Assembly: GCF_000011345.1 (NCBI RefSeq)
Contig: NC_004113.1
Location: 558,001 to 622,000 of the forward strand
Source: Thermosynechococcus vestitus BP-1
GTDB taxonomy: Bacteria; Cyanobacteriota; Cyanobacteriia; Thermosynechococcales; Thermosynechococcaceae
DNA: 64,000 nucleotides
Reading direction: 5' to 3'
Position 1 is the stretch's first letter. Each line of letters starts with the position of its first letter. Of the stretch, positions 1 through 64,000 are shown one piece after another. The notes under the pieces were generated by a model. The model did not search any database. It saw nothing but the letters and a program-made list of their open reading frames with translations, and was not told the DNA's origin. The position numbers and the translations under genes were made by a program.

Positions 1-349
1 CCCTGAGCTAAGCTAATAGGTGCTTCAGGCTGTTCAATCCCCCGTACAGCCCTACTCAAATCCCCGATAAAGGTAAGTTACGCCGAAAGGGTAACGCACA
101 AATCAAGGATCCTGTAGCCGCCGCTTCAGAAAAGGGTATGGACGTCCTTGATGCCGAAGGGATTTTTTCCAAGCTTCGCAGCCGCTCCAGATTTAAGGTG
201 TGTATTTTTAAGGTGTACAGTGGACTGCTCTTTAGTGGATAGGTTAGTGGATAGGAGAGTGAAGCGATCGCGAGCAGTTAGTCATCACTTTTTGGAAATC
301 GCAGTAGGCTAGAACTAGCGGCACCCCATTTCATTTCATTCATCCGTTT
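1..349. other. Left-edge region without a confirmed gene
   Basis: No complete gene is visible. On the plus strand a frame stays open from about 12 to a TAG at 240-242 and includes a stretch that looks protein-like (IKDPVAAASEKGMDVLDAEG), but it lacks a convincing start and ribosome binding site. It could be the remnant of a decayed gene or chance. A HIP1 octamer lies at 264-271. The rest is presumed leader and promoter of the gene starting at 350, but no clear -10/-35 pair stands out. Confidence 0.3.
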
Positions 350-1954
350 ATGAGTGACTCCCGTTTGCTCGATATGGCGCGGCAGGGTAACCCCCGAGCC
401 ATTGGTACGCTGCTGAATGCCGTCCTCCTGCCCAAGCGGGTAAAGGCCACCGTGGTGCGTCAGGCGGAGGAGCTAATGATTACCCTACATTCAGAAAAAA
501 TGCTCAATCAAGCGGCAGCTGCAACCCTGATCCGCACCGCCTTAGAAAAGTTGCACTTGCCAGAGATTCAACGGGTTTTCATTGAGTCACGGGTCTTGGG
601 CGTCCCCCTCTGGGAAAGTCATTTTGCCTTACAGGTCCTGCCCCCTGTTCAGCCCCCACCGCCAGCGATCGTCGATCCATGGGCCACGGCAACAGCACCA
701 CCTGAGCCATCCCCGCCTCAACCGACACTGCGGGATTTGATGTCCGCTTTTATGGCCGCCGAGGCAACTGCCACAGCTGAAAGTCAGGATGTCGGGGCGC
801 GATCGCCCCAGGAAGCGGAACAGCCCATTCCCCTAGAGACGACACCGGAATATGGGGATAGGGTTGCCCCTAAAGCAGCTGCTCCCCTCGGGCAAGTTGC
901 TGAAAGTGCTGAGGATGGGACAGTGGCAGAAGCAATCAGTGAGCCCCAAGAGAGTTTCCTAGATGAAGTCCCAGAAAGTGATCCTGAGGAGGACATTAGC
1001 TTGGCAGATTTAGCTGCCGCCTTTGACCCAAACTCACCCTCAGAATCCCCAGATGCCAATTTTGAGAGTGAAGAACTGACATCCGCCATTGAGCTGCCCT
1101 CCCTCCAAGGAGAATGCACTGAATCCGACACCCTTAATGGATTCTCGGGGGAATTACCAGGCCTGGAGGTGGCTCCTGAACCAGCCGCAGAAGCCCCTGA
1201 GTCCGTAGAAGAGAGCATTACGACACCAGAAGCCCAAGACAATCCTGCGGAAATACCCGAACCAACACTGGCATTCTCTACCCTAGAGCAATCGACCCTT
1301 GAGGCCTACGACGCCCCTCAACCGACGCCTGCGGACATTGCCGCCCGAGAAGCCTTAGAGACTAAGATGAGCCCATCAACTGCGATCGCCCCTGAGATAG
1401 CCGCTGAAGCTGAATCCTCGCCTGAGGAGGCGATCGCCCCAGACACTGCCCCCGTCCTTGAGGATCCTTGGGCTGCCCCAGATACTTTACCCCCTGCACC
1501 CACAGCCCCCCAACCTCAAGAACCCGTTAGCTATCCTCCTCTAGGGGATCCTTGGTTAGAGGCTGAGCCTGCCTCCGAAGTTAAGGCAGATAAGACACCA
1601 GAACCTCCACCACTCCCTGAAACCGCCCCAGACCCCCCACCGGCCGCCTCTGCAGAGGAAGTTTATACCACTCCAAGAATTGAAAAGGTGCCCCGCGATG
1701 ATCAGTCGAAGGTGGCAGGTATTGCTGGGATGGTCATGGGGTTAGGCTTTTGTGCGACGGGGTTAGGCATGATTATTGGCTTGCCGATGGTTGTGGGCGG
1801 TATGTGGATGCTTGGGGATGAGGAAGTGTGGAGGGGTGAGTGCCCCCATTGTCATCACCCTCTAAAAATTCCGGTGGGTCAGCTGTGGCGCTTTAGTTGT
1901 GAGAAGTGTCAGGGATTGATTGAAGTAAAGCAGGGCCGCTTCTACGCACGCTAG
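350..1954 (+). CDS. Acidic/proline-rich protein with C-terminal membrane segment and zinc ribbon
   Basis: A 534-residue protein I do not recognise by name. Residues 1-95 form a helical, non-repetitive domain beginning MSDSRLLDMARQGNPRAIG, an N-terminus I associate with cyanobacterial conserved proteins. Residues ~96-440 are low-complexity, rich in Pro, Ala and Glu, and probably disordered. Residues ~455-485 are hydrophobic and Gly/Met-rich (AGIAGMVMGLGFCATGLGMI) and should cross or dip into the membrane. The C-terminus has two CxxC pairs (CPHCHH and CEKCQG) typical of a zinc ribbon. The long linker between an N-terminal domain and a membrane anchor suggests a tethered scaffold, but this is inference. 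The ATG follows an A/T-rich leader with no strong Shine-Dalgarno. Confidence 0.75.
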   Translation: MSDSRLLDMARQGNPRAIGTLLNAVLLPKRVKATVVRQAEELMITLHSEKMLNQAAAATLIRTALEKLHLPEIQRVFIESRVLGVPLWESHFALQVLPPVQPPPPAIVDPWATATAPPEPSPPQPTLRDLMSAFMAAEATATAESQDVGARSPQEAEQPIPLETTPEYGDRVAPKAAAPLGQVAESAEDGTVAEAISEPQESFLDEVPESDPEEDISLADLAAAFDPNSPSESPDANFESEELTSAIELPSLQGECTESDTLNGFSGELPGLEVAPEPAAEAPESVEESITTPEAQDNPAEIPEPTLAFSTLEQSTLEAYDAPQPTPADIAAREALETKMSPSTAIAPEIAAEAESSPEEAIAPDTAPVLEDPWAAPDTLPPAPTAPQPQEPVSYPPLGDPWLEAEPASEVKADKTPEPPPLPETAPDPPPAASAEEVYTTPRIEKVPRDDQSKVAGIAGMVMGLGFCATGLGMIIGLPMVVGGMWMLGDEEVWRGECPHCHHPLKIPVGQLWRFSCEKCQGLIEVKQGRFYAR

Positions 1955-1965
1955 GCTTGTGGGTC

Positions 1966-2532
1966 TTAACCCAAATCTAAATCTATCTGACCGCGTTGGC
2001 GGCGAGCTTCAAGGGCCTGGGCGATGAGATCCAATAGCCCCGGTACCTCTTCCTGAATCGTCAGCAGTATGCGTTCACCCATGGCTAGATGCGCATCTGG
2101 AGGGAAAGGGTCTTGTTGAACCAACTGCCGCAGCCGAGGCACCGTATTGTCAACGATTTCGACGAGTGCCCCCAAGCAGCGAAAAAATTGCCGTTCGGTA
2201 AGGGTGCTGTCCTCAATGGGGAATTCAATCATCGCACGCACTTCACCCCCATTGGGATCGTACTCCCACTGCAGCATTTTTGTCTGCCACGAAATGCACA
2301 GCAGGGTTTGTAAAATAGCCTCTCGAAAGGGGTGGTTTTTAATGCCCGGCAAGAGATTGGGGGCATAGAGCTTAAAGAACTCGCCCCCCTCATCTAGCTC
2401 AATGACAACGATAAATCGCTCAAGGTGATCACCATTGACGCCGGTAATAATTTGGTGGTTGGGCGCATTCAACCGATACTTCAGTTGGTGCCGCTGGAGA
2501 TAGTGGGCAATTTGGCTGAGGGCGATCGCCAT
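1966..2532 (-). CDS. YbjN-like conserved cyanobacterial protein
   Basis: A 188-residue soluble protein with no signal peptide or membrane segment. The central pattern, hydrophobic strands around FIVVIELDEGGEFFKLYAP and then a helix and MLQWEYDPNGGEVRAMIEF, resembles the YbjN / type III secretion chaperone-like fold found in many cyanobacterial hypotheticals. It starts with ATG inside a HIP1 site. It ends only 11 bp from the 3' end of the convergent gene at 350-1954 and lies 12 bp downstream of the DJ-1-like gene, so it is probably co-transcribed with that gene. Specific function unknown. Confidence 0.7.
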   Translation of the reverse strand: MAIALSQIAHYLQRHQLKYRLNAPNHQIITGVNGDHLERFIVVIELDEGGEFFKLYAPNLLPGIKNHPFREAILQTLLCISWQTKMLQWEYDPNGGEVRAMIEFPIEDSTLTERQFFRCLGALVEIVDNTVPRLRQLVQQDPFPPDAHLAMGERILLTIQEEVPGLLDLIAQALEARRQRGQIDLDLG

Positions 2533-2544
2533 GCCACAGTCATC

Positions 2545-3144
2545 CTAAAGCGCTGCCGAGGGCTGATGGCTAATCTTGGTGCCTAAAACCTCCAAAAATG
2601 CTGCCAACCACTGCGGATGGGCAGGCCAAGCCGGTGCCGTAACCAGATTGCCATCCACCACCACCGCATCCACCGCCACATTGGTAAACTTGCCGCCGGC
2701 ACTGACGACCTCAGGACCACAGGCAGGATAGGCCGTACAGGTTTTGCCAGCCAGCACCCCCGCTGCTGCCAAAAGTTGCAGCCCGTGACAAATGGCGGCA
2801 ATGGGTTTTTGGGTCTCGCCAAAGTGCTTGGTGATTTCCAGTACCCGTGAATTGAGGCGCAAGTATTCTGGGGCACGCCCTCCCGGCACCACTAGGGCAT
2901 CGTAGGTGGTGGGGTCAATCTCTGTAAAGGTGGCATTGAGTGTAAAATTATGCCCCCGTTTTTCACTGTAGGTTTGATCCCGTTCAAAATCGTGAACGGC
3001 TGTGCGCACACTGTCGCCAGCGACTTTATCCGGACAGACGGCATGTACGGTATGACCCACCATTTGCAGGGCTTGGAAGGGGACCATCACCTCGTAGTCT
3101 TCGACGTAGTCGCCCACGAGCATCAGAATGCGTTTGCCACTCAT
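2545..3144 (-). CDS. DJ-1/PfpI family protein (class I glutamine amidotransferase-like)
   Basis: About 199 residues with the flavodoxin-like DJ-1/PfpI fold. The glycine-rich [11 protein letters not shown] loop and the nucleophile elbow [14 protein letters not shown] with the reactive Cys followed by His are both present. The family includes PfpI-type proteases, deglycases and chaperones, so the substrate cannot be named. Two in-frame ATGs exist, at 3162 and 3144. I prefer 3144 ([12 protein letters not shown]) because the protein fold begins there and a GGGAG lies upstream, but the 18-bp longer form is possible. Confidence 0.85.
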
Positions 3145-3242
3145 GACTTTTACTTCTCCCATTGACCTATGTTTGATCCTGACATAACGCTGCCCCCTGC
3201 AACAGTTAATCTGAGTAAGGGGAATGATTTCGGTGCACTGTC

Positions 3243-4028
3243 GTGATCAGTAGGAATACGGCTGCTGGGGTTTACTTTGTGGGTGCTGGCCCCGGTGATC
3301 CAGAATTGCTTACCCTCAAGGGGCAACGGCTCCTGCAAGAGGCCGATGTGATTCTCTATGCCGATTCCTTGGTGCCGACTGGGATTTTGCAGTTTGCACC
3401 GCCGAGTACTCTCTGTATTCCCACAGCTGCACTGACCTTGGAAGAAATCATTCCACTGATGGTTGAGGCTGTGCAGGCGGGGAAGAAAGTGGTGCGGTTG
3501 CAATCGGGCGATCCCAGCCTCTACAGTGCCATTCATGAGCAGATCTGCCGCCTAGCGGAAGCAGGCATTGCCGTTGAAGTTGTCCCCGGCATTAGTGCCT
3601 ATCAATTGGCTGCTGCTCGCCTCAAGGTCGAACTCACCCTGCCTGAATTGGTACAGACAATTATCCTCACCCGTGCCAGTGGCCGTACGCGAGTTCCGCC
3701 AACAGAAGAATTAGCCAGTCTAGCCGCTCACAAAGCCAGCTTGTGTCTTTATCTGAGTGCCAATTGTATCCAGCGCGCCCAGCGAGATCTGCTCCAGCAC
3801 TATCCCCCAGAGACTCTGGTTGCGGTCGGCTACCGCTTGGGATGGCCCGATGAGCAGTTGTGGCTGGTTCCCCTGAGGGACATAGCAGCGTTTAGTCAGC
3901 AACAGCGATTGACCCGCACGACCCTCTACCTGATCAGTCCAGCCTTGGCGGTGCAACAGCAGGGCAGTGATGCCTGGCGCTCCTGTCTCTATAGTCCAGA
4001 ACACCATCACCTGTTTCGCCCTCATTAA
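3243..4028 (+). CDS. cobM: Precorrin-4 C(11)-methyltransferase
   Basis: A 261-residue SAM-dependent tetrapyrrole methylase (CobM/CbiF). It methylates C-11 of precorrin-4 (or the cobalt form) in corrin-ring synthesis for cobalamin. Family marks are the N-terminal [18 protein letters not shown] loop, the [12 protein letters not shown] motif and the [13 protein letters not shown] segment. The best start is a GTG at 3243; an internal ATG would remove part of the first motif. No cobalamin riboswitch is seen in the 80-bp leader, which also serves the divergent DJ-1-like gene. The next gene, yidD, is 42 bp downstream. Confidence 0.93.
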
Positions 4029-4070
4029 GGCTGTGTACAATTTACTGTAAGAACGCTGTCGGTAAACACG

Positions 4071-4343
4071 GTGGGTAACGGGCTCAGTAAAGCACTGATC
4101 GTTTTGATTCGCATTTATCAGCGTTGGATTTCGCCTTTATTTTTGCCCACCTGTCGCTATACGCCCAGTTGTTCTGCCTATGCGGTTGAGGCGATCGCCC
4201 GCTATGGAGCCGTTAAAGGGACCTATCTAGCCATTCGCCGTATTTTGCGCTGCCACCCCTTTGCGGTGGGGGGCTATGATCCTGTGCCAACCACTTGCCC
4301 TGATCCCTGCAATGAATCTTCACCCCCTAATCCCCCTTGTTAG
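4071..4343 (+). CDS. yidD: Membrane protein insertion efficiency factor YidD
   Basis: A 90-residue member of the YidD family, which helps membrane-protein insertion through YidC. The diagnostic core is visible: [23 protein letters not shown], with its cysteines, followed by [14 protein letters not shown]. It is membrane-associated through an N-terminal amphipathic helix. It starts with GTG. In many bacteria yidD sits in the rpmH-rnpA-yidC cluster; here that cluster is 45 kb away and yidD stands alone behind cobM. The tail rich in Pro and Cys ([12 protein letters not shown]) is an unremarkable extension. Confidence 0.9.
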
Positions 4344-4517
4344 AGTTCCCCTAGGGTGGGATCAAAGTTAATATCTGCCTCACAAGGAGGAAGGTAGGAT
4401 TGTCAAACTGGGGGCTGGATAAAGTCCCCCAGGCTGGCATCTTGAGCCACAGGCCTCCGGTTGAATGAGGGGAATCCTCTCTGCTTGGTCGACGACCTGC
4501 TTCTACCTGAGGGATCG
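4344..4517. other. Non-coding spacer with a GC-rich inverted repeat
   Basis: The 174-bp space between the convergent yidD and deacetylase genes. It holds a perfect 7-bp inverted repeat, CTGGGGG at 4408-4414 and CCCCCAG at 4426-4432, with an 11-nt loop. No T-run follows on the plus strand, so it is not a textbook terminator. A second weak hairpin (GAGG..CCTC) follows near 4467-4480. It could be a bidirectional 3'-end structure. Confidence 0.35.
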
Positions 4518-5292
4518 TCAATTCTGAGGCAGTTCTAGAGGGGCATCGTCAACAACAGTTGCTTGCACAGTAGCCACTAGCGATCGCCCTAAGGCCTCGA
4601 GGTCATACCCCCCCTCTAAACCAACCACAATGCGTTGAGTGATCCGTAAGCACTGCTGCATCATCCAGGCATAATCGCCCTCCTCTAGTTCAATGCTGGA
4701 AAGGGGATCGTTGCGGTGGGCATCATAGCCGGCACTGATGATCAGTAAATCTGGGTTAAATTGCCGCAAAAAGGGTATGACTTGATCTTGAAAAGCGGCT
4801 CGATAGGCTTCTCCATTGGCACCTGTGGGCATGGGTAAGTTGAGGACGTTGTTGTAGGGCCCGCGATCGCCCCCATCACCTGTGTAGGGATAGGCGGGAA
4901 ACTCATGGAGCGAACAATAGGCGATCTGAGGATTGTCTTGAACCAGTGCTTGGGTACCATTGCCGTGGTGGACATCCCAATCCAGAATGGCCACTCGCTT
5001 GATCCCCGGTAAACTGAGCGCATAATGGCCAGCGATCGCCCCATTCGCCAACAGACAAAATCCCATTCCCCGCTCCCGGAGGGCATGGTGGCCGGGGGGA
5101 CGGGCCAAGACAAAAATTGCTTGCTGTCGCTGTAGGGCCAGATCTACCCCATCGAGCCAAGCCTGTACAGCTAACCGTGCCACGCGATCGCTCTGGTCAT
5201 TGAGGTAGGTATCTGGATCTAGCCAGCCGCCGCCCTCGGCTGCAATGCGCCTCAATTGCTCTAAGTACACCCGACGATGTACCTTTTCTAGC
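4518..5292 (-). pseudogene. Histone deacetylase-family protein, C-terminal part (split by IS)
   Basis: About 258 codons of a class II-type histone deacetylase/acetoin-utilisation (AcuC-like) family protein. Visible motifs are PPGHHALRERGMGF, ILDWDVHHGNGTQ (the Asp/His metal and charge-relay region), ISAGYDAHRNDPL and LEGGYDLEALG, so all zinc-site residues lie in this part. The reading frame is cut at 5287-5292 by an IS481-family insertion. If the element and one copy of the 6-bp duplication are removed, this frame joins the fragment at 6394-6572 in phase (...TPWLEKVHRRVYLEQ...), giving about 315 residues, the normal family length. A GTG at 5270 could start a truncated 250-residue protein, but without the N-terminal strand it is unlikely to fold. 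Confidence 0.9.
5287..5292. repeat. Target site duplication, left copy (TCTAGC)
   Basis: TCTAGC immediately outside the left terminal inverted repeat, identical to 6394-6399. It fits the NCTAGN target known for IS481. Confidence 0.9.
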
Positions 5293-6280
5293 TGTCAAGA
5301 CCCGTGACATTATCTACCCTTGAAACGAAGAGGTCTGGTCGCTCAGTTTGCCACCATCGCAGTTTCTCAATGGGAGTCATGTGGCCCAAAACGCGTTGGG
5401 GAATGCGGTGATTGTACGCCCAAAGGTATCGCGTGAGCGTCTCTTGCAAGTCGGCTGCCGAGACAAAGCGTTCAGCGCGCAGAATCTCCGCAATGCGGCC
5501 GTTGAAGCGTTCCACCATCCCGTTGGTTTGCGGATGGCGGGGTTGGATGAGCCGATGGGTGATGCGCTTTTCACGACAGAGCTGATCAAACGGATGGTGT
5601 CCCGTGGGTTGGCGTTCGCCTGCGGAGGAGAAACGGTCGGTAAACTCCTTGCCGTTATCAGTCAGCACCGTACGCACCACGAAAGGAGCGTTGGCAAGGA
5701 CATTTGCAAGAAAGCGCGTTGCCGATTCTGCGCTCTTCTCCTCGTGGATTGCCAAATAGACCCAGCGCGTTGCCCGATCAATCGCGACAAAGAGGTAGCG
5801 GCGCTGCTCCTCATCCGGCATTTGTGGCAGGTATTTGACGTCGATGTGGATGAACCCAGGTGCGTACGCTTTGAACTGCCGCGTGGTGCTTTTGGGACTG
5901 CCTTCGAGGCTTTCGCGTTCCTTTTGCAGTATCCTGAGGTTCGAGACTCCGTGGCGACGCAGGCAGCGATCCAGCGCTGAGCGGCTCAGATTGGGGTTGA
6001 GGAACGTCCGGGCAAGAACGAGAAGGTCATCAAGAGGCAGCAAAAGGAGCTTACGCACCTCAACGATCACAAGCTCTTGCGCTTCCGTAAGCGTCGTTTG
6101 CAGGCGGTGCGGGCGGGTGCTTTTGTCTTCAACGGTTGCGCGCTTACGCCATTTCGCTACCGTGTGCCGGTGGATCCCGTAACGTCTGGCAAGCTCGCGA
6201 TGACTGATCGAAGCCGGTGCTTGTTGGATTTCACGGCGAATTCGGGGTGTCGTTCGGGCGTTGGCATGAATACGTGGCAT
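5288..6280 (-). CDS. IS481-family transposase
   Basis: A 330-residue DDE transposase. It has an N-terminal helix-turn-helix (ISHRELARRYGIHRHTVAKW), then an rve integrase core with D147 (HIDVKYL), D208 (LTDNGKEF) and E257 (NGMVERFNG). The arrangement of long N-terminal HTH plus core, and HPQTNGMVERFNGRIAE, is typical of IS481. The start at 6280 (MPRIHANART) is preferred; an upstream in-frame start would add 15 residues of poor quality. The catalytic triad is intact, so the protein may be active. The stop codon TAG (5288-5290) lies outside the element, inside the duplicated target, so the target itself terminates the gene. Confidence 0.93.
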   Translation of the reverse strand: MPRIHANARTTPRIRREIQQAPASISHRELARRYGIHRHTVAKWRKRATVEDKSTRPHRLQTTLTEAQELVIVEVRKLLLLPLDDLLVLARTFLNPNLSRSALDRCLRRHGVSNLRILQKERESLEGSPKSTTRQFKAYAPGFIHIDVKYLPQMPDEEQRRYLFVAIDRATRWVYLAIHEEKSAESATRFLANVLANAPFVVRTVLTDNGKEFTDRFSSAGERQPTGHHPFDQLCREKRITHRLIQPRHPQTNGMVERFNGRIAEILRAERFVSAADLQETLTRYLWAYNHRIPQRVLGHMTPIEKLRWWQTERPDLFVSRVDNVTGLDS

Positions 6281-6393
6281 GGTGATACTCCATCGTTGAA
6301 CGCTTTCCGACCTTGGAACAAGCACTCAAGGAGCCGGTACGCTTCGAAGAGTTTAGCACGACTTCTGGGAATATAATGATGCGGGACCTGACA
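5293..6393 (-). mobile_element. IS481-family insertion sequence, 1101 bp, complete
   Basis: Both ends are defined directly from the sequence. The left end begins TGTCAAGACCCG at 5293. The reverse complement of the right end begins TGTCAGGTCCCG at 6393. The two match at most of about 27 positions as terminal inverted repeats (shared pattern TGTCA.G.CCCG...CATTAT.T.CCC). Flanks are perfect 6-bp direct repeats, TCTAGC, of the NCTAGN type preferred by IS481. The element carries one transposase gene on the minus strand and interrupts a histone deacetylase-family gene in its own orientation. The perfect duplication and clean in-frame host halves indicate a recent insertion. Confidence 0.93.
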
Positions 6394-6399
6394 TCTAGC
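6394..6399. repeat. Target site duplication, right copy (TCTAGC)
   Basis: Second copy of TCTAGC flanking the IS at its right end; identical to 5287-5292. Confidence 0.9.
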
Positions 6400-6572
6400 C
6401 AAGGGGTTAAGCCTTCTCCGACAGGCGTGGGCTCGCGCCACTCTGCTGCTGGAAATGCAGCTTGCAAATGCCGACAAATGGCTAACAGGCGCTCGGGTCG
6501 CTCAAAGTGAAACTGGCGACAACGGTGTTCGAGAAAGCGATCGCTATAGATAAAGACAGAGGAAAACATCAT
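6394..6572 (-). pseudogene. Histone deacetylase-family protein, N-terminal part (split by IS)
   Basis: Encodes the first ~60 residues of the deacetylase whose remainder lies at 4518-5292. The start MMFSSVFIYSDRFLEH and the family hallmark HFERPERLLAIC (the usual H..RPERL) are present. Reading on into the IS adds foreign residues and stops at 6231. The ATG at 6572 (or the next codon) is a plausible start. Together with the C-terminal part this was one gene in the ancestor. Confidence 0.88.
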
Positions 6573-6780
6573 TTAACCCCTCCAGATTTGGCCGTGCCTT
6601 ACTGGTAAGAGCTGGACACGGCTGTTGCATCCATAAAAATCTCTATTGCAAAGGGCAGAGTGATTCATAAAGCAAGGGAAACTCTCCTGCAATGCTAACG
6701 CACCCATGAAAACTGCAATGATTCCCGCACCGCTAGTGGAATCAAGCGATTGAGCGGGGTATAGAGCATATTGGCTGCGC
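6573..6780. other. Spacer upstream of the split deacetylase
   Basis: 208 bp between the deacetylase start and the DUF29 remnant. Open frames exist on both strands but show no recognisable family, start context or codon pattern. It is presumed promoter region plus decayed sequence. Confidence 0.3.
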
Positions 6781-7179
6781 CTAGAGGTGAAGCGGTTCCT
6801 CAAAAATTTGCGCTTCCGCAAAGGGACAGTTGGGGCAAGTTTCAGGGTCAAGGGCAGTTTCGTCACTGATGGCAATGGCCTCTGGTAGGTAGGGCTTGAG
6901 GCTGGGGGTTTCTTGGAGGTAATGTGCCGTCGGATGCTGTTGCCTACGAAGGGTCTAAATCCAGCTTTTTGAACCCTTTTCAGGCTGGTAGTACCACTGA
7001 ATTCAATGAGTCAGTGGGACTTCAAGGCGGCTGCCCAGTTCCCCTTTCTCTGATTTGCTTAAAGACTGAGTCTACTCACTCAAGTTCTCAAGCTGGAGCA
7101 GTTCAAGTTTGCCTTGGCGGAGGTATGCGGCTTGCTCTTGTGTCCAAGCATAAGAGTCGGTTTCATACAGGGTACCCAT
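6781..7179 (-). pseudogene. Decayed DUF29-family gene
   Basis: Two separated pieces of one DUF29 protein read on the minus strand. The N-terminal piece starts with ATG at 7179 (MGTLYETDSYAWTQEQAAYL) and runs to QLENLSE before a TAG at 7072-7074. The family N-terminus is M.TLY..D.Y.WT..QA..LR.G. The C-terminal piece, about 6925 down to the TAG at 6781, contains ETPSLKPYLPEA and then DETALDPETCPNCPFA, matching the family end (SLKPYL....A..ETGL..ETFP..CPF). The central region (~6950-7070) is unrelated or scrambled, and both pieces look shortened. DUF29 function is unknown; full proteins are ~140-150 residues. Confidence 0.7.
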
Positions 7180-7197
7180 GGCTGGTTCACCTCCAGT

Positions 7198-7241
7198 ACA
7201 TCTAGCACCGCTACATCTAGCACATCTACTAGCACATCTAG
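7198..7241. repeat. Short degenerate repeat, ACATCTAGCA units
   Basis: The unit ACATCTAGCA occurs at 7198-7207 and 7213-7222, with partial copies (CACATCTACTAGCACATCTAG) to about 7241. It lies between the DUF29 remnant and the CheW-like gene and probably arose by slippage. Confidence 0.6.
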
Positions 7242-7254
7242 GAATGCAGTCAGG

Positions 7255-7752
7255 CTATCGGGTTTTTAGGGTATGCAGAACCTGCTCAACATCCACGATA
7301 AAGATGGGAGGTCGCTCCTGATCCTCTTGATGAGTGACCATAAGGGAGCTAACGTTGTGAATGCTTCCCCAGTGGAGATAGTTCCTGGGAATGGCATGAA
7401 TGGCTGCCTGGGAAATGCGCTCAATCACGGGGGGGTCGGTGAGGGGCAGGCCAAGCCACTCCTGCTCTAATCGCGGCTGGAGAATGAGCAAAAATTTCAG
7501 GGTTTGGGTTTCTGAGCTTGAGAGGGGGTCATCAAAGAGACAGCGGCCAATATCAATGACTAGAATTTCGCGATTTTCATAGGTGACAAGGCCAATACCC
7601 CGCTGCTGCGGATCCCCATGAACAGAAGGTAAAGGAATCACCCGATAGGCCTGCGCCATAGGCACGGCAAAGTACTCTTGGCGCACGGTAAATGTCAGGA
7701 ACTGCTCTAAAACAACGGGTTGGCTCTGGCGACGGCGACGGCTTTTAAGCAT
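7255..7752 (-). CDS. CheW-like coupling protein, last gene of the pix operon
   Basis: 165 residues with a CheW-type SH3-like double barrel: FLTFTVRQEYFAVPMAQAYRVIPLP, then GLVTYENREILVIDIG. The basic start MLKSRRRRQ is unusual for CheW. The start overlaps the end of pixL by 8 bp, so translation is likely coupled. CheW proteins bridge receptors and CheA kinases. A second, divergent CheW-like protein (PixI) is encoded upstream in the same operon, so this one may give a different receptor coupling. A PixE-like role is possible, but I could not verify it from sequence. Confidence 0.8.
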   Translation of the reverse strand: MLKSRRRRQSQPVVLEQFLTFTVRQEYFAVPMAQAYRVIPLPSVHGDPQQRGIGLVTYENREILVIDIGRCLFDDPLSSSETQTLKFLLILQPRLEQEWLGLPLTDPPVIERISQAAIHAIPRNYLHWGSIHNVSSLMVTHQEDQERPPIFIVDVEQVLHTLKTR

Positions 7753-10537
7753 GGTGGATCAATTGATCAAGGGTGGCCAAGAGCTCACTTTCGCGGAAGG
7801 GCTTGCTAAAGTAGGCGGCTGCCCCTAGGCGTTCTGCCAGCTGGCGATGTTTTTGACCTGTGCGGGAGGTCAGCATTAGTACAGGGGTGTTTTGGCATTG
7901 GGGAATGCGGCGAATTTGAGTGAGGACGCCAAACCCATCGAGGCGGGGCATTTCAATGTCGCAGATCAGAGCGTTGACGGCGAGTCCCCCTTGGAGTTTA
8001 TCAATGGCTTCCTGACCATCTTTGGCCTGCTCAACCCGATAGCCGGCCTTTTCGAGGGTGTTGGCGAGGAAACGCCGCACGTTCACTGAATCATCAACCA
8101 CAAGGACGGTGTCTTGGCTAGGGGCAACGGAGCTGGTCACCGCGGCAGGGGGAGGCTCCTGTTGTGACCAATCAAAGAAGGAGAGGGGATCTAATAGGGG
8201 AACAATGCGGCCATTTCCTAAAATTGTGCAGCCACTAAAGCCCTTGGGTAGGGCTAATTCTCCTTCGACTTGGCGAATGGTGACTTCCTGCTCGCCCCAA
8301 TAGCGATCGACCCGCAGGGCAAGGGCACTCTCCCCTTGACTCACAATCATCAGGGTTGGTTCGTTAATGGCGGGTGCTCCCTCCATTTCTACGGGACGAT
8401 AGGGACGCTGAAAGTGAAAAATCTGGGTCAGCTCAATCAAGGGGATAAGATAGCCTTCCCAGTCAATGAGGGTTGAGCCAAGGGTTGCGATCGCCGGATA
8501 GCGATCGGCAAGTACCATTTCTTCAATGTCTTCGGTTGGCACTGCCAAAAGCATGCCGGCAGCTTCTACTAACAGCACCCGTACAACTGAGAGAGTGTAG
8601 GGAATCGTAATCGTAAATCGCGTCCCTTGGCCGGGAGTACTCTGGATCTGGATGTCCCCGCGAATTTGCCGCAAATTGGTGCGCACGATATCCATGCCGA
8701 CACCGCGCCCGGAGAGGCTACTCACCTGGGCGGCCGTGGAAAAGCCCGGCTCAAAAATCAGTTGCCAGAGGTCGCGATCGCTAGCAGTTTCCAACCAATC
8801 TGGGGCTAAGCCCATTCGCCGTGCCGTTTCGCGAATTTTCTCCGGATTGAGACCTCGGCCATCATCCGCCACAGTAATCACGGTTCGGTTGCCGCGGTAG
8901 GCTGCCTTTAGAGTAATGGTTCCCACGGCGGGTTTACCAAGGGCTTGGCGTTCCTCTGGGGGTTCAATGCCATGGTCAAAGGCATTACGGACAAGGTGCA
9001 AGAGGGGATCCGCCAACACACTCAACACCGTGCGGTCAATGAGAACGTGACTGCCCTCAACTTCTAAGTTGACATTTTTACCATGCTGGTGGCTCAATTC
9101 GCGGATGAGGCGCGGATAGCGGTTGGCCAAATCGGCAAAGGGGCGCATTCGCACCTGGGTAAATCGAGCTTGGAGTTGCTTGACGGTGCGGTTGAGATCG
9201 CGGTCTGTGCGTTCGGTGTCCTCTAGGCTCAGTTCCAAATCGCTAGTGATTTCCTGCACTTGGACAATAGTTTCCATCACCTCTTGGGAGAGCAGGTGCA
9301 CATCGGTGTAGCGATCGAACTCGAGGACATCGAACCCATGTTGATTTTGGAGGTTAAAGTGGTGGGGGGCGCTGACACGGTCATACTCTGTGCGCAGGCG
9401 AAAGTTGGCACGCTCAAGGGCACCCACTTTTTGCTTGAGACCGGTTAGGAGGCTGTGGAGGCGTTCCCGTTGTAACTCTAGAGCATTACACTCAATGAGC
9501 AACTCCCCCATCAGATCGCTCAGCTCCTCCAACTGATGCGCTGGCACCCGCACGGTTGTTTCCTTGGGTTCCTCGGCTTGTGGCTTTGGAATCTCGGTTT
9601 CCTGCGGGGGTGTTGCTGGCAGCTTGGGGGGGGTGGGTGGGGGGGACAATAAATCCCCCAGGGAGAAAGCCTCCACTTCGGCACTGGCAAAGTCCTCGAC
9701 CCCTAATTCTTGATTCAGGTTTGCCAGCGGTAAATCCACTGCATCAATTGAATCAATAATGGTTTGATCCTCATCATCGGTTTCAGGGGTTTCGAAGCGG
9801 GTGGGCAAAGCCGCCACTTGCCCAGTGATCACAAGGGCTTGGCAGCGCCGCCATTGCTGAATAATGCTGGCACCAGCTTGGCTGACATCACAGTTGGGCT
9901 GCTCAAGATAGGCACTGACAGAGGCACAAAAGTCGGCAAATGGGGGCAGCTCCAGCATTTGCCCGAGGCCTGCCAGTTCTTGGGCAGCGATCGCCAACTC
10001 CTCCTTAAGGCAGGGTTGCCCGGGGGTTTGCAGAACGGTTTCTAAGCGTTGGAGGCAGGCCTCCACCTCAGTTTCAAAAAGAGCCACCCGCATCTGGTGG
10101 CCATCATCCCCACTGAGAAGCGCTAGATCATCCTCCGCTGTCGGCTCCCCCAGCCGTCTGTGCAACTGATCCAAAATTGGCTCCACTTGGGTGCGCCACC
10201 AGCCCTCATTGGGTTGAACCCCTTGACGGTGGAGGGTAATGACCGCTTGCAGTTGATCTACCGCCTTGAGCAGGAGGTGCTGTACTTCTACGTCATCGCA
10301 GGGACGGGATTTCAAAACCTTAAAGAAATCCTCAAGGCGATGGGCCAGTTCACTGAGGGACATAAAGCCCATCATTGCCGCACCACCTTTAATCGAGTGA
10401 GCCGCCCGCAGTACGGCATCAATCACCCCCGGCCGCTGAGAGAGTTCGAGTACCCCCGCTTCAATGGTTGCCAGATAGTCCTGCGCCTCCTCCAAAAACT
10501 GGAGGCGGATCGTTTCCTCAATGCCGGGTTCGGGCAT
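7745..10537 (-). CDS. pixL: PixL: hybrid CheA-type histidine kinase for phototaxis
   Basis: 930 residues. Domain order: N-terminal Hpt with the phospho-accepting His47 (LRAAHSIKGG); a long linker rich in Pro/Glu (~260-330); a CheA dimerisation and HATPase core with N-box HLVRNAFDHGIE, G1 DDGRGLNP and G2 GRGVGMDIVRTNL; a CheW-like domain (~640-780); and a C-terminal receiver (VLVVDDSVNVRRFL, phospho-Asp in CDIEMPRLDGF). This is the CheA-plus-receiver layout of cyanobacterial PixL/PilL. It should phosphorylate PixG/PixH in response to PixJ. It begins 2 bp after pixJ ends and overlaps the following CheW-like gene. Confidence 0.92.
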   Translation of the reverse strand: MPEPGIEETIRLQFLEEAQDYLATIEAGVLELSQRPGVIDAVLRAAHSIKGGAAMMGFMSLSELAHRLEDFFKVLKSRPCDDVEVQHLLLKAVDQLQAVITLHRQGVQPNEGWWRTQVEPILDQLHRRLGEPTAEDDLALLSGDDGHQMRVALFETEVEACLQRLETVLQTPGQPCLKEELAIAAQELAGLGQMLELPPFADFCASVSAYLEQPNCDVSQAGASIIQQWRRCQALVITGQVAALPTRFETPETDDEDQTIIDSIDAVDLPLANLNQELGVEDFASAEVEAFSLGDLLSPPPTPPKLPATPPQETEIPKPQAEEPKETTVRVPAHQLEELSDLMGELLIECNALELQRERLHSLLTGLKQKVGALERANFRLRTEYDRVSAPHHFNLQNQHGFDVLEFDRYTDVHLLSQEVMETIVQVQEITSDLELSLEDTERTDRDLNRTVKQLQARFTQVRMRPFADLANRYPRLIRELSHQHGKNVNLEVEGSHVLIDRTVLSVLADPLLHLVRNAFDHGIEPPEERQALGKPAVGTITLKAAYRGNRTVITVADDGRGLNPEKIRETARRMGLAPDWLETASDRDLWQLIFEPGFSTAAQVSSLSGRGVGMDIVRTNLRQIRGDIQIQSTPGQGTRFTITIPYTLSVVRVLLVEAAGMLLAVPTEDIEEMVLADRYPAIATLGSTLIDWEGYLIPLIELTQIFHFQRPYRPVEMEGAPAINEPTLMIVSQGESALALRVDRYWGEQEVTIRQVEGELALPKGFSGCTILGNGRIVPLLDPLSFFDWSQQEPPPAAVTSSVAPSQDTVLVVDDSVNVRRFLANTLEKAGYRVEQAKDGQEAIDKLQGGLAVNALICDIEMPRLDGFGVLTQIRRIPQCQNTPVLMLTSRTGQKHRQLAERLGAAAYFSKPFRESELLATLDQLIHHA

Positions 10538-10539
10538 GG

Positions 10540-13362
10540 CTATCCCTCAGCAGTCACCTTAAAGATGTTGACGGAGTTTTGTAGTTCCTGAGCCATGTCC
10601 ACGGTGGCTTGGAGAGACTCAGAAATCTGTTTGGAGGTTGCCGACATGCCCTCTGAGACCTTAGCGAAATCGCGCATTAGTGTACTGACCGTATTAGATG
10701 TGCGGGTTTGGGAGACGGTGGCTTGGGAAATGGACTGCACCAGCTCGTCAATGTGCTGCGACACCTGGACGATTTCTGCAAGACTCTGCTTGGTAGCTTC
10801 CACAAGGCGGGTGCCTTCCACCACCTGAGCAGTTCCTGCTTCCATGGCACTGACCACCTCTTGGGTTTCCTGCTGAATGCTCTCGACGATTTGCTCAATT
10901 TCACGGGTGGCCGCCGCCGATCGCGCCGCCAGCTCACCGACTTCTTCGGCCACCACAGCAAAGCCTCGGCCTTCTTCGCCCGCACGGGCCGCCTCAATAC
11001 TGGCATTAATGGCCAAGAGGTTGGTTTGCAAGGCAATTTGATTAATCAGGGAGATCACCTTGGAAATCTGTTGCGACGACTCCCCTAAGCGCTTCACTTT
11101 TTTGGCGGTTTCCGCCACAGTTTGCCGCAGTTGAAGGATACTTTCGACAGTAGTATCCATCGTTTCACCGCTAGTGACCGCTCGCTCTGAGGCCTGGCGC
11201 GCCACGGCTGCCGCCTCGTTGGCACTATTGGCCACGGATTCAATTGAGCTGGCCATGGCCTCAACAGCATCCAGCATCCGCTTTACCTTCTTGGCTTGAC
11301 GCAGGGATTCTGTCGCTAACTCGGTCATCGCTGCCTCATCCGCCAAGAGGGCGGTGTTCACTTTTTCCGTTGTTGCTTTCACTTGCACCACCACATCCCG
11401 CAGACTTTCAATGAGGGCGTTGAAGATATCAGCAACAGTGCCAATTTCATCGGCAGTGATGTCTGCCCGTACCGTCAGATCTCCCTGGGAAGCGGCCTCC
11501 ACCTCTGTGAGCAGCTTGATTAACTGCATTTGGATATGTTCAGTACGCTGCTGTTGCTCCTGGGCAAGGCGCTCTGCTGCCTGTTGAGCGGCAATGGTCT
11601 GCTCAAGGAAATGGAGACGCTCCAGGACAAGGCTGCCGGTGCTCGCCAGTTCACTGAATTGGTCAATCTCGATCTCCTGCCACTGGCGTGGTTCACTGCA
11701 CTGGTGGGCAATCAGGAGACCAAAAAGTTGGTCGTCGATCACCATCGGCACGACAAGATTTGCCCGAACCTTGAGGGGCCGGAGTTGATTCAGGTGACAC
11801 TCCGTTAGCCCTGCCTTGAAAATATCCGTCGTGGCTTGAATGCGGCCCTGGCGGTAGGCCTCTACCCAGTGTTCGCGGAAACAGGGATCCTCAATTACCT
11901 GATCTCGAGCTTGTGGCCAACCCTCTGCCACCGACTCGGCTACGACTGTTCCCACATAGTTGTCATCAAAGGCATAGACAATGACACGATCGCAGGCCAA
12001 TAGTTCACGGCCCTTTGCCACAAGGGTCTCAAAAATGGCTTGGCGATCGCGCAACTCACTTAACTGCACCGCAGCCTGACGTAAGCAATCTGCACATTTG
12101 GCTGCCTGCTCAATTTGGGTGAAGGATTGTTGTAACCGTGTAACCATTTCATTGATGGTTTGCCCTAGGGTGGCCAGCTCATCCTTGGTTTCAATGGGGA
12201 CACGGGTGTCGAGGTTGCCGGCGCCGATGGCTTCCACGGCAGCAATGGTGCGGAAAATAGGACGGAGTCCTCGCTGTGTTGCGTAGAGGGCGATCGCCCC
12301 CACTGCCCCTGTGGCAATGACCATCCCCCCGAACAATGTCCATGTCAGCGTTCTGAGGGGCGCAAGCGCCTGGTTGCGATCAACCCCCAGCACAATTGCC
12401 CTAAAGGGGCTAGGCACTTGCCTATAACTGAGAATCTGATCCTCAAAAGTCGCGTCGGTTTTGATCACCCCGCTGCGGGCCCGCTGGAGTTGCTCGGCTA
12501 ATTTAGGAAACACCTCTTGGAGGGGTTTTCCCTGTATCGCCTCTTCCCGCTGGGTGGTTGCAAAGATCGTGCCGCCACTGTCGATGAGGTAAAAGGTATG
12601 GGACTGCTTGCGAGTGTAGGTTATGAAGAGCTCTGCAATAGTCGCTCGGGGAATCCGCAACCGAGCTACTGCTAAAATTTGCCCATTTTGGGGATTGATC
12701 ACGGGCACTGCCAAAAACATCCCTAGGGGGCGATCGGGCAGTGACAGCGTTGGCTCAACCGTTAGAACCGGGTTGCGAGTTTGAATTGCTAGCTTAAAGT
12801 ACTGCTGATTTTGGAGAATATTGTTGGCAAGACGGTTCCCCTCCGAAGACTGGGCAATGACCGTTCCTTGGCCATCATTGGCAATGATGCCCGCACTGTC
12901 GTAGTCTGAGTAGGCATTAAGCCATTGATCCAGAATCGCTTGCAGTTGGGGGCGATCGCGCCGCTGAATCTTATCGCTGTAGCGGCTACTCAACAGAGAC
13001 CCTAAGGTTCGGGCATCCCCGAGGCGATTGCGAAGATAATTCTCAAACTGAAGTGCTACACTATTTGCTTGCTGTTGCTGGAAGTCTAAGACCAACTGCA
13101 CCAAGTTTTGGCGTACCACTTCATTCCCTACTAAGCCCACCCCCAACAGAGGCAGCGTTGCCAGAGCAATGGCACTGGTAATGAGTTTTGGACGGAGCCC
13201 CCAAAATTTGCGGCGGGGCGGTGTTGGCGGCAACGGCTGTCCATGGGATTGACCATTGGTGGTTGCTTTGTTCTCCTCTACAGAAGGCAGTTGGTAGTTC
13301 AAAACCGAGGGTGGTAAGGGGGGAATATCAATAGGGGGCTTGGCAGTCGTCATTGTTGGCAC
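10540..13362 (-). CDS. pixJ: PixJ: blue/green cyanobacteriochrome phototaxis receptor
   Basis: 940 residues, a methyl-accepting chemotaxis-type photoreceptor. A cytoplasmic Pro-rich start is followed by a membrane segment (~57-80), an extracytoplasmic dCache-like sensor, a second membrane segment (~345-370), HAMP, a cyanobacteriochrome GAF domain (~430-595), a further HAMP-like stretch, and an MCP signalling domain with the [20 protein letters not shown] hairpin tip. In the GAF domain Cys494 lies in DPCF (the DXCF motif) and Cys522 in ECHL. These are the two cysteines known in TePixJ to give the phycoviolobilin blue/green photocycle. The exact residue numbers match that protein, which supports both the GTG/ATG start used here and the genus. 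Confidence 0.96.
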
Positions 13363-13386
13363 ATCCTAAGAGTATTCATCGTCATC

Positions 13387-13905
13387 CTATCCAACATCAA
13401 CAGTAAGAACACTTGAGCAAGCTCTCTCGGCAATTGCTGCCCCATCGAGGATAAAAAATATCTCCTCTGCCAAACGACAGCACCCTTTGAGATAGGGAAC
13501 CAGCGCCGCGCTCACCGTACCCACTGGCGATTGAATCGCCCCTTCAGGAAGACGGGCAATCCCACGGACCTCCTTTAGGGCCAATCCTAAATAGCCCTTG
13601 GGGGTATCCAGCAGCGCGATCGTCACCAGCGGCATCTCTGCATCCAGTGGTTCGAGGTTGAACAAGTGGGCTAAATCCAACACCCAAACAATGCGGTTAC
13701 GAACGTTCAGCAATCCCATGACTATGGCAGGCATATTGGGAATTGCCGTGAGTTGCTGCGGTGGCAGCACCAACACCTGCTGAATCTCAGTCATCGGCAG
13801 TAGTGCGGTGCATTGCTCGTGCACCACTAAGCGCAGGTAGGGTAACCCTTGGGGGCGATCGCCTACCCCTTCGCCACCATTCAACCAAGGTGCTGCCCCA
13901 ATCAT
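13387..13905 (-). CDS. pixI: PixI: CheW-like coupling protein
   Basis: 172 residues of CheW fold (YLRLVVHEQCTALLPMTEIQQVL, then GLLNVRNRIVWVLDLAHLF). It lies between pixH and pixJ, 2 bp after pixH and 24 bp before pixJ, the position of PixI in characterised phototaxis operons. It should link the PixJ receptor to the PixL kinase. The sequence is divergent from CheW of enteric bacteria, as is normal for PixI. Confidence 0.88.
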   Translation of the reverse strand: MIGAAPWLNGGEGVGDRPQGLPYLRLVVHEQCTALLPMTEIQQVLVLPPQQLTAIPNMPAIVMGLLNVRNRIVWVLDLAHLFNLEPLDAEMPLVTIALLDTPKGYLGLALKEVRGIARLPEGAIQSPVGTVSAALVPYLKGCCRLAEEIFFILDGAAIAERACSSVLTVDVG

Positions 13906-13907
13906 CC

Positions 13908-14270
13908 CTACACCACCACTGACTTCAGTGCCCGTACCAAATCTTCACGGCTAAAGGGCTTGGTCACATAGGCATCTGCCCCCTGCTTCATCGCCCAAAG
14001 ACGGTCTAACTCCTGGTTTTTGGAGGTGCAGACAACAATAGGCAGTTTTTCAGTCTCAGGATTTTTCTTGAGACTGCGGCAAAGTTCGAAGCCGCTCATC
14101 CCCGGCATCACCACATCTGTGACGACGACGTCGGGCTTATACTGGGCTACTTTCTCCAGTGCCTCCTTGGCATCGGTGGCCGTAATCACGGCGTAGCCAG
14201 ACTCCTGAAGAAACGAGCTGATCAATGCCATTTCCGAGGGGATATCTTCCACCACTAAAACCTTTGTCAT
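13908..14270 (-). CDS. pixH: PixH: CheY-like response regulator
   Basis: 120 residues, a stand-alone receiver domain: MTKVLVVEDIPSEMALISSF with the acidic pocket, the phospho-Asp in VVVTDVVMPGMSGFEL, and the conserved Lys in VTKPFSRED. The start at 14270 is chosen because GGGAG sits 6 bp upstream; the upstream in-frame start at 14312 would add 14 residues unlike the family. PixH-type proteins modulate type IV pilus motility, acting with PixG and PixL. Confidence 0.9.
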   Translation of the reverse strand: MTKVLVVEDIPSEMALISSFLQESGYAVITATDAKEALEKVAQYKPDVVVTDVVMPGMSGFELCRSLKKNPETEKLPIVVCTSKNQELDRLWAMKQGADAYVTKPFSREDLVRALKSVVV

Positions 14271-14336
14271 GTCATCTCCCAAATGCCAATTCAAACAATC
14301 GATTACTGTCAATATACCCCTGATAGGTTGCCTGTA

Positions 14337-15560
14337 CTACGTCAAGTACTGAAACACCATTTTTAACAGTTCTGCCTGGGTAAAGGGCTTAGTCATGTAA
14401 TCCGTTGCCCCCACAAAACGAGCCTTAGCGCGGTCAATGAGCCCGGTGTTACCCGTCACCATAATGATGGGGACTGACTTAAAGCGTTCATGGTTGCGAA
14501 TCACTTTACAAAACTTATAGCCGTCAATATTGGGCATCCCCACATCCAAAAGAATCAGATCGGGATTGAGACGCATCACCTCCATCAGGGCCTTTACAGA
14601 ATCGTTGAGGGCAATGACCTCAAAGGCATCATCCGCCAAAAACCGCTTCATTTCATTGAGGATCGTTGGACTATCGTCAATGCAGACAATCCGATAGGTG
14701 CGATTGGGAACCTGGGAGGTAAAAAAGCCACTCCCTGAGTCGCCACTGTCCTCTACAAGAGCGGGTGTGGTTTCCTGCCACAAACTGAGATCAAAATTGG
14801 GCAGTAAGTCAAAGGGATGTTGCGGTTCTCGAACGACGACAGCGCCTTTCTCAATCAAAGGCAGAAGGCTACGCACTAAGGTAATTTCATTTTGGTTCAG
14901 TAGCACCGCCAAGTGCCGAAAGCTAAAGCCCCGCAACAGAGACCCCAAACGCTGCTGCTGCTCAGGGGTTAAATTCACTTGGGCATGACTAAAAAAGTAA
15001 GGGCGCTGAAAGGGGGAGACAATTTTGTGACCAAGGCTCAACCACTGCTGAATTCGGGACTTACACTTCTCAATGAGGGAAGCAGCGTCAAAGCGGCGGG
15101 CGATCGCAACCTCAACGTAGGGCACCAACTGGTGCTGACCAGTCTTAAGATACAAAAACGACTCGAGAACTTCGAGAATCAGCCCCTCTACCAATTGATA
15201 AAATTGCTCTGCTGTGATCAGGCCTTGGGTGAGCAACCAGCGCAGACTCTCATATTCATAGATTGGGGTGGGGGTATTGGCCTGCTCCCATTGCTGTCGC
15301 ACTTTGGCCCGTAGGTGGCGATCGAGGGCAGGAACACTGTGGCTGAGTTGCCGCAGGTGTCGTTCAAAGCGATCGCCCGGCTCAATAGTATGGGTCGCAT
15401 AGATAATGTCCCCCCGATCAAAGTAAAGAAACCACTGCTGCCCCTCAACAACCACCTTGAAGCAACCGGTACCCCCTGAAGTGCTCAGCTGGCGCAGCAA
15501 GCCTTCGGGCTGAAGTGCTTCTGTTCCCCCGACCCTAGAACTCTGCTCAGATGTCATCAT
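14337..15560 (-). CDS. pixG: PixG: PatA-type response regulator
   Basis: About 407 residues. The N-terminal DUF4388/PatA domain (LLRQLSTSGGTGCFKVVVEG, YFDRGDIIYATH) is followed by a central helical region and a C-terminal receiver (IVCIDDSPTILNEMKRFL, phospho-Asp in LILLDVGMPNIDGYKF, Lys in TDYMTKPF). It is the first gene of the pix operon. The ATG pair at 15560/15557 has AGGGA 5 bp upstream and is preferred; a GTG at 15644 would extend the protein by 28 residues. PatA-type regulators carry the output in the N-terminal domain and interact with motility machinery. Confidence 0.88.
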   Translation of the reverse strand: MMTSEQSSRVGGTEALQPEGLLRQLSTSGGTGCFKVVVEGQQWFLYFDRGDIIYATHTIEPGDRFERHLRQLSHSVPALDRHLRAKVRQQWEQANTPTPIYEYESLRWLLTQGLITAEQFYQLVEGLILEVLESFLYLKTGQHQLVPYVEVAIARRFDAASLIEKCKSRIQQWLSLGHKIVSPFQRPYFFSHAQVNLTPEQQQRLGSLLRGFSFRHLAVLLNQNEITLVRSLLPLIEKGAVVVREPQHPFDLLPNFDLSLWQETTPALVEDSGDSGSGFFTSQVPNRTYRIVCIDDSPTILNEMKRFLADDAFEVIALNDSVKALMEVMRLNPDLILLDVGMPNIDGYKFCKVIRNHERFKSVPIIMVTGNTGLIDRAKARFVGATDYMTKPFTQAELLKMVFQYLT

Positions 15561-15681
15561 ATCGATCCCTAACTCGCTTTCCCCACCGCGGTTCCCTTGA
15601 ATCCCAGCAGGAAACAACCAAATGAGCTGGTTTTCTGAAATCACCCCTAGGTAAAGTGGGCTTGAAAACCCAGATGTGATG

Positions 15682-15687
15682 ATTATA
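15682..15687 (-). promoter_or_regulatory. Candidate -10 box of the pix operon
   Basis: A consensus TATAAT read on the minus strand, placed ~120 bp upstream of the preferred pixG start and ~40 bp upstream of the alternative GTG. The -35 region is poor (TTCATC/TTTTCC candidates), so an activator or relaxed -35 is possible. Confidence 0.45.
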
Positions 15688-15787
15688 TTAAGCAGTTCCT
15701 CGGAAAAGATGAAGGAAAACTTCAGAAAAGTTAATGATTTTCACAACGGAAAGTAAACACCCTTGCTCTTTAGAAAACATAAGGCAT

Positions 15788-15816
15788 AAAAAAATCCCCC
15801 TCCATAGAGGAGAGGG
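15788..15816 (-). terminator. Intrinsic terminator of the porin gene
   Basis: Read on the minus strand: an 8-bp stem, CCCTCTCC with GGAGGGGG (one G-T pair), a 5-nt loop and a run of T. It lies 28 bp beyond the porin stop codon, so it ends that transcript before the pix promoter region. Confidence 0.85.
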
Positions 15817-15843
15817 AGAAGCAGCGAAATAAATTCAGCCACC

Positions 15844-17619
15844 TTAGAACGTAAAGGTCGTCCGAATCACCCCTTGCAGAATTGGCTGACCGGAGATGGC
15901 GCCGGCACCATTGGTATTGTTGGGATTGATGATCGCCGTGAAGATCGGCGTGATGCTGATGTTGTCGCTAATGGGGAACTTATAGAAGGCCTCCACATTC
16001 ACCTGGTTGGCATTGTTGATAGGAGGCACAGCAGGAGCACTGTTAATAAATGGTGCACCCGCCGCGACAGCCAGTACCGAACCCGGCACTAGCAAGTCTT
16101 TATAGCCGATCCCTGCCATAAAGTTGTAGGCCATCATGCCAGCGGCAGGAAAAGGACCGATAGAGAAGGGTAGGGGCGACACCCCAGGGAAGTAGGTACT
16201 GGGAATCCCCGCAACACCGGCACGGCCAAAGATCCCTAGGCGACCAAGGTTGAGCTCGAAGTTAACACCTCCCGCTTGAGCTTCAATGCCATAGGTTTTG
16301 GAGTAGGTGCCTTGAAGCTTGACGGCATAGCTGTTACGGCCATTGCCAAAAGTGTTGGCGTACTCCAGCTCAAGGGAAGCCTGGAAGGGATCACCGGCAA
16401 AGCCACCTCCCGGATTAGGCGGAGCAATTCCAGCGGCTGCGGTACCCGCTCCCGCCGCAATATACAGCGCCCGCACGGTAAAGGGACCTTCCTTAGGATT
16501 CCATTGAATGGCAGCACCGGCACCTCCCAGGTAATTCATTGCATAGGGCACAATGAAGGGGTTGTTGATAAAGAAGTAGCTGCCAAAATCGCTAGCGGGG
16601 GAGTTTGCCCAGCTATTGGTGTCGATAATGTCACTGGGATAGAACTGAGGACCGGCGGTAATAGTAATGTCTTTAGTGGGTTTGAAACTGTAGGCTAGGC
16701 GGTACAGAGTCACACCAGGACCGAAATTAGACCAGTAGTACTGGCTCGGGCTAAAGTAGGGTAGTGGTGCTGTAAAGGCATCGCCAGTCCCAAGGGTTGA
16801 GATAATTTGCGACCCTAAGCCATAGGTGCTAATGGCATCAAGGCCACCGTTACCGGTGGAAAGGGTCGTTTGCAGCAAGTCAGTGCCCGTAAAGCTTGTA
16901 TTGAGGTTGAGCAGAACGCCAGCAATAACTGTTGGATTTGTACGCCCAGGCGCTAGAGGTAAAGGAACTCCCGTGATAGGGTCGTTAGGACGAACAGAGG
17001 GAAGCGGAGAACTGGGACGACCGCCAAACTGGACGGACATTACCGCTGTCCCCGTGAGCTTGGTGGTGGTAGAAAACTGAGTAGCTTCGAGGGCAGCAGT
17101 GCGGGCTTCGAGCTTGTCCACACGACCGCGCAGGGTGGCGAGTTCTGCCTTGAACTCATCCATGAGCTTTTGCAGCGTCGCCAGGTCTTCCTTGGTGGCA
17201 AAGCGATCGCTAATCACATCGAGGCAGGCGTTCAACGCTGCTGCCATCTCATAGCGGGTCGCTGCCCGATTCCCCCGGAAGGTACCATCAGGGTAACCAG
17301 CAATACAACCGTACTTCTCTACCAGGGAAGCCAGGGCTTGGTAGGCCCAGTCGGTGGGGCGGACATCAGAAAGCTGCGAGACGGAGGTCACCTGCCCCAT
17401 GGATTCTTCGTTGGCCAGAAGCTCATTAACAGAGCGAATGGTGCTAGAGGCGTCTGCGACAGTGTTGGGAGCAGGCAGTGCCTCAGAAACTTGGAGATTT
17501 TGCGGTTCAGCAGCACTCAGGTTTTCAAGCTTGACAGGTTCATTGGCGGTAGCAATATTAGCCCCTGCGACCACCCCCAGTAGGCCTAAGCTACTTGCTA
17601 ACAAATAAGTCTTTTTCAC
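15844..17619 (-). CDS. SLH-domain OprB-type outer-membrane porin (Som-like)
   Basis: About 591 residues. A Sec signal peptide (MKKTYLLASSLGLLGVVAGA) is followed by a single SLH domain (~80-140; DWAYQALASLVEKYGCIAGY, PDGTFRGNRAATRYEMAAAL) that binds pyruvylated wall polymer, a coiled coil (~150-185) and a ~400-residue OprB beta-barrel rich in Gly/Asn/Pro ending in FTF, an aromatic C-terminus usual for outer-membrane proteins. It should allow uptake of small solutes. The start is GTG at 17619, with GAGGAG 7 bp upstream; a longer frame from 17634 would begin inside that Shine-Dalgarno. The Shine-Dalgarno region matches the complement of the Yfr1 sRNA core (see findings). Confidence 0.92.
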   Translation of the reverse strand: MKKTYLLASSLGLLGVVAGANIATANEPVKLENLSAAEPQNLQVSEALPAPNTVADASSTIRSVNELLANEESMGQVTSVSQLSDVRPTDWAYQALASLVEKYGCIAGYPDGTFRGNRAATRYEMAAALNACLDVISDRFATKEDLATLQKLMDEFKAELATLRGRVDKLEARTAALEATQFSTTTKLTGTAVMSVQFGGRPSSPLPSVRPNDPITGVPLPLAPGRTNPTVIAGVLLNLNTSFTGTDLLQTTLSTGNGGLDAISTYGLGSQIISTLGTGDAFTAPLPYFSPSQYYWSNFGPGVTLYRLAYSFKPTKDITITAGPQFYPSDIIDTNSWANSPASDFGSYFFINNPFIVPYAMNYLGGAGAAIQWNPKEGPFTVRALYIAAGAGTAAAGIAPPNPGGGFAGDPFQASLELEYANTFGNGRNSYAVKLQGTYSKTYGIEAQAGGVNFELNLGRLGIFGRAGVAGIPSTYFPGVSPLPFSIGPFPAAGMMAYNFMAGIGYKDLLVPGSVLAVAAGAPFINSAPAVPPINNANQVNVEAFYKFPISDNISITPIFTAIINPNNTNGAGAISGQPILQGVIRTTFTF

Positions 17620-17625
17620 AATGTT

Positions 17626-17636
17626 ACTCCTCACTC
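17626..17636 (-). promoter_or_regulatory. Porin ribosome binding site with Yfr1-complementary sequence
   Basis: The mRNA reads GAGTGAGGAGT, which includes the Shine-Dalgarno GAGGAG. The invariant Yfr1 core ACUCCUCACAC would pair with 10 of 11 bases. Occlusion of the Shine-Dalgarno by Yfr1 is the inferred mode; Yfr1 has been reported to target porin mRNAs in marine cyanobacteria. Confidence 0.45.
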
Positions 17637-17808
17637 ACGAGCATCTGGGTTCAGCAGAGCAATCAACTCATTCCACTGTCCCCTAGTACCTAGCTTACAC
17701 AATATGGCTTAAATCTGCCGCAAGCCAATTATGCAAGTTGCGACAGATCCTAAGGGCTTGCCTTGCAATTTGTCAAATACTTTGTTTCGATTTGTTGACA
17801 CGGGACAT

Positions 17809-18681
17809 TTAGCCGCCCTCAGCCGCATGGTAGGAGCTGCGTACAAGGGGGCCCGATCGCACATGGGAAAAGCCCAATTCCCGTGCAATATTGCCCAAGG
17901 TGTTAAATTCTTCAGGGGTCCAATACTTGACCACTGGTAAATGACTCAAGGAAGGGGGCAGATATTGTCCCAAGGTCAGGCGATCGCACCCCACCCTGCG
18001 TAGATCCTTCAAGGTCTCAATGATCTCTGCTTCCGTTTCCCCTAGGCCCAACATGAGTCCCGACTTTGTGGGTATGTCAGGATTGAGTTCTTTAACAGTG
18101 GCTAAGACGCGCAGTGAGCTCTCATAGGTGGCACCCCGTCGCACAGGGCCCTGTAAGCGCCGTACTGTTTCCAGGTTGTGGTTGTAGCAGGCGGGCTGTG
18201 CCGCCACAATTTGGGCAATGCAGTCCCGTTGGGAGAGCCGACCCCGATCCATGCGAAAGTCGGGGCTGAGGACTTCAATTTCGGTGCCGGGGCAGCGTTG
18301 GCGAATCGCCGCCATGGTGGCTACAAATTGACCCGCCCCTTGATCCGGCAAGTCATCGCGAGCCACAGAGGTTAAAACCACATAGCGCAAGCCTAACGTC
18401 GCCACAGCGGCGGCAATTTTAGTGGGCTCCTCTGGATCCACGGCGGCGGGAGCGTGACCCTTCTCCACTTGGCAAAAGGCACAGGCACGGGTACAGGTGG
18501 GCCCCAAAAGTAAAAAGGTGGCGGTTTTTTGGCCATAGCATTCCCCGCGATTGGGACACCGCCCCTCCTCGCAGATGGTGTGAATTCCATACTGGCGCAC
18601 TAAGCGCTGAACGGTAGAGATCTCACTGGCTTTACCAAGGGGTTTGCGCAGCCACGACGGCAGGGGTCGGGAGAGGGCCAT
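17809..18681 (-). CDS. lipA: Lipoyl synthase, first paralogue
   Basis: 290 residues, a radical-SAM enzyme that inserts two sulfurs into octanoyl groups on E2 and H proteins. It shows the LipA-specific auxiliary cluster [12 protein letters not shown] and the radical [11 protein letters not shown] (CxxxCxxC), plus LVRSSYHA at the end, where the serine of the RSSY motif ligates the auxiliary cluster. All needed residues are present. A second complete paralogue occurs at 61305-62213 and differs in the spacer residues ([10 protein letters not shown] here against [10 protein letters not shown] there). The gene is divergent from por with a 172-bp shared promoter region. Confidence 0.94.
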
Positions 18682-18823
18682 AGAGTCGGGTTAATCCTAA
18701 AAATAGGCAAAAGGCAGGCTAGATACAAAACTTGATTAACTATCGAGTCTATTTATTAAGTAACTGTAAATGATTGCCCCTCCTGTGCCTAGGGGGCGAT
18801 CGCTTCTATGGCAGGATCAATAG

Positions 18824-19822
<999 letters not shown>

Positions 19823-19901
19823 AAGTTAATACCTTTTTCCATTCCTCTTGCCGAGCTTGCCGCTATGGTGGAAGTGATCCTTGCTATTGCAGGACGGATG
19901 T

Positions 19902-21344
19902 ATGTCACAGCAAGATTTCGGCGTCATTGGCCTCGCCGTCATGGGGGAAAACCTTGCCCTCAACGTAGAGCGAAATGGATTTTCCGTGGCGGTTTATAAT
20001 CGCACACCTGCCCGCACCGAAGCGTTCATGGCCGAACGAGCCGCAGGCCGTCGCTTCAAGGCCACCTATACTCTTGAGGAATTGGTTGCCTCCCTGTCAC
20101 GTCCTCGCCGCATTTTGGCAATGGTCAAAGCAGGGCAACCTGTGGATGATCTGATCCAGCAGCTCAAGCCCCTCCTTGAACCCGGTGATATCCTCATTGA
20201 TGGGGGCAACTCCCTCTATACCGATACGGAACGCCGCGTTGCCGAAATGGAGTCAGCAGGACTTTGCTTCTTTGGTATGGGGGTCAGCGGTGGTGAAGAA
20301 GGTGCCCTTAATGGCCCAAGTCTGATGCCGGGCGGTAGTCGTGAAGCCTACCAAGCCCTCGAACCCATTCTCACCAAAATTGCAGCACAAGTGGATGATG
20401 GCCCCTGTGTCACCTACATTGGACCGGGGGGCTCGGGGCACTTTGTTAAGATGGTGCACAACGGTATTGAGTATGGCGATATGCAACTCATTGCCGAGGC
20501 CTATGACCTCCTAAAAAACCTCCTTGGTCTCAATCACCAGCAACTCCATGAAGTCTTCAAGAGCTGGAATGAAACCCCCGAACTCAACTCATTTTTGATT
20601 GAAATTACTAGCCAGATTTTCACCTATATTGACCCAGAAACCCATCTGCCCCTGGTGGATGTCATTGTGGATGCGGCAGGTCAAAAGGGAACTGGTCGCT
20701 GGACGGTGGAAAGTGCTCTTGAGATGGGGGTGGCGATTCCAACAATTACCGCTGCCGTGAATGCTCGCATAATGTCCTCCATCAAAGCCGAACGGATGGC
20801 GGCTGCCCAAGTGCTCCCTGGTCCTGCGGCTCACTTTAGCGGCAATACCGAAGAATTCATTGGCAAAATTCGCGATGCCCTCTACTGCTCGAAAATCTGC
20901 TCCTATGCTCAAGGCATGGCCCTGATTGCCAAAGGCTCCCAAGAGCTCTTTGATCACCAACTGAACCTGAGTGAGATTGCCCGCATCTGGAAAGGGGGCT
21001 GCATTATTCGGGCTGGCTTCCTCAATAAGATCAAGCAGGCCTACAGCGAAAATCCTCAATTGGCCAATTTGCTGCTGGCGCCGGAGTTTCGCCAGACCAT
21101 CCTGGATAAGCAGGCGGCGTGGCGGGAGGTTTTGGTGGAAGCGACCCGTGCAGGAATTGCTGTACCCGCCTTTGGTGCCTCCCTAGAATACTTCGATAGC
21201 TATCGGCGCGATCGCCTACCGCAGAATCTCACCCAAGCGCAGCGGGACTTCTTTGGTGCCCACACCTATGAGCGAATCGACAAACCGGGAACCTTCCATA
21301 CGGAGTGGGTACCGATTCAGGAGGCGGGCAAAGCCTCTGTTTGA
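19902..21344 (+). CDS. gnd: 6-phosphogluconate dehydrogenase (decarboxylating)
   Basis: 480 residues; oxidises 6-phosphogluconate to ribulose 5-phosphate with NADP in the oxidative pentose phosphate pathway. Visible: the NADP loop GVIGLAVMGENLALNVERNG, the IDGGNSLYTDT segment, GMGVSGGEEGALNGPS, and GPGGSGHFVKMVHNGIEYGD with the catalytic Lys. The start ATG at 19902 is supported by AGGA about 8 bp upstream; an upstream TTG would add seven residues not seen in the family. The length is normal. Confidence 0.96.
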   Translation: MSQQDFGVIGLAVMGENLALNVERNGFSVAVYNRTPARTEAFMAERAAGRRFKATYTLEELVASLSRPRRILAMVKAGQPVDDLIQQLKPLLEPGDILIDGGNSLYTDTERRVAEMESAGLCFFGMGVSGGEEGALNGPSLMPGGSREAYQALEPILTKIAAQVDDGPCVTYIGPGGSGHFVKMVHNGIEYGDMQLIAEAYDLLKNLLGLNHQQLHEVFKSWNETPELNSFLIEITSQIFTYIDPETHLPLVDVIVDAAGQKGTGRWTVESALEMGVAIPTITAAVNARIMSSIKAERMAAAQVLPGPAAHFSGNTEEFIGKIRDALYCSKICSYAQGMALIAKGSQELFDHQLNLSEIARIWKGGCIIRAGFLNKIKQAYSENPQLANLLLAPEFRQTILDKQAAWREVLVEATRAGIAVPAFGASLEYFDSYRRDRLPQNLTQAQRDFFGAHTYERIDKPGTFHTEWVPIQEAGKASV

Positions 21345-21380
21345 GAGGCAGGCAGTAGAGTTCCAGAGGGAGTCCCCCCA

Positions 21381-23231
21381 GTGGGCAGTTCTTTAGCCTA
21401 TCTTAAGAATGAGGCGAGTTATCTGCTTGCCGCCGATTATCCTGCACTTTGGGGAGACCAAGAAGCCTTGCATCCGTTTCTACGACTCCTACACCACAGC
21501 CAACGCTACCAACGCCAAGTGGGGTTTGCTTCCCTTTACTCTATCCTGAATAAAATTTTTGATCTGGCTCCCCCTGTTCTAATTGGCATTGCGGTGGATT
21601 TGGTGGTGAAGCGGCAGGATTCCCTCTTTGCCCGCTGGGGGCTAGCAAGTTTTGAGCAGCAACTCTTGGCTTTAGCGAGTCTGTCGTTTGTGATTTGGAG
21701 CTTGGAGTCGCTCTTTGAGTATGCCTATGCCCGCAGTTGGCGCAATTTAGCCCAGCAGATCCAACACGACCTGCGCCTTGAGGCCTATGCCCATATCCAA
21801 GAAATGGATTTGGCCTTTTTTGAGGAGCGCAGCAGCGGTGTTTTGCTCTCGATTCTCAACGATGACATTAACCAACTGGAGCGATTTTTGGATGGCGGTG
21901 CCAATGAAGTGTTGCAAGTTACAACCACCGTCGTTGTTATTGGTGGCATTTTCTTTTATTTGGCCCCCAATGTCGCAATCTGGGGAATGCTGCCCATGCC
22001 CTTTATTCTCTGGGGGTCGGTGATCTTTCAGCGGCGACTTGCACCTCGCTATCGGGATGTGCGGGAAAAGGCGGGACTCCTCAATGAACGCTTGGCCAAC
22101 AATATTACGGGCATTCAAACGATCAAGAGCTTTACGGCTGAGCCCTACGAACTGGAGCGCCTGCGCTGGGACAGTGAAGCCTACCAACAGAGTAATCGCC
22201 GCGCCATTCGCCTCAGTGCTGCCTACGTTCCATTGATCCGCTTTCTGATTTTATTTGGTTTTACGGGAACCTTGGTGCTGGGCGGCTTGGCAGCTTTTCA
22301 GGGGCGCTTGGATGTGGGTGCCTATAGCACGATGGTCTATCTGATTCAACGCTTGCTCTGGCCGCTGACCCGTTTGGGGGAAACCCTAGATCAGTATCAG
22401 CGAGCCATGGCCTCAACGCAGCGGGTGCTGAATTTGCTGGAAACACCGATCGCGATTGGTACGGGCGATCGCCCCCTGGATCCGTGCCATGTTCAAGGGG
22501 AAGTGCGCTTTGAAGCCGTTAGCTTTGCCTATGCTGGCCGTGCCCCTGTACTGAAAAATGTGACTTTACATGTCCCTGCGGGTCAGACGATCGCCATTGT
22601 CGGCTCCACCGGATCCGGCAAAAGTACCCTTGTGAAATTGTTACTGCGATTCTATGAGGTTCAAGAGGGGCGCATCCTCATTGATGGCGTAGATATTCGC
22701 GAGTATTGCCTGCGGGATTTGCGTAGAGCCATTGGCTGGGTGAGCCAAGATGTCTTTCTCTTCCACGGCACCGTCTTTGAGAACATTGCCTATGGCAGTC
22801 CGGGGGCAACCCTTGCTGATGTCATCCACGCTGCAAAACTGGCTGAAGCCCATGATTTTATTGAGCAACTGCCCCAGGGCTATGACACGGTGGTGGGGGA
22901 ACGGGGTCAAAAACTCTCTGGTGGTCAGCGGCAACGGCTGGCGATCGCCCGCGCGATTCTCAAAGACCCGCCGATTCTTGTTCTCGATGAAGCCACATCC
23001 GCTGTGGATAACGAAACCGAAGCCGCCATCCAGCGATCGCTGGCCCAGATTACCGCCCATCGCACCACGATTGCCATTGCCCACCGCCTCTCCACCATTC
23101 GCCATGCCAACTGCATCTATGTTCTTGAGGGCGGTGAAATTGTCGAGCAAGGGAACCACGAGGCACTCCTGGCTCAGCAGGGAGTCTATTACGGCCTTTG
23201 GCAAGTTCAAGCGGGAATTCTGGCGACTTAG
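21381..23231 (+). CDS. ABC transporter, fused permease and ATPase
   Basis: 616 residues, a half-type ABC exporter expected to act as a homodimer in the inner membrane. The N-terminal half has six membrane helices (roughly 55-345). The ATPase has Walker [14 protein letters not shown]-loop [13 protein letters not shown], signature [16 protein letters not shown] and Walker [13 protein letters not shown]. The substrate cannot be told; the sequence is most like MsbA/lipid or multidrug exporters. It starts with GTG behind GAGGGAG and lies 36 bp after gnd, so it may be co-transcribed. Confidence 0.9.
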
Positions 23232-23242
23232 GACTTAAAATT

Positions 23243-25543
23243 TTAGGACTGAAGGTTATAGCGTGCCCGCTCTGCCACTGTTTTCTCCCGATCCAGTTTC
23301 AAAATGAGCACTGCCAAGGGGGGTAAGCACAGATCAAGGGAATAGCGACGCTGGTGATAGGGCCACTCATCTGCCCACTTGCCGCCTAAGTTGCCCATAT
23401 TGCTGCCGCCGTACTCGCGGGCATCACTGTTAAACAGTTCCCTATAGAAGCCATGCTCAGGCACCCCGATACGGTAGTGGCTATGGGGCTGTGGTGTAAA
23501 GTTACAGACGACAACTACAAAATCTTGGTAGTCCTTGTCCCAGCGGATAAAGGACACAACGCTGTGGCGGTTATCGCTACAGTCAATCCACTCAAAGCCC
23601 TCCTGTTTGAAATCTTGGCTATAGAGTGCGGGTTGGGAACGGTAGAGGTGATTCAGATCCCCAAAGAAGCGTTTGATTTGCTGGTGGGGTTCGTATTGCA
23701 GCAGGTGCCACTCTAGATCGCTCCAGACATTCCACTCGCTCCATTGGGCAAACTCCATGCCCATGAACATTGTTTTCTTACCGGGGTGGGTGAACATATA
23801 GGCAAATAAACAGCGCAGGTTCGCAAATTTTTGCCAGCGATCGCCCGGCATTTTGCCAATGATGTGACTCTTGCCGTGAACCACCTCATCGTGGGAAAGT
23901 GCCAGCATGAAGTTCTCGCTGTGGTGGTACCACATACTGAAGGTGACATTGTTGTGATGGAACTGGCGGAACCACGGATCCATGCTGAAGTAGTCAAGCA
24001 TATCGTGCATCCAACCCATGTTCCACTTCAGGTTAAAGCCCAATCCCCCCATGTAGGTCGGCCAGGAGACCATCGGCCAGGCGGTTGACTCCTCGGCGAT
24101 CGAGAGAATCCCCGGAAAGTAGCTAAAGATAACATGGTTGACTTGGCGCAGGAAGTTGGCCGCCTCTAAATTCTCCCGTCCACCGTATTCATTGGGTATC
24201 CACTCTCCCTCTTTGCGGCCATAGTCGAGATAGAGCATTGAGGCGACGGCATCCACGCGAATACCGTCAATGTGGTACTTGTCAAACCAAAACAGGGCAT
24301 TGGCGACGAGAAAATTGCGCACTTCGTGGCGACCATAGTTAAAGACAAGGGTGCCCCATTCCTTATGTTCACCCTTGCGGGGATCCGCGTGTTCGTAGAG
24401 GTGGGTGCCATCAAAGAACGCCAGCCCATGGCCGTCCTTGGGAAAGTGCCCCGGTACCCAATCGACAATGACGCCAATGCCGTTTTGGTGGCACTGATCC
24501 ACAAAATACATAAAGTCGTGGGGACTGCCATAGCGGGATGTGGGGGCATAGTAGCCAGTCACTTGATAGCCCCAAGAGCCATCGAAGGGATGCTCAGCAA
24601 CAGGCAAAAGTTCAATGTGGGTGTAGCCCAATTCCTTGACGTAGGGAATGAGTTTGGCTGCCAATTCACGATAGGTCAGGAAGCGTGCCCAGGGCTTGAG
24701 TTCTGCCGCCTGTACGGGTTCTTGGGGTTGGCCATCGGCACCAATGGGGGGATCCTCCATCGAGGCATGGAGCCAAGATCCTAGGTGCACCTCATAGACA
24801 GAAATCGGTTGGTTGAGGGGGTCGGTGTGGCGCCGTTTTTCTAGCCAGTCGCTGTCCCCCCATTCGTAGCTATTGAGGTCGGTGACAATGGAAGCAGTCT
24901 TGGGACGCGGTTCTTGGTAGAAGCCGTAGGGATCTGATTTTTCGTAGATGTGGCCCTCTTGGTTCTTGATTTCGTACTTATAGCGCTCGCCGACGCTCAA
25001 GCCGGGAATAAACAGTTCCCAGATGCCATTGCCCCGTCGTGCCATTTGATGTTTGCGGCCGTCCCAGTGGTTAAAGTCACCAATGACAGAAACATTGCGG
25101 GCATTGGGTGCCCAGACGGCAAAATAGACCCCCTCTACCCCATCCACTGTCAGCAGATGAGCCCCCAGTTTTTCGTAGATGCGGTGATGATTGCCCTCGG
25201 CAAAAAGGTGAATATCAAAGTCGGTCAACTTGGGGGAGCGAAAGGCATAAGGGTCATAGATAACCCGCTCGTGGCCATTTTCGTAGATTTTCAGTTGATA
25301 GTTATTGAGTTCCGCTACGGGAATGTGGCACTCAAAAAAGTGAGGGTGGTGCACCGGTGTCATTGGATATTCTTGCCGCTGCTCCGGACAGAGGACACTC
25401 ACCCGCTCGGCATTGGGTAAGTAGGCACGTACCGCCCAAACGGATTGGCCATTTTGCTGAATCTGATGACACCCTAAAATTTCAAAGGGATCGTGGTGCT
25501 GGTTGGAAACAATGCGGTCAATCTGCTCAGGCGAAACGGTCAT
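23243..25543 (-). CDS. glgB: 1,4-alpha-glucan branching enzyme
   Basis: 766 residues; forms alpha-1,6 branches in glycogen. It has an N-terminal carbohydrate-binding region (residues 1-110), CBM48 ([21 protein letters not shown]) and a GH13 barrel. Catalytic residues are visible: the nucleophile Asp in [15 protein letters not shown], the general acid Glu in [11 protein letters not shown], and the transition-state Asp in [12 protein letters not shown]-terminal beta domain follows. The length is typical of the two-module GlgB of cyanobacteria. The gene converges on the ABC exporter with an 11-bp gap. Confidence 0.96.
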
Positions 25544-25626
25544 ATTTTTATACTTTCGTAAAATATAGGGACAATACTATAGAAAAGTTAACAGTCAGAA
25601 TACTCCCCTTGACAAGGGCATAGGGG

Positions 25627-26721
25627 CTATTTCTCGGGTGTCTCTTGATCGGCGGCGGCTAAGAGTCCTTTGAGTAGCTCCCGCAATAGGCTTGGTCCTT
25701 GGTAAATCCAACCGGTGTAGAGTTGCACCAGTGTTGCGCCGGCCGCGAGTTTTTCAATCACATCCTCTGGTGTGAAAATCCCCCCCACCCCAATAATTGG
25801 CAGAGTGCCTTGGGTCTGTTCGTGGATAAAGCGAATCACGGCGGTGGCCCGCTGCCGTAAAGGCGCCCCACTGAGACCGCCGGCCTCCTCTGCGGGCGAT
25901 CGCCCCGTCTGAGGAATAGTCTGGCTTTTCAGCCCCTCCCGTGCCACGGTGGTATTGGTGGCTACAATCCCAGCAAGTTCATAGGCCTGAACAAGATCAA
26001 GAATGGCAGCAATTTGTTCCCAACTCAAATCGGGGGCAATTTTCAGGAGGAGGGGCTTGCGGGGGTGATTGGCACTTTGTAGCGTTTCCAAAATGGGTGC
26101 CAGTTGTTCCTTGGCTTGCAGGTCCCGCAGCCCCGGCGTGTTGGGCGAACTCACATTAATCACGAAATAATCCCCCAGGGGATGGAGGCGGCGAAAACTG
26201 GCTAAGTAATCTTCCTTCGCGGCGGCCAAAGGGGTAATTTTTGATTTGCCTAGGTTAATGCCGATGGGAATACTGGCTGGGGGCGATCGCTCTAAGGAGG
26301 CAGCCATCGCCTCTGCCCCAGCGTTATTAAACCCCATGCGATTGATGACCGCGCGATCGCTCCCTAGGCGAAAGAGGCGCGGCCGAGGATTGCCCGGCTG
26401 CGGATGCCACGTGACGGTGCCCAATTCGGCAAAGCCAAAACCAAAGGCCGACCAGACACTGCGGGCAACCCCATTCTTATCAAAGCCCGCTGCCAAGCCA
26501 ATGGGATTCGGAAAGCGCAATCCCCACACCTGCCGCTCTAGGCGAGGGTCTGAAAGGGCATACCATTGCTGGAGTTGTTGCCGTAGCCAAGTGCACAGGG
26601 AACGATCTTGATTGAGCCACCCACAGAGAGAGAGAAACTGCTGGTGCAGAAGTTCTGGATCCGCCTGCAACCCCGAAAAAAGCAGTGGCCGCAGCAGGTG
26701 CCGATAGGGATCAATGGCCAT
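25627..26721 (-). CDS. pyrD: Dihydroorotate dehydrogenase (quinone)
   Basis: 364 residues, class 2 enzyme of UMP synthesis. It carries the N-terminal helical extension (~1-50) that docks on the membrane quinone pool, then GLRFPNPIGLAAGFDKNG, the flavin/substrate motif MGFNNAGAEA, and the catalytic Ser in INVSSPNTPGLRDLQ. The C-terminal IIGVGGIFTPEDVIEKLAAGA phosphate-binding loop is intact. Upstream, the 50-bp space separates it from the repeat protein on the same strand. Confidence 0.95.
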   Translation of the reverse strand: MAIDPYRHLLRPLLFSGLQADPELLHQQFLSLCGWLNQDRSLCTWLRQQLQQWYALSDPRLERQVWGLRFPNPIGLAAGFDKNGVARSVWSAFGFGFAELGTVTWHPQPGNPRPRLFRLGSDRAVINRMGFNNAGAEAMAASLERSPPASIPIGINLGKSKITPLAAAKEDYLASFRRLHPLGDYFVINVSSPNTPGLRDLQAKEQLAPILETLQSANHPRKPLLLKIAPDLSWEQIAAILDLVQAYELAGIVATNTTVAREGLKSQTIPQTGRSPAEEAGGLSGAPLRQRATAVIRFIHEQTQGTLPIIGVGGIFTPEDVIEKLAAGATLVQLYTGWIYQGPSLLRELLKGLLAAADQETPEK

Positions 26722-26771
26722 CCAGACTGCTACTGCCTCATCTAAAAGGGCGAATTGGCAACACGGTCACC

Positions 26772-27314
26772 CTAGTCCAGGTAGCCCATGAGGACAGGGG
26801 AATCATCAATGATATTCGAAGCGATGGGACGCTCTCCAGCGGAATAGTAGGTTTCAGCAATCTGTAGGCCACTGGTGGTAATCGGACGAATGCCCATCCA
26901 ATTCACTGTCTCGACAATTTCAAAGTCAGCCGCCGCCACTGGCCGCACCCCCATGATGTTAAGGGTTTCAACCACTCGGAAATTGCTCGCCACAATGGGG
27001 CGGATACCGGCAGAGTTGATGCTGTCGTAGATTTGCAGGCCACTGCTGAGCACAGGCCGCTCGCCGGCATCTTTGATCATGTGCACCACTTGCACCGGAC
27101 TGGCCTCAATGGGACGTAGGCCGGCGCTATTAAAGGTTTGCCAGACCACAATGTCACTGGCTTTGGTGGTGCCTGCGGGGGCAAGCGCCGTTTTTTCGGC
27201 CAGGGAGACCATTTGACCGCTATTTTCCTTGGCGGGGGGATTGCTGCGACGGGCGGGACGACCGGCTTTGGCTGTGGGTTCTTCGGGGGGTGGGGTTTGG
27301 GGGGATTCAGTCAT
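26772..27314 (-). CDS. Protein of six tandem 19-residue repeats
   Basis: 180 residues from the ATG at 27314, chosen because AGGAG lies 8 bp upstream. The first ~55 residues are Pro/Ala/basic and probably disordered. The rest is six consecutive units of exactly 19 residues with the pattern (I/V)xxTxxSAGxRPIxxSxxx; examples are IYDSINSAGIRPIVASNFR and IVETVNWMGIRPITTSGLQ. A nearly invariant G-x-R-P(I/V) core sits at positions 9-13 of each unit. No membrane segment. I do not recognise a named family or function; the short unit suggests a solenoid or repeated peptide-binding surface (inference). Confidence 0.8.
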   Translation of the reverse strand: MTESPQTPPPEEPTAKAGRPARRSNPPAKENSGQMVSLAEKTALAPAGTTKASDIVVWQTFNSAGLRPIEASPVQVVHMIKDAGERPVLSSGLQIYDSINSAGIRPIVASNFRVVETLNIMGVRPVAAADFEIVETVNWMGIRPITTSGLQIAETYYSAGERPIASNIIDDSPVLMGYLD

Positions 27315-27456
27315 GGCGATCGCTCCTAATGCAATCATTCAATCCTACAGGGGAATTCCTATGCAGGTATTCTATATCTTTAATCTTTGATCATAGCAGC
27401 CAAAGAGGGGGCCAGCGGTTTGCAAAATTCCTTTTGGTGAAGGAACGGTTGGCTCT

Positions 27457-28143
27457 TCAAGCATGCAGCAGAGGAATCATATCAGTAGGTGCCCCTTGGC
27501 CAATCACTTTGCCGCGATCAAGAACAATGGCACCATCCGCTTGGGCCAGTTCATCGAGGCGATGGGTGACCCACAGCGCCGTCATCCCTTGAGTGTCGAC
27601 CAGTTGGCGCACATAGCCCAAAAGTTCCCGCTGGCTATCGGGGTCAAGGAGTGCCGTGGGTTCATCGAGCAACAGCACGCGGCAATGGCGAGCGATCGCC
27701 CCGGCAATAGCTACCCGCTGCTTTTGGCCCCCACTGAGGGCATAGATGGGACGGCGTTCTAACCCCTGTAAATTGACCGCTTGCAGAGCAGCACTGACGC
27801 GCTCGCGCACCTGCCAATAGTTGAGCGCTTCACCATTGAGACTAAAGGCAATATCGGCACCCACACTGGGCATCACCAGTTGGTGATCGGGGTTCTGGAA
27901 GACAAAACCAAGGGGCTGCTCGACATAGACTTCACCACTTTGGGGCGGCAACAGACCCCCCAAAATACGCACCAGTGTTGACTTACCACTACCATTGCGG
28001 CCTAGGAGCATCCACAGTTGCCCCCGCGGGATTTCTAACGATACCTGATCCAGCACTAAAACCTCTGGAGACCAGCCAAAGGAAACCTCTTTGAGATGAA
28101 TTGCCGGGGGGATTGCCGCCATGGGTTTTTGGACAATGCTCAT
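27457..28143 (-). CDS. ABC transporter ATPase, energy-coupling factor (EcfA/CbiO-like)
   Basis: About 228 residues, the ATPase subunit of an ECF-type importer of vitamins or metal ions. Visible: Walker [17 protein letters not shown], the Q-loop GFVFQNPDHQLVMPSVG typical of EcfA/CbiO, the signature YALSGGQKQRVAIAGA, Walker B VLLLDEPTALLDPDS and the H-loop WVTHRLDEL. No EcfT or substrate-binding S component is adjacent, so its partners are encoded elsewhere. The gene is divergent from the sucrose-phosphate synthase; the start at 28143 is preferred over one 10 codons upstream, but no strong Shine-Dalgarno decides it. Confidence 0.85.
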   Translation of the reverse strand: MSIVQKPMAAIPPAIHLKEVSFGWSPEVLVLDQVSLEIPRGQLWMLLGRNGSGKSTLVRILGGLLPPQSGEVYVEQPLGFVFQNPDHQLVMPSVGADIAFSLNGEALNYWQVRERVSAALQAVNLQGLERRPIYALSGGQKQRVAIAGAIARHCRVLLLDEPTALLDPDSQRELLGYVRQLVDTQGMTALWVTHRLDELAQADGAIVLDRGKVIGQGAPTDMIPLLHA

Positions 28144-28206
28144 GTTTTTGAGTAGGGTGATGATGACCCCCAATTGGGTTGTTGGGCATCAAGTCAGGGA
28201 GCCGCT

Positions 28207-30357
28207 ATGCAAGAGGGATTATACATTGTCCTCATCAGTATTCATGGTTTGATTCGGGGCGATCGCCTTGAACTGGGGCGAGATGCCGATACAGGAGGAC
28301 AAACGCGCTATGTGGTCGAACTGGCAAAAACCCTTGCAGCTCATCCCCGTGTGGCACAAGTGGATTTGGTCACTCGTCTGATTCCCGATGCCAAGGTCAG
28401 TCCCGACTATGCCCAGCCCATTGAGCGAATTGGCGATCGCGCCCGCATTGTTCGTCTTGCCTGTGGCCCTCGCCGCTATTTGCGCAAAGAAGTGCTTTGG
28501 CCCTATCTAGATGTCTTTGCTGATGAACTGTTACGCTATCTCCGCCAAAGTGGGCGCATGCCCGATGTGATCCACAGCCACTATGCCGATGCGGGTTATG
28601 TGGGCTGCCGTGTGGCTGGCTGGTTGGGGGTTCCCCTTGTTCATACGGGGCATTCCCTCGGACGGGTCAAGCGACAGCGACTCCTGGCCCAAGGCAGTAA
28701 ACCCGATGCCATTGAAGAGCAGTTTCACTTGACAACTCGCATCGAAGCCGAGGAGCAAACCCTTGCCAGTGCGGCACTGATTATTGCGAGTACCCACCAG
28801 GAAGTCGAAGAGCAGTATCGCCTCTACGATCAATACGACCCAGCACGGATGGCCGTGATTCCGCCGGGGGTAGATACCAGCCGCTTCTACCCCGCCCCTG
28901 TTCCAGCGGATTTACCGTTTCGCCAGGAATTGCGTCGCTTTTTGGTGGAACCAGAAAAGCCCTTTATCTTTTGCCTCTCTCGACCGGTACCGCGTAAGAA
29001 TGTGGCTGCCCTGCTCAATGTCTATGGCAGCGATCGCTTTTTGCAGGCGCGAGCGAATCTCGTTTTAGTTCTCGGCAATCGCACCGATATTAGCAAGATG
29101 GAGGCCAGCCCTCGCCAAGTCTTGATGGAACTCTTTTTGCTGGTGGATCGCTATGATCTCTATGGCAAAGTCGCCTATCCGAAAACCCACAGGAGCGATG
29201 AAGTCCCCGATCTGTACCGTTTAGCCGCGCAGCAACGGGGGGTTTTTATCAATCCTGCGCTGACCGAACCCTTTGGCCTGACGCTCATTGAAGCGGCTGC
29301 CTGTGGATTGCCGATTTTGGCCACGGCGGATGGCGGGCCCCAGGAGATTATCCGCCACTGTCGCAATGGTTTGCTCTTTGATGCCCTTGATCTAGAAGCA
29401 ATTCGCAGCGCTCTGCATCAAGCCTTTCAAAGCGATAGTCAGTGGCAGACTTGGGCAGACAATGGCCTTAAGGGGGTACAGGCCCACTACTCTTGGCACA
29501 GTCATGTGGAGATGTATTTGCAAGCCCTGGATCAACTGGCGGAAAAATCCGTGTTGCCGGTGTTGAGTGTGCAACGGCAACCGCTTCAGTGCCAGACTCA
29601 TCCACTGCCAACCACCCTGACACGGAACCGCCTGCTGACCCTCGAACGGCTGTTGATTAGTGATATTGACCATACCTTGATTGGCGATCGCGCCGCCCTT
29701 GAGCGACTATTAACCCTTCTCCAACGCCGTCCCGAAATGGGTTTTGGGGTGGCAACGGGGCGTCACCTAGAAATGACCCTAGAGGTGCTCCATGAATGGG
29801 GCGTGCCCATCCCCGATGTTTTAATTACGTCCGTGGGCAGTGAAATTTACTATGGCCCTCACCTCGTTCCCGATACCAGTTGGCAGCAGCACATTAGCTA
29901 TCGCTGGGAACCGCAGCGGGTCCGCGACACCCTTGCTGATGTGGCCGGCCTAAGGTTGCAACCCCCTGAGAATCAACGCTCCCACAAAATTAGCTACAAC
30001 GTTGACACCACCGTTCTCCCCAGCATTACACCGGTGTTGCGTCTGCTGCGGCAGCAGAAACTCCATTGTCGGCCTATTTTCTCTCACAATCAGTTCTTAG
30101 ATATTCTGCCCCTGCGTGCCTCGAAAGGCGACGCCCTGCGCTATCTTGCCCTGAAGTGGGGCTATCCGCTGCAAAAACTATTGGTGGCTGGGGATTCTGG
30201 CAATGATGAGCAAATGCTGACAGGGAATACCCTTGCTGTTGTTGTGGGCAATCACAGTCCGGAATTGGAAAAGTTGCGCGATCGCCCCCACATTTACTTT
30301 GCCAAGGGTCACTATGCCCAAGGAATTCTCGAAGCCATTGAGCACTACGGCTTCTAA
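28207..30357 (+). CDS. spsA: Sucrose-phosphate synthase with C-terminal HAD phosphatase domain
   Basis: 716 residues. The N-terminal ~460 residues form a GT-B glycosyltransferase that joins UDP(ADP)-glucose and fructose 6-phosphate (ISIHGLIRGDRLELGRDADT, HTGHSLGRVKRQ, and the nucleotide-binding FINPALTEPFGLTLIEAAAC). The C-terminal ~240 residues are a sucrose-phosphatase-like HAD domain. Its motif I is DIDHTL (D486, D488), with ATGRHLEMT, the SKGDALRYL lysine region and VAGDSGNDEQM all intact, so the enzyme may be bifunctional and release free sucrose. Start: ATG at 28207 with AGGGAG upstream; an earlier frame extension is weaker. Sucrose serves as compatible solute in cyanobacteria. Confidence 0.93.
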   Translation: MQEGLYIVLISIHGLIRGDRLELGRDADTGGQTRYVVELAKTLAAHPRVAQVDLVTRLIPDAKVSPDYAQPIERIGDRARIVRLACGPRRYLRKEVLWPYLDVFADELLRYLRQSGRMPDVIHSHYADAGYVGCRVAGWLGVPLVHTGHSLGRVKRQRLLAQGSKPDAIEEQFHLTTRIEAEEQTLASAALIIASTHQEVEEQYRLYDQYDPARMAVIPPGVDTSRFYPAPVPADLPFRQELRRFLVEPEKPFIFCLSRPVPRKNVAALLNVYGSDRFLQARANLVLVLGNRTDISKMEASPRQVLMELFLLVDRYDLYGKVAYPKTHRSDEVPDLYRLAAQQRGVFINPALTEPFGLTLIEAAACGLPILATADGGPQEIIRHCRNGLLFDALDLEAIRSALHQAFQSDSQWQTWADNGLKGVQAHYSWHSHVEMYLQALDQLAEKSVLPVLSVQRQPLQCQTHPLPTTLTRNRLLTLERLLISDIDHTLIGDRAALERLLTLLQRRPEMGFGVATGRHLEMTLEVLHEWGVPIPDVLITSVGSEIYYGPHLVPDTSWQQHISYRWEPQRVRDTLADVAGLRLQPPENQRSHKISYNVDTTVLPSITPVLRLLRQQKLHCRPIFSHNQFLDILPLRASKGDALRYLALKWGYPLQKLLVAGDSGNDEQMLTGNTLAVVVGNHSPELEKLRDRPHIYFAKGHYAQGILEAIEHYGF

Positions 30358-30396
30358 GCAGCCATCCCGTCAGATTCCCTGGGGGGCAGAGGGGCA

Positions 30397-32436
30397 CTAG
30401 AGGTGACTCAACACTTGGCTGACCACTTCTGGGCTCACGGAAATACTGTCAAGGCCCAAGTCAATTAACCAGGGCAGCCAATGGGGATAGCGGGCGGGGG
30501 CTTCCCCACAAAGACTACAGCCTAAATGATGCCCTTTGGCTCCTTGAATCAGTTGGGCGATCGCCCCCCTAACGGCAGGATGGTCTTCATTGAATTCGGG
30601 TAGTGCCGTTTCGCGATCAATGCCCAAGAGTAGTTGGGTGAGATCATTGGTGCCAATTGTGATTCCCGCAACGCCAAGATGGGCTAGATCAGCCAGCAAA
30701 AATAGAATAGCCGGCACCTCCGCCATCACCCACAATTCCACACCCGCATTGAGGGTAAAGCCATGCTCGGCCAGTGCTTGTTGACAGTAGGTTACTTCAC
30801 GGACACTGCGCACAAAGGGCAGAACAATGCGTAAAGGGCAGGTTTCTAAACGGTGGGCGATCGCCAGCGCCGACAGCTCTAAGTGAAATAGTTCCGGACA
30901 ATGGGAATAGCGACTCACCCCCCGCAGCCCCCAATCTGTTTCCGGTTCAAAGCGATGCCCCCCCAAGAGTTGCCGATAATCTGCTGGCCGTAAATCCAAG
31001 GTGCGGTAAAAGAGGGGACGGGGGGCGATCGCCCGCATAAATTCACACAGGTGCTGCACCCAGCGATCGCGCAACTCCTCAGCTTCCCCCTGCTCCAACC
31101 AATGACAGGGATGGCGATGCTCCAAAAAAGCCAGTAACATCAGCTCTGAGCGCAACAGGCCAATGCCATCACAGGGGAGCGATCGCAATAGCCGTAGGGC
31201 ACTGACTTGACTCACATTGACCATGACCTGCAGGGGCAATTGCTTAACCGCCGGGGGTGAGGGCGTTTGCGGAGGGGGAGTAGCCAGCAGCGGCAATGGC
31301 TCTGGGGGCAGTTGATAGATCGCTCCCCGGTGACCATCAAGAAACAGCGTCATTCCCGAACGAATCTGCTGTGTGGCATTGGCCACCCCCACCACCGCCG
31401 GCCGGCCCAATTCCCGTGCCAGAATTGCCCCATGGCTCGTTAGCCCTCCCTGCTCACAAATCACACCAACGGCAGCATTCACGAGGGGCAACCAGTGGGG
31501 AGGAATACTTTTGGTCACCAAAATCCGTCCAGCCACAGCAGCCGGGGCACAGGGGTCGGTGACCACAATGGCAGGGGCGATCGCCTGCCCTCCAGCAGCG
31601 GGAATTCCTTTTGCAAGTAGAGTATGCTCTACCGCCGGCGGCAAGGGGGCAACCGGCAGAGGCTCCGGCAAACACTGTCCCCACCAAACCTGTGTCTGGC
31701 TGCGATGCCAAAGCCAGAGATGGGACAGTGCCCCGCGACAGGCCTGCTGCAGGCGCTGCTCCTCGGCGGGCGTCAGCTCAATTCCCCTTGGGGGCAGGGG
31801 AATGCCTTGATGGGGTAGAGCCACACCGCTGGCGATCGCCTTCAACCTTGACTCCCTCCCTGTCCACCAGCCTGAAGCAACAATGGTACTGAGGGGGTAA
31901 AGCAAGATCAGCGCCTTGAGCTGACAAAAATCCCATCCCTGCTGCCAATAGGTATAGAGATTCTTGGCTTGAACAAGGGCAGCAAAGGCAGCTTCGATCT
32001 CCTGATGACATAGGGGCAAACTGGGATCATTTAAGACTGTGCCACGACCCAGCCCCCAAGGTAAGTCCACAGCACCCTGCCAAAGATAGGTGGTGAGAAC
32101 CAGATGACAGTCGCCCCCCTGTTGTTGCCAAAAGCGATGACACTCAGCAAAAACGGTTTCTAACTCTCCCCCATCCAAGGGCGGTAATTGATGGGTCATC
32201 TCCAAAGCCAGTGCCTTGAAATCCGCCGCAGTGGGCGGTCGCTCCTGCCAGCGATCGCAGGCTGCTTGCCACAGGGGAATGACGCCAGAGCGCAACTGTT
32301 GCCAGACACTGGTAGAAACCAACCACACAGGATGAGGCGGTGGCAAGACTGTTTGCGTCTTTTGCAGGGCAGCCAACGTTGGGGCAAGAGCTTCTGCTGG
32401 GTACTGCTGTAGGGGTTCCAGAAGGAGTGATGTCAC
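30397..32436 (-). CDS. PEP-synthase-like protein with degenerate ATP-binding domain
   Basis: 679 residues. From ~280 on it matches PEP synthase/pyruvate phosphate dikinase: the mobile phosphohistidine domain (EQGGLTSHGAILARELGRPA, with the His), then the PEP/pyruvate TIM barrel (GIGLLRSELMLL, LFYRTLDLR, GITIGTNDLTQLLLG, CSLCGEAPARYPH with the catalytic Cys). The N-terminal ~270 residues sit where the ATP-grasp domain should be but are shorter, and the usual glycine-rich and RSSA-type nucleotide motifs are not visible. The protein may therefore not use ATP directly and could be a paralogue with a changed role. Confidence 0.75.
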   Translation of the reverse strand: MTSLLLEPLQQYPAEALAPTLAALQKTQTVLPPPHPVWLVSTSVWQQLRSGVIPLWQAACDRWQERPPTAADFKALALEMTHQLPPLDGGELETVFAECHRFWQQQGGDCHLVLTTYLWQGAVDLPWGLGRGTVLNDPSLPLCHQEIEAAFAALVQAKNLYTYWQQGWDFCQLKALILLYPLSTIVASGWWTGRESRLKAIASGVALPHQGIPLPPRGIELTPAEEQRLQQACRGALSHLWLWHRSQTQVWWGQCLPEPLPVAPLPPAVEHTLLAKGIPAAGGQAIAPAIVVTDPCAPAAVAGRILVTKSIPPHWLPLVNAAVGVICEQGGLTSHGAILARELGRPAVVGVANATQQIRSGMTLFLDGHRGAIYQLPPEPLPLLATPPPQTPSPPAVKQLPLQVMVNVSQVSALRLLRSLPCDGIGLLRSELMLLAFLEHRHPCHWLEQGEAEELRDRWVQHLCEFMRAIAPRPLFYRTLDLRPADYRQLLGGHRFEPETDWGLRGVSRYSHCPELFHLELSALAIAHRLETCPLRIVLPFVRSVREVTYCQQALAEHGFTLNAGVELWVMAEVPAILFLLADLAHLGVAGITIGTNDLTQLLLGIDRETALPEFNEDHPAVRGAIAQLIQGAKGHHLGCSLCGEAPARYPHWLPWLIDLGLDSISVSPEVVSQVLSHL

Positions 32437-32510
32437 AAACGCATTTCCTTAATCGTCTCCTTAATCGTCCTTAGGGGGCTGGGAGCCGACGATCCTACCT
32501 AGGGAGATAC

Positions 32511-34742
32511 CTAGGGAGAACTGCCTTCCGTTGACTGACGGCGGCGAATGTTGAGGACATCAGTGATTTTTCTAATTTGCACCAAGAGCCGATCCAACTG
32601 CTTGGCATTCACGATATCAATACACAAATCAATCGTTGCCGTGCCCGTCGGATGCGTGTGGACATTGGCTCGCCGCACATTAATTTGATGATCGGTTAAA
32701 CGGGTCAAAATATCCTTAAGAATACCGACGCGATCAATTACCTCAATTTGCACATCCACAGGGTAGGTTTGGGGACGGTGTTGATTGACTTTGGTATTCC
32801 AACTAACCGGAATCAGGCGATCGCTCGACACCGACTCTAGGCTGCTACAGCCCTGACGATGAATAGAAATACCCCGACTGCCCAGCGTCACCACGCCAAT
32901 AATCGGCTCATCGGGCACAGGACAACAACAGCCAGCAATGTGATACACCAAGCCCTCCACCCCTAGAATCGGAGAATCACTGGGTTTTGTGGTCGCTGGT
33001 ACCCGGTTAACAGGAGCAGATTCCGAAGGCAGTTCCGGTGGAGTTGCCTCTGGACGTGCCAGGGTCATGGCCCGCAGCCGATTTACCACTAAATTCAGCG
33101 TAATTTCACCATAGCCCAGGGCGGCCACGAGGTCATCCACGCTTTGGTAGTTGCTGCGCTCTGCCACCTGCTGCATTTGCGGTGACTTCAGGAGGGCTTC
33201 CAAACCGGCTTTACCCAGTTCTTTCTCTAGTAATTCCCGTCCCCGTTGCAGATTTTCATCGCGGCGCGATCGCTTGTACCACTGCCGAATACGATTGCGG
33301 GCCGTTGTTGTTTTAACAAAGTTCAACCAATCCAAACTGGGGTGAGCTGTTTTTTGAGTGAGCACTTCGACAATGTCGCCATTGCGCAGGGGGGTATCTA
33401 AGGGCACCATCCGACCATTCACCCGTGCCCCAGCACAGTGATTCCCGACATCGGTGTGAATACGGTAGGCAAAGTCAAGGGGAGTTGCCCCCTGCGGCAG
33501 GGCAAGGACATCCCCCTGGGGCGTAAAAACATAGACCTCCTTATCAAAGAGATCATCGCGAATGCTGTCAAGATATTCCTGGGCATCCTTGAGGTCATTT
33601 TGCCAATCCAGCAGTTGCCGTAGCCACGTAAATTTTTGATCTTGGACACTCCACTGCTGCGGCAAGGAGTGACCCGTTTCTTTGTACTTCCAGTGGGCAG
33701 CAATTCCATACTCAGAGACATGGTGCATCGCCAAGGTGCGAATTTGTACCTCCAAGGGGCGGCCACCAAGACCAATCACGACGGTGTGCAGCGATTGATA
33801 CTGGTTGGGTTTGGGTAGGCTAATGTAGTCCTTGAACCGCCCCGGCACCGAAAGAAAACAGTCATGGACAACCGCCAGGGCACGGTAGCACTCATCCTTT
33901 GTGGCCACAAGGATGCGAATGCCCGCTATATCATAGATTTCATGGAATTCTTTCTGCTGCCGCATCATTTTTTGGTAGATGCTGTAGAGGTGCTTGGGAC
34001 GGCCACTAATTTCTAGGTAGCCAAAGCCCATCCCCGATAACCGCTCCTGAAGAATTTGAATTGCCTGCTGCAGTTGGGCCTCGCGATTGGCGCGCTTTTC
34101 GGCCACCAATTCTTGAATGCGGCGGTAGGCCTCTGGCTCCAGGTACTTAAAGGCCAAATCCTCGAGTTCCCACTTGATCCGCCAAATCCCCAAGCGGTTG
34201 GCCAGGGGAGCAAAGACATCACGGGTTTCTTGGGCAATAGCACGGCGGCGATCTTCCGGCAGATACTCAAGGGTGCGCATATTATGCAGGCGATCGGCCA
34301 GCTTGACGACGATGACACGAATATCCTGGGCCATCGCCAAAAACATGCGCCGGAAACTTTCCGCTTGCCGCTCCGTTTTACTAGAGAAGTTAAACTTCGA
34401 GAGCTTGGTGACCCCCTCCACCAGTTGCCGCACCTCAGCTCCAAAATTGGCTGCTAGCTCCTCTGCGGTAACAGCAGTATCCTCAATCACATCGTGGAGC
34501 AACCCCGCCGCCAAGAGGGCTGGCCCACCCCCTAAATCCCGCAAAATACTGGCCACTGCCACAGGATGGGCAATGTAGGGTTCCCCTGAGGCCCGCCGCT
34601 GTCCTTGGTGCAAGTCATAGGCAAATTGAAACGCTCGACAGACCAAATCATCCCCATTCTCAGGATTTGGATTTTGCAGGCACGTCGCTAACCAATTGGG
34701 TAATTCAATATCCGTCGGCAAGCTAGGTGCAAAAGCGTTCAT
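32511..34742 (-). CDS. RelA/SpoT-type (p)ppGpp synthetase/hydrolase
   Basis: About 743 residues. Order: HD hydrolase domain (HPVAVASILRDL, GLLHDVIEDT with the HD..ED metal residues), the synthetase domain (RPKHLYSIYQKM, ISLPKPNQYQSLHTVVIG), TGS (VFTPQGDVLALPQGATPLDF), a helical/zinc-finger-like region (HIAGCCCPVPDEPIIG with Cys residues), and a C-terminal ACT domain. Both enzymatic halves retain their motifs, so this is a bifunctional Rsh controlling the stringent response. The ATG at 34742 (MNAFAP) is preferred; a GTG at 34769 is an alternative and neither has a clear Shine-Dalgarno. Confidence 0.94.
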   Translation of the reverse strand: MNAFAPSLPTDIELPNWLATCLQNPNPENGDDLVCRAFQFAYDLHQGQRRASGEPYIAHPVAVASILRDLGGGPALLAAGLLHDVIEDTAVTAEELAANFGAEVRQLVEGVTKLSKFNFSSKTERQAESFRRMFLAMAQDIRVIVVKLADRLHNMRTLEYLPEDRRRAIAQETRDVFAPLANRLGIWRIKWELEDLAFKYLEPEAYRRIQELVAEKRANREAQLQQAIQILQERLSGMGFGYLEISGRPKHLYSIYQKMMRQQKEFHEIYDIAGIRILVATKDECYRALAVVHDCFLSVPGRFKDYISLPKPNQYQSLHTVVIGLGGRPLEVQIRTLAMHHVSEYGIAAHWKYKETGHSLPQQWSVQDQKFTWLRQLLDWQNDLKDAQEYLDSIRDDLFDKEVYVFTPQGDVLALPQGATPLDFAYRIHTDVGNHCAGARVNGRMVPLDTPLRNGDIVEVLTQKTAHPSLDWLNFVKTTTARNRIRQWYKRSRRDENLQRGRELLEKELGKAGLEALLKSPQMQQVAERSNYQSVDDLVAALGYGEITLNLVVNRLRAMTLARPEATPPELPSESAPVNRVPATTKPSDSPILGVEGLVYHIAGCCCPVPDEPIIGVVTLGSRGISIHRQGCSSLESVSSDRLIPVSWNTKVNQHRPQTYPVDVQIEVIDRVGILKDILTRLTDHQINVRRANVHTHPTGTATIDLCIDIVNAKQLDRLLVQIRKITDVLNIRRRQSTEGSSP

Positions 34743-34939
34743 GGCGGCAGGCGATCGGGAAAGCAGCACAGTGAATTCGAGTATGTATATTCTAATTCAA
34801 TTTCATCCCCTGCGCGGGGGTTCACTAGAGCGCCAACGCTTCTTGCTCTCCTAATTTTTGGAGTCACGGGTTGATAAGTTCCTGATCTTCCCTAACATGG
34901 CAACTAAGCCCGTGAATCCCTCAGAGAAAGACAAGAACT

Positions 34940-35635
34940 ATGGGAACCCCACTGACACCAATGACTCGGCATTACATCCTACGTTTGCTCAATCAAGGCA
35001 GCGATCCATTGGCGTGGCTAGAGCAGAATTTGGCAAAAGCAGCGCAGCATCAGGAGCAGGATATTCTTTCTCGCCTTGAATCTTTAGCTCCTTCAGAATT
35101 GGCAGCAGTGGAAATGATTGTGCGGCTGCACCGCTCCCTCAGTCGCACCGCTGCGGGGAATCTCGATGCCTCTGTGCAGCTAAAAAGTCTAGAACAAAAA
35201 CTATTCCATATCTTGGGGGTGACACCACCACCAGAGGGTGCTCCCTCTGGGATGACCGCCGCTTCTGCTGCTCAGGCGCCGCTGCAACTGGCTCAGTTAC
35301 TGGGGCACTTGAATCGCGTTAGCAAAGTAGCTCAAAAGTATCTAGGCAGCAGAATTGTTGCCAATTACTGGCGAGCCTCACGCCCCCCTAGTAGCTGGTG
35401 TGCTGATTTCCTTGTCAGCGATGACGGTTCCATTACCTACCACGGTCCTCTACCGCCTCAGGAGGTTTTGGTCAACTCAAGCCAACAGCAGCAATTGGAA
35501 ACGTGGTTAGTGAGTTTTGTCGATCAATGTCACCGCATTCTCCCCCTCTTCAGACAGGATCTGCAAAAGGCAAGGCTTTCGGATTCTTCCCTAGGACCTG
35601 ATGCAGAGATTACTGCTGTTGCAGATAAGCGCTAG
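34940..35635 (+). CDS. Conserved cyanobacterial protein of unknown function
   Basis: 231 residues, soluble, no recognised motif. The N-terminal helix-rich part ([22 protein letters not shown]) and a C-terminal segment ([20 protein letters not shown]) suggest two small domains joined by a Pro/Ala linker at ~95-115. The start could be the ATG at 34940 or 34961. The gene overlaps the 3' end of purE by 26 bp on the other strand. It is divergent from the RelA/SpoT gene with ~200 bp between starts. Confidence 0.6.
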
Positions 35636-36131
35636 CCCCCAGTGTTTGCAGTTTTTGATTCTTGGCGCTCACGGTGGCTGCTAATTCTTGACGATAGGCA
35701 ATCACTTGCTCCAGCAAGGTTGGATCATGACTGGCCAACAGTTGGACGGCCAATAGACCTGCATTTTGGGCATTGCCAATGGCAACCGTTGCGACAGGAA
35801 TCCCAGCCGGCATCTGCACAATTGAGTAGAGGGAGTCCACCCCCTGCAAATGGCGGCTCGGCACGGGGACGCCAATCACGGGTAGGGGGGTCAGGGAAGC
35901 TATCATGCCCGGCAAGTGAGCAGCACCGCCGGCACCGGCAATAATGACTTTTAGGCCCCGCTGATGGGCATGCTGAGCAAATTCTGCCATTGCCAGGGGA
36001 GTGCGGTGAGCTGAGAGGATAGCGACTTCATGGGGAATGCGAAAGCGTTCACAGATGGCGATCGCCCCCTGCATGGTGGGCAAATCGGAATCACTGCCCA
36101 TGACAATGGCAACCAGTGGTGTCTCTGACAT
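35610..36131 (-). CDS. purE: N5-carboxyaminoimidazole ribonucleotide mutase
   Basis: 173 residues, class I PurE of purine synthesis, moving the carboxylate of N5-CAIR to make CAIR. Visible: [17 protein letters not shown], the catalytic [13 protein letters not shown] segment, [24 protein letters not shown] and [17 protein letters not shown]. The normal homo-octamer-forming length is kept. The gene is divergent from queG (73 bp between starts). Confidence 0.95.
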
Positions 36132-36204
36132 TCCGCTACTCCCTCCGCAAACGGTGCAACCTGATCCTACAGCCCTTTCCCCAGGAGCAAGATATTATTT
36201 CTCT

Positions 36205-37143
36205 ATGGTTACTGCTGCTGCGATTAAGGAGTTTGCCCATCAGTTGGGGTTCCATCGGGTGGGGATTGTGGATTTGCGCACCTATACTGATGACCATCCT
36301 TCTGGGGTAGCTGCCCTACAACGTTGGTTAGCCCAAGGCTTCCAAGGGGAGATGGCGTGGATGGCGAACCCGCGGCGACAGAAGATTCAAGCTGTCCTAC
36401 CGGGAGCAAAATCGGTGATTTCTGTTGCCCTCAATTACTATCAGCCCGATCCACAGCCGCCTCCGAAGGTGAAAATTGCCCGCTATGCCTGGGGGCGAGA
36501 TTACCACCGGGTCTTGGGAAAACGCTTGCAAGTACTGGGGCAATGGCTTCAGTCCCAGGTACCTGAGATGGATTACCGCTGGTATGTGGATACAGGCCCT
36601 GTGCAGGACAAAGTTTGGGCAGAGCAAGCTGGAATTGGTTGGATTGGCAAGCACAGTAATGTCATTTCGCGGCAGTATGGTTCCTGGATTCTCTTGGGAG
36701 AATTAATCACCACCTTGGAGTTAACGGGCGATCGCCCCCACACCAACCACTGCGGCACCTGTACCCGTTGCTTGGCCGCCTGTCCCACCGGTGCCATCGT
36801 CGAACCCTATGTGGTGGATGCCAACCGCTGCATTGCCTACCACACGATCGAAAGCCGTGCCCCCGAACTCCCCGCCGCCATTGCTGCTCACTTAGAGGGC
36901 TGGGTTGCCGGCTGCGACATTTGTCAAGAGGTGTGCCCGTGGAATCAACGCTTTGCTCAACCTACGGATGTGGAGGACTTTGCGGCGCGATCGCCCCTCT
37001 TGCAGACTTCCCTAGAGGAACTGGCGACCCTCAGCGATGCCGCATGGGATGAACTGACCCGTGGTTCTGCCCTACGGCGAATTAAATCAGCCCAATGGCG
37101 GCGTAATGCCCAAGCGGTGCTGTCGAGCAATCCGTATGATTAA
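36205..37143 (+). CDS. queG: Epoxyqueuosine reductase
   Basis: 312 residues; the cobalamin-dependent iron-sulfur enzyme of the last step of queuosine tRNA modification. Visible: N-terminal [10 protein letters not shown], a [20 protein letters not shown] active-site region, and two ferredoxin-like clusters, [16 protein letters not shown] and [11 protein letters not shown]. The start at 36205 ([10 protein letters not shown]) matches the family; the frame runs upstream into the purE gene but those residues are not conserved. cobM in this window supplies part of the cobalamin pathway it needs. Confidence 0.93.
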
Positions 37144-37186
37144 AAATCTCGTATGATTAAAAGTGATTGAACGCGGAGGCTCACCT

Positions 37187-38086
37187 ATGGTTCGACGACG
37201 CTCCACCCCTTGGATTCATCGTTGGTCGCGGTGGTTAATTGGCGGGGTTGCCCTTGCTGGCATGATGGTAACTGCCTACCTGACGATCACTAAGATCACT
37301 AATGCAGAGGTAGCCTGCCCCACATCGGGCTGCGATGTGGTCCTCAATAGCCCTTGGGCAACTGTGTTTGGCCTCCCCCTCTCCCTGATTGGGTTTGTTG
37401 CCTACACGGGGATGCTGTCCTTGGCGGCCTTGCCCCTGTTGTTGAACCAGCCGCAGCAAAAAGAACTCCGCCGCACTGCTGAAAACACCACTTGGCTTTT
37501 GCTCTTTCTTGGGGCAACGGCCATGGCCAGCTTCAGCAGTTATCTAATGTATATCTTGTTCACAGAGATTAAGGCCACTTGTCCCTATTGCATTGCCTCC
37601 GCCATCTTTAGCTTGACATTTTTGATCTTGACAATTCTTGGTCGGGAATGGAGCGATCGCGGTCAACTCTTTTTTAACGGTGTCATTGTTGCTGTGATTA
37701 CCTTGGTGGGGGTATTTGGCATTTACAACAGCCGCATGGCCAACCCTGACGGCCCCGGCATCCCCATTGTCAATACCTCAGGTGCTGCGGAAGTTGCCCT
37801 CGCTCGCCATCTCACCCAAGTGGGAGCGGTCATGTATGGTGCCTATTGGTGTAGCCACTGTCACGCTCAAAAGGAACTCTTTGGCAAGCAAGCGGTACGA
37901 GAACTCAACTATGTGGAATGTGACCCCAATGGTGCCAATCCCCAAGTGGAACGCTGCCGCGCTAAGGGAATTCAGGCCTATCCCACATGGGAAATTAATG
38001 ATCAACTTTATTCCGGCACGCGATCGCTGAGTGAACTGAGCCGGCTCAGTAACTATAAGGGTCCAATGAACTTTAAGAACGAATAG
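37187..38086 (+). CDS. Vitamin K epoxide reductase fused to thioredoxin domain
   Basis: 299 residues. The N-terminal ~190 residues form a four- to five-helix VKOR domain with the loop Cys pair (CPTSGCDVV) and the quinone-site CPYC. The C-terminal ~90 residues are a thioredoxin-like domain facing the lumen/periplasm with CSHC. This fusion oxidises protein cysteines and passes electrons to quinone; in cyanobacteria it supports disulfide formation for photosystem assembly. The ATG at 37187 has GGAGG 7 bp upstream and is preferred over a GTG 24 bp earlier. Confidence 0.93.
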   Translation: MVRRRSTPWIHRWSRWLIGGVALAGMMVTAYLTITKITNAEVACPTSGCDVVLNSPWATVFGLPLSLIGFVAYTGMLSLAALPLLLNQPQQKELRRTAENTTWLLLFLGATAMASFSSYLMYILFTEIKATCPYCIASAIFSLTFLILTILGREWSDRGQLFFNGVIVAVITLVGVFGIYNSRMANPDGPGIPIVNTSGAAEVALARHLTQVGAVMYGAYWCSHCHAQKELFGKQAVRELNYVECDPNGANPQVERCRAKGIQAYPTWEINDQLYSGTRSLSELSRLSNYKGPMNFKNE

Positions 38087-38141
38087 GGACAGCAGATCTC
38101 GGTGATAGAATAAAGCCAACCAAGCACTATGACGGTTTTCT

Positions 38142-38912
38142 ATGCTCTCTACTGAGACCGTTGCCGAACCCCCGGAGACTGCTGGTGTCCTACCAGCCGC
38201 AGTTGCCAACATTTTAGTGATTGAAGATGAAGATCTGATTCGGGAAACCGTTGTTCTGGCTTTGCAGGAGGAAGGCTACCATACCCTTGTGGCCAGCGAT
38301 GGCTATGAAGCCCTCAATCTCATTCATACCTATCTGTTGAGGGAGACTTCTCCTGAACAGGGAGAGGTGTGTTTGATCATCCTAGATGTCATGCTACCGG
38401 GCATCAATGGCTTGGATCTGTGCCGACTAATTCGCCGTCAAGGCTGCACAGTTCCCATCCTCATGATCAGCGCCAAAGGCAGTGAAATTGATCGAGTGGT
38501 TGGCCTTGAAATTGGTGCCGATGACTACTTGGCTAAGCCCTTTGGCATGCGGGAGATGCTGGCCCGCTGCCGCGCCCTCTTGCGGCGGACACGAATTCAA
38601 CAGGCTACCCTACCACCGGTTCTGCGCTTTCGCGATCTGTGTCTTTATCCCCAAGAATGCCGCGCCACCCTGCGGGGCGAGGAGCTCAATCTCTCCCCCA
38701 AAGAATACAAACTGCTCGAGCTGTTTATGCGTCACCCCCGCCGTGTGTGGCCACGGGAGCAGTTATTGGATCAGGTGTGGGGTCCTGACTTTGTTGGCGA
38801 CAGCAAAACGGTTGATGTCCACATCCGCTGGCTGCGGGAGAAAATTGAAACCGACCCCAGTCATCCCCAGTACATTCTTACGGTGCGGGGTTTTGGCTAT
38901 CGCTTTGGTTGA
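38142..38912 (+). CDS. OmpR-family response regulator
   Basis: 256 residues: an N-terminal receiver (NILVIEDEDLIRETVVLAL, phospho-Asp in LIILDVMLPGINGLDLC, Lys in DYLAKPFGM) and a winged-helix DNA-binding domain (LNLSPKEYKLLELFMRHPRR, DSKTVDVHIRWLREKIE). The receiver resembles SphR, the cyanobacterial phosphate-starvation regulator, but I cannot confirm this and no cognate kinase is adjacent. The 20-residue N-terminal extension is low-complexity. Its 3' end overlaps the small membrane protein gene on the other strand. Confidence 0.85.
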   Translation: MLSTETVAEPPETAGVLPAAVANILVIEDEDLIRETVVLALQEEGYHTLVASDGYEALNLIHTYLLRETSPEQGEVCLIILDVMLPGINGLDLCRLIRRQGCTVPILMISAKGSEIDRVVGLEIGADDYLAKPFGMREMLARCRALLRRTRIQQATLPPVLRFRDLCLYPQECRATLRGEELNLSPKEYKLLELFMRHPRRVWPREQLLDQVWGPDFVGDSKTVDVHIRWLREKIETDPSHPQYILTVRGFGYRFG

Positions 38913-39087
38913 GGATCAGTAAAACCATTGCCATCAACATTGCCGGTAAAAGGAGTAGCAAGGCAATCACACCAAAACTTGGCGGCAAGGGATAGAGGGG
39001 TGCAGCAAATTTAATCCCTAGGGAAATAAGGAGCGACACCAGCAACACCACGGATAACCACAGCAGTTCTGAGGGCCAAGGTACCAT
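38878..39087 (-). CDS. Small two-helix membrane protein
   Basis: 69 residues with two clear membrane helices (LLWLSVVLLVSLLISLGIKF and FGVIALLLLLPAMLMAMVLL) joined by a short Pro-containing turn. No family recognised. It begins 1 bp beyond the aroE stop, i.e. just downstream of aroE on the same strand, and overlaps the end of the convergent response regulator by 35 bp. The hydrophobic pattern and tight spacing argue it is real. Confidence 0.6.
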   Translation of the reverse strand: MVPWPSELLWLSVVLLVSLLISLGIKFAAPLYPLPPSFGVIALLLLLPAMLMAMVLLILNQSDSQNPAP

Positions 39088-39088
39088 G

Positions 39089-39949
39089 TTATTTCTCCGT
39101 CCCTAGGGCAGTTTCAAGGGCAGTGGCCATGATGGCAGTGGGGGCGGGTTGGCCAAGCCAGTACTCCAAGGCTGCCGCTCCTTGATGGAGAAGCATGGCA
39201 AGGCCGTCGAAGGTTTGCAGTCCCCGTGCCATCGCCAATTGCAAAAGCAGGGTGGGGCGAGGCTTGTAGATGAGGTCATAGACAATGGCAGTGGCGGGTA
39301 ATTTTGCCAAGTCTTCGGCTGTTAGGGGGGTGGCGCCCGTATGGGGACTCATACCAATGGGAGTGGTATTGACCACAAGGCTGATTTTTGCCAAACAGGT
39401 GGCTCGCTCTGACCATAAAAGGGGATGGAGGGTGATCTGTGGCCAACTGGCAACAAAGGCCCCTAGCCGTTCCCTTTGGCGACCACTGATATAGATCTGC
39501 CGGCAGCCCAAGTCATAACAGGCGGTGACCACGGCTCGCGCCGCACCGCCATAGCCCAAGACTAAAACAGCAATTTCCGACCAGAGGCAGGATTGTTGCC
39601 GCAGGGGTGCCAAGAAGCCATGCACATCGGTATTAGTACCCACCCATCCTTTTTCACTGCGATAGACGGTGTTGACTGCTCCCACCTGCTGGGCGAGGTC
39701 GCTGACATCCGCTAAATAGGGAAGAATGGTTTCCTTGTGGGGAATGGTGACATTAAAGCCAACGACGTTCAGGGCCTCTAGGCCAGCGATCGCCACCCCC
39801 AACTGCTGTGGCTTGACCCAAAAGGGCACATAGACATAGTTCAACCCCAAATACTCCAGCGCGGCATTGTGCATTGCCGGTGAGAGGGTGTGTTCAATCG
39901 GGTCACCAATGACTCCCAGAAGCTGGGTTTGGCCAGAGATCTTCGGCAT
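39089..39949 (-). CDS. aroE: Shikimate dehydrogenase
   Basis: 286 residues; NADPH-dependent reduction of 3-dehydroshikimate. Visible: the substrate loop GDPIEHTLSPAMHNAAL, the catalytic Lys in GFNVTIPHKETILP, VGAVNTVYR and TNTDVHGF, and the NADP-binding VLGYGGAARAVVTAC. The C-terminal DGLAMLLHQGAAALEYWLG completes the family pattern. It lies 6 bp downstream of glnB on the same strand. Confidence 0.95.
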   Translation of the reverse strand: MPKISGQTQLLGVIGDPIEHTLSPAMHNAALEYLGLNYVYVPFWVKPQQLGVAIAGLEALNVVGFNVTIPHKETILPYLADVSDLAQQVGAVNTVYRSEKGWVGTNTDVHGFLAPLRQQSCLWSEIAVLVLGYGGAARAVVTACYDLGCRQIYISGRQRERLGAFVASWPQITLHPLLWSERATCLAKISLVVNTTPIGMSPHTGATPLTAEDLAKLPATAIVYDLIYKPRPTLLLQLAMARGLQTFDGLAMLLHQGAAALEYWLGQPAPTAIMATALETALGTEK

Positions 39950-39955
39950 CCACCC

Positions 39956-40333
<378 letters not shown>

Positions 40334-40359
40334 TTAGCATTGGCAAAAGAGTATAGCGT

Positions 40360-40373
40360 GTAGCAATAGCTAC
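40360..40373 (-). promoter_or_regulatory. NtcA binding site upstream of glnB
   Basis: GTAGCAATAGCTAC fits the GTA-N8-TAC NtcA consensus exactly and is palindromic. It lies 66 bp upstream of the glnB TTG. A TAAATA about 23 bp past the site towards glnB could act as -10. NtcA activation of glnB is established in other cyanobacteria. Confidence 0.7.
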
Positions 40374-40471
40374 ATTATCTCTGATCGGCGAGCGATCGCC
40401 CAAGGGGAGGGTCTGGCGTCAACTCGACAAAATAAGGTCTAATAGGGAAGGTGATTGGGAGGGGATCAACC

Positions 40472-41200
40472 ATGGGCTGGCAGCGACCCGATGGCCGTCA
40501 ACCACAGGAATTGCGATCGCACCAGTTTCAGCGGCACTTTACCCAATTTGCCTTAGGATCGGTGCTCGCCCAAGCGGGGCAAACTCAAGTGCTGTGCACC
40601 GTCAGTTTCAAAGAGGGGGTACCCAAGTTTTTAGAAGGCACGGGCCAAGGCTGGCTCACCGCAGAGTACCGTATGCTGCCAAGTGCAACCCGGCCACGCC
40701 AAGAGCGAGAATTCCTCAAACTCTCTGGGCGCACCCAAGAAATTCAGCGCCTCATTGGTCGCAGTTTACGCTCCGCGGTGGACTTATCCTTGCTGGGGGA
40801 GTGCACACTCATTGTGGATGCCGATGTGCTTCAAGCCGATGCAGGCACGCGATCGCTGGCGATTACGGGTGGCTACATTGCCCTTGTGGATGCCCTTAGT
40901 GCCCTTCTTCAGCAGGGGGTCCTCCGCAAATCTCCCCTGCGTCATCAAGTGGCGGCAGTCTCCGTGGGTCTGATTGATGATGAACCCTATCTGGATTTGA
41001 GCTACGCTGAGGATGTGGCGGCCAGTGTAGACTTCAATGTGGTGATGACAGGCAGTGGTCAATTCATTGAGGTTCAGGGCACAGCGGAGATGGGTTCCTT
41101 CGACCGGGGAACCCTCGATCGCCTTCTCGATGTCGCCCGCCAAGGTATTCAAGAACTCATTGAGATTCAACAGCGTGTCTTAGCCCCAAGCCATGAGTGA
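40472..41200 (+). CDS. rph: Ribonuclease PH
   Basis: 242 residues; phosphorolytic 3'-end trimming of tRNA. Visible: [14 protein letters not shown], the phosphate-site [36 protein letters not shown] and [19 protein letters not shown]. The start ATG at 40472 has GGGAGGGG ~7 bp upstream; a GTG seven codons earlier is less likely. The end overlaps the following gene by 8 bp (ATGAGTGA), a sign of coupled translation. Confidence 0.95.
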
Positions 41201-41804
41201 GCAGGCCATCTACCTCGGACACATCGTCAAGTCCAACGCCCACTGCGATTATGTAGCACAACTGGTGGATCGCTTGGATGTGCCCCACCCCCCCGCCCCA
41301 GAAGACTATGGCTTTGGTCGTTTTGTCAAGCTTGAGGATGAGCAGCGCCACTGGGCGGTCGGGGTCATTTATAACTCTCAACTGTTGAATCCCCAGTTCC
41401 ATCAGCTCAGCCCTCGCCTCACCAGCAGTGCCGACACCTTTCTCAGTCCCGATTTAGTCAGTGAAACCCGCACACTCCTCTGGATTGCCCTGATTGGTCA
41501 TTTGGTTACTGGGGCGGGGGGAACCTACGGCCAGCAGGGGATGCCCACTCTTGTGGTGCCCGTCAATACACCCGTGTGGCAATTGACGACTGCGGAGGTG
41601 CTGGCCTTTCATCGCAATGCCGAAGGTCAAGCCCAGTTTCGCTACTATGCCCATTTGTTACGCTCAACGGGGAACTATGCAGCACCGCTGTTAGCCCAAA
41701 TTCTCGAAACCATTACACCCCTGTTCACGGGTACTGAGCAGCGATCGCTCGAAATTATCAGCAAAGAGTTGGCTTGGCGGCACACCTTGGGCAGCCTCCG
41801 CTAA
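41193..41804 (+). CDS. HAS-barrel-like cyanobacterial protein
   Basis: 203 residues, overlapping rph by 8 bp. The start [21 protein letters not shown] and following segment [20 protein letters not shown] resemble the small beta (HAS) barrel found at the N-terminus of HerA-like ATPases, but no Walker motif follows; the rest is helical. Cyanobacterial homologues of this kind are uncharacterised. The translational overlap with rph suggests a related job in RNA metabolism (inference). Confidence 0.7.
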
Positions 41805-41862
41805 AACTGGAGGCAGAAATTGGGCTTTTGCAAATCAACTTCATGAAGTTCCTATGCAGGGG

Positions 41863-41891
41863 TGACAAATCGAGGATTTTTCTGCTAAGGT
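41863..41891 (+). promoter_or_regulatory. Promoter of a predicted small RNA / comM leader
   Basis: TGACAA (41863-41868) and TAAGGT (41886-41891) with a 17-bp spacer form a good sigma-70-type promoter. Transcription would start near 41898. Confidence 0.55.
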
Positions 41892-41897
41892 CATTAA

Positions 41898-41970
41898 GTG
41901 TGTGAGGAGCGAACCAGTTAAGGGCACCGAGACGAAACACGGCCAGTCGTCGGTGCTCTTTCTGATTTTA
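41898..41970 (+). ncRNA. Candidate ~75-nt RNA with Yfr1-complementary 5' end
   Basis: A predicted transcript from the promoter at 41863-41891 to the terminator at 41922-41969. It would begin GUGUGUGAGGAGCGAACC; the 10 bases 41900-41909 (GUGUGAGGAG) are the exact complement of CUCCUCACAC, the conserved core of the sRNA Yfr1. A strong hairpin and U-rich tail follow. No open frame of useful size. It could be an independent RNA (sponge or target decoy) or an attenuated leader of comM, which starts 6 bp later. Confidence 0.5.
41922..41969 (+). terminator. Terminator/attenuator hairpin before comM
   Basis: GGGCACCGA (41922-41930) pairs with TCGGTGCTC (41950-41958), with one G-T pair. After one bulged base (41949), GAC/GTC extends the stem to 12 bp. 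TTTCTGATTTT follows. It lies immediately before the comM start, so it either ends a small RNA or attenuates comM. Confidence 0.7.
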
Positions 41971-41975
41971 AGGCT

Positions 41976-43505
41976 ATGCTGGCGCGGGTTTGGAGTGCTG
42001 CTGTTGTAGGAATTGACGCAATTCCCGTCGGCGTCGAAGTGGATGTTTCCGGCGGCCTACCGAGGACGGTGGTGGTGGGTCTGCCGGATGCTGGCGTTCA
42101 AGAGGCACGGGAGCGCGTTAGGGCGGCCATTCGTAACGCTGGTTTTAGCTTCCCAATGGGGCAAATTCTCGTCAATCTCACCCCCGCCGATTTACGCAAA
42201 GAAGGCCCCAGCTTTGATCTCCCCATTAGTATTGGCATCTTGGCCGCTTCAGGACAGGTGGCAACGGATTTACTCGGCGACCATCTTTTTCTCGGGGAAC
42301 TGTCCCTCGATGGGACTTTGCAACCCGTGGCAGGGGTACTGGCGATCGCCCTGGCAGCCCAGGCCCAAGGCATCACCGGCCTCGTGGTGCCCACAGCCAA
42401 TGCCACGGAAGCAGCCCTCGTGGGGGGGCTAAAGGTCTATGGTTGCCACACTCTCGCTGAAGTTGTAGCCTTTTTGCATGACCCTAGCTCGCGATCGCCG
42501 GCTACCCCCTCCCCCTGTTGGGCTGCCGCTGCCTCACCGCAATTTACCGTTGATCTCAAGGATGTTAAGGGGCAGTATCAGGCCCGGCGTGCCCTAGAAA
42601 TTGCCGCCGCCGGTGGGCACAATTTGATCTTTGTCGGGCCACCGGGGAGTGGCAAAACAATGTTGGCGCGGCGGTTACCAACAATCTTGCCCCCCTTGAC
42701 CTTTGCAGAAGCCCTTGAAGTCACGAAAATTCATTCCGTTGCTGGCTTGCTCAAAGAACGAGGGCAATTGCTCCAGGAGCCCCCCTTTCGTAGTCCTCAC
42801 CATTCTGCCTCCGGTGCTGCCCTGGTGGGGGGTGGCAGTTATCCGCGGCCCGGGGAAATCTCCCTGGCCCATCGGGGGGTGCTCTTTCTCGATGAATTGA
42901 CGGAATTCAAGCGGGATGTCTTGGAGCTGCTGCGGCAGCCCCTTGAGGATGGCCAAGTCAGCATTGCGCGCGCCCGCCAATCGGTGGTTTTTCCGGCTCA
43001 ATTTACCCTAGTGGCCAGTACAAATCCCTGCCCCTGTGGCTACTATGGTGATCCAGTGCAACCCTGTACCTGCTCACCGCGCCAGCGACAGCAGTATTGG
43101 GCAAAGCTCTCTGGCCCCCTGTTGGATCGCATTGATTTACAAGTGAGTGTCAGCCGCCTCAAACCAGAGGAAATGACCCGCCAACCCCTAGGGGAAGATT
43201 CAGCCACAGTGCGGCAGCGAGTTTTGGCAGCGCGATCGCGAGCACAACAGCGGTTTGCCGAGGAGCCCAATGTGCACTGCAATGCCCAAATGCAAAGTCA
43301 CCATCTGCGCCAGTGGTGTTCCTTGGATGACGCTTCGATCCATCTCCTAGAGAGGGCGATCGCCCAACTGGGGCTATCGGCGCGAGCCACAGACCGTATC
43401 CTAAAAGTAGCCCGTACCATTGCTGATCTGGCCGACTGTGAAACAATTACCTCTGCCCATGTGGCGGAAGCCATTCAATACCGCACAATTGACCGTCTGC
43501 AATAG
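41976..43505 (+). CDS. comM: YifB/ComM family Mg-chelatase-like AAA+ ATPase
   Basis: 509 residues. An N-terminal Lon-protease-like domain (PRTVVVGLPDAGVQEARERV; EGPSFDLPISIGILAASG) is followed by the AAA+ core with Walker A at ~221 (GPPGSGKTMLARRLP), Walker B LFLDELTEF, a Cys-rich insertion (STNPCPCGYYGDPVQPCTC), and a C-terminal domain (ARATDRILKVARTIADL). ComM is a hexameric helicase that promotes branch migration in natural transformation; Thermosynechococcus is naturally transformable. A terminator-like hairpin abuts the start. The end overlaps the next gene. Confidence 0.92.
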   Translation: MLARVWSAAVVGIDAIPVGVEVDVSGGLPRTVVVGLPDAGVQEARERVRAAIRNAGFSFPMGQILVNLTPADLRKEGPSFDLPISIGILAASGQVATDLLGDHLFLGELSLDGTLQPVAGVLAIALAAQAQGITGLVVPTANATEAALVGGLKVYGCHTLAEVVAFLHDPSSRSPATPSPCWAAAASPQFTVDLKDVKGQYQARRALEIAAAGGHNLIFVGPPGSGKTMLARRLPTILPPLTFAEALEVTKIHSVAGLLKERGQLLQEPPFRSPHHSASGAALVGGGSYPRPGEISLAHRGVLFLDELTEFKRDVLELLRQPLEDGQVSIARARQSVVFPAQFTLVASTNPCPCGYYGDPVQPCTCSPRQRQQYWAKLSGPLLDRIDLQVSVSRLKPEEMTRQPLGEDSATVRQRVLAARSRAQQRFAEEPNVHCNAQMQSHHLRQWCSLDDASIHLLERAIAQLGLSARATDRILKVARTIADLADCETITSAHVAEAIQYRTIDRLQ

Positions 43506-44748
43506 ACGCGGCTGGTTTGCACTCCTGCTGGGTTTCCTAGCCCTAGTGCTCATCGGTTGCACAACAGCGACCCAATCCGAGCAGCCAATTGAACTGATGT
43601 TCTGGCATGGGGTCAACCCACCCCCTAACCGTGTCGTACTCCAGCGCCTTGTGGATCGCTTCAATGCCCGCCATCCCCAGATTCATGTCCAAGCCCTCTA
43701 CGTTGGCCAACCCGACCAGCAGTTGCCGAAAATTCTAGCAGCAGTCGTGGGCAATGCCGCCCCAGATCTGCTCTGGTATAACCCCACGATCACGGGACAA
43801 TTTGTTGAGCTGGGGGCCCTGCGTCCCCTGGATGACTGGTGGCAAGCTTCCCCCTACCGTGACCAAGTCAGTCCTGCCCTGATACCAACCATGCGCTACG
43901 GTAACCATTACTGGTCAATTCCCTTTGCCACCAACAACCTTGGAATTTTTTATCGTCCGAGTTTATTCGCTGCTGCTGGCATTAAAACACTACCCAGCAC
44001 ATGGCAAGAACTAGAGCAGGTGAGCCAAACCCTAAAGGCCCAGGGCATCACCCCACTGCTCCTTCCCCTTGGCCAGGGAGAATTTGCCGTCTTTAGTTGG
44101 TTGCCCTTCTTTTGGAGTGCCGGGGGCAGTCTCGGAGAAACCCCAGAAACCGCCCACATTGACACACCAGCCGCGATGGCCGCCCTTGAGTTTTGGCAAC
44201 GCCTGCGACAGCGGGGCCTAGCGATACTCTCCGCTCCGGAACGGGGCTATGAACTGGATCAATTTATCCGTGGTGAGGTGGCGATGCAGATTACAGGGCC
44301 TTGGACCCTGGGGCAATTACAACAGTCGGGGGTGGATTTTGGCGTCCTCCCCATGCCTGCCCTCAAGACCCCTGCCACCGCCCTGGGGGGCGAAAATCTC
44401 TTTGTCTTTCGCTCAACGCCCCAACGGGAAGAGGCAGCTCTAGCCTTCTTGAACTACGTTCTCAGTGAAGAATTTCAAACGGAGTGGGCTTTGGGCACAG
44501 GGTATTTACCCATCAATGAACGGGTGCGTACCAACGATCGCTATCGAGCCTTTGTGGCACAGCAACCTGCCCTCCGTGTCTTTTTGGATCAGATGGCAGC
44601 GGCTCAAGCACGCCCCAACTTTCGTGGCTATGCCCGCTTTTCCCAAACCCTTGGGCGAGCGCTCGAAAGCGTTCTCCTGGGAAAATCAACCCCGAAAGCC
44701 GCCGTCACAACTGCAGAGCAACGTTGGCAACTGATGCGCCCGCGTTAG
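43459..44748 (+). CDS. Sugar-type ABC solute-binding lipoprotein
   Basis: About 429 residues, family 1 extracellular solute-binding protein. It has a lipoprotein signal peptide with lipobox LIGC after a hydrophobic stretch ([15 protein letters not shown]), then [34 protein letters not shown] and [12 protein letters not shown]. The gene overlaps the comM 3' end; the start is ATG 43459 or TTG 43489, the latter giving a more normal signal peptide. No permease or ATPase gene is adjacent, so its transporter lies elsewhere. Its stop interlocks with that of the convergent hpnH. The substrate is probably a sugar or glucosylglycerol-like osmolyte (inference). Confidence 0.88.
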
Positions 44749-45755
44749 AAAAGACTGCTCGCCGCCTTGACCATATTGGCTGGATTAAAGGCATCCATGG
44801 CAGCCGTGGCCTCATAACCACAGTGCACCATGCAGTCACGGCACTTGGGATTGCCACTTTTGTGGCCATACTTATCCCAATCGGTATTTTCAATCAGTTC
44901 CTGCCAAGTCTTGTAGTGTCCCTCATTGAGGAGATAGCAGGGTTTCTGCCAACCGAGCACACTATAGCTGGGCATGCCCCAAGGGGTACATTCGTAGTCC
45001 TTTTCACCCACAAGGAAATCAAGGAACAGGGGATTGTGGTTGAAATTCCACTTCTTCTGACCTGCACGGTAGGGGGCAAGAATTTCACGGAAGAGGGCAC
45101 GGGTTTGCTCCCGCTTGAGGAAGTGCTCCTGATCCGGTGCCCATTCGTAGGCATAGCCGGGGGAGATCATCATGCCGTCTACCCCCAGGGAACTGACAAA
45201 ATCAAAGAATTCCTGGATTTCCTTGGGATCCACCCCTTCAAAAATCGTCGTGTTGGTGGTAACACGGAAGCCCTTGGCCTTAGCCGCTTTGATTGCTTTT
45301 ACAGCCGTGTCAAAGACCCCTTTACGAGCCACGCATTTGTCGTGCCACTCCCGCAGACCATCGAGGTGAACGCTGAAGCTAAAGTAGGGGGAGGGCTTGA
45401 ACTTATGGAGATTTTCCTCTAGGAGAATACCATTGGTACACAAGTAAACAAACTTCCGCCGCGCCACCAAGCCACTGACAATTTCATCAATTTGTGGGTG
45501 CAGCAGGGGTTCCCCGCCGGGAATGGCGACAATTGGCGCACCACATTCCTCAACCGCCCGGAAGCACTCCTCCGGGGTGAGATATTTGCGCAGGACTTCA
45601 AGGGGATGCTGAATTTTACCGCAACCCGAACAGGCCAGATTACAGCGAAAGAGAGGCTCAAGCATCAAGGTGAGGGGAAAGCGCTTTTTGCCCTGTAGGC
45701 GTTGTGAGATGATATAGGTTGCGACTTCCACTGCCTGCTTGATGTGGACTCCCAT
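44745..45755 (-). CDS. hpnH: HpnH: adenosyl hopene transferase (radical SAM)
   Basis: 336 residues; adds adenosyl to hopene (diploptene), the first step of extended hopanoid (bacteriohopanepolyol) synthesis. Visible: the radical SAM triad [16 protein letters not shown] (CxxxCxxC), [29 protein letters not shown], and the C-terminal Cys-rich [14 protein letters not shown]. The ATG at 45755 has AGGAG 8 bp upstream. Hopanoids stiffen membranes, fitting a thermophile. The gene's stop TAA overlaps the stop of the convergent solute-binding protein. Confidence 0.95.
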
Positions 45756-45761
45756 GGGCAA

Positions 45762-46290
45762 TTCTCCTGAATGTGGCTAATTTTCTAGCCAAAACGCTTA
45801 ATAACAGATGCCTATAGTTGTAGCAGCTTTGTGGGCGATCGCCAAAGTGTCCTATCAGGTTTGCAAAGTGGCACACTCTGCTTGTGCTCAAAAGGGTTAG
45901 GGGCAGCGAGGGTGAAAATCTTTGCAAGATTCCCTAGCCAATCTTGACAGAGACCCCTATAATCAGGGAACATTAAAAGTACTGTAGAAAATCCCTTTTG
46001 CTTAACCTCTATAGCTTAAGAGACCCAAGGTTAAGCATAGACCTTTGTAAAGGCTGGCATGGGGTGACATCTTTCCTTTCTGCAGATCGTGCAGAATTTT
46101 TTAGGTATCACCACAGCTGCATTTTGCGTTCCAATGCCAACCCGCCTCTACAGGAACCTTTTTCCCAACCATCTTAAAGCCAAACTTGCACACGTCCCTT
46201 ACAGGGGCAAGAGTGGCTAAGCACTGTGCGAGATGCCTTTAGCCAATTCATGCTGACGTTTATTTTGTTAAGAAATTCTAAGGATCATGG
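45762..46290 (+). promoter_or_regulatory. Long leader region of rne
   Basis: 529 bp without a gene between hpnH and rne. A consensus TATAAT lies at 45958-45963, ~330 bp before the rne ATG, with a weak -35. The leader downstream is U-rich in places (GAATTTTTTAGG near 46095), as expected if RNase E cleaves its own 5' UTR, an autoregulation known in other bacteria. No tRNA or small ORF with a good start is seen. Confidence 0.5.
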
Positions 46291-48297
46291 ATGCCTAAGC
46301 AAATTATTATTGCCGAGGAACATCGGCTAGCGGCAGTCTTTGCCGAAGATCAAATCCAAGAATTAATCGTAGCCACGGGAACCCATCAGGTGGGGGACAT
46401 CTACCTTGGCGTTGTTGAAAATGTCCTGCCGGGCATTGATGCTGCTTTTGTTAACTTGGGGGATGCCTCCCGCAATGGCTTCATCCATGTCAGTGACCTT
46501 GGCCCATTGCGCCTGAAGCGAACTGCTGGGGCAATCACAGAATTGCTGGCACCACAGCAAAAAGTACTGGTTCAGGTGATGAAGGAACCCACGGGCACTA
46601 AGGGGCCGCGGCTGACAGGAAATATATCGTTGCCCGGACGCTATCTTGTGCTGATGCCCTACGGTCGGGGGGTGAATCTATCGCGACGGATTACCAATGA
46701 GGCGGAACGGCATCGGCTACGCGCCTTGGGTATTTTGGTCAAGCCCGCTGGCATGGGACTACTGGTGCGCACAGAGGCCGAGGGGGTCTCCGAAGAGGCC
46801 ATTCTTGAAGATCTTGAACTCCTGCAACGGCAGTGGGAAACGATTCAACAGCAAGCGGCCGCCAGCCGTCCGCCCCAGCTTTTGGGGCGGGATGATGACT
46901 TTATCCAAAAAGTGCTGCGGGATGTCTATAGCAGCGATGTCAACCGCATTGTGGTGGATACTCCAGATGGGGTCAAACGGGTCAAACAGCACCTGAAAAA
47001 TTGGAATGTCAATAGACCGGTGGGGGTTCTCATTGACTATCACCAAGAACCCATTCCCATTTTGGATTACTTCCGGGTGAATGCTGCTATCCGTGAAGCC
47101 CTTAAACCCCGTGTGGATTTGCCCTCCGGTGGCTATATCATCATTCAACCGACAGAGGCATTGACGGTCATTGATGTTAACTCCGGTTCTTTCACCAGCT
47201 CAGCCACCTCCCGGGAAACAGTACTGTGGACGAACTGCGAAGCGGCTACGGAAATTGCTCGCCAACTGCGACTGCGTAATATTGCTGGCGTGATCATTGT
47301 TGATTTTATTGACATGGATTCCCGCCGCGATCAGTTGCTACTGCTGGAGCACTTTAGTAAAGCCCTGCGGGCGGATAAAGCCCGTCCCCAAATTGCTCAA
47401 CTGTCTGAACTGGGGCTGGTGGAGCTGACCCGCAAACGCCAAGGGCAAAATATCTATGAACTCTTTGGTCGTCCCTGTAGTGCCTGCGGTGGCTTGGGTC
47501 ACTTGGTGCATTTACCCGGTGAACCGGAGGATAGCCCCGGCGAAATTGTTGAGCGATCGCCGATACCGCGTCCACCAGAACCACGCCGCAGTTTAGAACC
47601 TCGCACTGAGCCCAACGGCTTTGCCAGTAGCAGCCTTGAAACCCAACTCATTAACCACCCTGACTATCAAGCGGTGGGGGGTATTCGCCCGCGTTCTTCC
47701 CGCAGTAGTCATCCCCCAACCCCACGCAGCCCTCGCCGTACCCCTGAAAATGGCAATGGCCGCAAGGTGGTTACCACACCGCCAGAAGCAGCCCCGCCGC
47801 CAGTGGTTAAAGTGGAGAGCCGGCCGGTGCGCCCTGCCCGTCCGAGCCGCTCTGAACCGGCGGAAGTGATTACCGTAACAATGACGGATCAAGAGCAGGC
47901 GGTCTATGCGGAGATGGGGATTTCCCCCTTGGTTCTCTATGGTGAGGAGGTGAAAAATCCGCGGGGAACAATTGTTATGGTGGCACGCCCCGGCCAAGAC
48001 CCCCTGCCCCTACCCCAGAAAACAGGGCGGCCGGTTAGTGAGGGAGGACCAGAGGAGGCCCCAGAGACTGCTGATGAGCTGCCCTCCCCTGAGGTGAGCA
48101 CGATGAATGTGGAGCCAATTCCTGCCACTGGGCTGCTCAATACCAGTGAGTCACTCAAGACCAGTGAGCCAGAAGTGACTACTGAGGCTGAATCTGTGGG
48201 CGAAGCATCTACCCCAGAGGCCTCTGTGCCCATAGGTCGGCGGCGGCGGCGACGGGTGACCAGTAGTGAGCAACTCTCCCTTGATGCCAATGCTTAG
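46291..48297 (+). CDS. rne: Ribonuclease E/G
   Basis: 668 residues, main endoribonuclease of mRNA decay. The N-terminal catalytic half has an S1 domain (GDIYLGVVENVLPGIDAAFV), the 5'-sensor/RNase H-like region, the DNase I-like active site (LTVIDVNSGSFTS, IIVDFIDMDSRRDQ) and the zinc link (CSACGGLG). The C-terminal ~270 residues are a disordered, Pro/Glu-rich tail ending with GRRRRRRVTSS, matching the arginine-rich peptide that binds PNPase in cyanobacteria. AAGGA sits 6 bp upstream of the ATG. Confidence 0.95.
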   Translation: MPKQIIIAEEHRLAAVFAEDQIQELIVATGTHQVGDIYLGVVENVLPGIDAAFVNLGDASRNGFIHVSDLGPLRLKRTAGAITELLAPQQKVLVQVMKEPTGTKGPRLTGNISLPGRYLVLMPYGRGVNLSRRITNEAERHRLRALGILVKPAGMGLLVRTEAEGVSEEAILEDLELLQRQWETIQQQAAASRPPQLLGRDDDFIQKVLRDVYSSDVNRIVVDTPDGVKRVKQHLKNWNVNRPVGVLIDYHQEPIPILDYFRVNAAIREALKPRVDLPSGGYIIIQPTEALTVIDVNSGSFTSSATSRETVLWTNCEAATEIARQLRLRNIAGVIIVDFIDMDSRRDQLLLLEHFSKALRADKARPQIAQLSELGLVELTRKRQGQNIYELFGRPCSACGGLGHLVHLPGEPEDSPGEIVERSPIPRPPEPRRSLEPRTEPNGFASSSLETQLINHPDYQAVGGIRPRSSRSSHPPTPRSPRRTPENGNGRKVVTTPPEAAPPPVVKVESRPVRPARPSRSEPAEVITVTMTDQEQAVYAEMGISPLVLYGEEVKNPRGTIVMVARPGQDPLPLPQKTGRPVSEGGPEEAPETADELPSPEVSTMNVEPIPATGLLNTSESLKTSEPEVTTEAESVGEASTPEASVPIGRRRRRRVTSSEQLSLDANA

Positions 48298-48305
48298 GCG
48301 CAGTC

Positions 48306-49190
48306 ATGTTGGGGCAACTCCACCCTGACCTCATCCAAGAGTGGCTCGAGGCGGCTGCCACAGAAATTCCCAGGGGGGAACCGCTGCAGCGCCTACCAAA
48401 GGTGGGGTCTGAGGCCTTTGCCTTTGCAGTGGTTACACCGGAGCAAGAGTTTACCCTTGGGCGTTCCCGTTTGCGCTTTCCCTTGATGAGTGCGATTAAG
48501 CCCTTCTTACTGCTGTATGCCTTGACGCTGTGGCAGGAGCAGGTGTGGACGTGGGTGGGGCAGCGCCCCTCAGATTACCCCTATAACTCGGTATTGCAAT
48601 TAACCCTCGATCAGGGCTGGCCGCGCAATCCCATGATCAATAGTGGGGCGATCGCCCTCGCTGGCCAGTTGGCTTATGTTGGTGGTGCCACGGCCTTTCA
48701 AACTTGGCTTAATGAGTGTGCTGGTACACAATTCGAGGTGGACCAGGAGGTCTTAGGGGCAGTCCATCGCCATCCCAACTGGCAAAATCGCACCCTTGCC
48801 CACTTTTTAGTGGAGTCTGGACGCATTGCCGATGCAGAGGTTGCCCTTGAGATCTACAATCAGGTGTGCTGTTTCCAAGGAACCGTTGAGGAAGTGGCTC
48901 GCTTGGGTCTCCTCTTAGCACTGCCCCAGGCTAAGGTGAGCGATCGCCATCGTCAGCAGGTGAATGTGCTCATGCTCACCTGTGGCCTCTACGAGGACTC
49001 CCCCCGCTATGGCCTCGAAATTGGCTTGCCTATGAAATCGGGTGTCAGTGGTGTGATGTTGGCCATTGTGCCGCGACAGGGGGCGATCGCCTGCTATAGC
49101 CCACCCCTCGACAAGAGCGGCAACTCCATTTTGGGTCTATACTTGCTCCAGCGCATCAGCCGTCACCTCGGCCTCAGTCCCTTGGGCTAA
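48306..49190 (+). CDS. glsA: Glutaminase A
   Basis: 294 residues, serine-dependent beta-lactamase-like glutaminase that hydrolyses glutamine to glutamate and ammonia. Visible: the Ser/Lys of the SAIK motif (FPLMSAIKPFLLLY), NSGAIALAG, and KSGVSGVMLAIVPRQGA. It lies 8 bp behind rne, so the two may be co-transcribed. Its 3' end overlaps the convergent jag gene by 54 bp. Confidence 0.92.
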   Translation: MLGQLHPDLIQEWLEAAATEIPRGEPLQRLPKVGSEAFAFAVVTPEQEFTLGRSRLRFPLMSAIKPFLLLYALTLWQEQVWTWVGQRPSDYPYNSVLQLTLDQGWPRNPMINSGAIALAGQLAYVGGATAFQTWLNECAGTQFEVDQEVLGAVHRHPNWQNRTLAHFLVESGRIADAEVALEIYNQVCCFQGTVEEVARLGLLLALPQAKVSDRHRQQVNVLMLTCGLYEDSPRYGLEIGLPMKSGVSGVMLAIVPRQGAIACYSPPLDKSGNSILGLYLLQRISRHLGLSPLG

Positions 49191-49673
49191 CTGCACCACC
49201 AAGCGGCGATCGGGTTCTTCACCGTGGCTAAAGGTTTCCAGGCGATCGCTCTCTAGCCTAATGAGACTATGAACAACACGCCGCTCTGCTGCTGAAAGGG
49301 AGCGAATTTCAACGGGTTTACCAGTGTCGAGGACCCGAGCCGCCACCCGATGGGCAATCTTTTGCAACTGGCGATAACGGGCACGGCGATAGCCCGCCAG
49401 TTCCAAGGTAAAAGCCGTTTGCTCCTCCCGCGATCGCCCCAAATTCAACGTCGCATTAAGCAGATATTGCAGCGCATCGAGGGCTTGGGCGTTGTTGGCC
49501 AGCAGTGACTCAATTTGCGCCGTACTCAGGGACTGGCGATCGATTTCTAGCCAGTGCCCCGGCACCACACCTGCCAAAGGCGACTCCACCACGGCAACGG
49601 TTGTCTTGAAGCCTGCTAAAGCAAGTGCCTGTTCCAGCCATGCACACCCCGCAGCAATTGGATCAGCGGTCAT
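49137..49673 (-). CDS. jag: Jag/KhpB-type RNA-binding protein (KH and R3H domains)
   Basis: 178 residues. A KH-like domain (LANNAQALDALQYLLNATLN) is followed by an R3H domain (GYRRARYRQLQKIAHRVA, SLSAAERRVVHSLI, GEEPDRRLVV). Jag pairs with KhpA to bind RNA and sits next to yidC in most bacteria. The ATG at 49673, 8 bp beyond the yidC stop and behind GAGGGG, is preferred over an overlapping TTG at 49685. The last 54 bp overlap glsA on the other strand. Confidence 0.88.
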   Translation of the reverse strand: MTADPIAAGCAWLEQALALAGFKTTVAVVESPLAGVVPGHWLEIDRQSLSTAQIESLLANNAQALDALQYLLNATLNLGRSREEQTAFTLELAGYRRARYRQLQKIAHRVAARVLDTGKPVEIRSLSAAERRVVHSLIRLESDRLETFSHGEEPDRRLVVQLAQGTEAEVTADALEQV

Positions 49674-49681
49674 GCCTCCCC

Positions 49682-50887
49682 TCAACTTGATGGATTACCC
49701 TTGGCTTTAGTGGCCTTAGCACCTTTAGCCCCCTTACCCTCAAAGGGAAGAGGAGCACGATTTTTGATGGCTTCAGCCCGTTCCTGCTCCTCCACGAGCT
49801 TTTGTAGATTCTCTGGCAGCGGCTCCCGTTGGAGAATAAAGGTTTGCACCGTCTGGAAGATGTTAGCTATGAGCATATAGAGCAGCACCCCGGCCGGCAG
49901 CGGGAAAAAGAGAAACATCCCGGAAAAGATGATCGGTGTTAATTGATTAACCGTTTGCTGCTGCGGGTTGTTACTGCTGCCTTGGCCAGAGAGCAACTGG
50001 TTGACGTAGAGACTGACGCCAAAGCCAAGGATCATGACGAGAATATCCCAGTGGATTGCGCCCCAATTAAACTGGCGAGCACCATCGGGTAGGGTGATGA
50101 AGAGTTCCCCTTGATCAATCACACCCACATGACCAAGGGCAGAGATAAAGAGGAAACCTTTATCAGCAGCAATCCCCGGGATTGTTCCCTGAACTGTTAC
50201 CTCACCGGGTTGCAGGGCCTGTAGATGACCTTCCCTATCAATGGTGGCCCGCTCTTGACCGCGAATAATTTGCCACTTTGGTTGCAAGTGACTATTGGGA
50301 TAGGCAGCCACCAGTTCACTAAAGGGTTTGCCCTCCTTGGTTTGGAACTGCAGATCCACCATTTGACCGACTGGAATTCTGGTACCACTGGGAACCACCG
50401 CTTGAATCGGGAAGTGTACCCCCTCGTCAACGTAGATATTTTGCGGTTTGGTGGCAAAGGGCTGGGCTAAGACCGGTTGATCCGGGGGAACAATTTGCAG
50501 GTTGATCTGGTAATTCACATCGGCAAAGGGTGAGCCGCGCAGCGTTGCAAAGAGGGCAAAGAGAATCGGCAACTGCAATAGCAGCGGGAAGCAGCCCGCC
50601 AAGGGATTGCCAAACTCCCTATAGACTTCTGCCATTGCCTTTTGCTGTTCCGCAGGATTGTCCTTGTATTTCTGTTGAATTTCCTGCATCCGTTTTTGCA
50701 TGATCGGCTGGACAACCTTCATGCGCCGCATATTGCGAATTGACCCGGCACTCAGGGGATAGACGGCAAAGCGCACCACCAGTGTCAGAGCCACAATAGC
50801 AAGGCCATAGCTGGGCACAATCCCATAGAAAAAATCAAGGATTGGCAGCATGACATTGTTGGAGAGGAAACCGATACCAAAATCCAT
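49682..50887 (-). CDS. yidC: Membrane protein insertase YidC (Alb3-type)
   Basis: About 401 residues; inserts proteins into the cytoplasmic and thylakoid membranes. The membrane core has [24 protein letters not shown] with the conserved Arg, [20 protein letters not shown], and C-terminal helices. A ~150-residue periplasmic insertion (~150-260) of beta structure lies between the second and third helices. The charged tail ([13 protein letters not shown]) may touch ribosomes. The ATG at 50887 with AGGA upstream is chosen; a TTG at 50899 is an alternative. Confidence 0.93.
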
Positions 50888-50934
50888 GGAATCCTGCAAT
50901 TAGGGGTGAACAGTTAACAGAACTATCTTAGGTC

Positions 50935-51672
50935 TTAAGAACCAATCGCGCCACTGACACTTTTGGCAGCGGGACTCAATTTGGTAGAAATGTAGTCGTA
51001 AATTTCACGGAAGCGGGGGACAGCGCGCATTTCTAAGCGGCTACCATCTTTGAGGGTGACAACCATATCGCCGTAGGCACCCCAGCCGCGCGGAACGGTG
51101 ACGACTTTAGTGATTTCGTTATAAATGACATCGGAGCGATCGCGCCCCATCCAGCCGCCAATGACCGTAATCCGGCGATTCGTAATGCGGTACCGCAGCC
51201 AGAGAGCACGGACAATGGCACCAACGGTCAGGGGCAGACAGATCACCGTTAGCCCCAAGAGCAAGTTGATTACCAGGTCACCCCAGTGGGGACCGCCTTC
51301 GTAGAAAACATCTTCAGAAATTCCCGGCATCGTCAGTACCCCTGCTTTGGCCATTAACTGCGTCAATTCAGTGCGACAGTCCTCGTCACTCACGTGCAGT
51401 GCCGCCTGGCGCACTACCACAATCATATCCCACCCTGCCGCCATCTGCGGTAGGAGGGGGCGAATCACCCGCCGCCATTGCCGCTTCAAACGGTTGCGAT
51501 CAACGGCTCGCTTACTGACCTTTTTACTGACCACAATCGCCAGCCGTGGGGCTTCCCTGGAGGATTGGGGCGCCAGCCAAAGAACGGCCAGTTTGCCGTG
51601 GTGGGCAGTTTTGTGTTGATAGACGCGGTCAAAATCATGGCGATCGCGCAGGCGATGTTGACGCGGCAACAC
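50935..51672 (-). CDS. rnpA: RNase P protein fused in frame to a PH-domain membrane protein
   Basis: 245 residues in one frame. Residues 1-~114 are RNase P protein (HRLRDRHDFDRVYQHK, the RNR-like signature VSKKVSKRAVDRNRLKRQWR). Residues ~115-245 are a bacterial PH-domain (YdbS/slr1472-like) protein with two hydrophobic stretches (LVINLLLGLTVICLPLTVGA), then VIYNEITKVVTVPRGWGAYG and MVVTLKDGSRLEMRAVP. In most cyanobacteria these are two genes. An internal ATG at 51330 with AGGGG upstream would give the PH protein alone (131 residues). The GTG start shares one base with the rpmH stop. Confidence 0.88.
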   Translation of the reverse strand: MLPRQHRLRDRHDFDRVYQHKTAHHGKLAVLWLAPQSSREAPRLAIVVSKKVSKRAVDRNRLKRQWRRVIRPLLPQMAAGWDMIVVVRQAALHVSDEDCRTELTQLMAKAGVLTMPGISEDVFYEGGPHWGDLVINLLLGLTVICLPLTVGAIVRALWLRYRITNRRITVIGGWMGRDRSDVIYNEITKVVTVPRGWGAYGDMVVTLKDGSRLEMRAVPRFREIYDYISTKLSPAAKSVSGAIGS

Positions 51673-51809
51673 TAGACGGTAAGCCGTGCCCGTCCTTTAC
51701 GCCGCCGTGCCTTAATGACGTTTTGACCCGATTTGGTACGCATGCGCGCGCGGAACCCAGAGGTGCGTTTACGTTTGCGGACAGTGCCGCCCAGTGTACG
51801 TTGCGTCAT
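51672..51809 (-). CDS. rpmH: 50S ribosomal protein L34
   Basis: 45 residues, [19 protein letters not shown] and onward with an Arg/Lys-rich sequence ([20 protein letters not shown]), the standard L34. It is the first gene of the rpmH-rnpA-PH-yidC-jag cluster. The stop TAG overlaps the GTG start of rnpA by one base, so translation is coupled. Confidence 0.97.
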
Positions 51810-51989
51810 GGCTGTTGCAGTTATGATGGTTGATTAGAAAAGAACACTGCCCCAGAGGGCACGCCCTAGTCAGTCGTTAGAGCGATCTACAATCGTACCA
51901 CTTCCCCTGAGGCAGCGGTAGTCCTGTGGACCTATTGCTGTCTTCGTCCTGTTGCCTATCATTGCTCACATCCTACGGACGAGGTTTGC
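51810..51989. promoter_or_regulatory. Divergent rpmH/dnaA promoter region
   Basis: 180 bp between the rpmH start and the dnaA start. Promoters for both genes must lie here. I searched for DnaA boxes (TTWTNCACA) and AT-rich unwinding repeats and found no convincing cluster, so I do not call an origin. Confidence 0.5.
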
Positions 51990-53351
51990 GTGATTAGCTC
52001 TGCCGAAGATCTCTGGCACCAAATTTTGGAGCGGTTGCAACTGTTGCTCAGTCGCCCGACCTTCGAAACTTGGATTAAGACGGCAACGGTGCAGTCCTTT
52101 GATGGCCAGACCCTCACCATTTGCACCCCCAATCCCTTTGCCCGCAATTGGCTGCAAAAGTACTATTTGAAAACCATTGCCGATGTCGCACGGGAAATTG
52201 TTGGCAAGCCCGTGGAGATTGAGCTGGCGATCGCCCAAGGGGCAGAGCACGATACCAGCATTCGCCCCACCAGTCGTGGGGAAGTAGAGGCCACCCCCCC
52301 TGCGGCTCGCCATCGCGGCAGTGAACTGAATCCCAAGTATGTCTTTTCGCGCTATGTTGTTGGCCCCAATAACCGCATGGCCCATGCCGCCTGCTTGGCG
52401 GTGGCAGAATCACCAGGGCGGGAGTTTAATCCCCTCTTTCTCTGTGGCGGTGTTGGCTTGGGCAAGACCCATCTTATGCAGGCGATCGGTCACTATCGCT
52501 TAGAAATTGACCCCAATGCCAAGATTTTCTACGTCTCCACCGAGCAGTTTACGAATGATTTGATTGCTGCCATCCGCAAAGACAGTATGCAGAGCTTTCG
52601 CGAGCACTATCGGGCGGTGGATGTGATGCTCGTGGACGACATTCAATTTATTGAGGGCAAGGAATACACCCAAGAGGAGTTTTTCCACACCTTCAACACC
52701 CTGCACGAAGCTGGTAAGCAGGTGGTCTTGGCCAGCGATCGCCCCCCCAGTCAAATTCCCCGCCTGCAGGAGCGCCTGTGCTCCCGCTTTTCCATGGGGC
52801 TTATTGCCGATATTCAACCCCCGGACCTGGAAACCCGCATGGCCATTCTCCAGAAAAAGGCAGAGTACGAGAATATCCGCCTGCCGCGGGAGGTGATTGA
52901 GTATATTGCCGCCAGCTACACCTCCAACATCCGGGAACTAGAGGGGGCACTGATTCGAGCGGTGGCCTACATTTCCATTTCTGGGTTGCCGATGACCGTG
53001 GAAAACATTGCCCCCGTCCTGAGTCCGACAGTGCGCAAAATTGAGACCTCCCCAGAGATTATCCTGAAGGTGGTCTCTGAAGCCCTAAACGTCCCCATCA
53101 GTGATCTCAAGGGCAACTCCCGCCGCCGCGAAATTAGCATGGCCCGTCAGGTGGGGATGTATCTGATGCGCCAATACACGGGCCTGAGTCTGCCGAAAAT
53201 TGGTGAAGAGTTTGGCGGCAAAGATCACACCACCGTCATGTATAGCTGCGACAAGGTGGCTGAACTACAACGGACCGACCCAGAAATGGGCAGCCTGCTC
53301 CGGCAACTCAGCGATCGCATTAATTTAGCCAGCCGTTCCACAGAGCCATAG
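51990..53351 (+). CDS. dnaA: Chromosomal replication initiator DnaA
   Basis: 453 residues. Domain I ([19 protein letters not shown]), a short linker, AAA+ domain III with Walker [16 protein letters not shown], Walker [21 protein letters not shown], sensor motifs, and domain IV with the DNA-binding signature [12 protein letters not shown]. It starts with GTG behind GAGG. It stands next to the rpmH cluster, the ancestral arrangement. Some cyanobacteria can replicate without DnaA, so essentiality is uncertain. Confidence 0.96.
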
Positions 53352-53384
53352 TGCCTAGAGCCTTCCTATGTCAAGTTGACATCC

Positions 53385-53406
53385 TCCCCCCGCTAAAGCA
53401 GGGGGA
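53385..53406. repeat. Right-end hairpin of the tnpB element
   Basis: TCCCCC (53385-53390) pairs with GGGGGA (53401-53406), enclosing GC-TAAA-GC with one mismatch. It also overlaps the region from which a TnpB guide (omega/reRNA) is usually made. Confidence 0.7.
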
Positions 53407-53415
53407 TTCCCAAAA

Positions 53416-54588
53416 TCACTTTTGAGACTTTCTGCTTCTTCGCAGTTGCCCTCCAGACGTATGTCTATCAGGTCTTACACCCGCTCCACAGACTGTAACC
53501 GTGTGTCCCACGGCCAAAATATTCCGAGCGGCATTTATATCCCGATCATGGTGCGCCCCACACTTAGGACAGTCCCATTCTCGGACGCTCAATGGCAACC
53601 GCTCAACAATGTGACCACACTGTCCACAGCGTTTAGAACTGGGAAACCATCGGTCAATCTTCACCAGTGTCCGACCATACCACTGGGCCTTGTATTCCAA
53701 TTGCCGTACCAGTTCACCCCATCCAGCATCACTGATGGATCGGGCAAGCTGACGGTTCTTGACCATATTCTTCACAGCCAACGACTCGATTATGATCGCT
53801 TGGTTTTCACGTATCAATCGAGTCGTCAACTTGTGCAAATGGTCTTTTCTGGAATCAGAGATTTTCTGGTGAATCTTGGCAACTTTCAACCGCGCCTTAT
53901 CCCAATTGCGAGAGCCTTTTTGTTTGCGACTCAAAGACCGCTGCGCCTTACGGAGTCGTTTGTAGTAGCGGTTAAAGTGCTTGGGGTTGGCAATCTTTTC
54001 CCCTGTACTCAGGGTAATGAGGCTGCTCATCCCTACGTCCAAACCAACCGACGGGTCGACGGGCTGCAGTTTCAACTCTCTGGGGTCATCAAACCTCAGA
54101 CTGATGTACCACTGTCCAGCAGGGTTAAGCCTGATGGTCACCGTGGATGGTTCAACACCATCTGGAAGCCGTCTCGACCAGCGAATATTCAGCGGTTCGT
54201 TGCACTTTGCCAAGAATACTTTTGCGTCTTTCCACCTAAAAGCAGACTTGGTGAATTCTGCGCTGCCACCATTGCGTTTCTTTTTGAAGTTGGGATATTT
54301 TGCCCGACCTGCAAAGAAGTTACTGAAAGCAGATTGCAGATGTCTCAATGCCTGCTGCAAGGGGACAGAGCTAACCTCATTCAAAAACTGAAGGTCATCT
54401 TGCTTCTTCCACTTAGTAAGCAAGGCAGAGGTTTGAACGTAGTCAAGTCTCTCTTTTCGTTCATACCAGGCTTCTGTTCTCACTGCCAGTGCTCGATTAT
54501 AAACCAACCGAACACAGCCCAATGTTCTCCGAAGCAGGGATTCTTGCTCGGTCGTTGGGTAGAAGCGGTAACTGAAAGCCTTTTGCAT
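53416..54588 (-). CDS. tnpB: RNA-guided endonuclease TnpB (IS605 OrfB type)
   Basis: 390 residues. A N-terminal wedge/HTH part (KAFSYRFYPTTEQESLL, CVRLVYNRAL) leads to a RuvC-like nuclease with all three acidic residues: D184 (GLDVGMSSL), E268 (IIIESLAVKNM) and D350 (HHDRDINAARNIL). A zinc finger has Cys 321, 324, 340 and 343 (CGQCG...CPKCG). So the nuclease looks intact. TnpB uses RNA from the element's right end to cut the empty site and keep the element in place. The ATG at 54588 is seven bases past a -10 box. Confidence 0.92.
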   Translation of the reverse strand: MQKAFSYRFYPTTEQESLLRRTLGCVRLVYNRALAVRTEAWYERKERLDYVQTSALLTKWKKQDDLQFLNEVSSVPLQQALRHLQSAFSNFFAGRAKYPNFKKKRNGGSAEFTKSAFRWKDAKVFLAKCNEPLNIRWSRRLPDGVEPSTVTIRLNPAGQWYISLRFDDPRELKLQPVDPSVGLDVGMSSLITLSTGEKIANPKHFNRYYKRLRKAQRSLSRKQKGSRNWDKARLKVAKIHQKISDSRKDHLHKLTTRLIRENQAIIIESLAVKNMVKNRQLARSISDAGWGELVRQLEYKAQWYGRTLVKIDRWFPSSKRCGQCGHIVERLPLSVREWDCPKCGAHHDRDINAARNILAVGHTVTVCGAGVRPDRHTSGGQLRRSRKSQK

Positions 54589-54595
54589 GCTTTAA

Positions 54596-54625
54596 ATTAT
54601 AGCGATTATTCTGTGAGTAACACAA
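54596..54625 (-). promoter_or_regulatory. Promoter of tnpB
   Basis: Minus strand TTGTGT (54620-54625), 18-bp spacer, TATAAT (54596-54601). The ATG at 54588 follows after seven bases, so the mRNA may be leaderless. Confidence 0.55.
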
Positions 54626-54662
54626 CTATACTTGGCAGTCACAGACTGCCGCTCCTATCCCT

Positions 54663-54682
54663 CCCCTCCCTAAAGGAAGGGG
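54663..54682. repeat. Left-end hairpin of the tnpB element
   Basis: CCCCTCC (54663-54669) pairs with GGAAGGGG (54675-54682) with one bulged A and a CTAAA loop; same general shape as the right-end hairpin. Confidence 0.7.
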
Positions 54683-54702
54683 TCTCTCGGAGGTAAAGAT
54701 GA

Positions 54703-55407
54703 ATGCACATCCTCATTCCCGCCGCCGGCATGGGTAAACGCATGGGGGCAAGCCACAATAAACTGCGGTTGCAACTCTTGGGTAAACCCCTTTTGGCATG
54801 GACCTTGGCAGCGGTGGCGGCTGCCGAAGCGATTGAATGGATTGGGGTCATTGGCCAGCCAGAGGACTTTCCCATTTGGGAAGCTCTCCTGGAGGACTTG
54901 AACCTACGGCAGCCCGTCCATCTCATCACCGGGGGTGAGACCCGTCAAGCATCGGTGTTTCATGGGTTACAGGCCCTTCCCAAAACGGCTGAGCAGGTGC
55001 TGATCCATGATGGTGCCCGGTGTCTTGCCACCCCCGATCTGATTAATCGTTGTGCCCAAGCCCTAGGGACCTATGCAGGCCTGATTGCAGCGGTGCCCGT
55101 CAAAGATACGATTAAAATTGTCAATCGTGAAGGTGTTGTTGTCCAAACCCCAGAGCGAGACTCCCTTTGGGCCGCCCAAACTCCCCAAGGCTTTCGCGTC
55201 GAGCCCTTGCGTATTGCCCATGAAATGGCTGTGGCTAAGGGCTGGGAAGTCACAGACGATGCTGCCCTCTTTGAACGCCTAGGCTATGCCGTCCATATTG
55301 TTTTAGGGGAGGAGACAAATCTCAAGATAACCACTCCCAGCGACCTACCCCTTGCAGAACGCATCTTGCAGCATCGCCGGGAGCAAGAACAGGATACCCT
55401 AGGCTAA
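54703..55407 (+). CDS. ispD: 2-C-methyl-D-erythritol 4-phosphate cytidylyltransferase
   Basis: 234 residues; third step of the MEP isoprenoid pathway. Visible: the nucleotidyltransferase loop ILIPAAGMGKRMGASHNK, VLIHDGARCLATPDLI, and VTDDAALFERLGYAVHIVLG. The ATG at 54703 has GGAGG 9-10 bp upstream, at the border of the tnpB element; an out-of-frame ATG lies at 54699. The insertion sits 10 bp before the start, so the native promoter has been separated from the gene. It converges on the next gene with a 9-bp overlap. Confidence 0.94.
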   Translation: MHILIPAAGMGKRMGASHNKLRLQLLGKPLLAWTLAAVAAAEAIEWIGVIGQPEDFPIWEALLEDLNLRQPVHLITGGETRQASVFHGLQALPKTAEQVLIHDGARCLATPDLINRCAQALGTYAGLIAAVPVKDTIKIVNREGVVVQTPERDSLWAAQTPQGFRVEPLRIAHEMAVAKGWEVTDDAALFERLGYAVHIVLGEETNLKITTPSDLPLAERILQHRREQEQDTLG

Positions 55408-55788
55408 AGTTTCCGGACAGTAGCCCAAGCCCTGAATAAACTGTTTGCGAAATGCCTCAATGTCATCGTAGTTGGGATAGCCGTGGGAGACAATCGCCAC
55501 TTGGTAACGGCGCATAACATCCACCATTGATTGGCCGGTTTCCAGGGCCCAGAATGCCATTTTGAGGGCGATCCCCGGTGTGTAGGGGAATCCCAACTCG
55601 TTCAAGAAGGCGCGGAAATCCCCTGCCTCTTTGTCGCTGAGGGGCGAATGCATTTTAATGCGGATGACCCACCCATCCACTTGATGAATCACGGTAACAA
55701 ACTGAACTGGTAGCTTGGCGTATTCATGCAAGAACTGCACAACCCGCAGGGTAAGGCTGGCATTGCTAAGGTGATAAATGAAATCCAT
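55399..55788 (-). CDS. Conserved cyanobacterial protein of unknown function
   Basis: 129 residues, soluble, mixed alpha/beta (MDFIYHLSNASLTLRVVQFL, GWVIRIKMHSPLSDKEAGDF, MVDVMRRYQVAIVSHGYPNY). I recognise no named domain. ATG at 55788 follows TAAGAGGTCAACACC, so AGAGG may serve as ribosome binding site. It converges on ispD with a 9-bp 3' overlap. Probably a real gene by codon pattern and length. Confidence 0.65.
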   Translation of the reverse strand: MDFIYHLSNASLTLRVVQFLHEYAKLPVQFVTVIHQVDGWVIRIKMHSPLSDKEAGDFRAFLNELGFPYTPGIALKMAFWALETGQSMVDVMRRYQVAIVSHGYPNYDDIEAFRKQFIQGLGYCPETLA

Positions 55789-55887
55789 GGTGTTGACCTC
55801 TTACCCTTGATACCTTCATTGTCCGTGGCCCAGGGGGCGATCGCCTAGGGGAATTGTCCGCAATTTGCTGGGGGAACCTCCCTATTC

Positions 55888-57069
55888 TTAGGATTGAGAT
55901 AATCGCTGCCGGGGAGTGCCACTTAGGAGATCATGGGCCGCTTGTAAAATCCTTGGAATCTTTTGCCGATGGGGACTGTGCCGTAAACAGGGGCCTAAAT
56001 CCAAGTCTTTGATCCGTGCAGCATTTGCTCCCGGAAACCAGTGGCCACCGTTGCCCAGCAGGTTATAGCGCATACGGGCATAGTCCAGCAAATCGTAGGC
56101 CTGCACTAGGTTCCACAGCCAGAGAATGACGGGGATATTCACTTCACCGGGGGTGTGCCGGTAGTCTGGCAATCCCTCATGCCAAGTGTGGTACCAGTCT
56201 TCCCCCAAGCGGTCAATGGCGGCTTGCTCCAGCCGTGCCAAGATCGGCGGTAGAATCTCACCTGCCTGATCCAGCAGCTCGAGGGCCTTGAGATGTTCAT
56301 CAAAGTCACTGGGACGAGCCGCACCGATACTCAGGGTGTGCACCTGGGGATGGGAGAGGCAAAAGAGATCGTTAAAGACCATTGGGCTTAAGGGGGCACA
56401 GAGTTCCACAAGGCGTTGGGGTGGTTTGTAGAGCATTCCCCCCTTGTCTGCCGGGCTAATGATAAAAACCCCCATATCACGGGCTTGAGCATCGAGGATG
56501 GCAGGCCAATTCTGTTGATTGATGTAGTACCAGTGCAGATTAACGTAATCAAAGACATCGCTGGCGATCGCCTGGCGAATCACCTCTAAGCTGCCATGGG
56601 TAGAAAAACCAATGAAGCGAATCTTACCTGATGCTTGCCATTCCCGCGCTACATCTAAGCATCCCCCCGGCCGCAGTACCTGCTCTAAATGCTCCGGCAG
56701 GTTCAGGCCATGGATAGCGAGTAAGTCAATGTAGTCTAACTGGAGGTTCCGCAGTGAGGTTTCGAGGGTTTCCCGAAACTCCTTGGCAGTGGGTCGCGGC
56801 CCCACCTTGGTTTGGACAATGAGCTTTTCGCGGGGCAGCCGAGGCAGAATTTTCCCCAACTGAATTTCGGAGGTGCCATAGCCGCGCGCCGTTTCAATGT
56901 GGGTGATGCCCAAGGCCAGAGCACGCCGAATAGTCGCCTCTAGGTTGCGTTGATTTTCTGCGGGAATGGTACTGGGATTGACATCCTGCCAGGAAAACTG
57001 ATAGCGCATGCCGCCACAGGAAAAGACAGGCATTGGCAGTTCGGTACGACCAAAGCGACGGTAGCGCAT
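55888..57069 (-). CDS. Aldo/keto reductase family protein
   Basis: 393 residues. A TIM-barrel aldo/keto reductase start (MRYRRFGRTELPMPVFSCGG, ALGITHIETARGYGTSEIQLG with the catalytic Asp replaced in context by ETARGYG, LIVQTKVGP, YIDLLAIHGLN) is followed by a longer C-terminal region (HEGLPDYRHTPGEVNIPVIL). The usual catalytic D..Y pair reads E-T-A-R-G-Y here, so activity may differ from typical members. The start at 57069 is chosen by homology; a longer frame to 57126 lacks support. Substrate unknown. Confidence 0.85.
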   Translation of the reverse strand: MRYRRFGRTELPMPVFSCGGMRYQFSWQDVNPSTIPAENQRNLEATIRRALALGITHIETARGYGTSEIQLGKILPRLPREKLIVQTKVGPRPTAKEFRETLETSLRNLQLDYIDLLAIHGLNLPEHLEQVLRPGGCLDVAREWQASGKIRFIGFSTHGSLEVIRQAIASDVFDYVNLHWYYINQQNWPAILDAQARDMGVFIISPADKGGMLYKPPQRLVELCAPLSPMVFNDLFCLSHPQVHTLSIGAARPSDFDEHLKALELLDQAGEILPPILARLEQAAIDRLGEDWYHTWHEGLPDYRHTPGEVNIPVILWLWNLVQAYDLLDYARMRYNLLGNGGHWFPGANAARIKDLDLGPCLRHSPHRQKIPRILQAAHDLLSGTPRQRLSQS

Positions 57070-57199
57070 ACTGCACTCAACGAGGGTTCCTTCACTATTT
57101 TGTCGGAATTGGCGGCCCCTGGTCATTGGTGCCTAACTCAGCAGTCAACACCCGCTACTCCCCTGAGCTAGGCTAGAAGAAATCACCGAATTCTTTTGT

Positions 57200-58276
57200 A
57201 GGTCCTAAAAAGCCATTCTCTCCTGCCCCTTCTCCTTTCCCTGCTGGCTACCCTCCGACTTCTGAGCATGGCTGGGTGCTGGTGCTTCACCGCATCAATA
57301 ACGGCGGAGCCATTGCTAATGGCGGTTTCAATTTAGGAGTCAAGGGTCAATCCACCTTTACCCAGGTGAAGAATGCCCCCAGCGGTCTTTATTAATTAAT
57401 TAGGGCGGTAGCCGCACTTGGACACCCCTTCGCCGCAATGTCGATCCGCTGCTGCAAGCGGCTTGGCCCAATTTTCAACTGCGCTACGTAGCCCCACCGG
57501 GATCGGGCAGTGGCATCGGCATGCTATCGAATAATCAACTGTCTTTCTCACAATCTTCCGGTTCCCTCAACGAGGAAGAGTTAACCAAGGGGGCGGCTCA
57601 GGGCATGAAATTAACTGCCATTCCCGTTGCCATCGATGGGCTGGCGATCGCCCTCAATCCAAGGCTAAACATTCCTCACCTGAACTGACGGTGCAACAAG
57701 TGGTGGATATTTATTAGGGGCAAAATAAGCAATTGGCAGCAGGTGGGTGGCCCCAACCCAAGGATTATCCCCGTCTCTCGCTGTCCGCAAGAGGGTGGCA
57801 GCGTTGAATACTTTAGCCAAGCAGTGATCGGGAAGCAGCCCGTTGGTCGCAATGTGGTGAGGGTTCAGGATACTACCGATGGCCTACGGCGGGTTGCTGC
57901 GACACTGGGGGGCATCGACGATGCCTCTGCTCCAGAGGTGGTGGGTCACTGCAGTATCCACCCGCTTCCCCTCGGCCGCCCAGTCAATCAACGAGTCAAT
58001 CAGAATCAATCTGTGCCCCCCTACCAAGACCCCTACGTTCCTGTGGGGCGTTGCCCCCAAGAGCGCAACCAACTGAATCATCCTGCATTTCAACAACAGG
58101 GGACTTATCCAATTAAGTCCAATTAAGCGCCGTCTATTTGCGATGGCCAAGGCAGACAATAGCCTCGATGCCAAAGTAGGCCGTGCCTATGCTGAGCTCT
58201 TACTGACTGATCAAGTCTTACTAACTGATCAAGGGCAAGCAGCCATTGAAAAAGCAGCGTTTGTCCGCCTGCGCTA
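57200..58276 (+). pseudogene. Decayed PstS/SphX-like phosphate-binding protein gene
   Basis: A broken gene read across several frames. Pieces in order: VKGQSTFTQVKNAPSGLY then TAA (57393-57395); a new frame with RRNVDPLLQAAWPNFQLRYV, GSGIGMLSNNQLSFSQSS and VAIDGLAIALNP to TGA (57686-57688); LTVQQVVDIY with an in-frame TAG (57715-57717); then VGGPNPRIIPVSRCPQEGGS, YFSQAVIGKQPVGRNV and SAPEVVGHCSIHPLPLG to TAA (58124-58126); and finally RRLFAMAKADNSLDAKVG to the end with AAFVRLR (TAG 58274-58276). These match, in order, substrate-binding proteins of the phosphate ABC transporter. A LLTDQ duplication near the end is a further change. The 5' limit is uncertain. Confidence 0.8.
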
Positions 58277-58377
58277 GGGGAGCGATCGCCCCCTGAATCG
58301 GCTTTTGGACAAAATCAACATTCTGGCACCGCCACCCCAGATAATAGATCTGGCCACCTGCTTCTCAATCTGGAGCC

Positions 58378-59076
58378 ATGACCTACAAGCGACTCAGTGA
58401 CAGCGAACGCCAGCGTGTCTTTCAACAGTACACTGCCGGAGAAACGATCAAAGCTCTGGCAGGGGAATTTGGTGTTAGTGAAAACACCATTCGGCGTGTG
58501 ATCAAACAAATGGAAGAGGAAGCGGCTGCCCCTGAAGCCCCTCTACTGGCTGCAGCAACGACGGATGACATGCCAGAGGAAGAGGATCTAGAAGATGTAG
58601 AGACGGCAGAGGCTGTTGTTCTCGATGAGGATGACTACAGCGATGCAGCGGACGATGATCTCGAAGATGAAGAAGAACTGGAGGGTGACATTCCTCTTCC
58701 CGATCTCACCGATGTGGAAGTGGTGCAGTCTGTGGAGGTCATTCCCCTTTCAGAAGCGGTGCTGCCCCGTCCCTGCTACGTTGTCGTTGATCGGCGGGCG
58801 GAACTGCTCACCCGCCCCCTAGAAGCCTTTCGCGGTTTAGGTGCCCTCTCCAGTGAGGAAGCACAACAAAGTACCCTACCCATTTTCGATAGCCGCCCTG
58901 TGGCTCTGCGCTATTCCCAACAAAACCAACGCCTCTATAAGGCCAGTGATGTCCAGTGGCGCAAGACCGTTGTTAAGGTACCTGATGGTGAAATGCTGCG
59001 GAAAGTGCGCAGCTATCTTCAGTCCAAAGGGATTACCCGCTTGCTGTACCATGGGCGGGTGTATGCCCTCGATTGA
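58378..59076 (+). CDS. HTH-domain protein with acidic linker
   Basis: 232 residues. The N-terminus (SDSERQRVFQQYTAGETIKA, EFGVSENTIRRVIKQME) is a helix-turn-helix like those of transposase-type and sigma-like DNA-binding proteins. Residues ~45-115 are very acidic (EEEDLEDVETAE, DDDLEDEEELEGD), and the C-terminal ~90 residues form a globular domain (PCYVVVDRRAELLTRPLEAF). I do not recognise the family's name; it looks like a cyanobacterial DNA-binding protein or transcription regulator. The ATG at 58378 opens directly after a short leader; the gene is 35-70 bp from the next. Confidence 0.7.
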   Translation: MTYKRLSDSERQRVFQQYTAGETIKALAGEFGVSENTIRRVIKQMEEEAAAPEAPLLAAATTDDMPEEEDLEDVETAEAVVLDEDDYSDAADDDLEDEEELEGDIPLPDLTDVEVVQSVEVIPLSEAVLPRPCYVVVDRRAELLTRPLEAFRGLGALSSEEAQQSTLPIFDSRPVALRYSQQNQRLYKASDVQWRKTVVKVPDGEMLRKVRSYLQSKGITRLLYHGRVYALD

Positions 59077-59147
59077 GGTAAGCTAGGGGCATTGACGAAG
59101 AGTGGGGGCAATTGCCCCAGACGTTTAAGGAGATTGGTAAAAGTTTT

Positions 59148-60293
59148 ATGAAAGCAATGATCTTGGCGGCTGGAAAGGGCACGCGGGTACGCCCGATTAC
59201 ATACACCATTCCGAAGCCAATGATCCCAATTCTGCAAAAGCCCGTGATGGAATTTCTAGTGGAACTCCTGCGTCAGCATGGGTTTAACCAGATTATGGTA
59301 AATGTGAGCCACCTCGCCCATGAAATTGAAAGCTACTTTCAGGATGGGCAGCGGTTTGGGGTGGAGATTGCTTATTCCTTTGAGGGCTATATCAAGGATG
59401 GTGAACTCGTTGGTAAAGCCCTAGGGTCTGCGGGCGGGATCAAGCGGATTCAGGATTTTAACCCCTTTTTTGATGACACCTTTGTGGTGCTGTGTGGTGA
59501 TGCCCTCATTGACTTGGATTTGACAGCGGCCGTGGCTTGGCACCGCCAAAAGGGGGCGATCGCCACCGTGGTTATGAAAACAGTGCCCAGAGAGGATGTC
59601 TCAAGCTATGGCGTTGTTGTTACTGACAAGAGCGATCGCATTGTTGCCTTCCAAGAAAAACCCAGTGTTGAAGAAGCCCTGAGCAACCATATCAACACGG
59701 GGATTTATATTTTTGAGCCAGAAGTGATCGACTATATCCCCTCCAATCAGGAATACGACATTGGCAGCCAGCTTTTCCCCAAACTGGTGGAAATGGGTGC
59801 CCCCTTCTATGGCTTGGCGATGGACTTTGAATGGATTGACATTGGTAAAGTCCCCGACTACTGGCAAGCGGTGCGCGGCGTTCTTAATGGCACGATTAAA
59901 AATGTTTCGATTCCCGGCCATGAGCAGTTTCCCGGCATTTATACGGGGCTAAATGTGGCCGTCAACTGGGATAAGGTCACGATCCAGGGACCGGTCTACA
60001 TTGGCGGCATGACGAAGATTGAAGATGGAGCAACAATTATTGGACCGACGATGATTGGCCCCAATTGCCACATTTGCAGCGGTGCGGTCGTCGATAACTG
60101 TGTCATTTTTGAATATTCTCGCCTTGGTTCTGACGTTCGTCTTGTGGATAAGTTGGTTTTTGGTCGCTACTGTGTTGATAAAACAGGTACAACCATTGAC
60201 CTGAAGGCCGCTGCCCTCGATTGGTTGATTACCGATTCACGGCAAACGGATATTCAACTGAGTCCCCTCGAGTTGAAGGAGATGATGTCCTAG
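59148..60293 (+). CDS. NDP-sugar pyrophosphorylase (mannose-1-phosphate guanylyltransferase-like)
   Basis: 381 residues. An N-terminal nucleotidyltransferase (MKAMILAAGKGTRVRPITYT, IPKPMIPILQKPVMEF, VLCGDALIDLDL) and a C-terminal left-handed beta-helix with hexapeptide repeats (VYIGGMTKIEDGATIIGPTM). It should activate a sugar 1-phosphate, GDP-mannose or related, for polysaccharide synthesis; the exact base and sugar cannot be read from sequence. The ATG at 59148 gives the family start; AAGGAG is 15 bp upstream, rather far, so an upstream TTG (59112) is conceivable. Confidence 0.88.
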   Translation: MKAMILAAGKGTRVRPITYTIPKPMIPILQKPVMEFLVELLRQHGFNQIMVNVSHLAHEIESYFQDGQRFGVEIAYSFEGYIKDGELVGKALGSAGGIKRIQDFNPFFDDTFVVLCGDALIDLDLTAAVAWHRQKGAIATVVMKTVPREDVSSYGVVVTDKSDRIVAFQEKPSVEEALSNHINTGIYIFEPEVIDYIPSNQEYDIGSQLFPKLVEMGAPFYGLAMDFEWIDIGKVPDYWQAVRGVLNGTIKNVSIPGHEQFPGIYTGLNVAVNWDKVTIQGPVYIGGMTKIEDGATIIGPTMIGPNCHICSGAVVDNCVIFEYSRLGSDVRLVDKLVFGRYCVDKTGTTIDLKAAALDWLITDSRQTDIQLSPLELKEMMS

Positions 60294-60309
60294 ACCCCGC
60301 TCTACGCCC

Positions 60310-61314
60310 ATGACATTTACGAATCAGTTGCAAAGTGGTTTTACCCTTTTTCTGAGCCTACTGGTGGAGGCACTGCCATTTCTGCTACTGGGCATTTTGC
60401 TTTCTAGCGTGCTGCTGCTATTTGTGGATGAGCAGGCACTGATTCGTCGCTTACCGCGATCGCCCCTGCTGGGGGCTTTGGTGGGCAGTTGCATCGGTTT
60501 TCTTTTTCCCGTGTGTGAGTGTGGCAATGTGCCGGTGGCGCGGCGATTGCTGGTGCAAGGACTGCCTACATCCGTGGCTATTGGTTTTTTGTTGGCGGCA
60601 CCCACAATCAACCCGATTGTGATTTGGGCAACCTGGACGGCCTTTCGCGATCAACCGGAGATTGTTGTCTTTCGTGTCCTTTTTTCGCTGGCGATCGCCA
60701 CCATGATTGGCTGGGTTTTTAGTTTCCAAAAGGATCTAACCCCCTTTTTGCAGCCCACGGTAACCCGCCTAATGCGCCGCCGCCAACCCCAGGCAACTGT
60801 TGTCCCTGCCCTGCTTCAGTCGGGCACCTACCTGTTGGGAACCCCCGGTCAACCCCTGGCCATGGAAACCCTAACGCTTTCGCCACTGACTGCAACGATT
60901 CCTTGGCAGCAGCGTCTGCCCCAAGTCCTAGAGAATGTGGTGCAGGAATTTCGTGAATTGGGGGGGATTCTAGTCCTCGGCAGTCTAGGGGCGACAATGA
61001 TTCAGGTGGCTGCCCCACGGGAACTCATCCTCAGCCTTGGCCAAGGGCCAGTGGTCTCGATTGTAGCAATGATGATCCTGGGCACCGTGATTTCCATTTG
61101 CTCAACTGTTGATGCCTTTTTTGCCCTTGCCTTTGCTGCCACGTTTACGCCGGGGTCAATCCTTGCGTTTCTGGTCCTCGGGCCGATGGTTGATCTCAAG
61201 GGACTAGGGTTATTGCTGACAATTTTTCGTCCCCGCGCCCTGATGTACATCTTTCTGTTGGTGGCACAATTGACGTTTTCTCTTTGTTTGTTTTTGAATT
61301 TGCAATGGAGTTAG
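60310..61314 (+). CDS. YraQ/DUF318-family permease
   Basis: 334 residues with about eight membrane helices. The family motif [19 protein letters not shown] and [14 protein letters not shown] are visible, and the second half repeats the pattern ([20 protein letters not shown]), so the protein is a two-repeat permease. Members include ArsP-like exporters of organoarsenicals; the substrate here is unknown. The gene follows the pyrophosphorylase by 16 bp and its end overlaps lipA2, suggesting an operon. Confidence 0.88.
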
Positions 61315-62213
61315 CCGTGGTTGTTAAGCCAGAGTGGTTACGGGTCAAAGCACCCCAGTGGCAGCGGGTGGGTTCCGTCAAGGAACTGTTGCGGGACTTA
61401 AACCTCAATACTGTTTGCGAAGAGGCCTCTTGCCCCAATATTGGTGAATGTTTCTATCAGGGAACGGCCACATTTTTAATGATGGGTCCAGCTTGCACCC
61501 GGGCTTGCCCCTACTGCGATATTGATTTTGAGAAAAAGCCATTGCCTCTGGATCCCACTGAACCCCAGCGACTAGCTGAAGCAGTGGTGCGGATGCGTCT
61601 CAATCACGTTGTCATTACCTCGGTGAATCGGGATGATTTGGCCGACGGGGGTGCCTCTCAGTTTGTCGCCACGATTGAGGCTGTGCGGCAGCGATCGCCC
61701 CAAACAACAATTGAAGTCCTGATTCCCGATCTCTGCGGCAACTGGCAGGCCTTGGATCAAATTCTTGCTGCCGGTCCGGAAGTACTCAACCACAACACCG
61801 AGACCGTGCCCCGTCTCTATCGGCGGGTGCGTCCCCAAGGCAACTATCAGCGCAGTCTGGAACTGCTGCAGCGGGTGCGCGATCGCGCCCCTTGGATTTA
61901 CTCAAAATCGGGCATTATGGTGGGTCTAGGGGAAACCAGCGAGGAAGTGGTGGCCCTCATGCAGGATTTGCGCCAAGTGGGTTGTGACATTCTCACCATT
62001 GGTCAGTATCTGCAACCCAGTCCCAAACATCTAGCGGTACAGGCCTTTATTCCACCAGAGCAATTTGAGGAATGGCGCCGCCTGGGGGAATCGATGGGCT
62101 TTTTGCAGGTGGTTTCCTCTCCCCTCACCCGTAGTTCCTACCATGCTGAGCAGGTGCGGGCTCTGATGCAACAGTACCCACGTCAGCGTCCTGCCCCAAG
62201 TCCTCTTGGATAG
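61305..62213 (+). CDS. lipA: Lipoyl synthase, second paralogue
   Basis: 302 residues. LipA auxiliary cluster [12 protein letters not shown], radical [25 protein letters not shown], the [11 protein letters not shown] loop and the C-terminal RSSYHA are complete. The ATG at 61305 overlaps the upstream permease by 10 bp, implying coupled translation. The protein differs from the copy at 17809-18681 in length, tail and several loop residues, so they are old paralogues; differential expression is likely but unproven. Confidence 0.94.
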
Positions 62214-62267
62214 GGTTATTGCAATTTAGTTGCAACTAGGCTACGCTAAGCAATAGGAAAAATCTGC

Positions 62268-62291
62268 ATTAAGAAACCCCCAAATGGGGGG
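62268..62291 (-). terminator. Intrinsic terminator of dps
   Basis: Minus-strand reading: CCCCCA, short loop, TGGGGG, then TTTCTTAAT. It is ~57 bp past the dps stop. On the plus strand the same hairpin follows lipA2 but is not followed by T's. Confidence 0.75.
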
Positions 62292-62347
62292 ATTCTATGA
62301 ACAACCATCAACTTATCTTAGGATTCGTTAACTCAGACGACACAAAA

Positions 62348-62878
62348 CTACACCTTGAGGCTGTCATTGGCCAGAAAATGACCAATATGGTAAGCACGCT
62401 CCTCCGTTTTCAAGAGGATTTGATCGTAGAGGTAGGCCGTGGCGCGATCGCCCAAACTCTCAGCTTGGGTTGCCTGTTGGCGCAGAACACCGATAATGGC
62501 CTGCTCCGCTTGCAAATCATTGCTGAGCATTTGCCGGCAGTTGAAGGCCCCTTCGGGTTCAGGGGTAAAGCAACAAAGAGCCGCCAACTGTTGGAAACCC
62601 GCCACAGGTACGCCCCCCAGACCATTCAGGCGCTCTCCCAAAGCATGGACGTGGTCTTGCACCTGTTCATAGCAGTCTTGGAAAAACTGGTGCAGTGGAT
62701 AAAACTCTGCCCCCTCAACAACAAAATGATGCTTCTGGTACTGCAAATACAGGGCTTGGAAACTGGCCAAGAGGCGATTCATCCCCTCACAGATCGGGGT
62801 AGTGGTGGCTTTCTCCAGCAAGATAACTGTATCAGCCATTTCGCCAAAGGCTTGGCGTGGCAATGCACTGGTCGTCAT
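62348..62878 (-). CDS. dps: Dps-type ferritin
   Basis: 176 residues, four-helix Dps protein that forms a dodecamer storing iron and protecting DNA from peroxide. Visible ferroxidase residues: the His in QKHHFVVEG, the His of [18 protein letters not shown] and the acidic pair in [10 protein letters not shown]. It is the divergent cyanobacterial DpsA branch, with a C-terminal tail ([13 protein letters not shown]). AAAGGAG lies 10 bp upstream of the ATG. A terminator follows. Iron/oxidant control is expected but no Fur box was identified. Confidence 0.88.
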
Positions 62879-63085
62879 AGGACGATACTCCTTTGCGGAC
62901 AGAATAATGAAGCATCCCAGTTACAGCTTTTTACACAGCTATGGAGGCCGGTTAGCCCACCCTTAAAAGCCCCTCTAGGAGGATCAACGATGTAGGCATA
63001 CCCAAAACTCAGAAAAGAGCTGTAACTTGAACAAGCTGATCTTAAACTATCCATCGCTGTATTTCAATAAGGGAGGACTTATTGA

Positions 63086-63385
63086 ATGTCTATAAACCCC
63101 CAGGTTATTGCAGTTCAGTGGCAATTGCGCTGGCCAATTTATCAGCGGTTGACTGAGCTAGAGGTGCCCTGTGAGTACCTCCCCTATCAACCCCTCACTG
63201 TTGAGGTCAACTCCCCCTTAGCGGCATTGCAGGTGTGGTCAGTGGTACGGCAAATGTCTGCTTCCCGTGACACCCTAGTCGCTTGGTTAGAACAGTGCTG
63301 GAAGTGCAACATCACAGCAATAGTGCAATACCCCGCCGTTACTGATGAAGCGAATGGTTCCACAGGGCTGGATTCGAGATCCTGA
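63086..63385 (+). CDS. Small conserved cyanobacterial protein
   Basis: 99 residues (INPQVIAVQWQLRWPIYQRL, VEVNSPLAALQVWSVVRQMS). GGGAGG lies about 10 bp before the ATG, so the start is well supported. No recognised motif, signal or membrane segment. Proteins of similar size with an N-terminal QWQLRWPIYQRLQEL segment are frequent in cyanobacteria, function unknown. It is divergent from dps. Confidence 0.65.
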   Translation: MSINPQVIAVQWQLRWPIYQRLTELEVPCEYLPYQPLTVEVNSPLAALQVWSVVRQMSASRDTLVAWLEQCWKCNITAIVQYPAVTDEANGSTGLDSRS

Positions 63386-63574
63386 AATTTCGACTGCGGA
63401 AGATTGAGCACTAGAGGCACTGCTGAATCCTAAAATCAGGCCCAAGCCAAGTAGGCAGCTTTCTAGAGGCTTTCCCCAAGAACGCCTATAGACTCCTTAA
63501 CACCGAAGTTGGTAGTTGCCGGTAATGTCTAACTGCCTTTTGTTCCTAAGCCTAGATAAGAGTATCAGTTTGCA

Positions 63575-63600
63575 TTTGAGAATGGACTTTGAGAATGGAC
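63575..63600. repeat. Tandem 13-bp duplication
   Basis: TTTGAGAATGGAC occurs twice in direct tandem (63575-63587 and 63588-63600). Probably a slippage product. Confidence 0.8.
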
Positions 63601-63709
63601 AAAGAACTGCTTAGCTGAACGTTAAGGAATTAGAGACAACGCCTAACTATCTTGGGCACTATCTGGGGGAACCGGTAGGTGGCCATCGGGGAGATCTCAA
63701 TAAAAGTAA

Positions 63710-63770
63710 CGGGGTATTCGACTGCACAATGGGACTACAGCCTAGGAATACCCCGATCGCCCCCATGGGG
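63710..63770. other. Structured inverted-repeat element
   Basis: CGGGGTATTC (63710-63719) is perfectly complementary to GAATACCCCG (63746-63755), with a 26-nt loop. It is followed by a second GC-rich palindrome (CCCCCATGGGGG). Either a small structured RNA or a 3'-end structure of the minus-strand gene at the right edge. Confidence 0.45.
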
Positions 63771-63799
63771 GGAGGAATTTGACGAGTAAAAATGGATAA

Positions 63800-64000
63800 C
63801 TAAGTAATGGGCGTCATATCTTCAGAACGCTCTGTACCTTCAGACTCCGGCAGGACCACCGGCAGTTCCAAAGAAGCAGCACCAGAAGCAGAGGTCGGGG
63901 CATCCGTTTGCGGCCGCCGTTGCCAGAGGGTCACCCCCACTGCGCCTGCGGTAATCGCACCCACCCCCAGTCCAAGGGCGATCGGTAGCTTGCTGCTATG
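63800..64000 (-). CDS. C-terminal part of a membrane-anchored protein (cut by window edge)
   Basis: The last 66 codons of a minus-strand gene extending beyond the window; its stop TAG is at 63800-63802. The visible part has a Gly/Ala-rich membrane helix (PIALGLGVGAITAGAVGVTL), then WQRRP and a Ser/Glu/Pro tail ending MTPIT. This is a cytoplasmic or lumenal tail after a transmembrane segment. Too little remains to name a family. Confidence 0.6.
   Translation of the reverse strand, partial: HSSKLPIALGLGVGAITAGAVGVTLWQRRPQTDAPTSASGAASLELPVVLPESEGTERSEDMTPIT

Follow-up and report, generated by a model that had tools for sequence, protein, structure and literature searches.

Within the window analysed here (a stretch of 64,000 nucleotides from Thermosynechococcus vestitus BP-1, contig NC_004113.1), the gene for RNase PH is directly followed by a gene for a 203-residue protein of unknown family (neither NCBIfam nor Pfam gives a match at E 0.001). 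Further downstream, comM/yifB begins with an ATG at 41976 (TIGR00368 YifB, 710.9 bits; Pfam Mg_chelatase, ChlI and Mg_chelatase_C). The DNA between the latter two genes carries promoter-like hexamers and a predicted small RNA, denoted type B. The features are as follows.

40451-41200, rph (RNase PH), TIGR01966 match, preceding the 203-aa gene
41193-41804, + strand, upstream neighbour, 203-aa protein from the list of open reading frames
41863-41868, + strand, -35-like hexamer TGACAA, 6/6 columns invariant in 11 genomes
41886-41891, + strand, -10-like hexamer TAAGGT, 17 bp after TGACAA, 6/6 columns invariant in 11 genomes
41896-41964, + strand, Yfr2-type (Cyano-1) small RNA, type B, RF01701 match
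41900-41914, + strand, predicted Yfr1-pairing segment GTGTGAGGAGCGAAC, Watson-Crick paired to Yfr1 GUUCACUCCUCACAC at 14 of 15 positions, 10/10 columns invariant over its first 10 nt in 11 genomes
41920-41960, + strand, hairpin, stem 41920-41933 with 41946-41948 and 41950-41960, bulge 41949, loop 41934-41945
41961-41971, + strand, U-containing tail, possibly a leaky terminator, poorly conserved
41976-43505, + strand, comM/yifB (Mg chelatase-like AAA ATPase), downstream neighbour and not part of the RNA

All the elements on which a preliminary description of this DNA was built (TGACAA-17 bp-TAAGGT, the motif GTGTGAGGAG, a hairpin and comM) are present where it had placed them, the motif at 41900-41909 at the 5' end of the type-B RNA. 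A simple consensus scan reports neither the TGACAA/TAAGGT promoter nor any terminator. From the promoter-like hexamers, a transcript start is predicted near 41897-41899; a literature search found no usable transcript-start or small-RNA data for Thermosynechococcus. The hairpin before comM, described earlier as a 12-bp stem, has a 14-bp stem (11 + 3 pairs with a 1-nt bulge) and a 12-nt loop, GAAACACGGCCA. Folded as a single sequence, the RNA is just modestly more stable than its shuffled versions (z-score -1.55), 12 of 200 of which equal or surpass it. Positions 41900-41909 are unpaired in the centroid and only weakly paired, at a few bases, in the minimum-energy fold, giving a mostly unpaired 5' end with a GUGAGGA motif.

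The 2 kb around the locus were scanned against all 4227 Rfam families (E up to 1) and the sole match is RF01701 (Cyano-1) at 41896-41964 on the + strand, covering the model over its full 69 positions (38.2 bits, E = 1.7e-4, curated cut-off 41). Yfr2 RNAs carry the Cyano-1 motif, as stated in a paper on Limnospira that cites Gierga et al. 2009 (PMC8400943). According to Voss et al. 2009, the hallmarks of the Yfr2 family are an unpaired conserved 5' end and a long stem that carries a loop of 12 nt, with a nearby bulge at -4 relative to this loop (PMC2662882). In type B the long stem and conserved 12-nt loop are as in the Yfr2 family, and the bulge, in the 3' strand of the stem, is three pairs away from the loop. 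Two RF01701 matches are found in each of 11 Thermosynechococcus genomes, one over the cut-off and one, type B, under it (36.5-40.9 bits against 41 in all 11 copies). Because its score falls just under the curated cut-off, default annotation would miss the type-B copy. The other copy in the same genome, a type-A paralogue (48.3 bits; L013 1501-1574, genome 1092076-1092149), passes the cut-off; its tail is more T-rich than that of type B and the register of its pairing with Yfr1 is shifted. It lies directly before a 191-aa ORF that resembles, by eye, an RsmD-type RNA methyltransferase. Voss et al. predicted one Yfr2 in T. elongatus BP-1, and their text on this point does not say which copy (PMC2662882).

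RF01701 is found in all 29 genomes of the order sample, which belong to one family, and exceeds the cut-off in 28 of them; of the 194 genomes in the phylum sample 90 have a match, which passes the cut-off in 79. All 90 come from the same class or genus, and at least two genomes of that class, among the rows listed, are without a match. Type-B loci occur in 16 of the 18 genomes of other genera in the family, 14 recognized by pattern and two (G209 and G212) by eye. Six loci missed by the pattern were inspected singly (L077, L085, L094, L101, L104 and L106); L085 (G209) and L094 (G212) were classed as type B and kept outside the alignment, covariation and pairing counts, and the two RF01701 matches in each of G215 and G216 are not type B.

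Across the 11 Thermosynechococcus genomes the two hexamers are invariant in 12 of 12 columns (spacer 7/17) and the motif GTGTGAGGAG in 10 of 10. As comparison stretches, part of the 203-aa gene is invariant in 174 of 301 columns and the tail (41964-41975) in 4 of 12; the U-rich tail previously proposed is not a clean U-run. Covariation was assessed on 21 type-B copies, seven from the 11 Thermosynechococcus genomes (without G001, G002, G004 and G007) and 14 of the 16 from other genera. Changes on both sides are seen at 6 of the 14 stem pairs, a count reached by 1 of 500 shuffles, and 99.0% of stem cells are paired, against at most 68.4% when the stem is slid. The covariation score of the stem is reached by none of 500 shuffles; of the five covariation measures one, counting further pair types, is not special, since 122 of 500 shuffles match or exceed it. 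The loop sequence GAAACACGG, common to types A and B in the genus, is invariant in the 21 type-B rows.

All 29 genomes of the order sample have one Yfr1 (RF01116) match each over the cut-off; T. elongatus BP-1 is among the strains in which Yfr1 was tested by Northern (PMC2190773). A weak second match (23 bits) is seen in G009. With the Yfr1 of its own genome, GUGUGAGGAGCGAAC of the type-B RNA pairs at 14 of 15 positions with GUUCACUCCUCACAC. The pairing is kept at 14/15 in 19 of the 21 genomes compared and at 13/15 in two; in G218 and G214 one end pair of the duplex is lost. In G213, G211 and G207, GGAGCGAAC reads GGAAUGAAC, so that the mismatch moves and 14/15 is kept. Of the two loci classed by eye, that of G212 has a GGAAUGAAC-like shift of the mismatch with 14 pairs kept and that of G209 a G-U instead of one pair within the core complement. 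The type-A paralogue has GUGAGGAGUGAUUC, with 11 contiguous pairs to Yfr1.

On the Yfr1 side, 28 of 29 genomes are identical over 26 nt; because Yfr1 is nearly invariant, covariation between Yfr1 and type B gives no test of the pairing. In Yfr1, three bases of the GUUC tetranucleotide sit in its own predicted 5' stem, so the outer pairs with type B would need the base of that stem to open. The only Yfr1 of the 29 with GCUC instead of GUUC is that of G216 (L110, L082, L102), where neither Cyano-1 match is type B; one case proves nothing.

The predicted binding energy to Yfr1 (dimer minus monomer energy) is -21.4 kcal/mol for type B and -16.9 kcal/mol for the paralogue. This measure was adopted in place of a duplex score that ignores self-folding, by which the type B-Yfr1 pair is no better than shuffles. 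Neither energy is reached in 500 dinucleotide shuffles of the whole RNA, nor in 500 in which its first 24 bases are shuffled. Among 6394 overlapping 70-nt pieces of the window, two reach -21.4 kcal/mol; about 13 of those listed reach -16.9 kcal/mol, of which two overlap the type-B locus. Since other pieces of the window bind Yfr1 equally well by energy, energy alone would not single out type B or the paralogue.

The 10-mer GTGTGAGGAG by itself occurs at three places in the 2.59 Mb genome, against six for a reversed control, which is chance level; one of the three is the complement of Yfr1 itself. The third (genome 839741-839750; L003 1501-1510) lies antisense in an ORF resembling thiS by eye, just after a thioredoxin-like ORF; an mRNA from there would thus contain the sequence of the Yfr1 core, which is no more than chance would give. 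Thirty RF01701 loci were drawn from the top-scoring matches of the phylum search; in these the unbroken complement to the 11-nt Yfr1 core extends over 10-11 nt in 21, 8-9 nt in four and 5-7 nt in five. Complementarity to the Yfr1 core is a feature of the family and is not specific to this locus.

In this genome comM begins 15 bases after the type-B stem, and in 9 of the 11 Thermosynechococcus genomes its start lies 80-81 bases downstream of the first base of the RF01701 match. G001 and G009 keep the type-B RNA, with comM separated from it by a 237-aa gene that resembles a response regulator by eye (L022 1712-2425 and L018 1658-2371, respectively). Around the 16 type-B loci of other genera, tblastn finds no rph, 203-aa gene or comM within 1.5-2 kb on each side (less at contig ends). 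The association with comM does not extend across genomes: the gene is directly next to the RNA in nine of 11 genomes of the genus and at none of the 16 type-B loci elsewhere. In six genomes of one other genus (L090, L091, L092, L096, L097 and L100), type B has a different stable neighbour, lying about 300 bases before a conserved ORF of about 120 aa (MNDLPDF.KKAFYLG and similar).

Our reading is that the segment is very probably the gene of a ~70-nt RNA of the Yfr2 (Cyano-1) family that titrates Yfr1, and that it represents a second Yfr2 type in the genus and in most of the family. The covariance-model resemblance to the family, the conservation, the stem covariation and the Yfr1 complementarity are observed for the type-B RNA itself. 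Its transcription, its termination and the titration of Yfr1 we infer by transfer from Prochlorococcus and Nostoc. With Yfr2 of Prochlorococcus MED4 as bait, Yfr1 and Yfr10 were enriched; a reporter that Yfr1 repressed 3.8- to 4.7-fold in E. coli recovered when Yfr2 was co-expressed; and RNase E no longer cleaved Yfr2 in vitro once Yfr1 or Yfr10 was bound (PMC6778093). In Nostoc the pairing of Yfr1 with Yfr2 is shown by gel shifts, and the study proposes that Yfr1 is sequestered (PMC6974561). By this analogy the type-B RNA would be a trap for Yfr1. GUGUGAGGAGCGAAC at its 5' end would pair with the invariant Yfr1 core and the four bases before it, Yfr1 would be titrated and its targets relieved; the hairpin with its GAAACA-type loop would protect the RNA and serve as a (leaky) terminator. 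The preliminary description had suggested a sponge or decoy and knew of no such partner of Yfr1. The sponge reading gains support here, whereas the class of partner is not new, antagonism of Yfr1 and Yfr2 having been published (PMC6778093, PMC6974561). Both the family and the mechanism are known; the locus adds one member that lies under the database threshold.

The alternatives differ in what they make of comM and of the 5' segment. Were the locus simply a promoter of comM, its 10-base complementarity to Yfr1 a coincidence and its hairpin unrelated, the chance-level frequency of the 10-mer in the genome and a single-sequence z-score of only -1.55 would be as expected. This is extremely improbable in view of the full-length RF01701 match, the paralogue and the orthologues in all 11 genomes of the genus, the covarying stem, the invariant motif, and the persistence of RNA and motif at loci without comM beside them. 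What exceeds chance here is the full-length covariance match, the invariance of hexamers and motif, the stem covariation and the energy of Yfr1 binding against shuffles; the earlier prediction of a ~70-nt RNA with conserved promoter-like hexamers and a 5' end complementary to the Yfr1 core is upheld. A further possibility is an RNA acting chiefly in cis as the 5' leader of comM, in which the hairpin would usually stop transcription and Yfr1, bound at the 5' end, would alter read-through. The short distance to comM in nine genomes leaves little room for a second promoter, and in Synechocystis Yfr2b and Yfr2c share mapped start sites with slr0199 and sll1477 (PMC2662882). This is nevertheless very unlikely, as the RNA persists in the two genomes with an intervening gene and at the 16 loci that have none of the neighbouring genes nearby. 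Nor was an alternative fold found that links the Yfr1 site to the terminator, the stem having a probability of 0.98 both free and with the Yfr1 site blocked. A literature search found no paper naming both Yfr2 and comM. Since comM is not always its neighbour and the terminator stem is unaffected by blocking of the Yfr1 site, the type-B RNA is not a comM leader in function, and Yfr1-controlled attenuation of comM, raised in the preliminary description as an action on premature termination, is not supported, on the same two grounds.

A role for this Yfr2-type RNA mainly with mRNA or protein partners, through the GAAACACGG loop or 5' GGA motifs, is unlikely to be the principal one, yet is a good deal less remote than either explanation built on comM. 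The loop is shared by types A and B and invariant among the type-B rows, and the Yfr2 bait enriched 302 mRNAs in Prochlorococcus (PMC6778093). Voss et al. noted GGA/ANGGA motifs in Yfr2 RNAs, but no RsmA homologue in cyanobacteria (PMC2662882). Against it, the 5' segment is kept as a complement of Yfr1 even where, in three genomes, the mismatch has moved; the two roles are not mutually exclusive.

Compared with known systems, type B resembles Yfr2/RF01701 in size, conserved 5' end, occurrence in several copies per genome and complementarity to Yfr1, as well as in the long stem, the 12-nt GAAACA-type loop, the bulge near the loop and the position, seen in some cases, directly before a protein gene. 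It differs in scoring just under the cut-off, in its weak and poorly conserved tail and in having comM as neighbour in most genomes of the genus; from type A it differs in pairing through GUGUGAGGAGCGAAC (14/15 with Yfr1) rather than through the 11 contiguous pairs of GUGAGGAGUGAUUC. Like Prochlorococcus MED4 Yfr2, the antagonist of Yfr1 and Yfr10, it would be a small RNA binding another small RNA via complementary motifs, the binding being predicted for type B and demonstrated for MED4 by pull-down and reporter (PMC6778093). In lying immediately before a protein gene it is like Yfr2b and Yfr2c of Synechocystis PCC 6803; there slr0199 and sll1477 seem to be cotranscribed from the Yfr2b and Yfr2c start sites, from which read-through was inferred (PMC2662882), whereas here the downstream gene is comM and the start is predicted rather than mapped. 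In nine of the 11 genomes comM probably receives some read-through from the type-B promoter, as the gap is short and Synechocystis offers a precedent; this would be a by-product of position and not what the RNA is for.

More tentatively, type B may be a separate, family-wide class of Yfr2 tuned for Yfr1, competing with the shifted-register type A for a single Yfr1, its promoter in Thermosynechococcus also driving comM. This reading, possible but doubtful as it stands, starts from the complementarity beyond the 11-nt core into the base of the Yfr1 5' stem, held at 13-14 of 15 positions despite the moving mismatch. The Rfam cut-off hides a second Yfr2 copy in each Thermosynechococcus genome, and two Yfr2 types facing one nearly invariant Yfr1 offer a clean set for testing selection on sRNA-sRNA pairing outside the core. 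If read-through holds, expression of comM would follow a Yfr2 promoter in most strains of the genus; should the more tentative reading also be true, this competence gene would stand under the signal that controls a Yfr1 trap.
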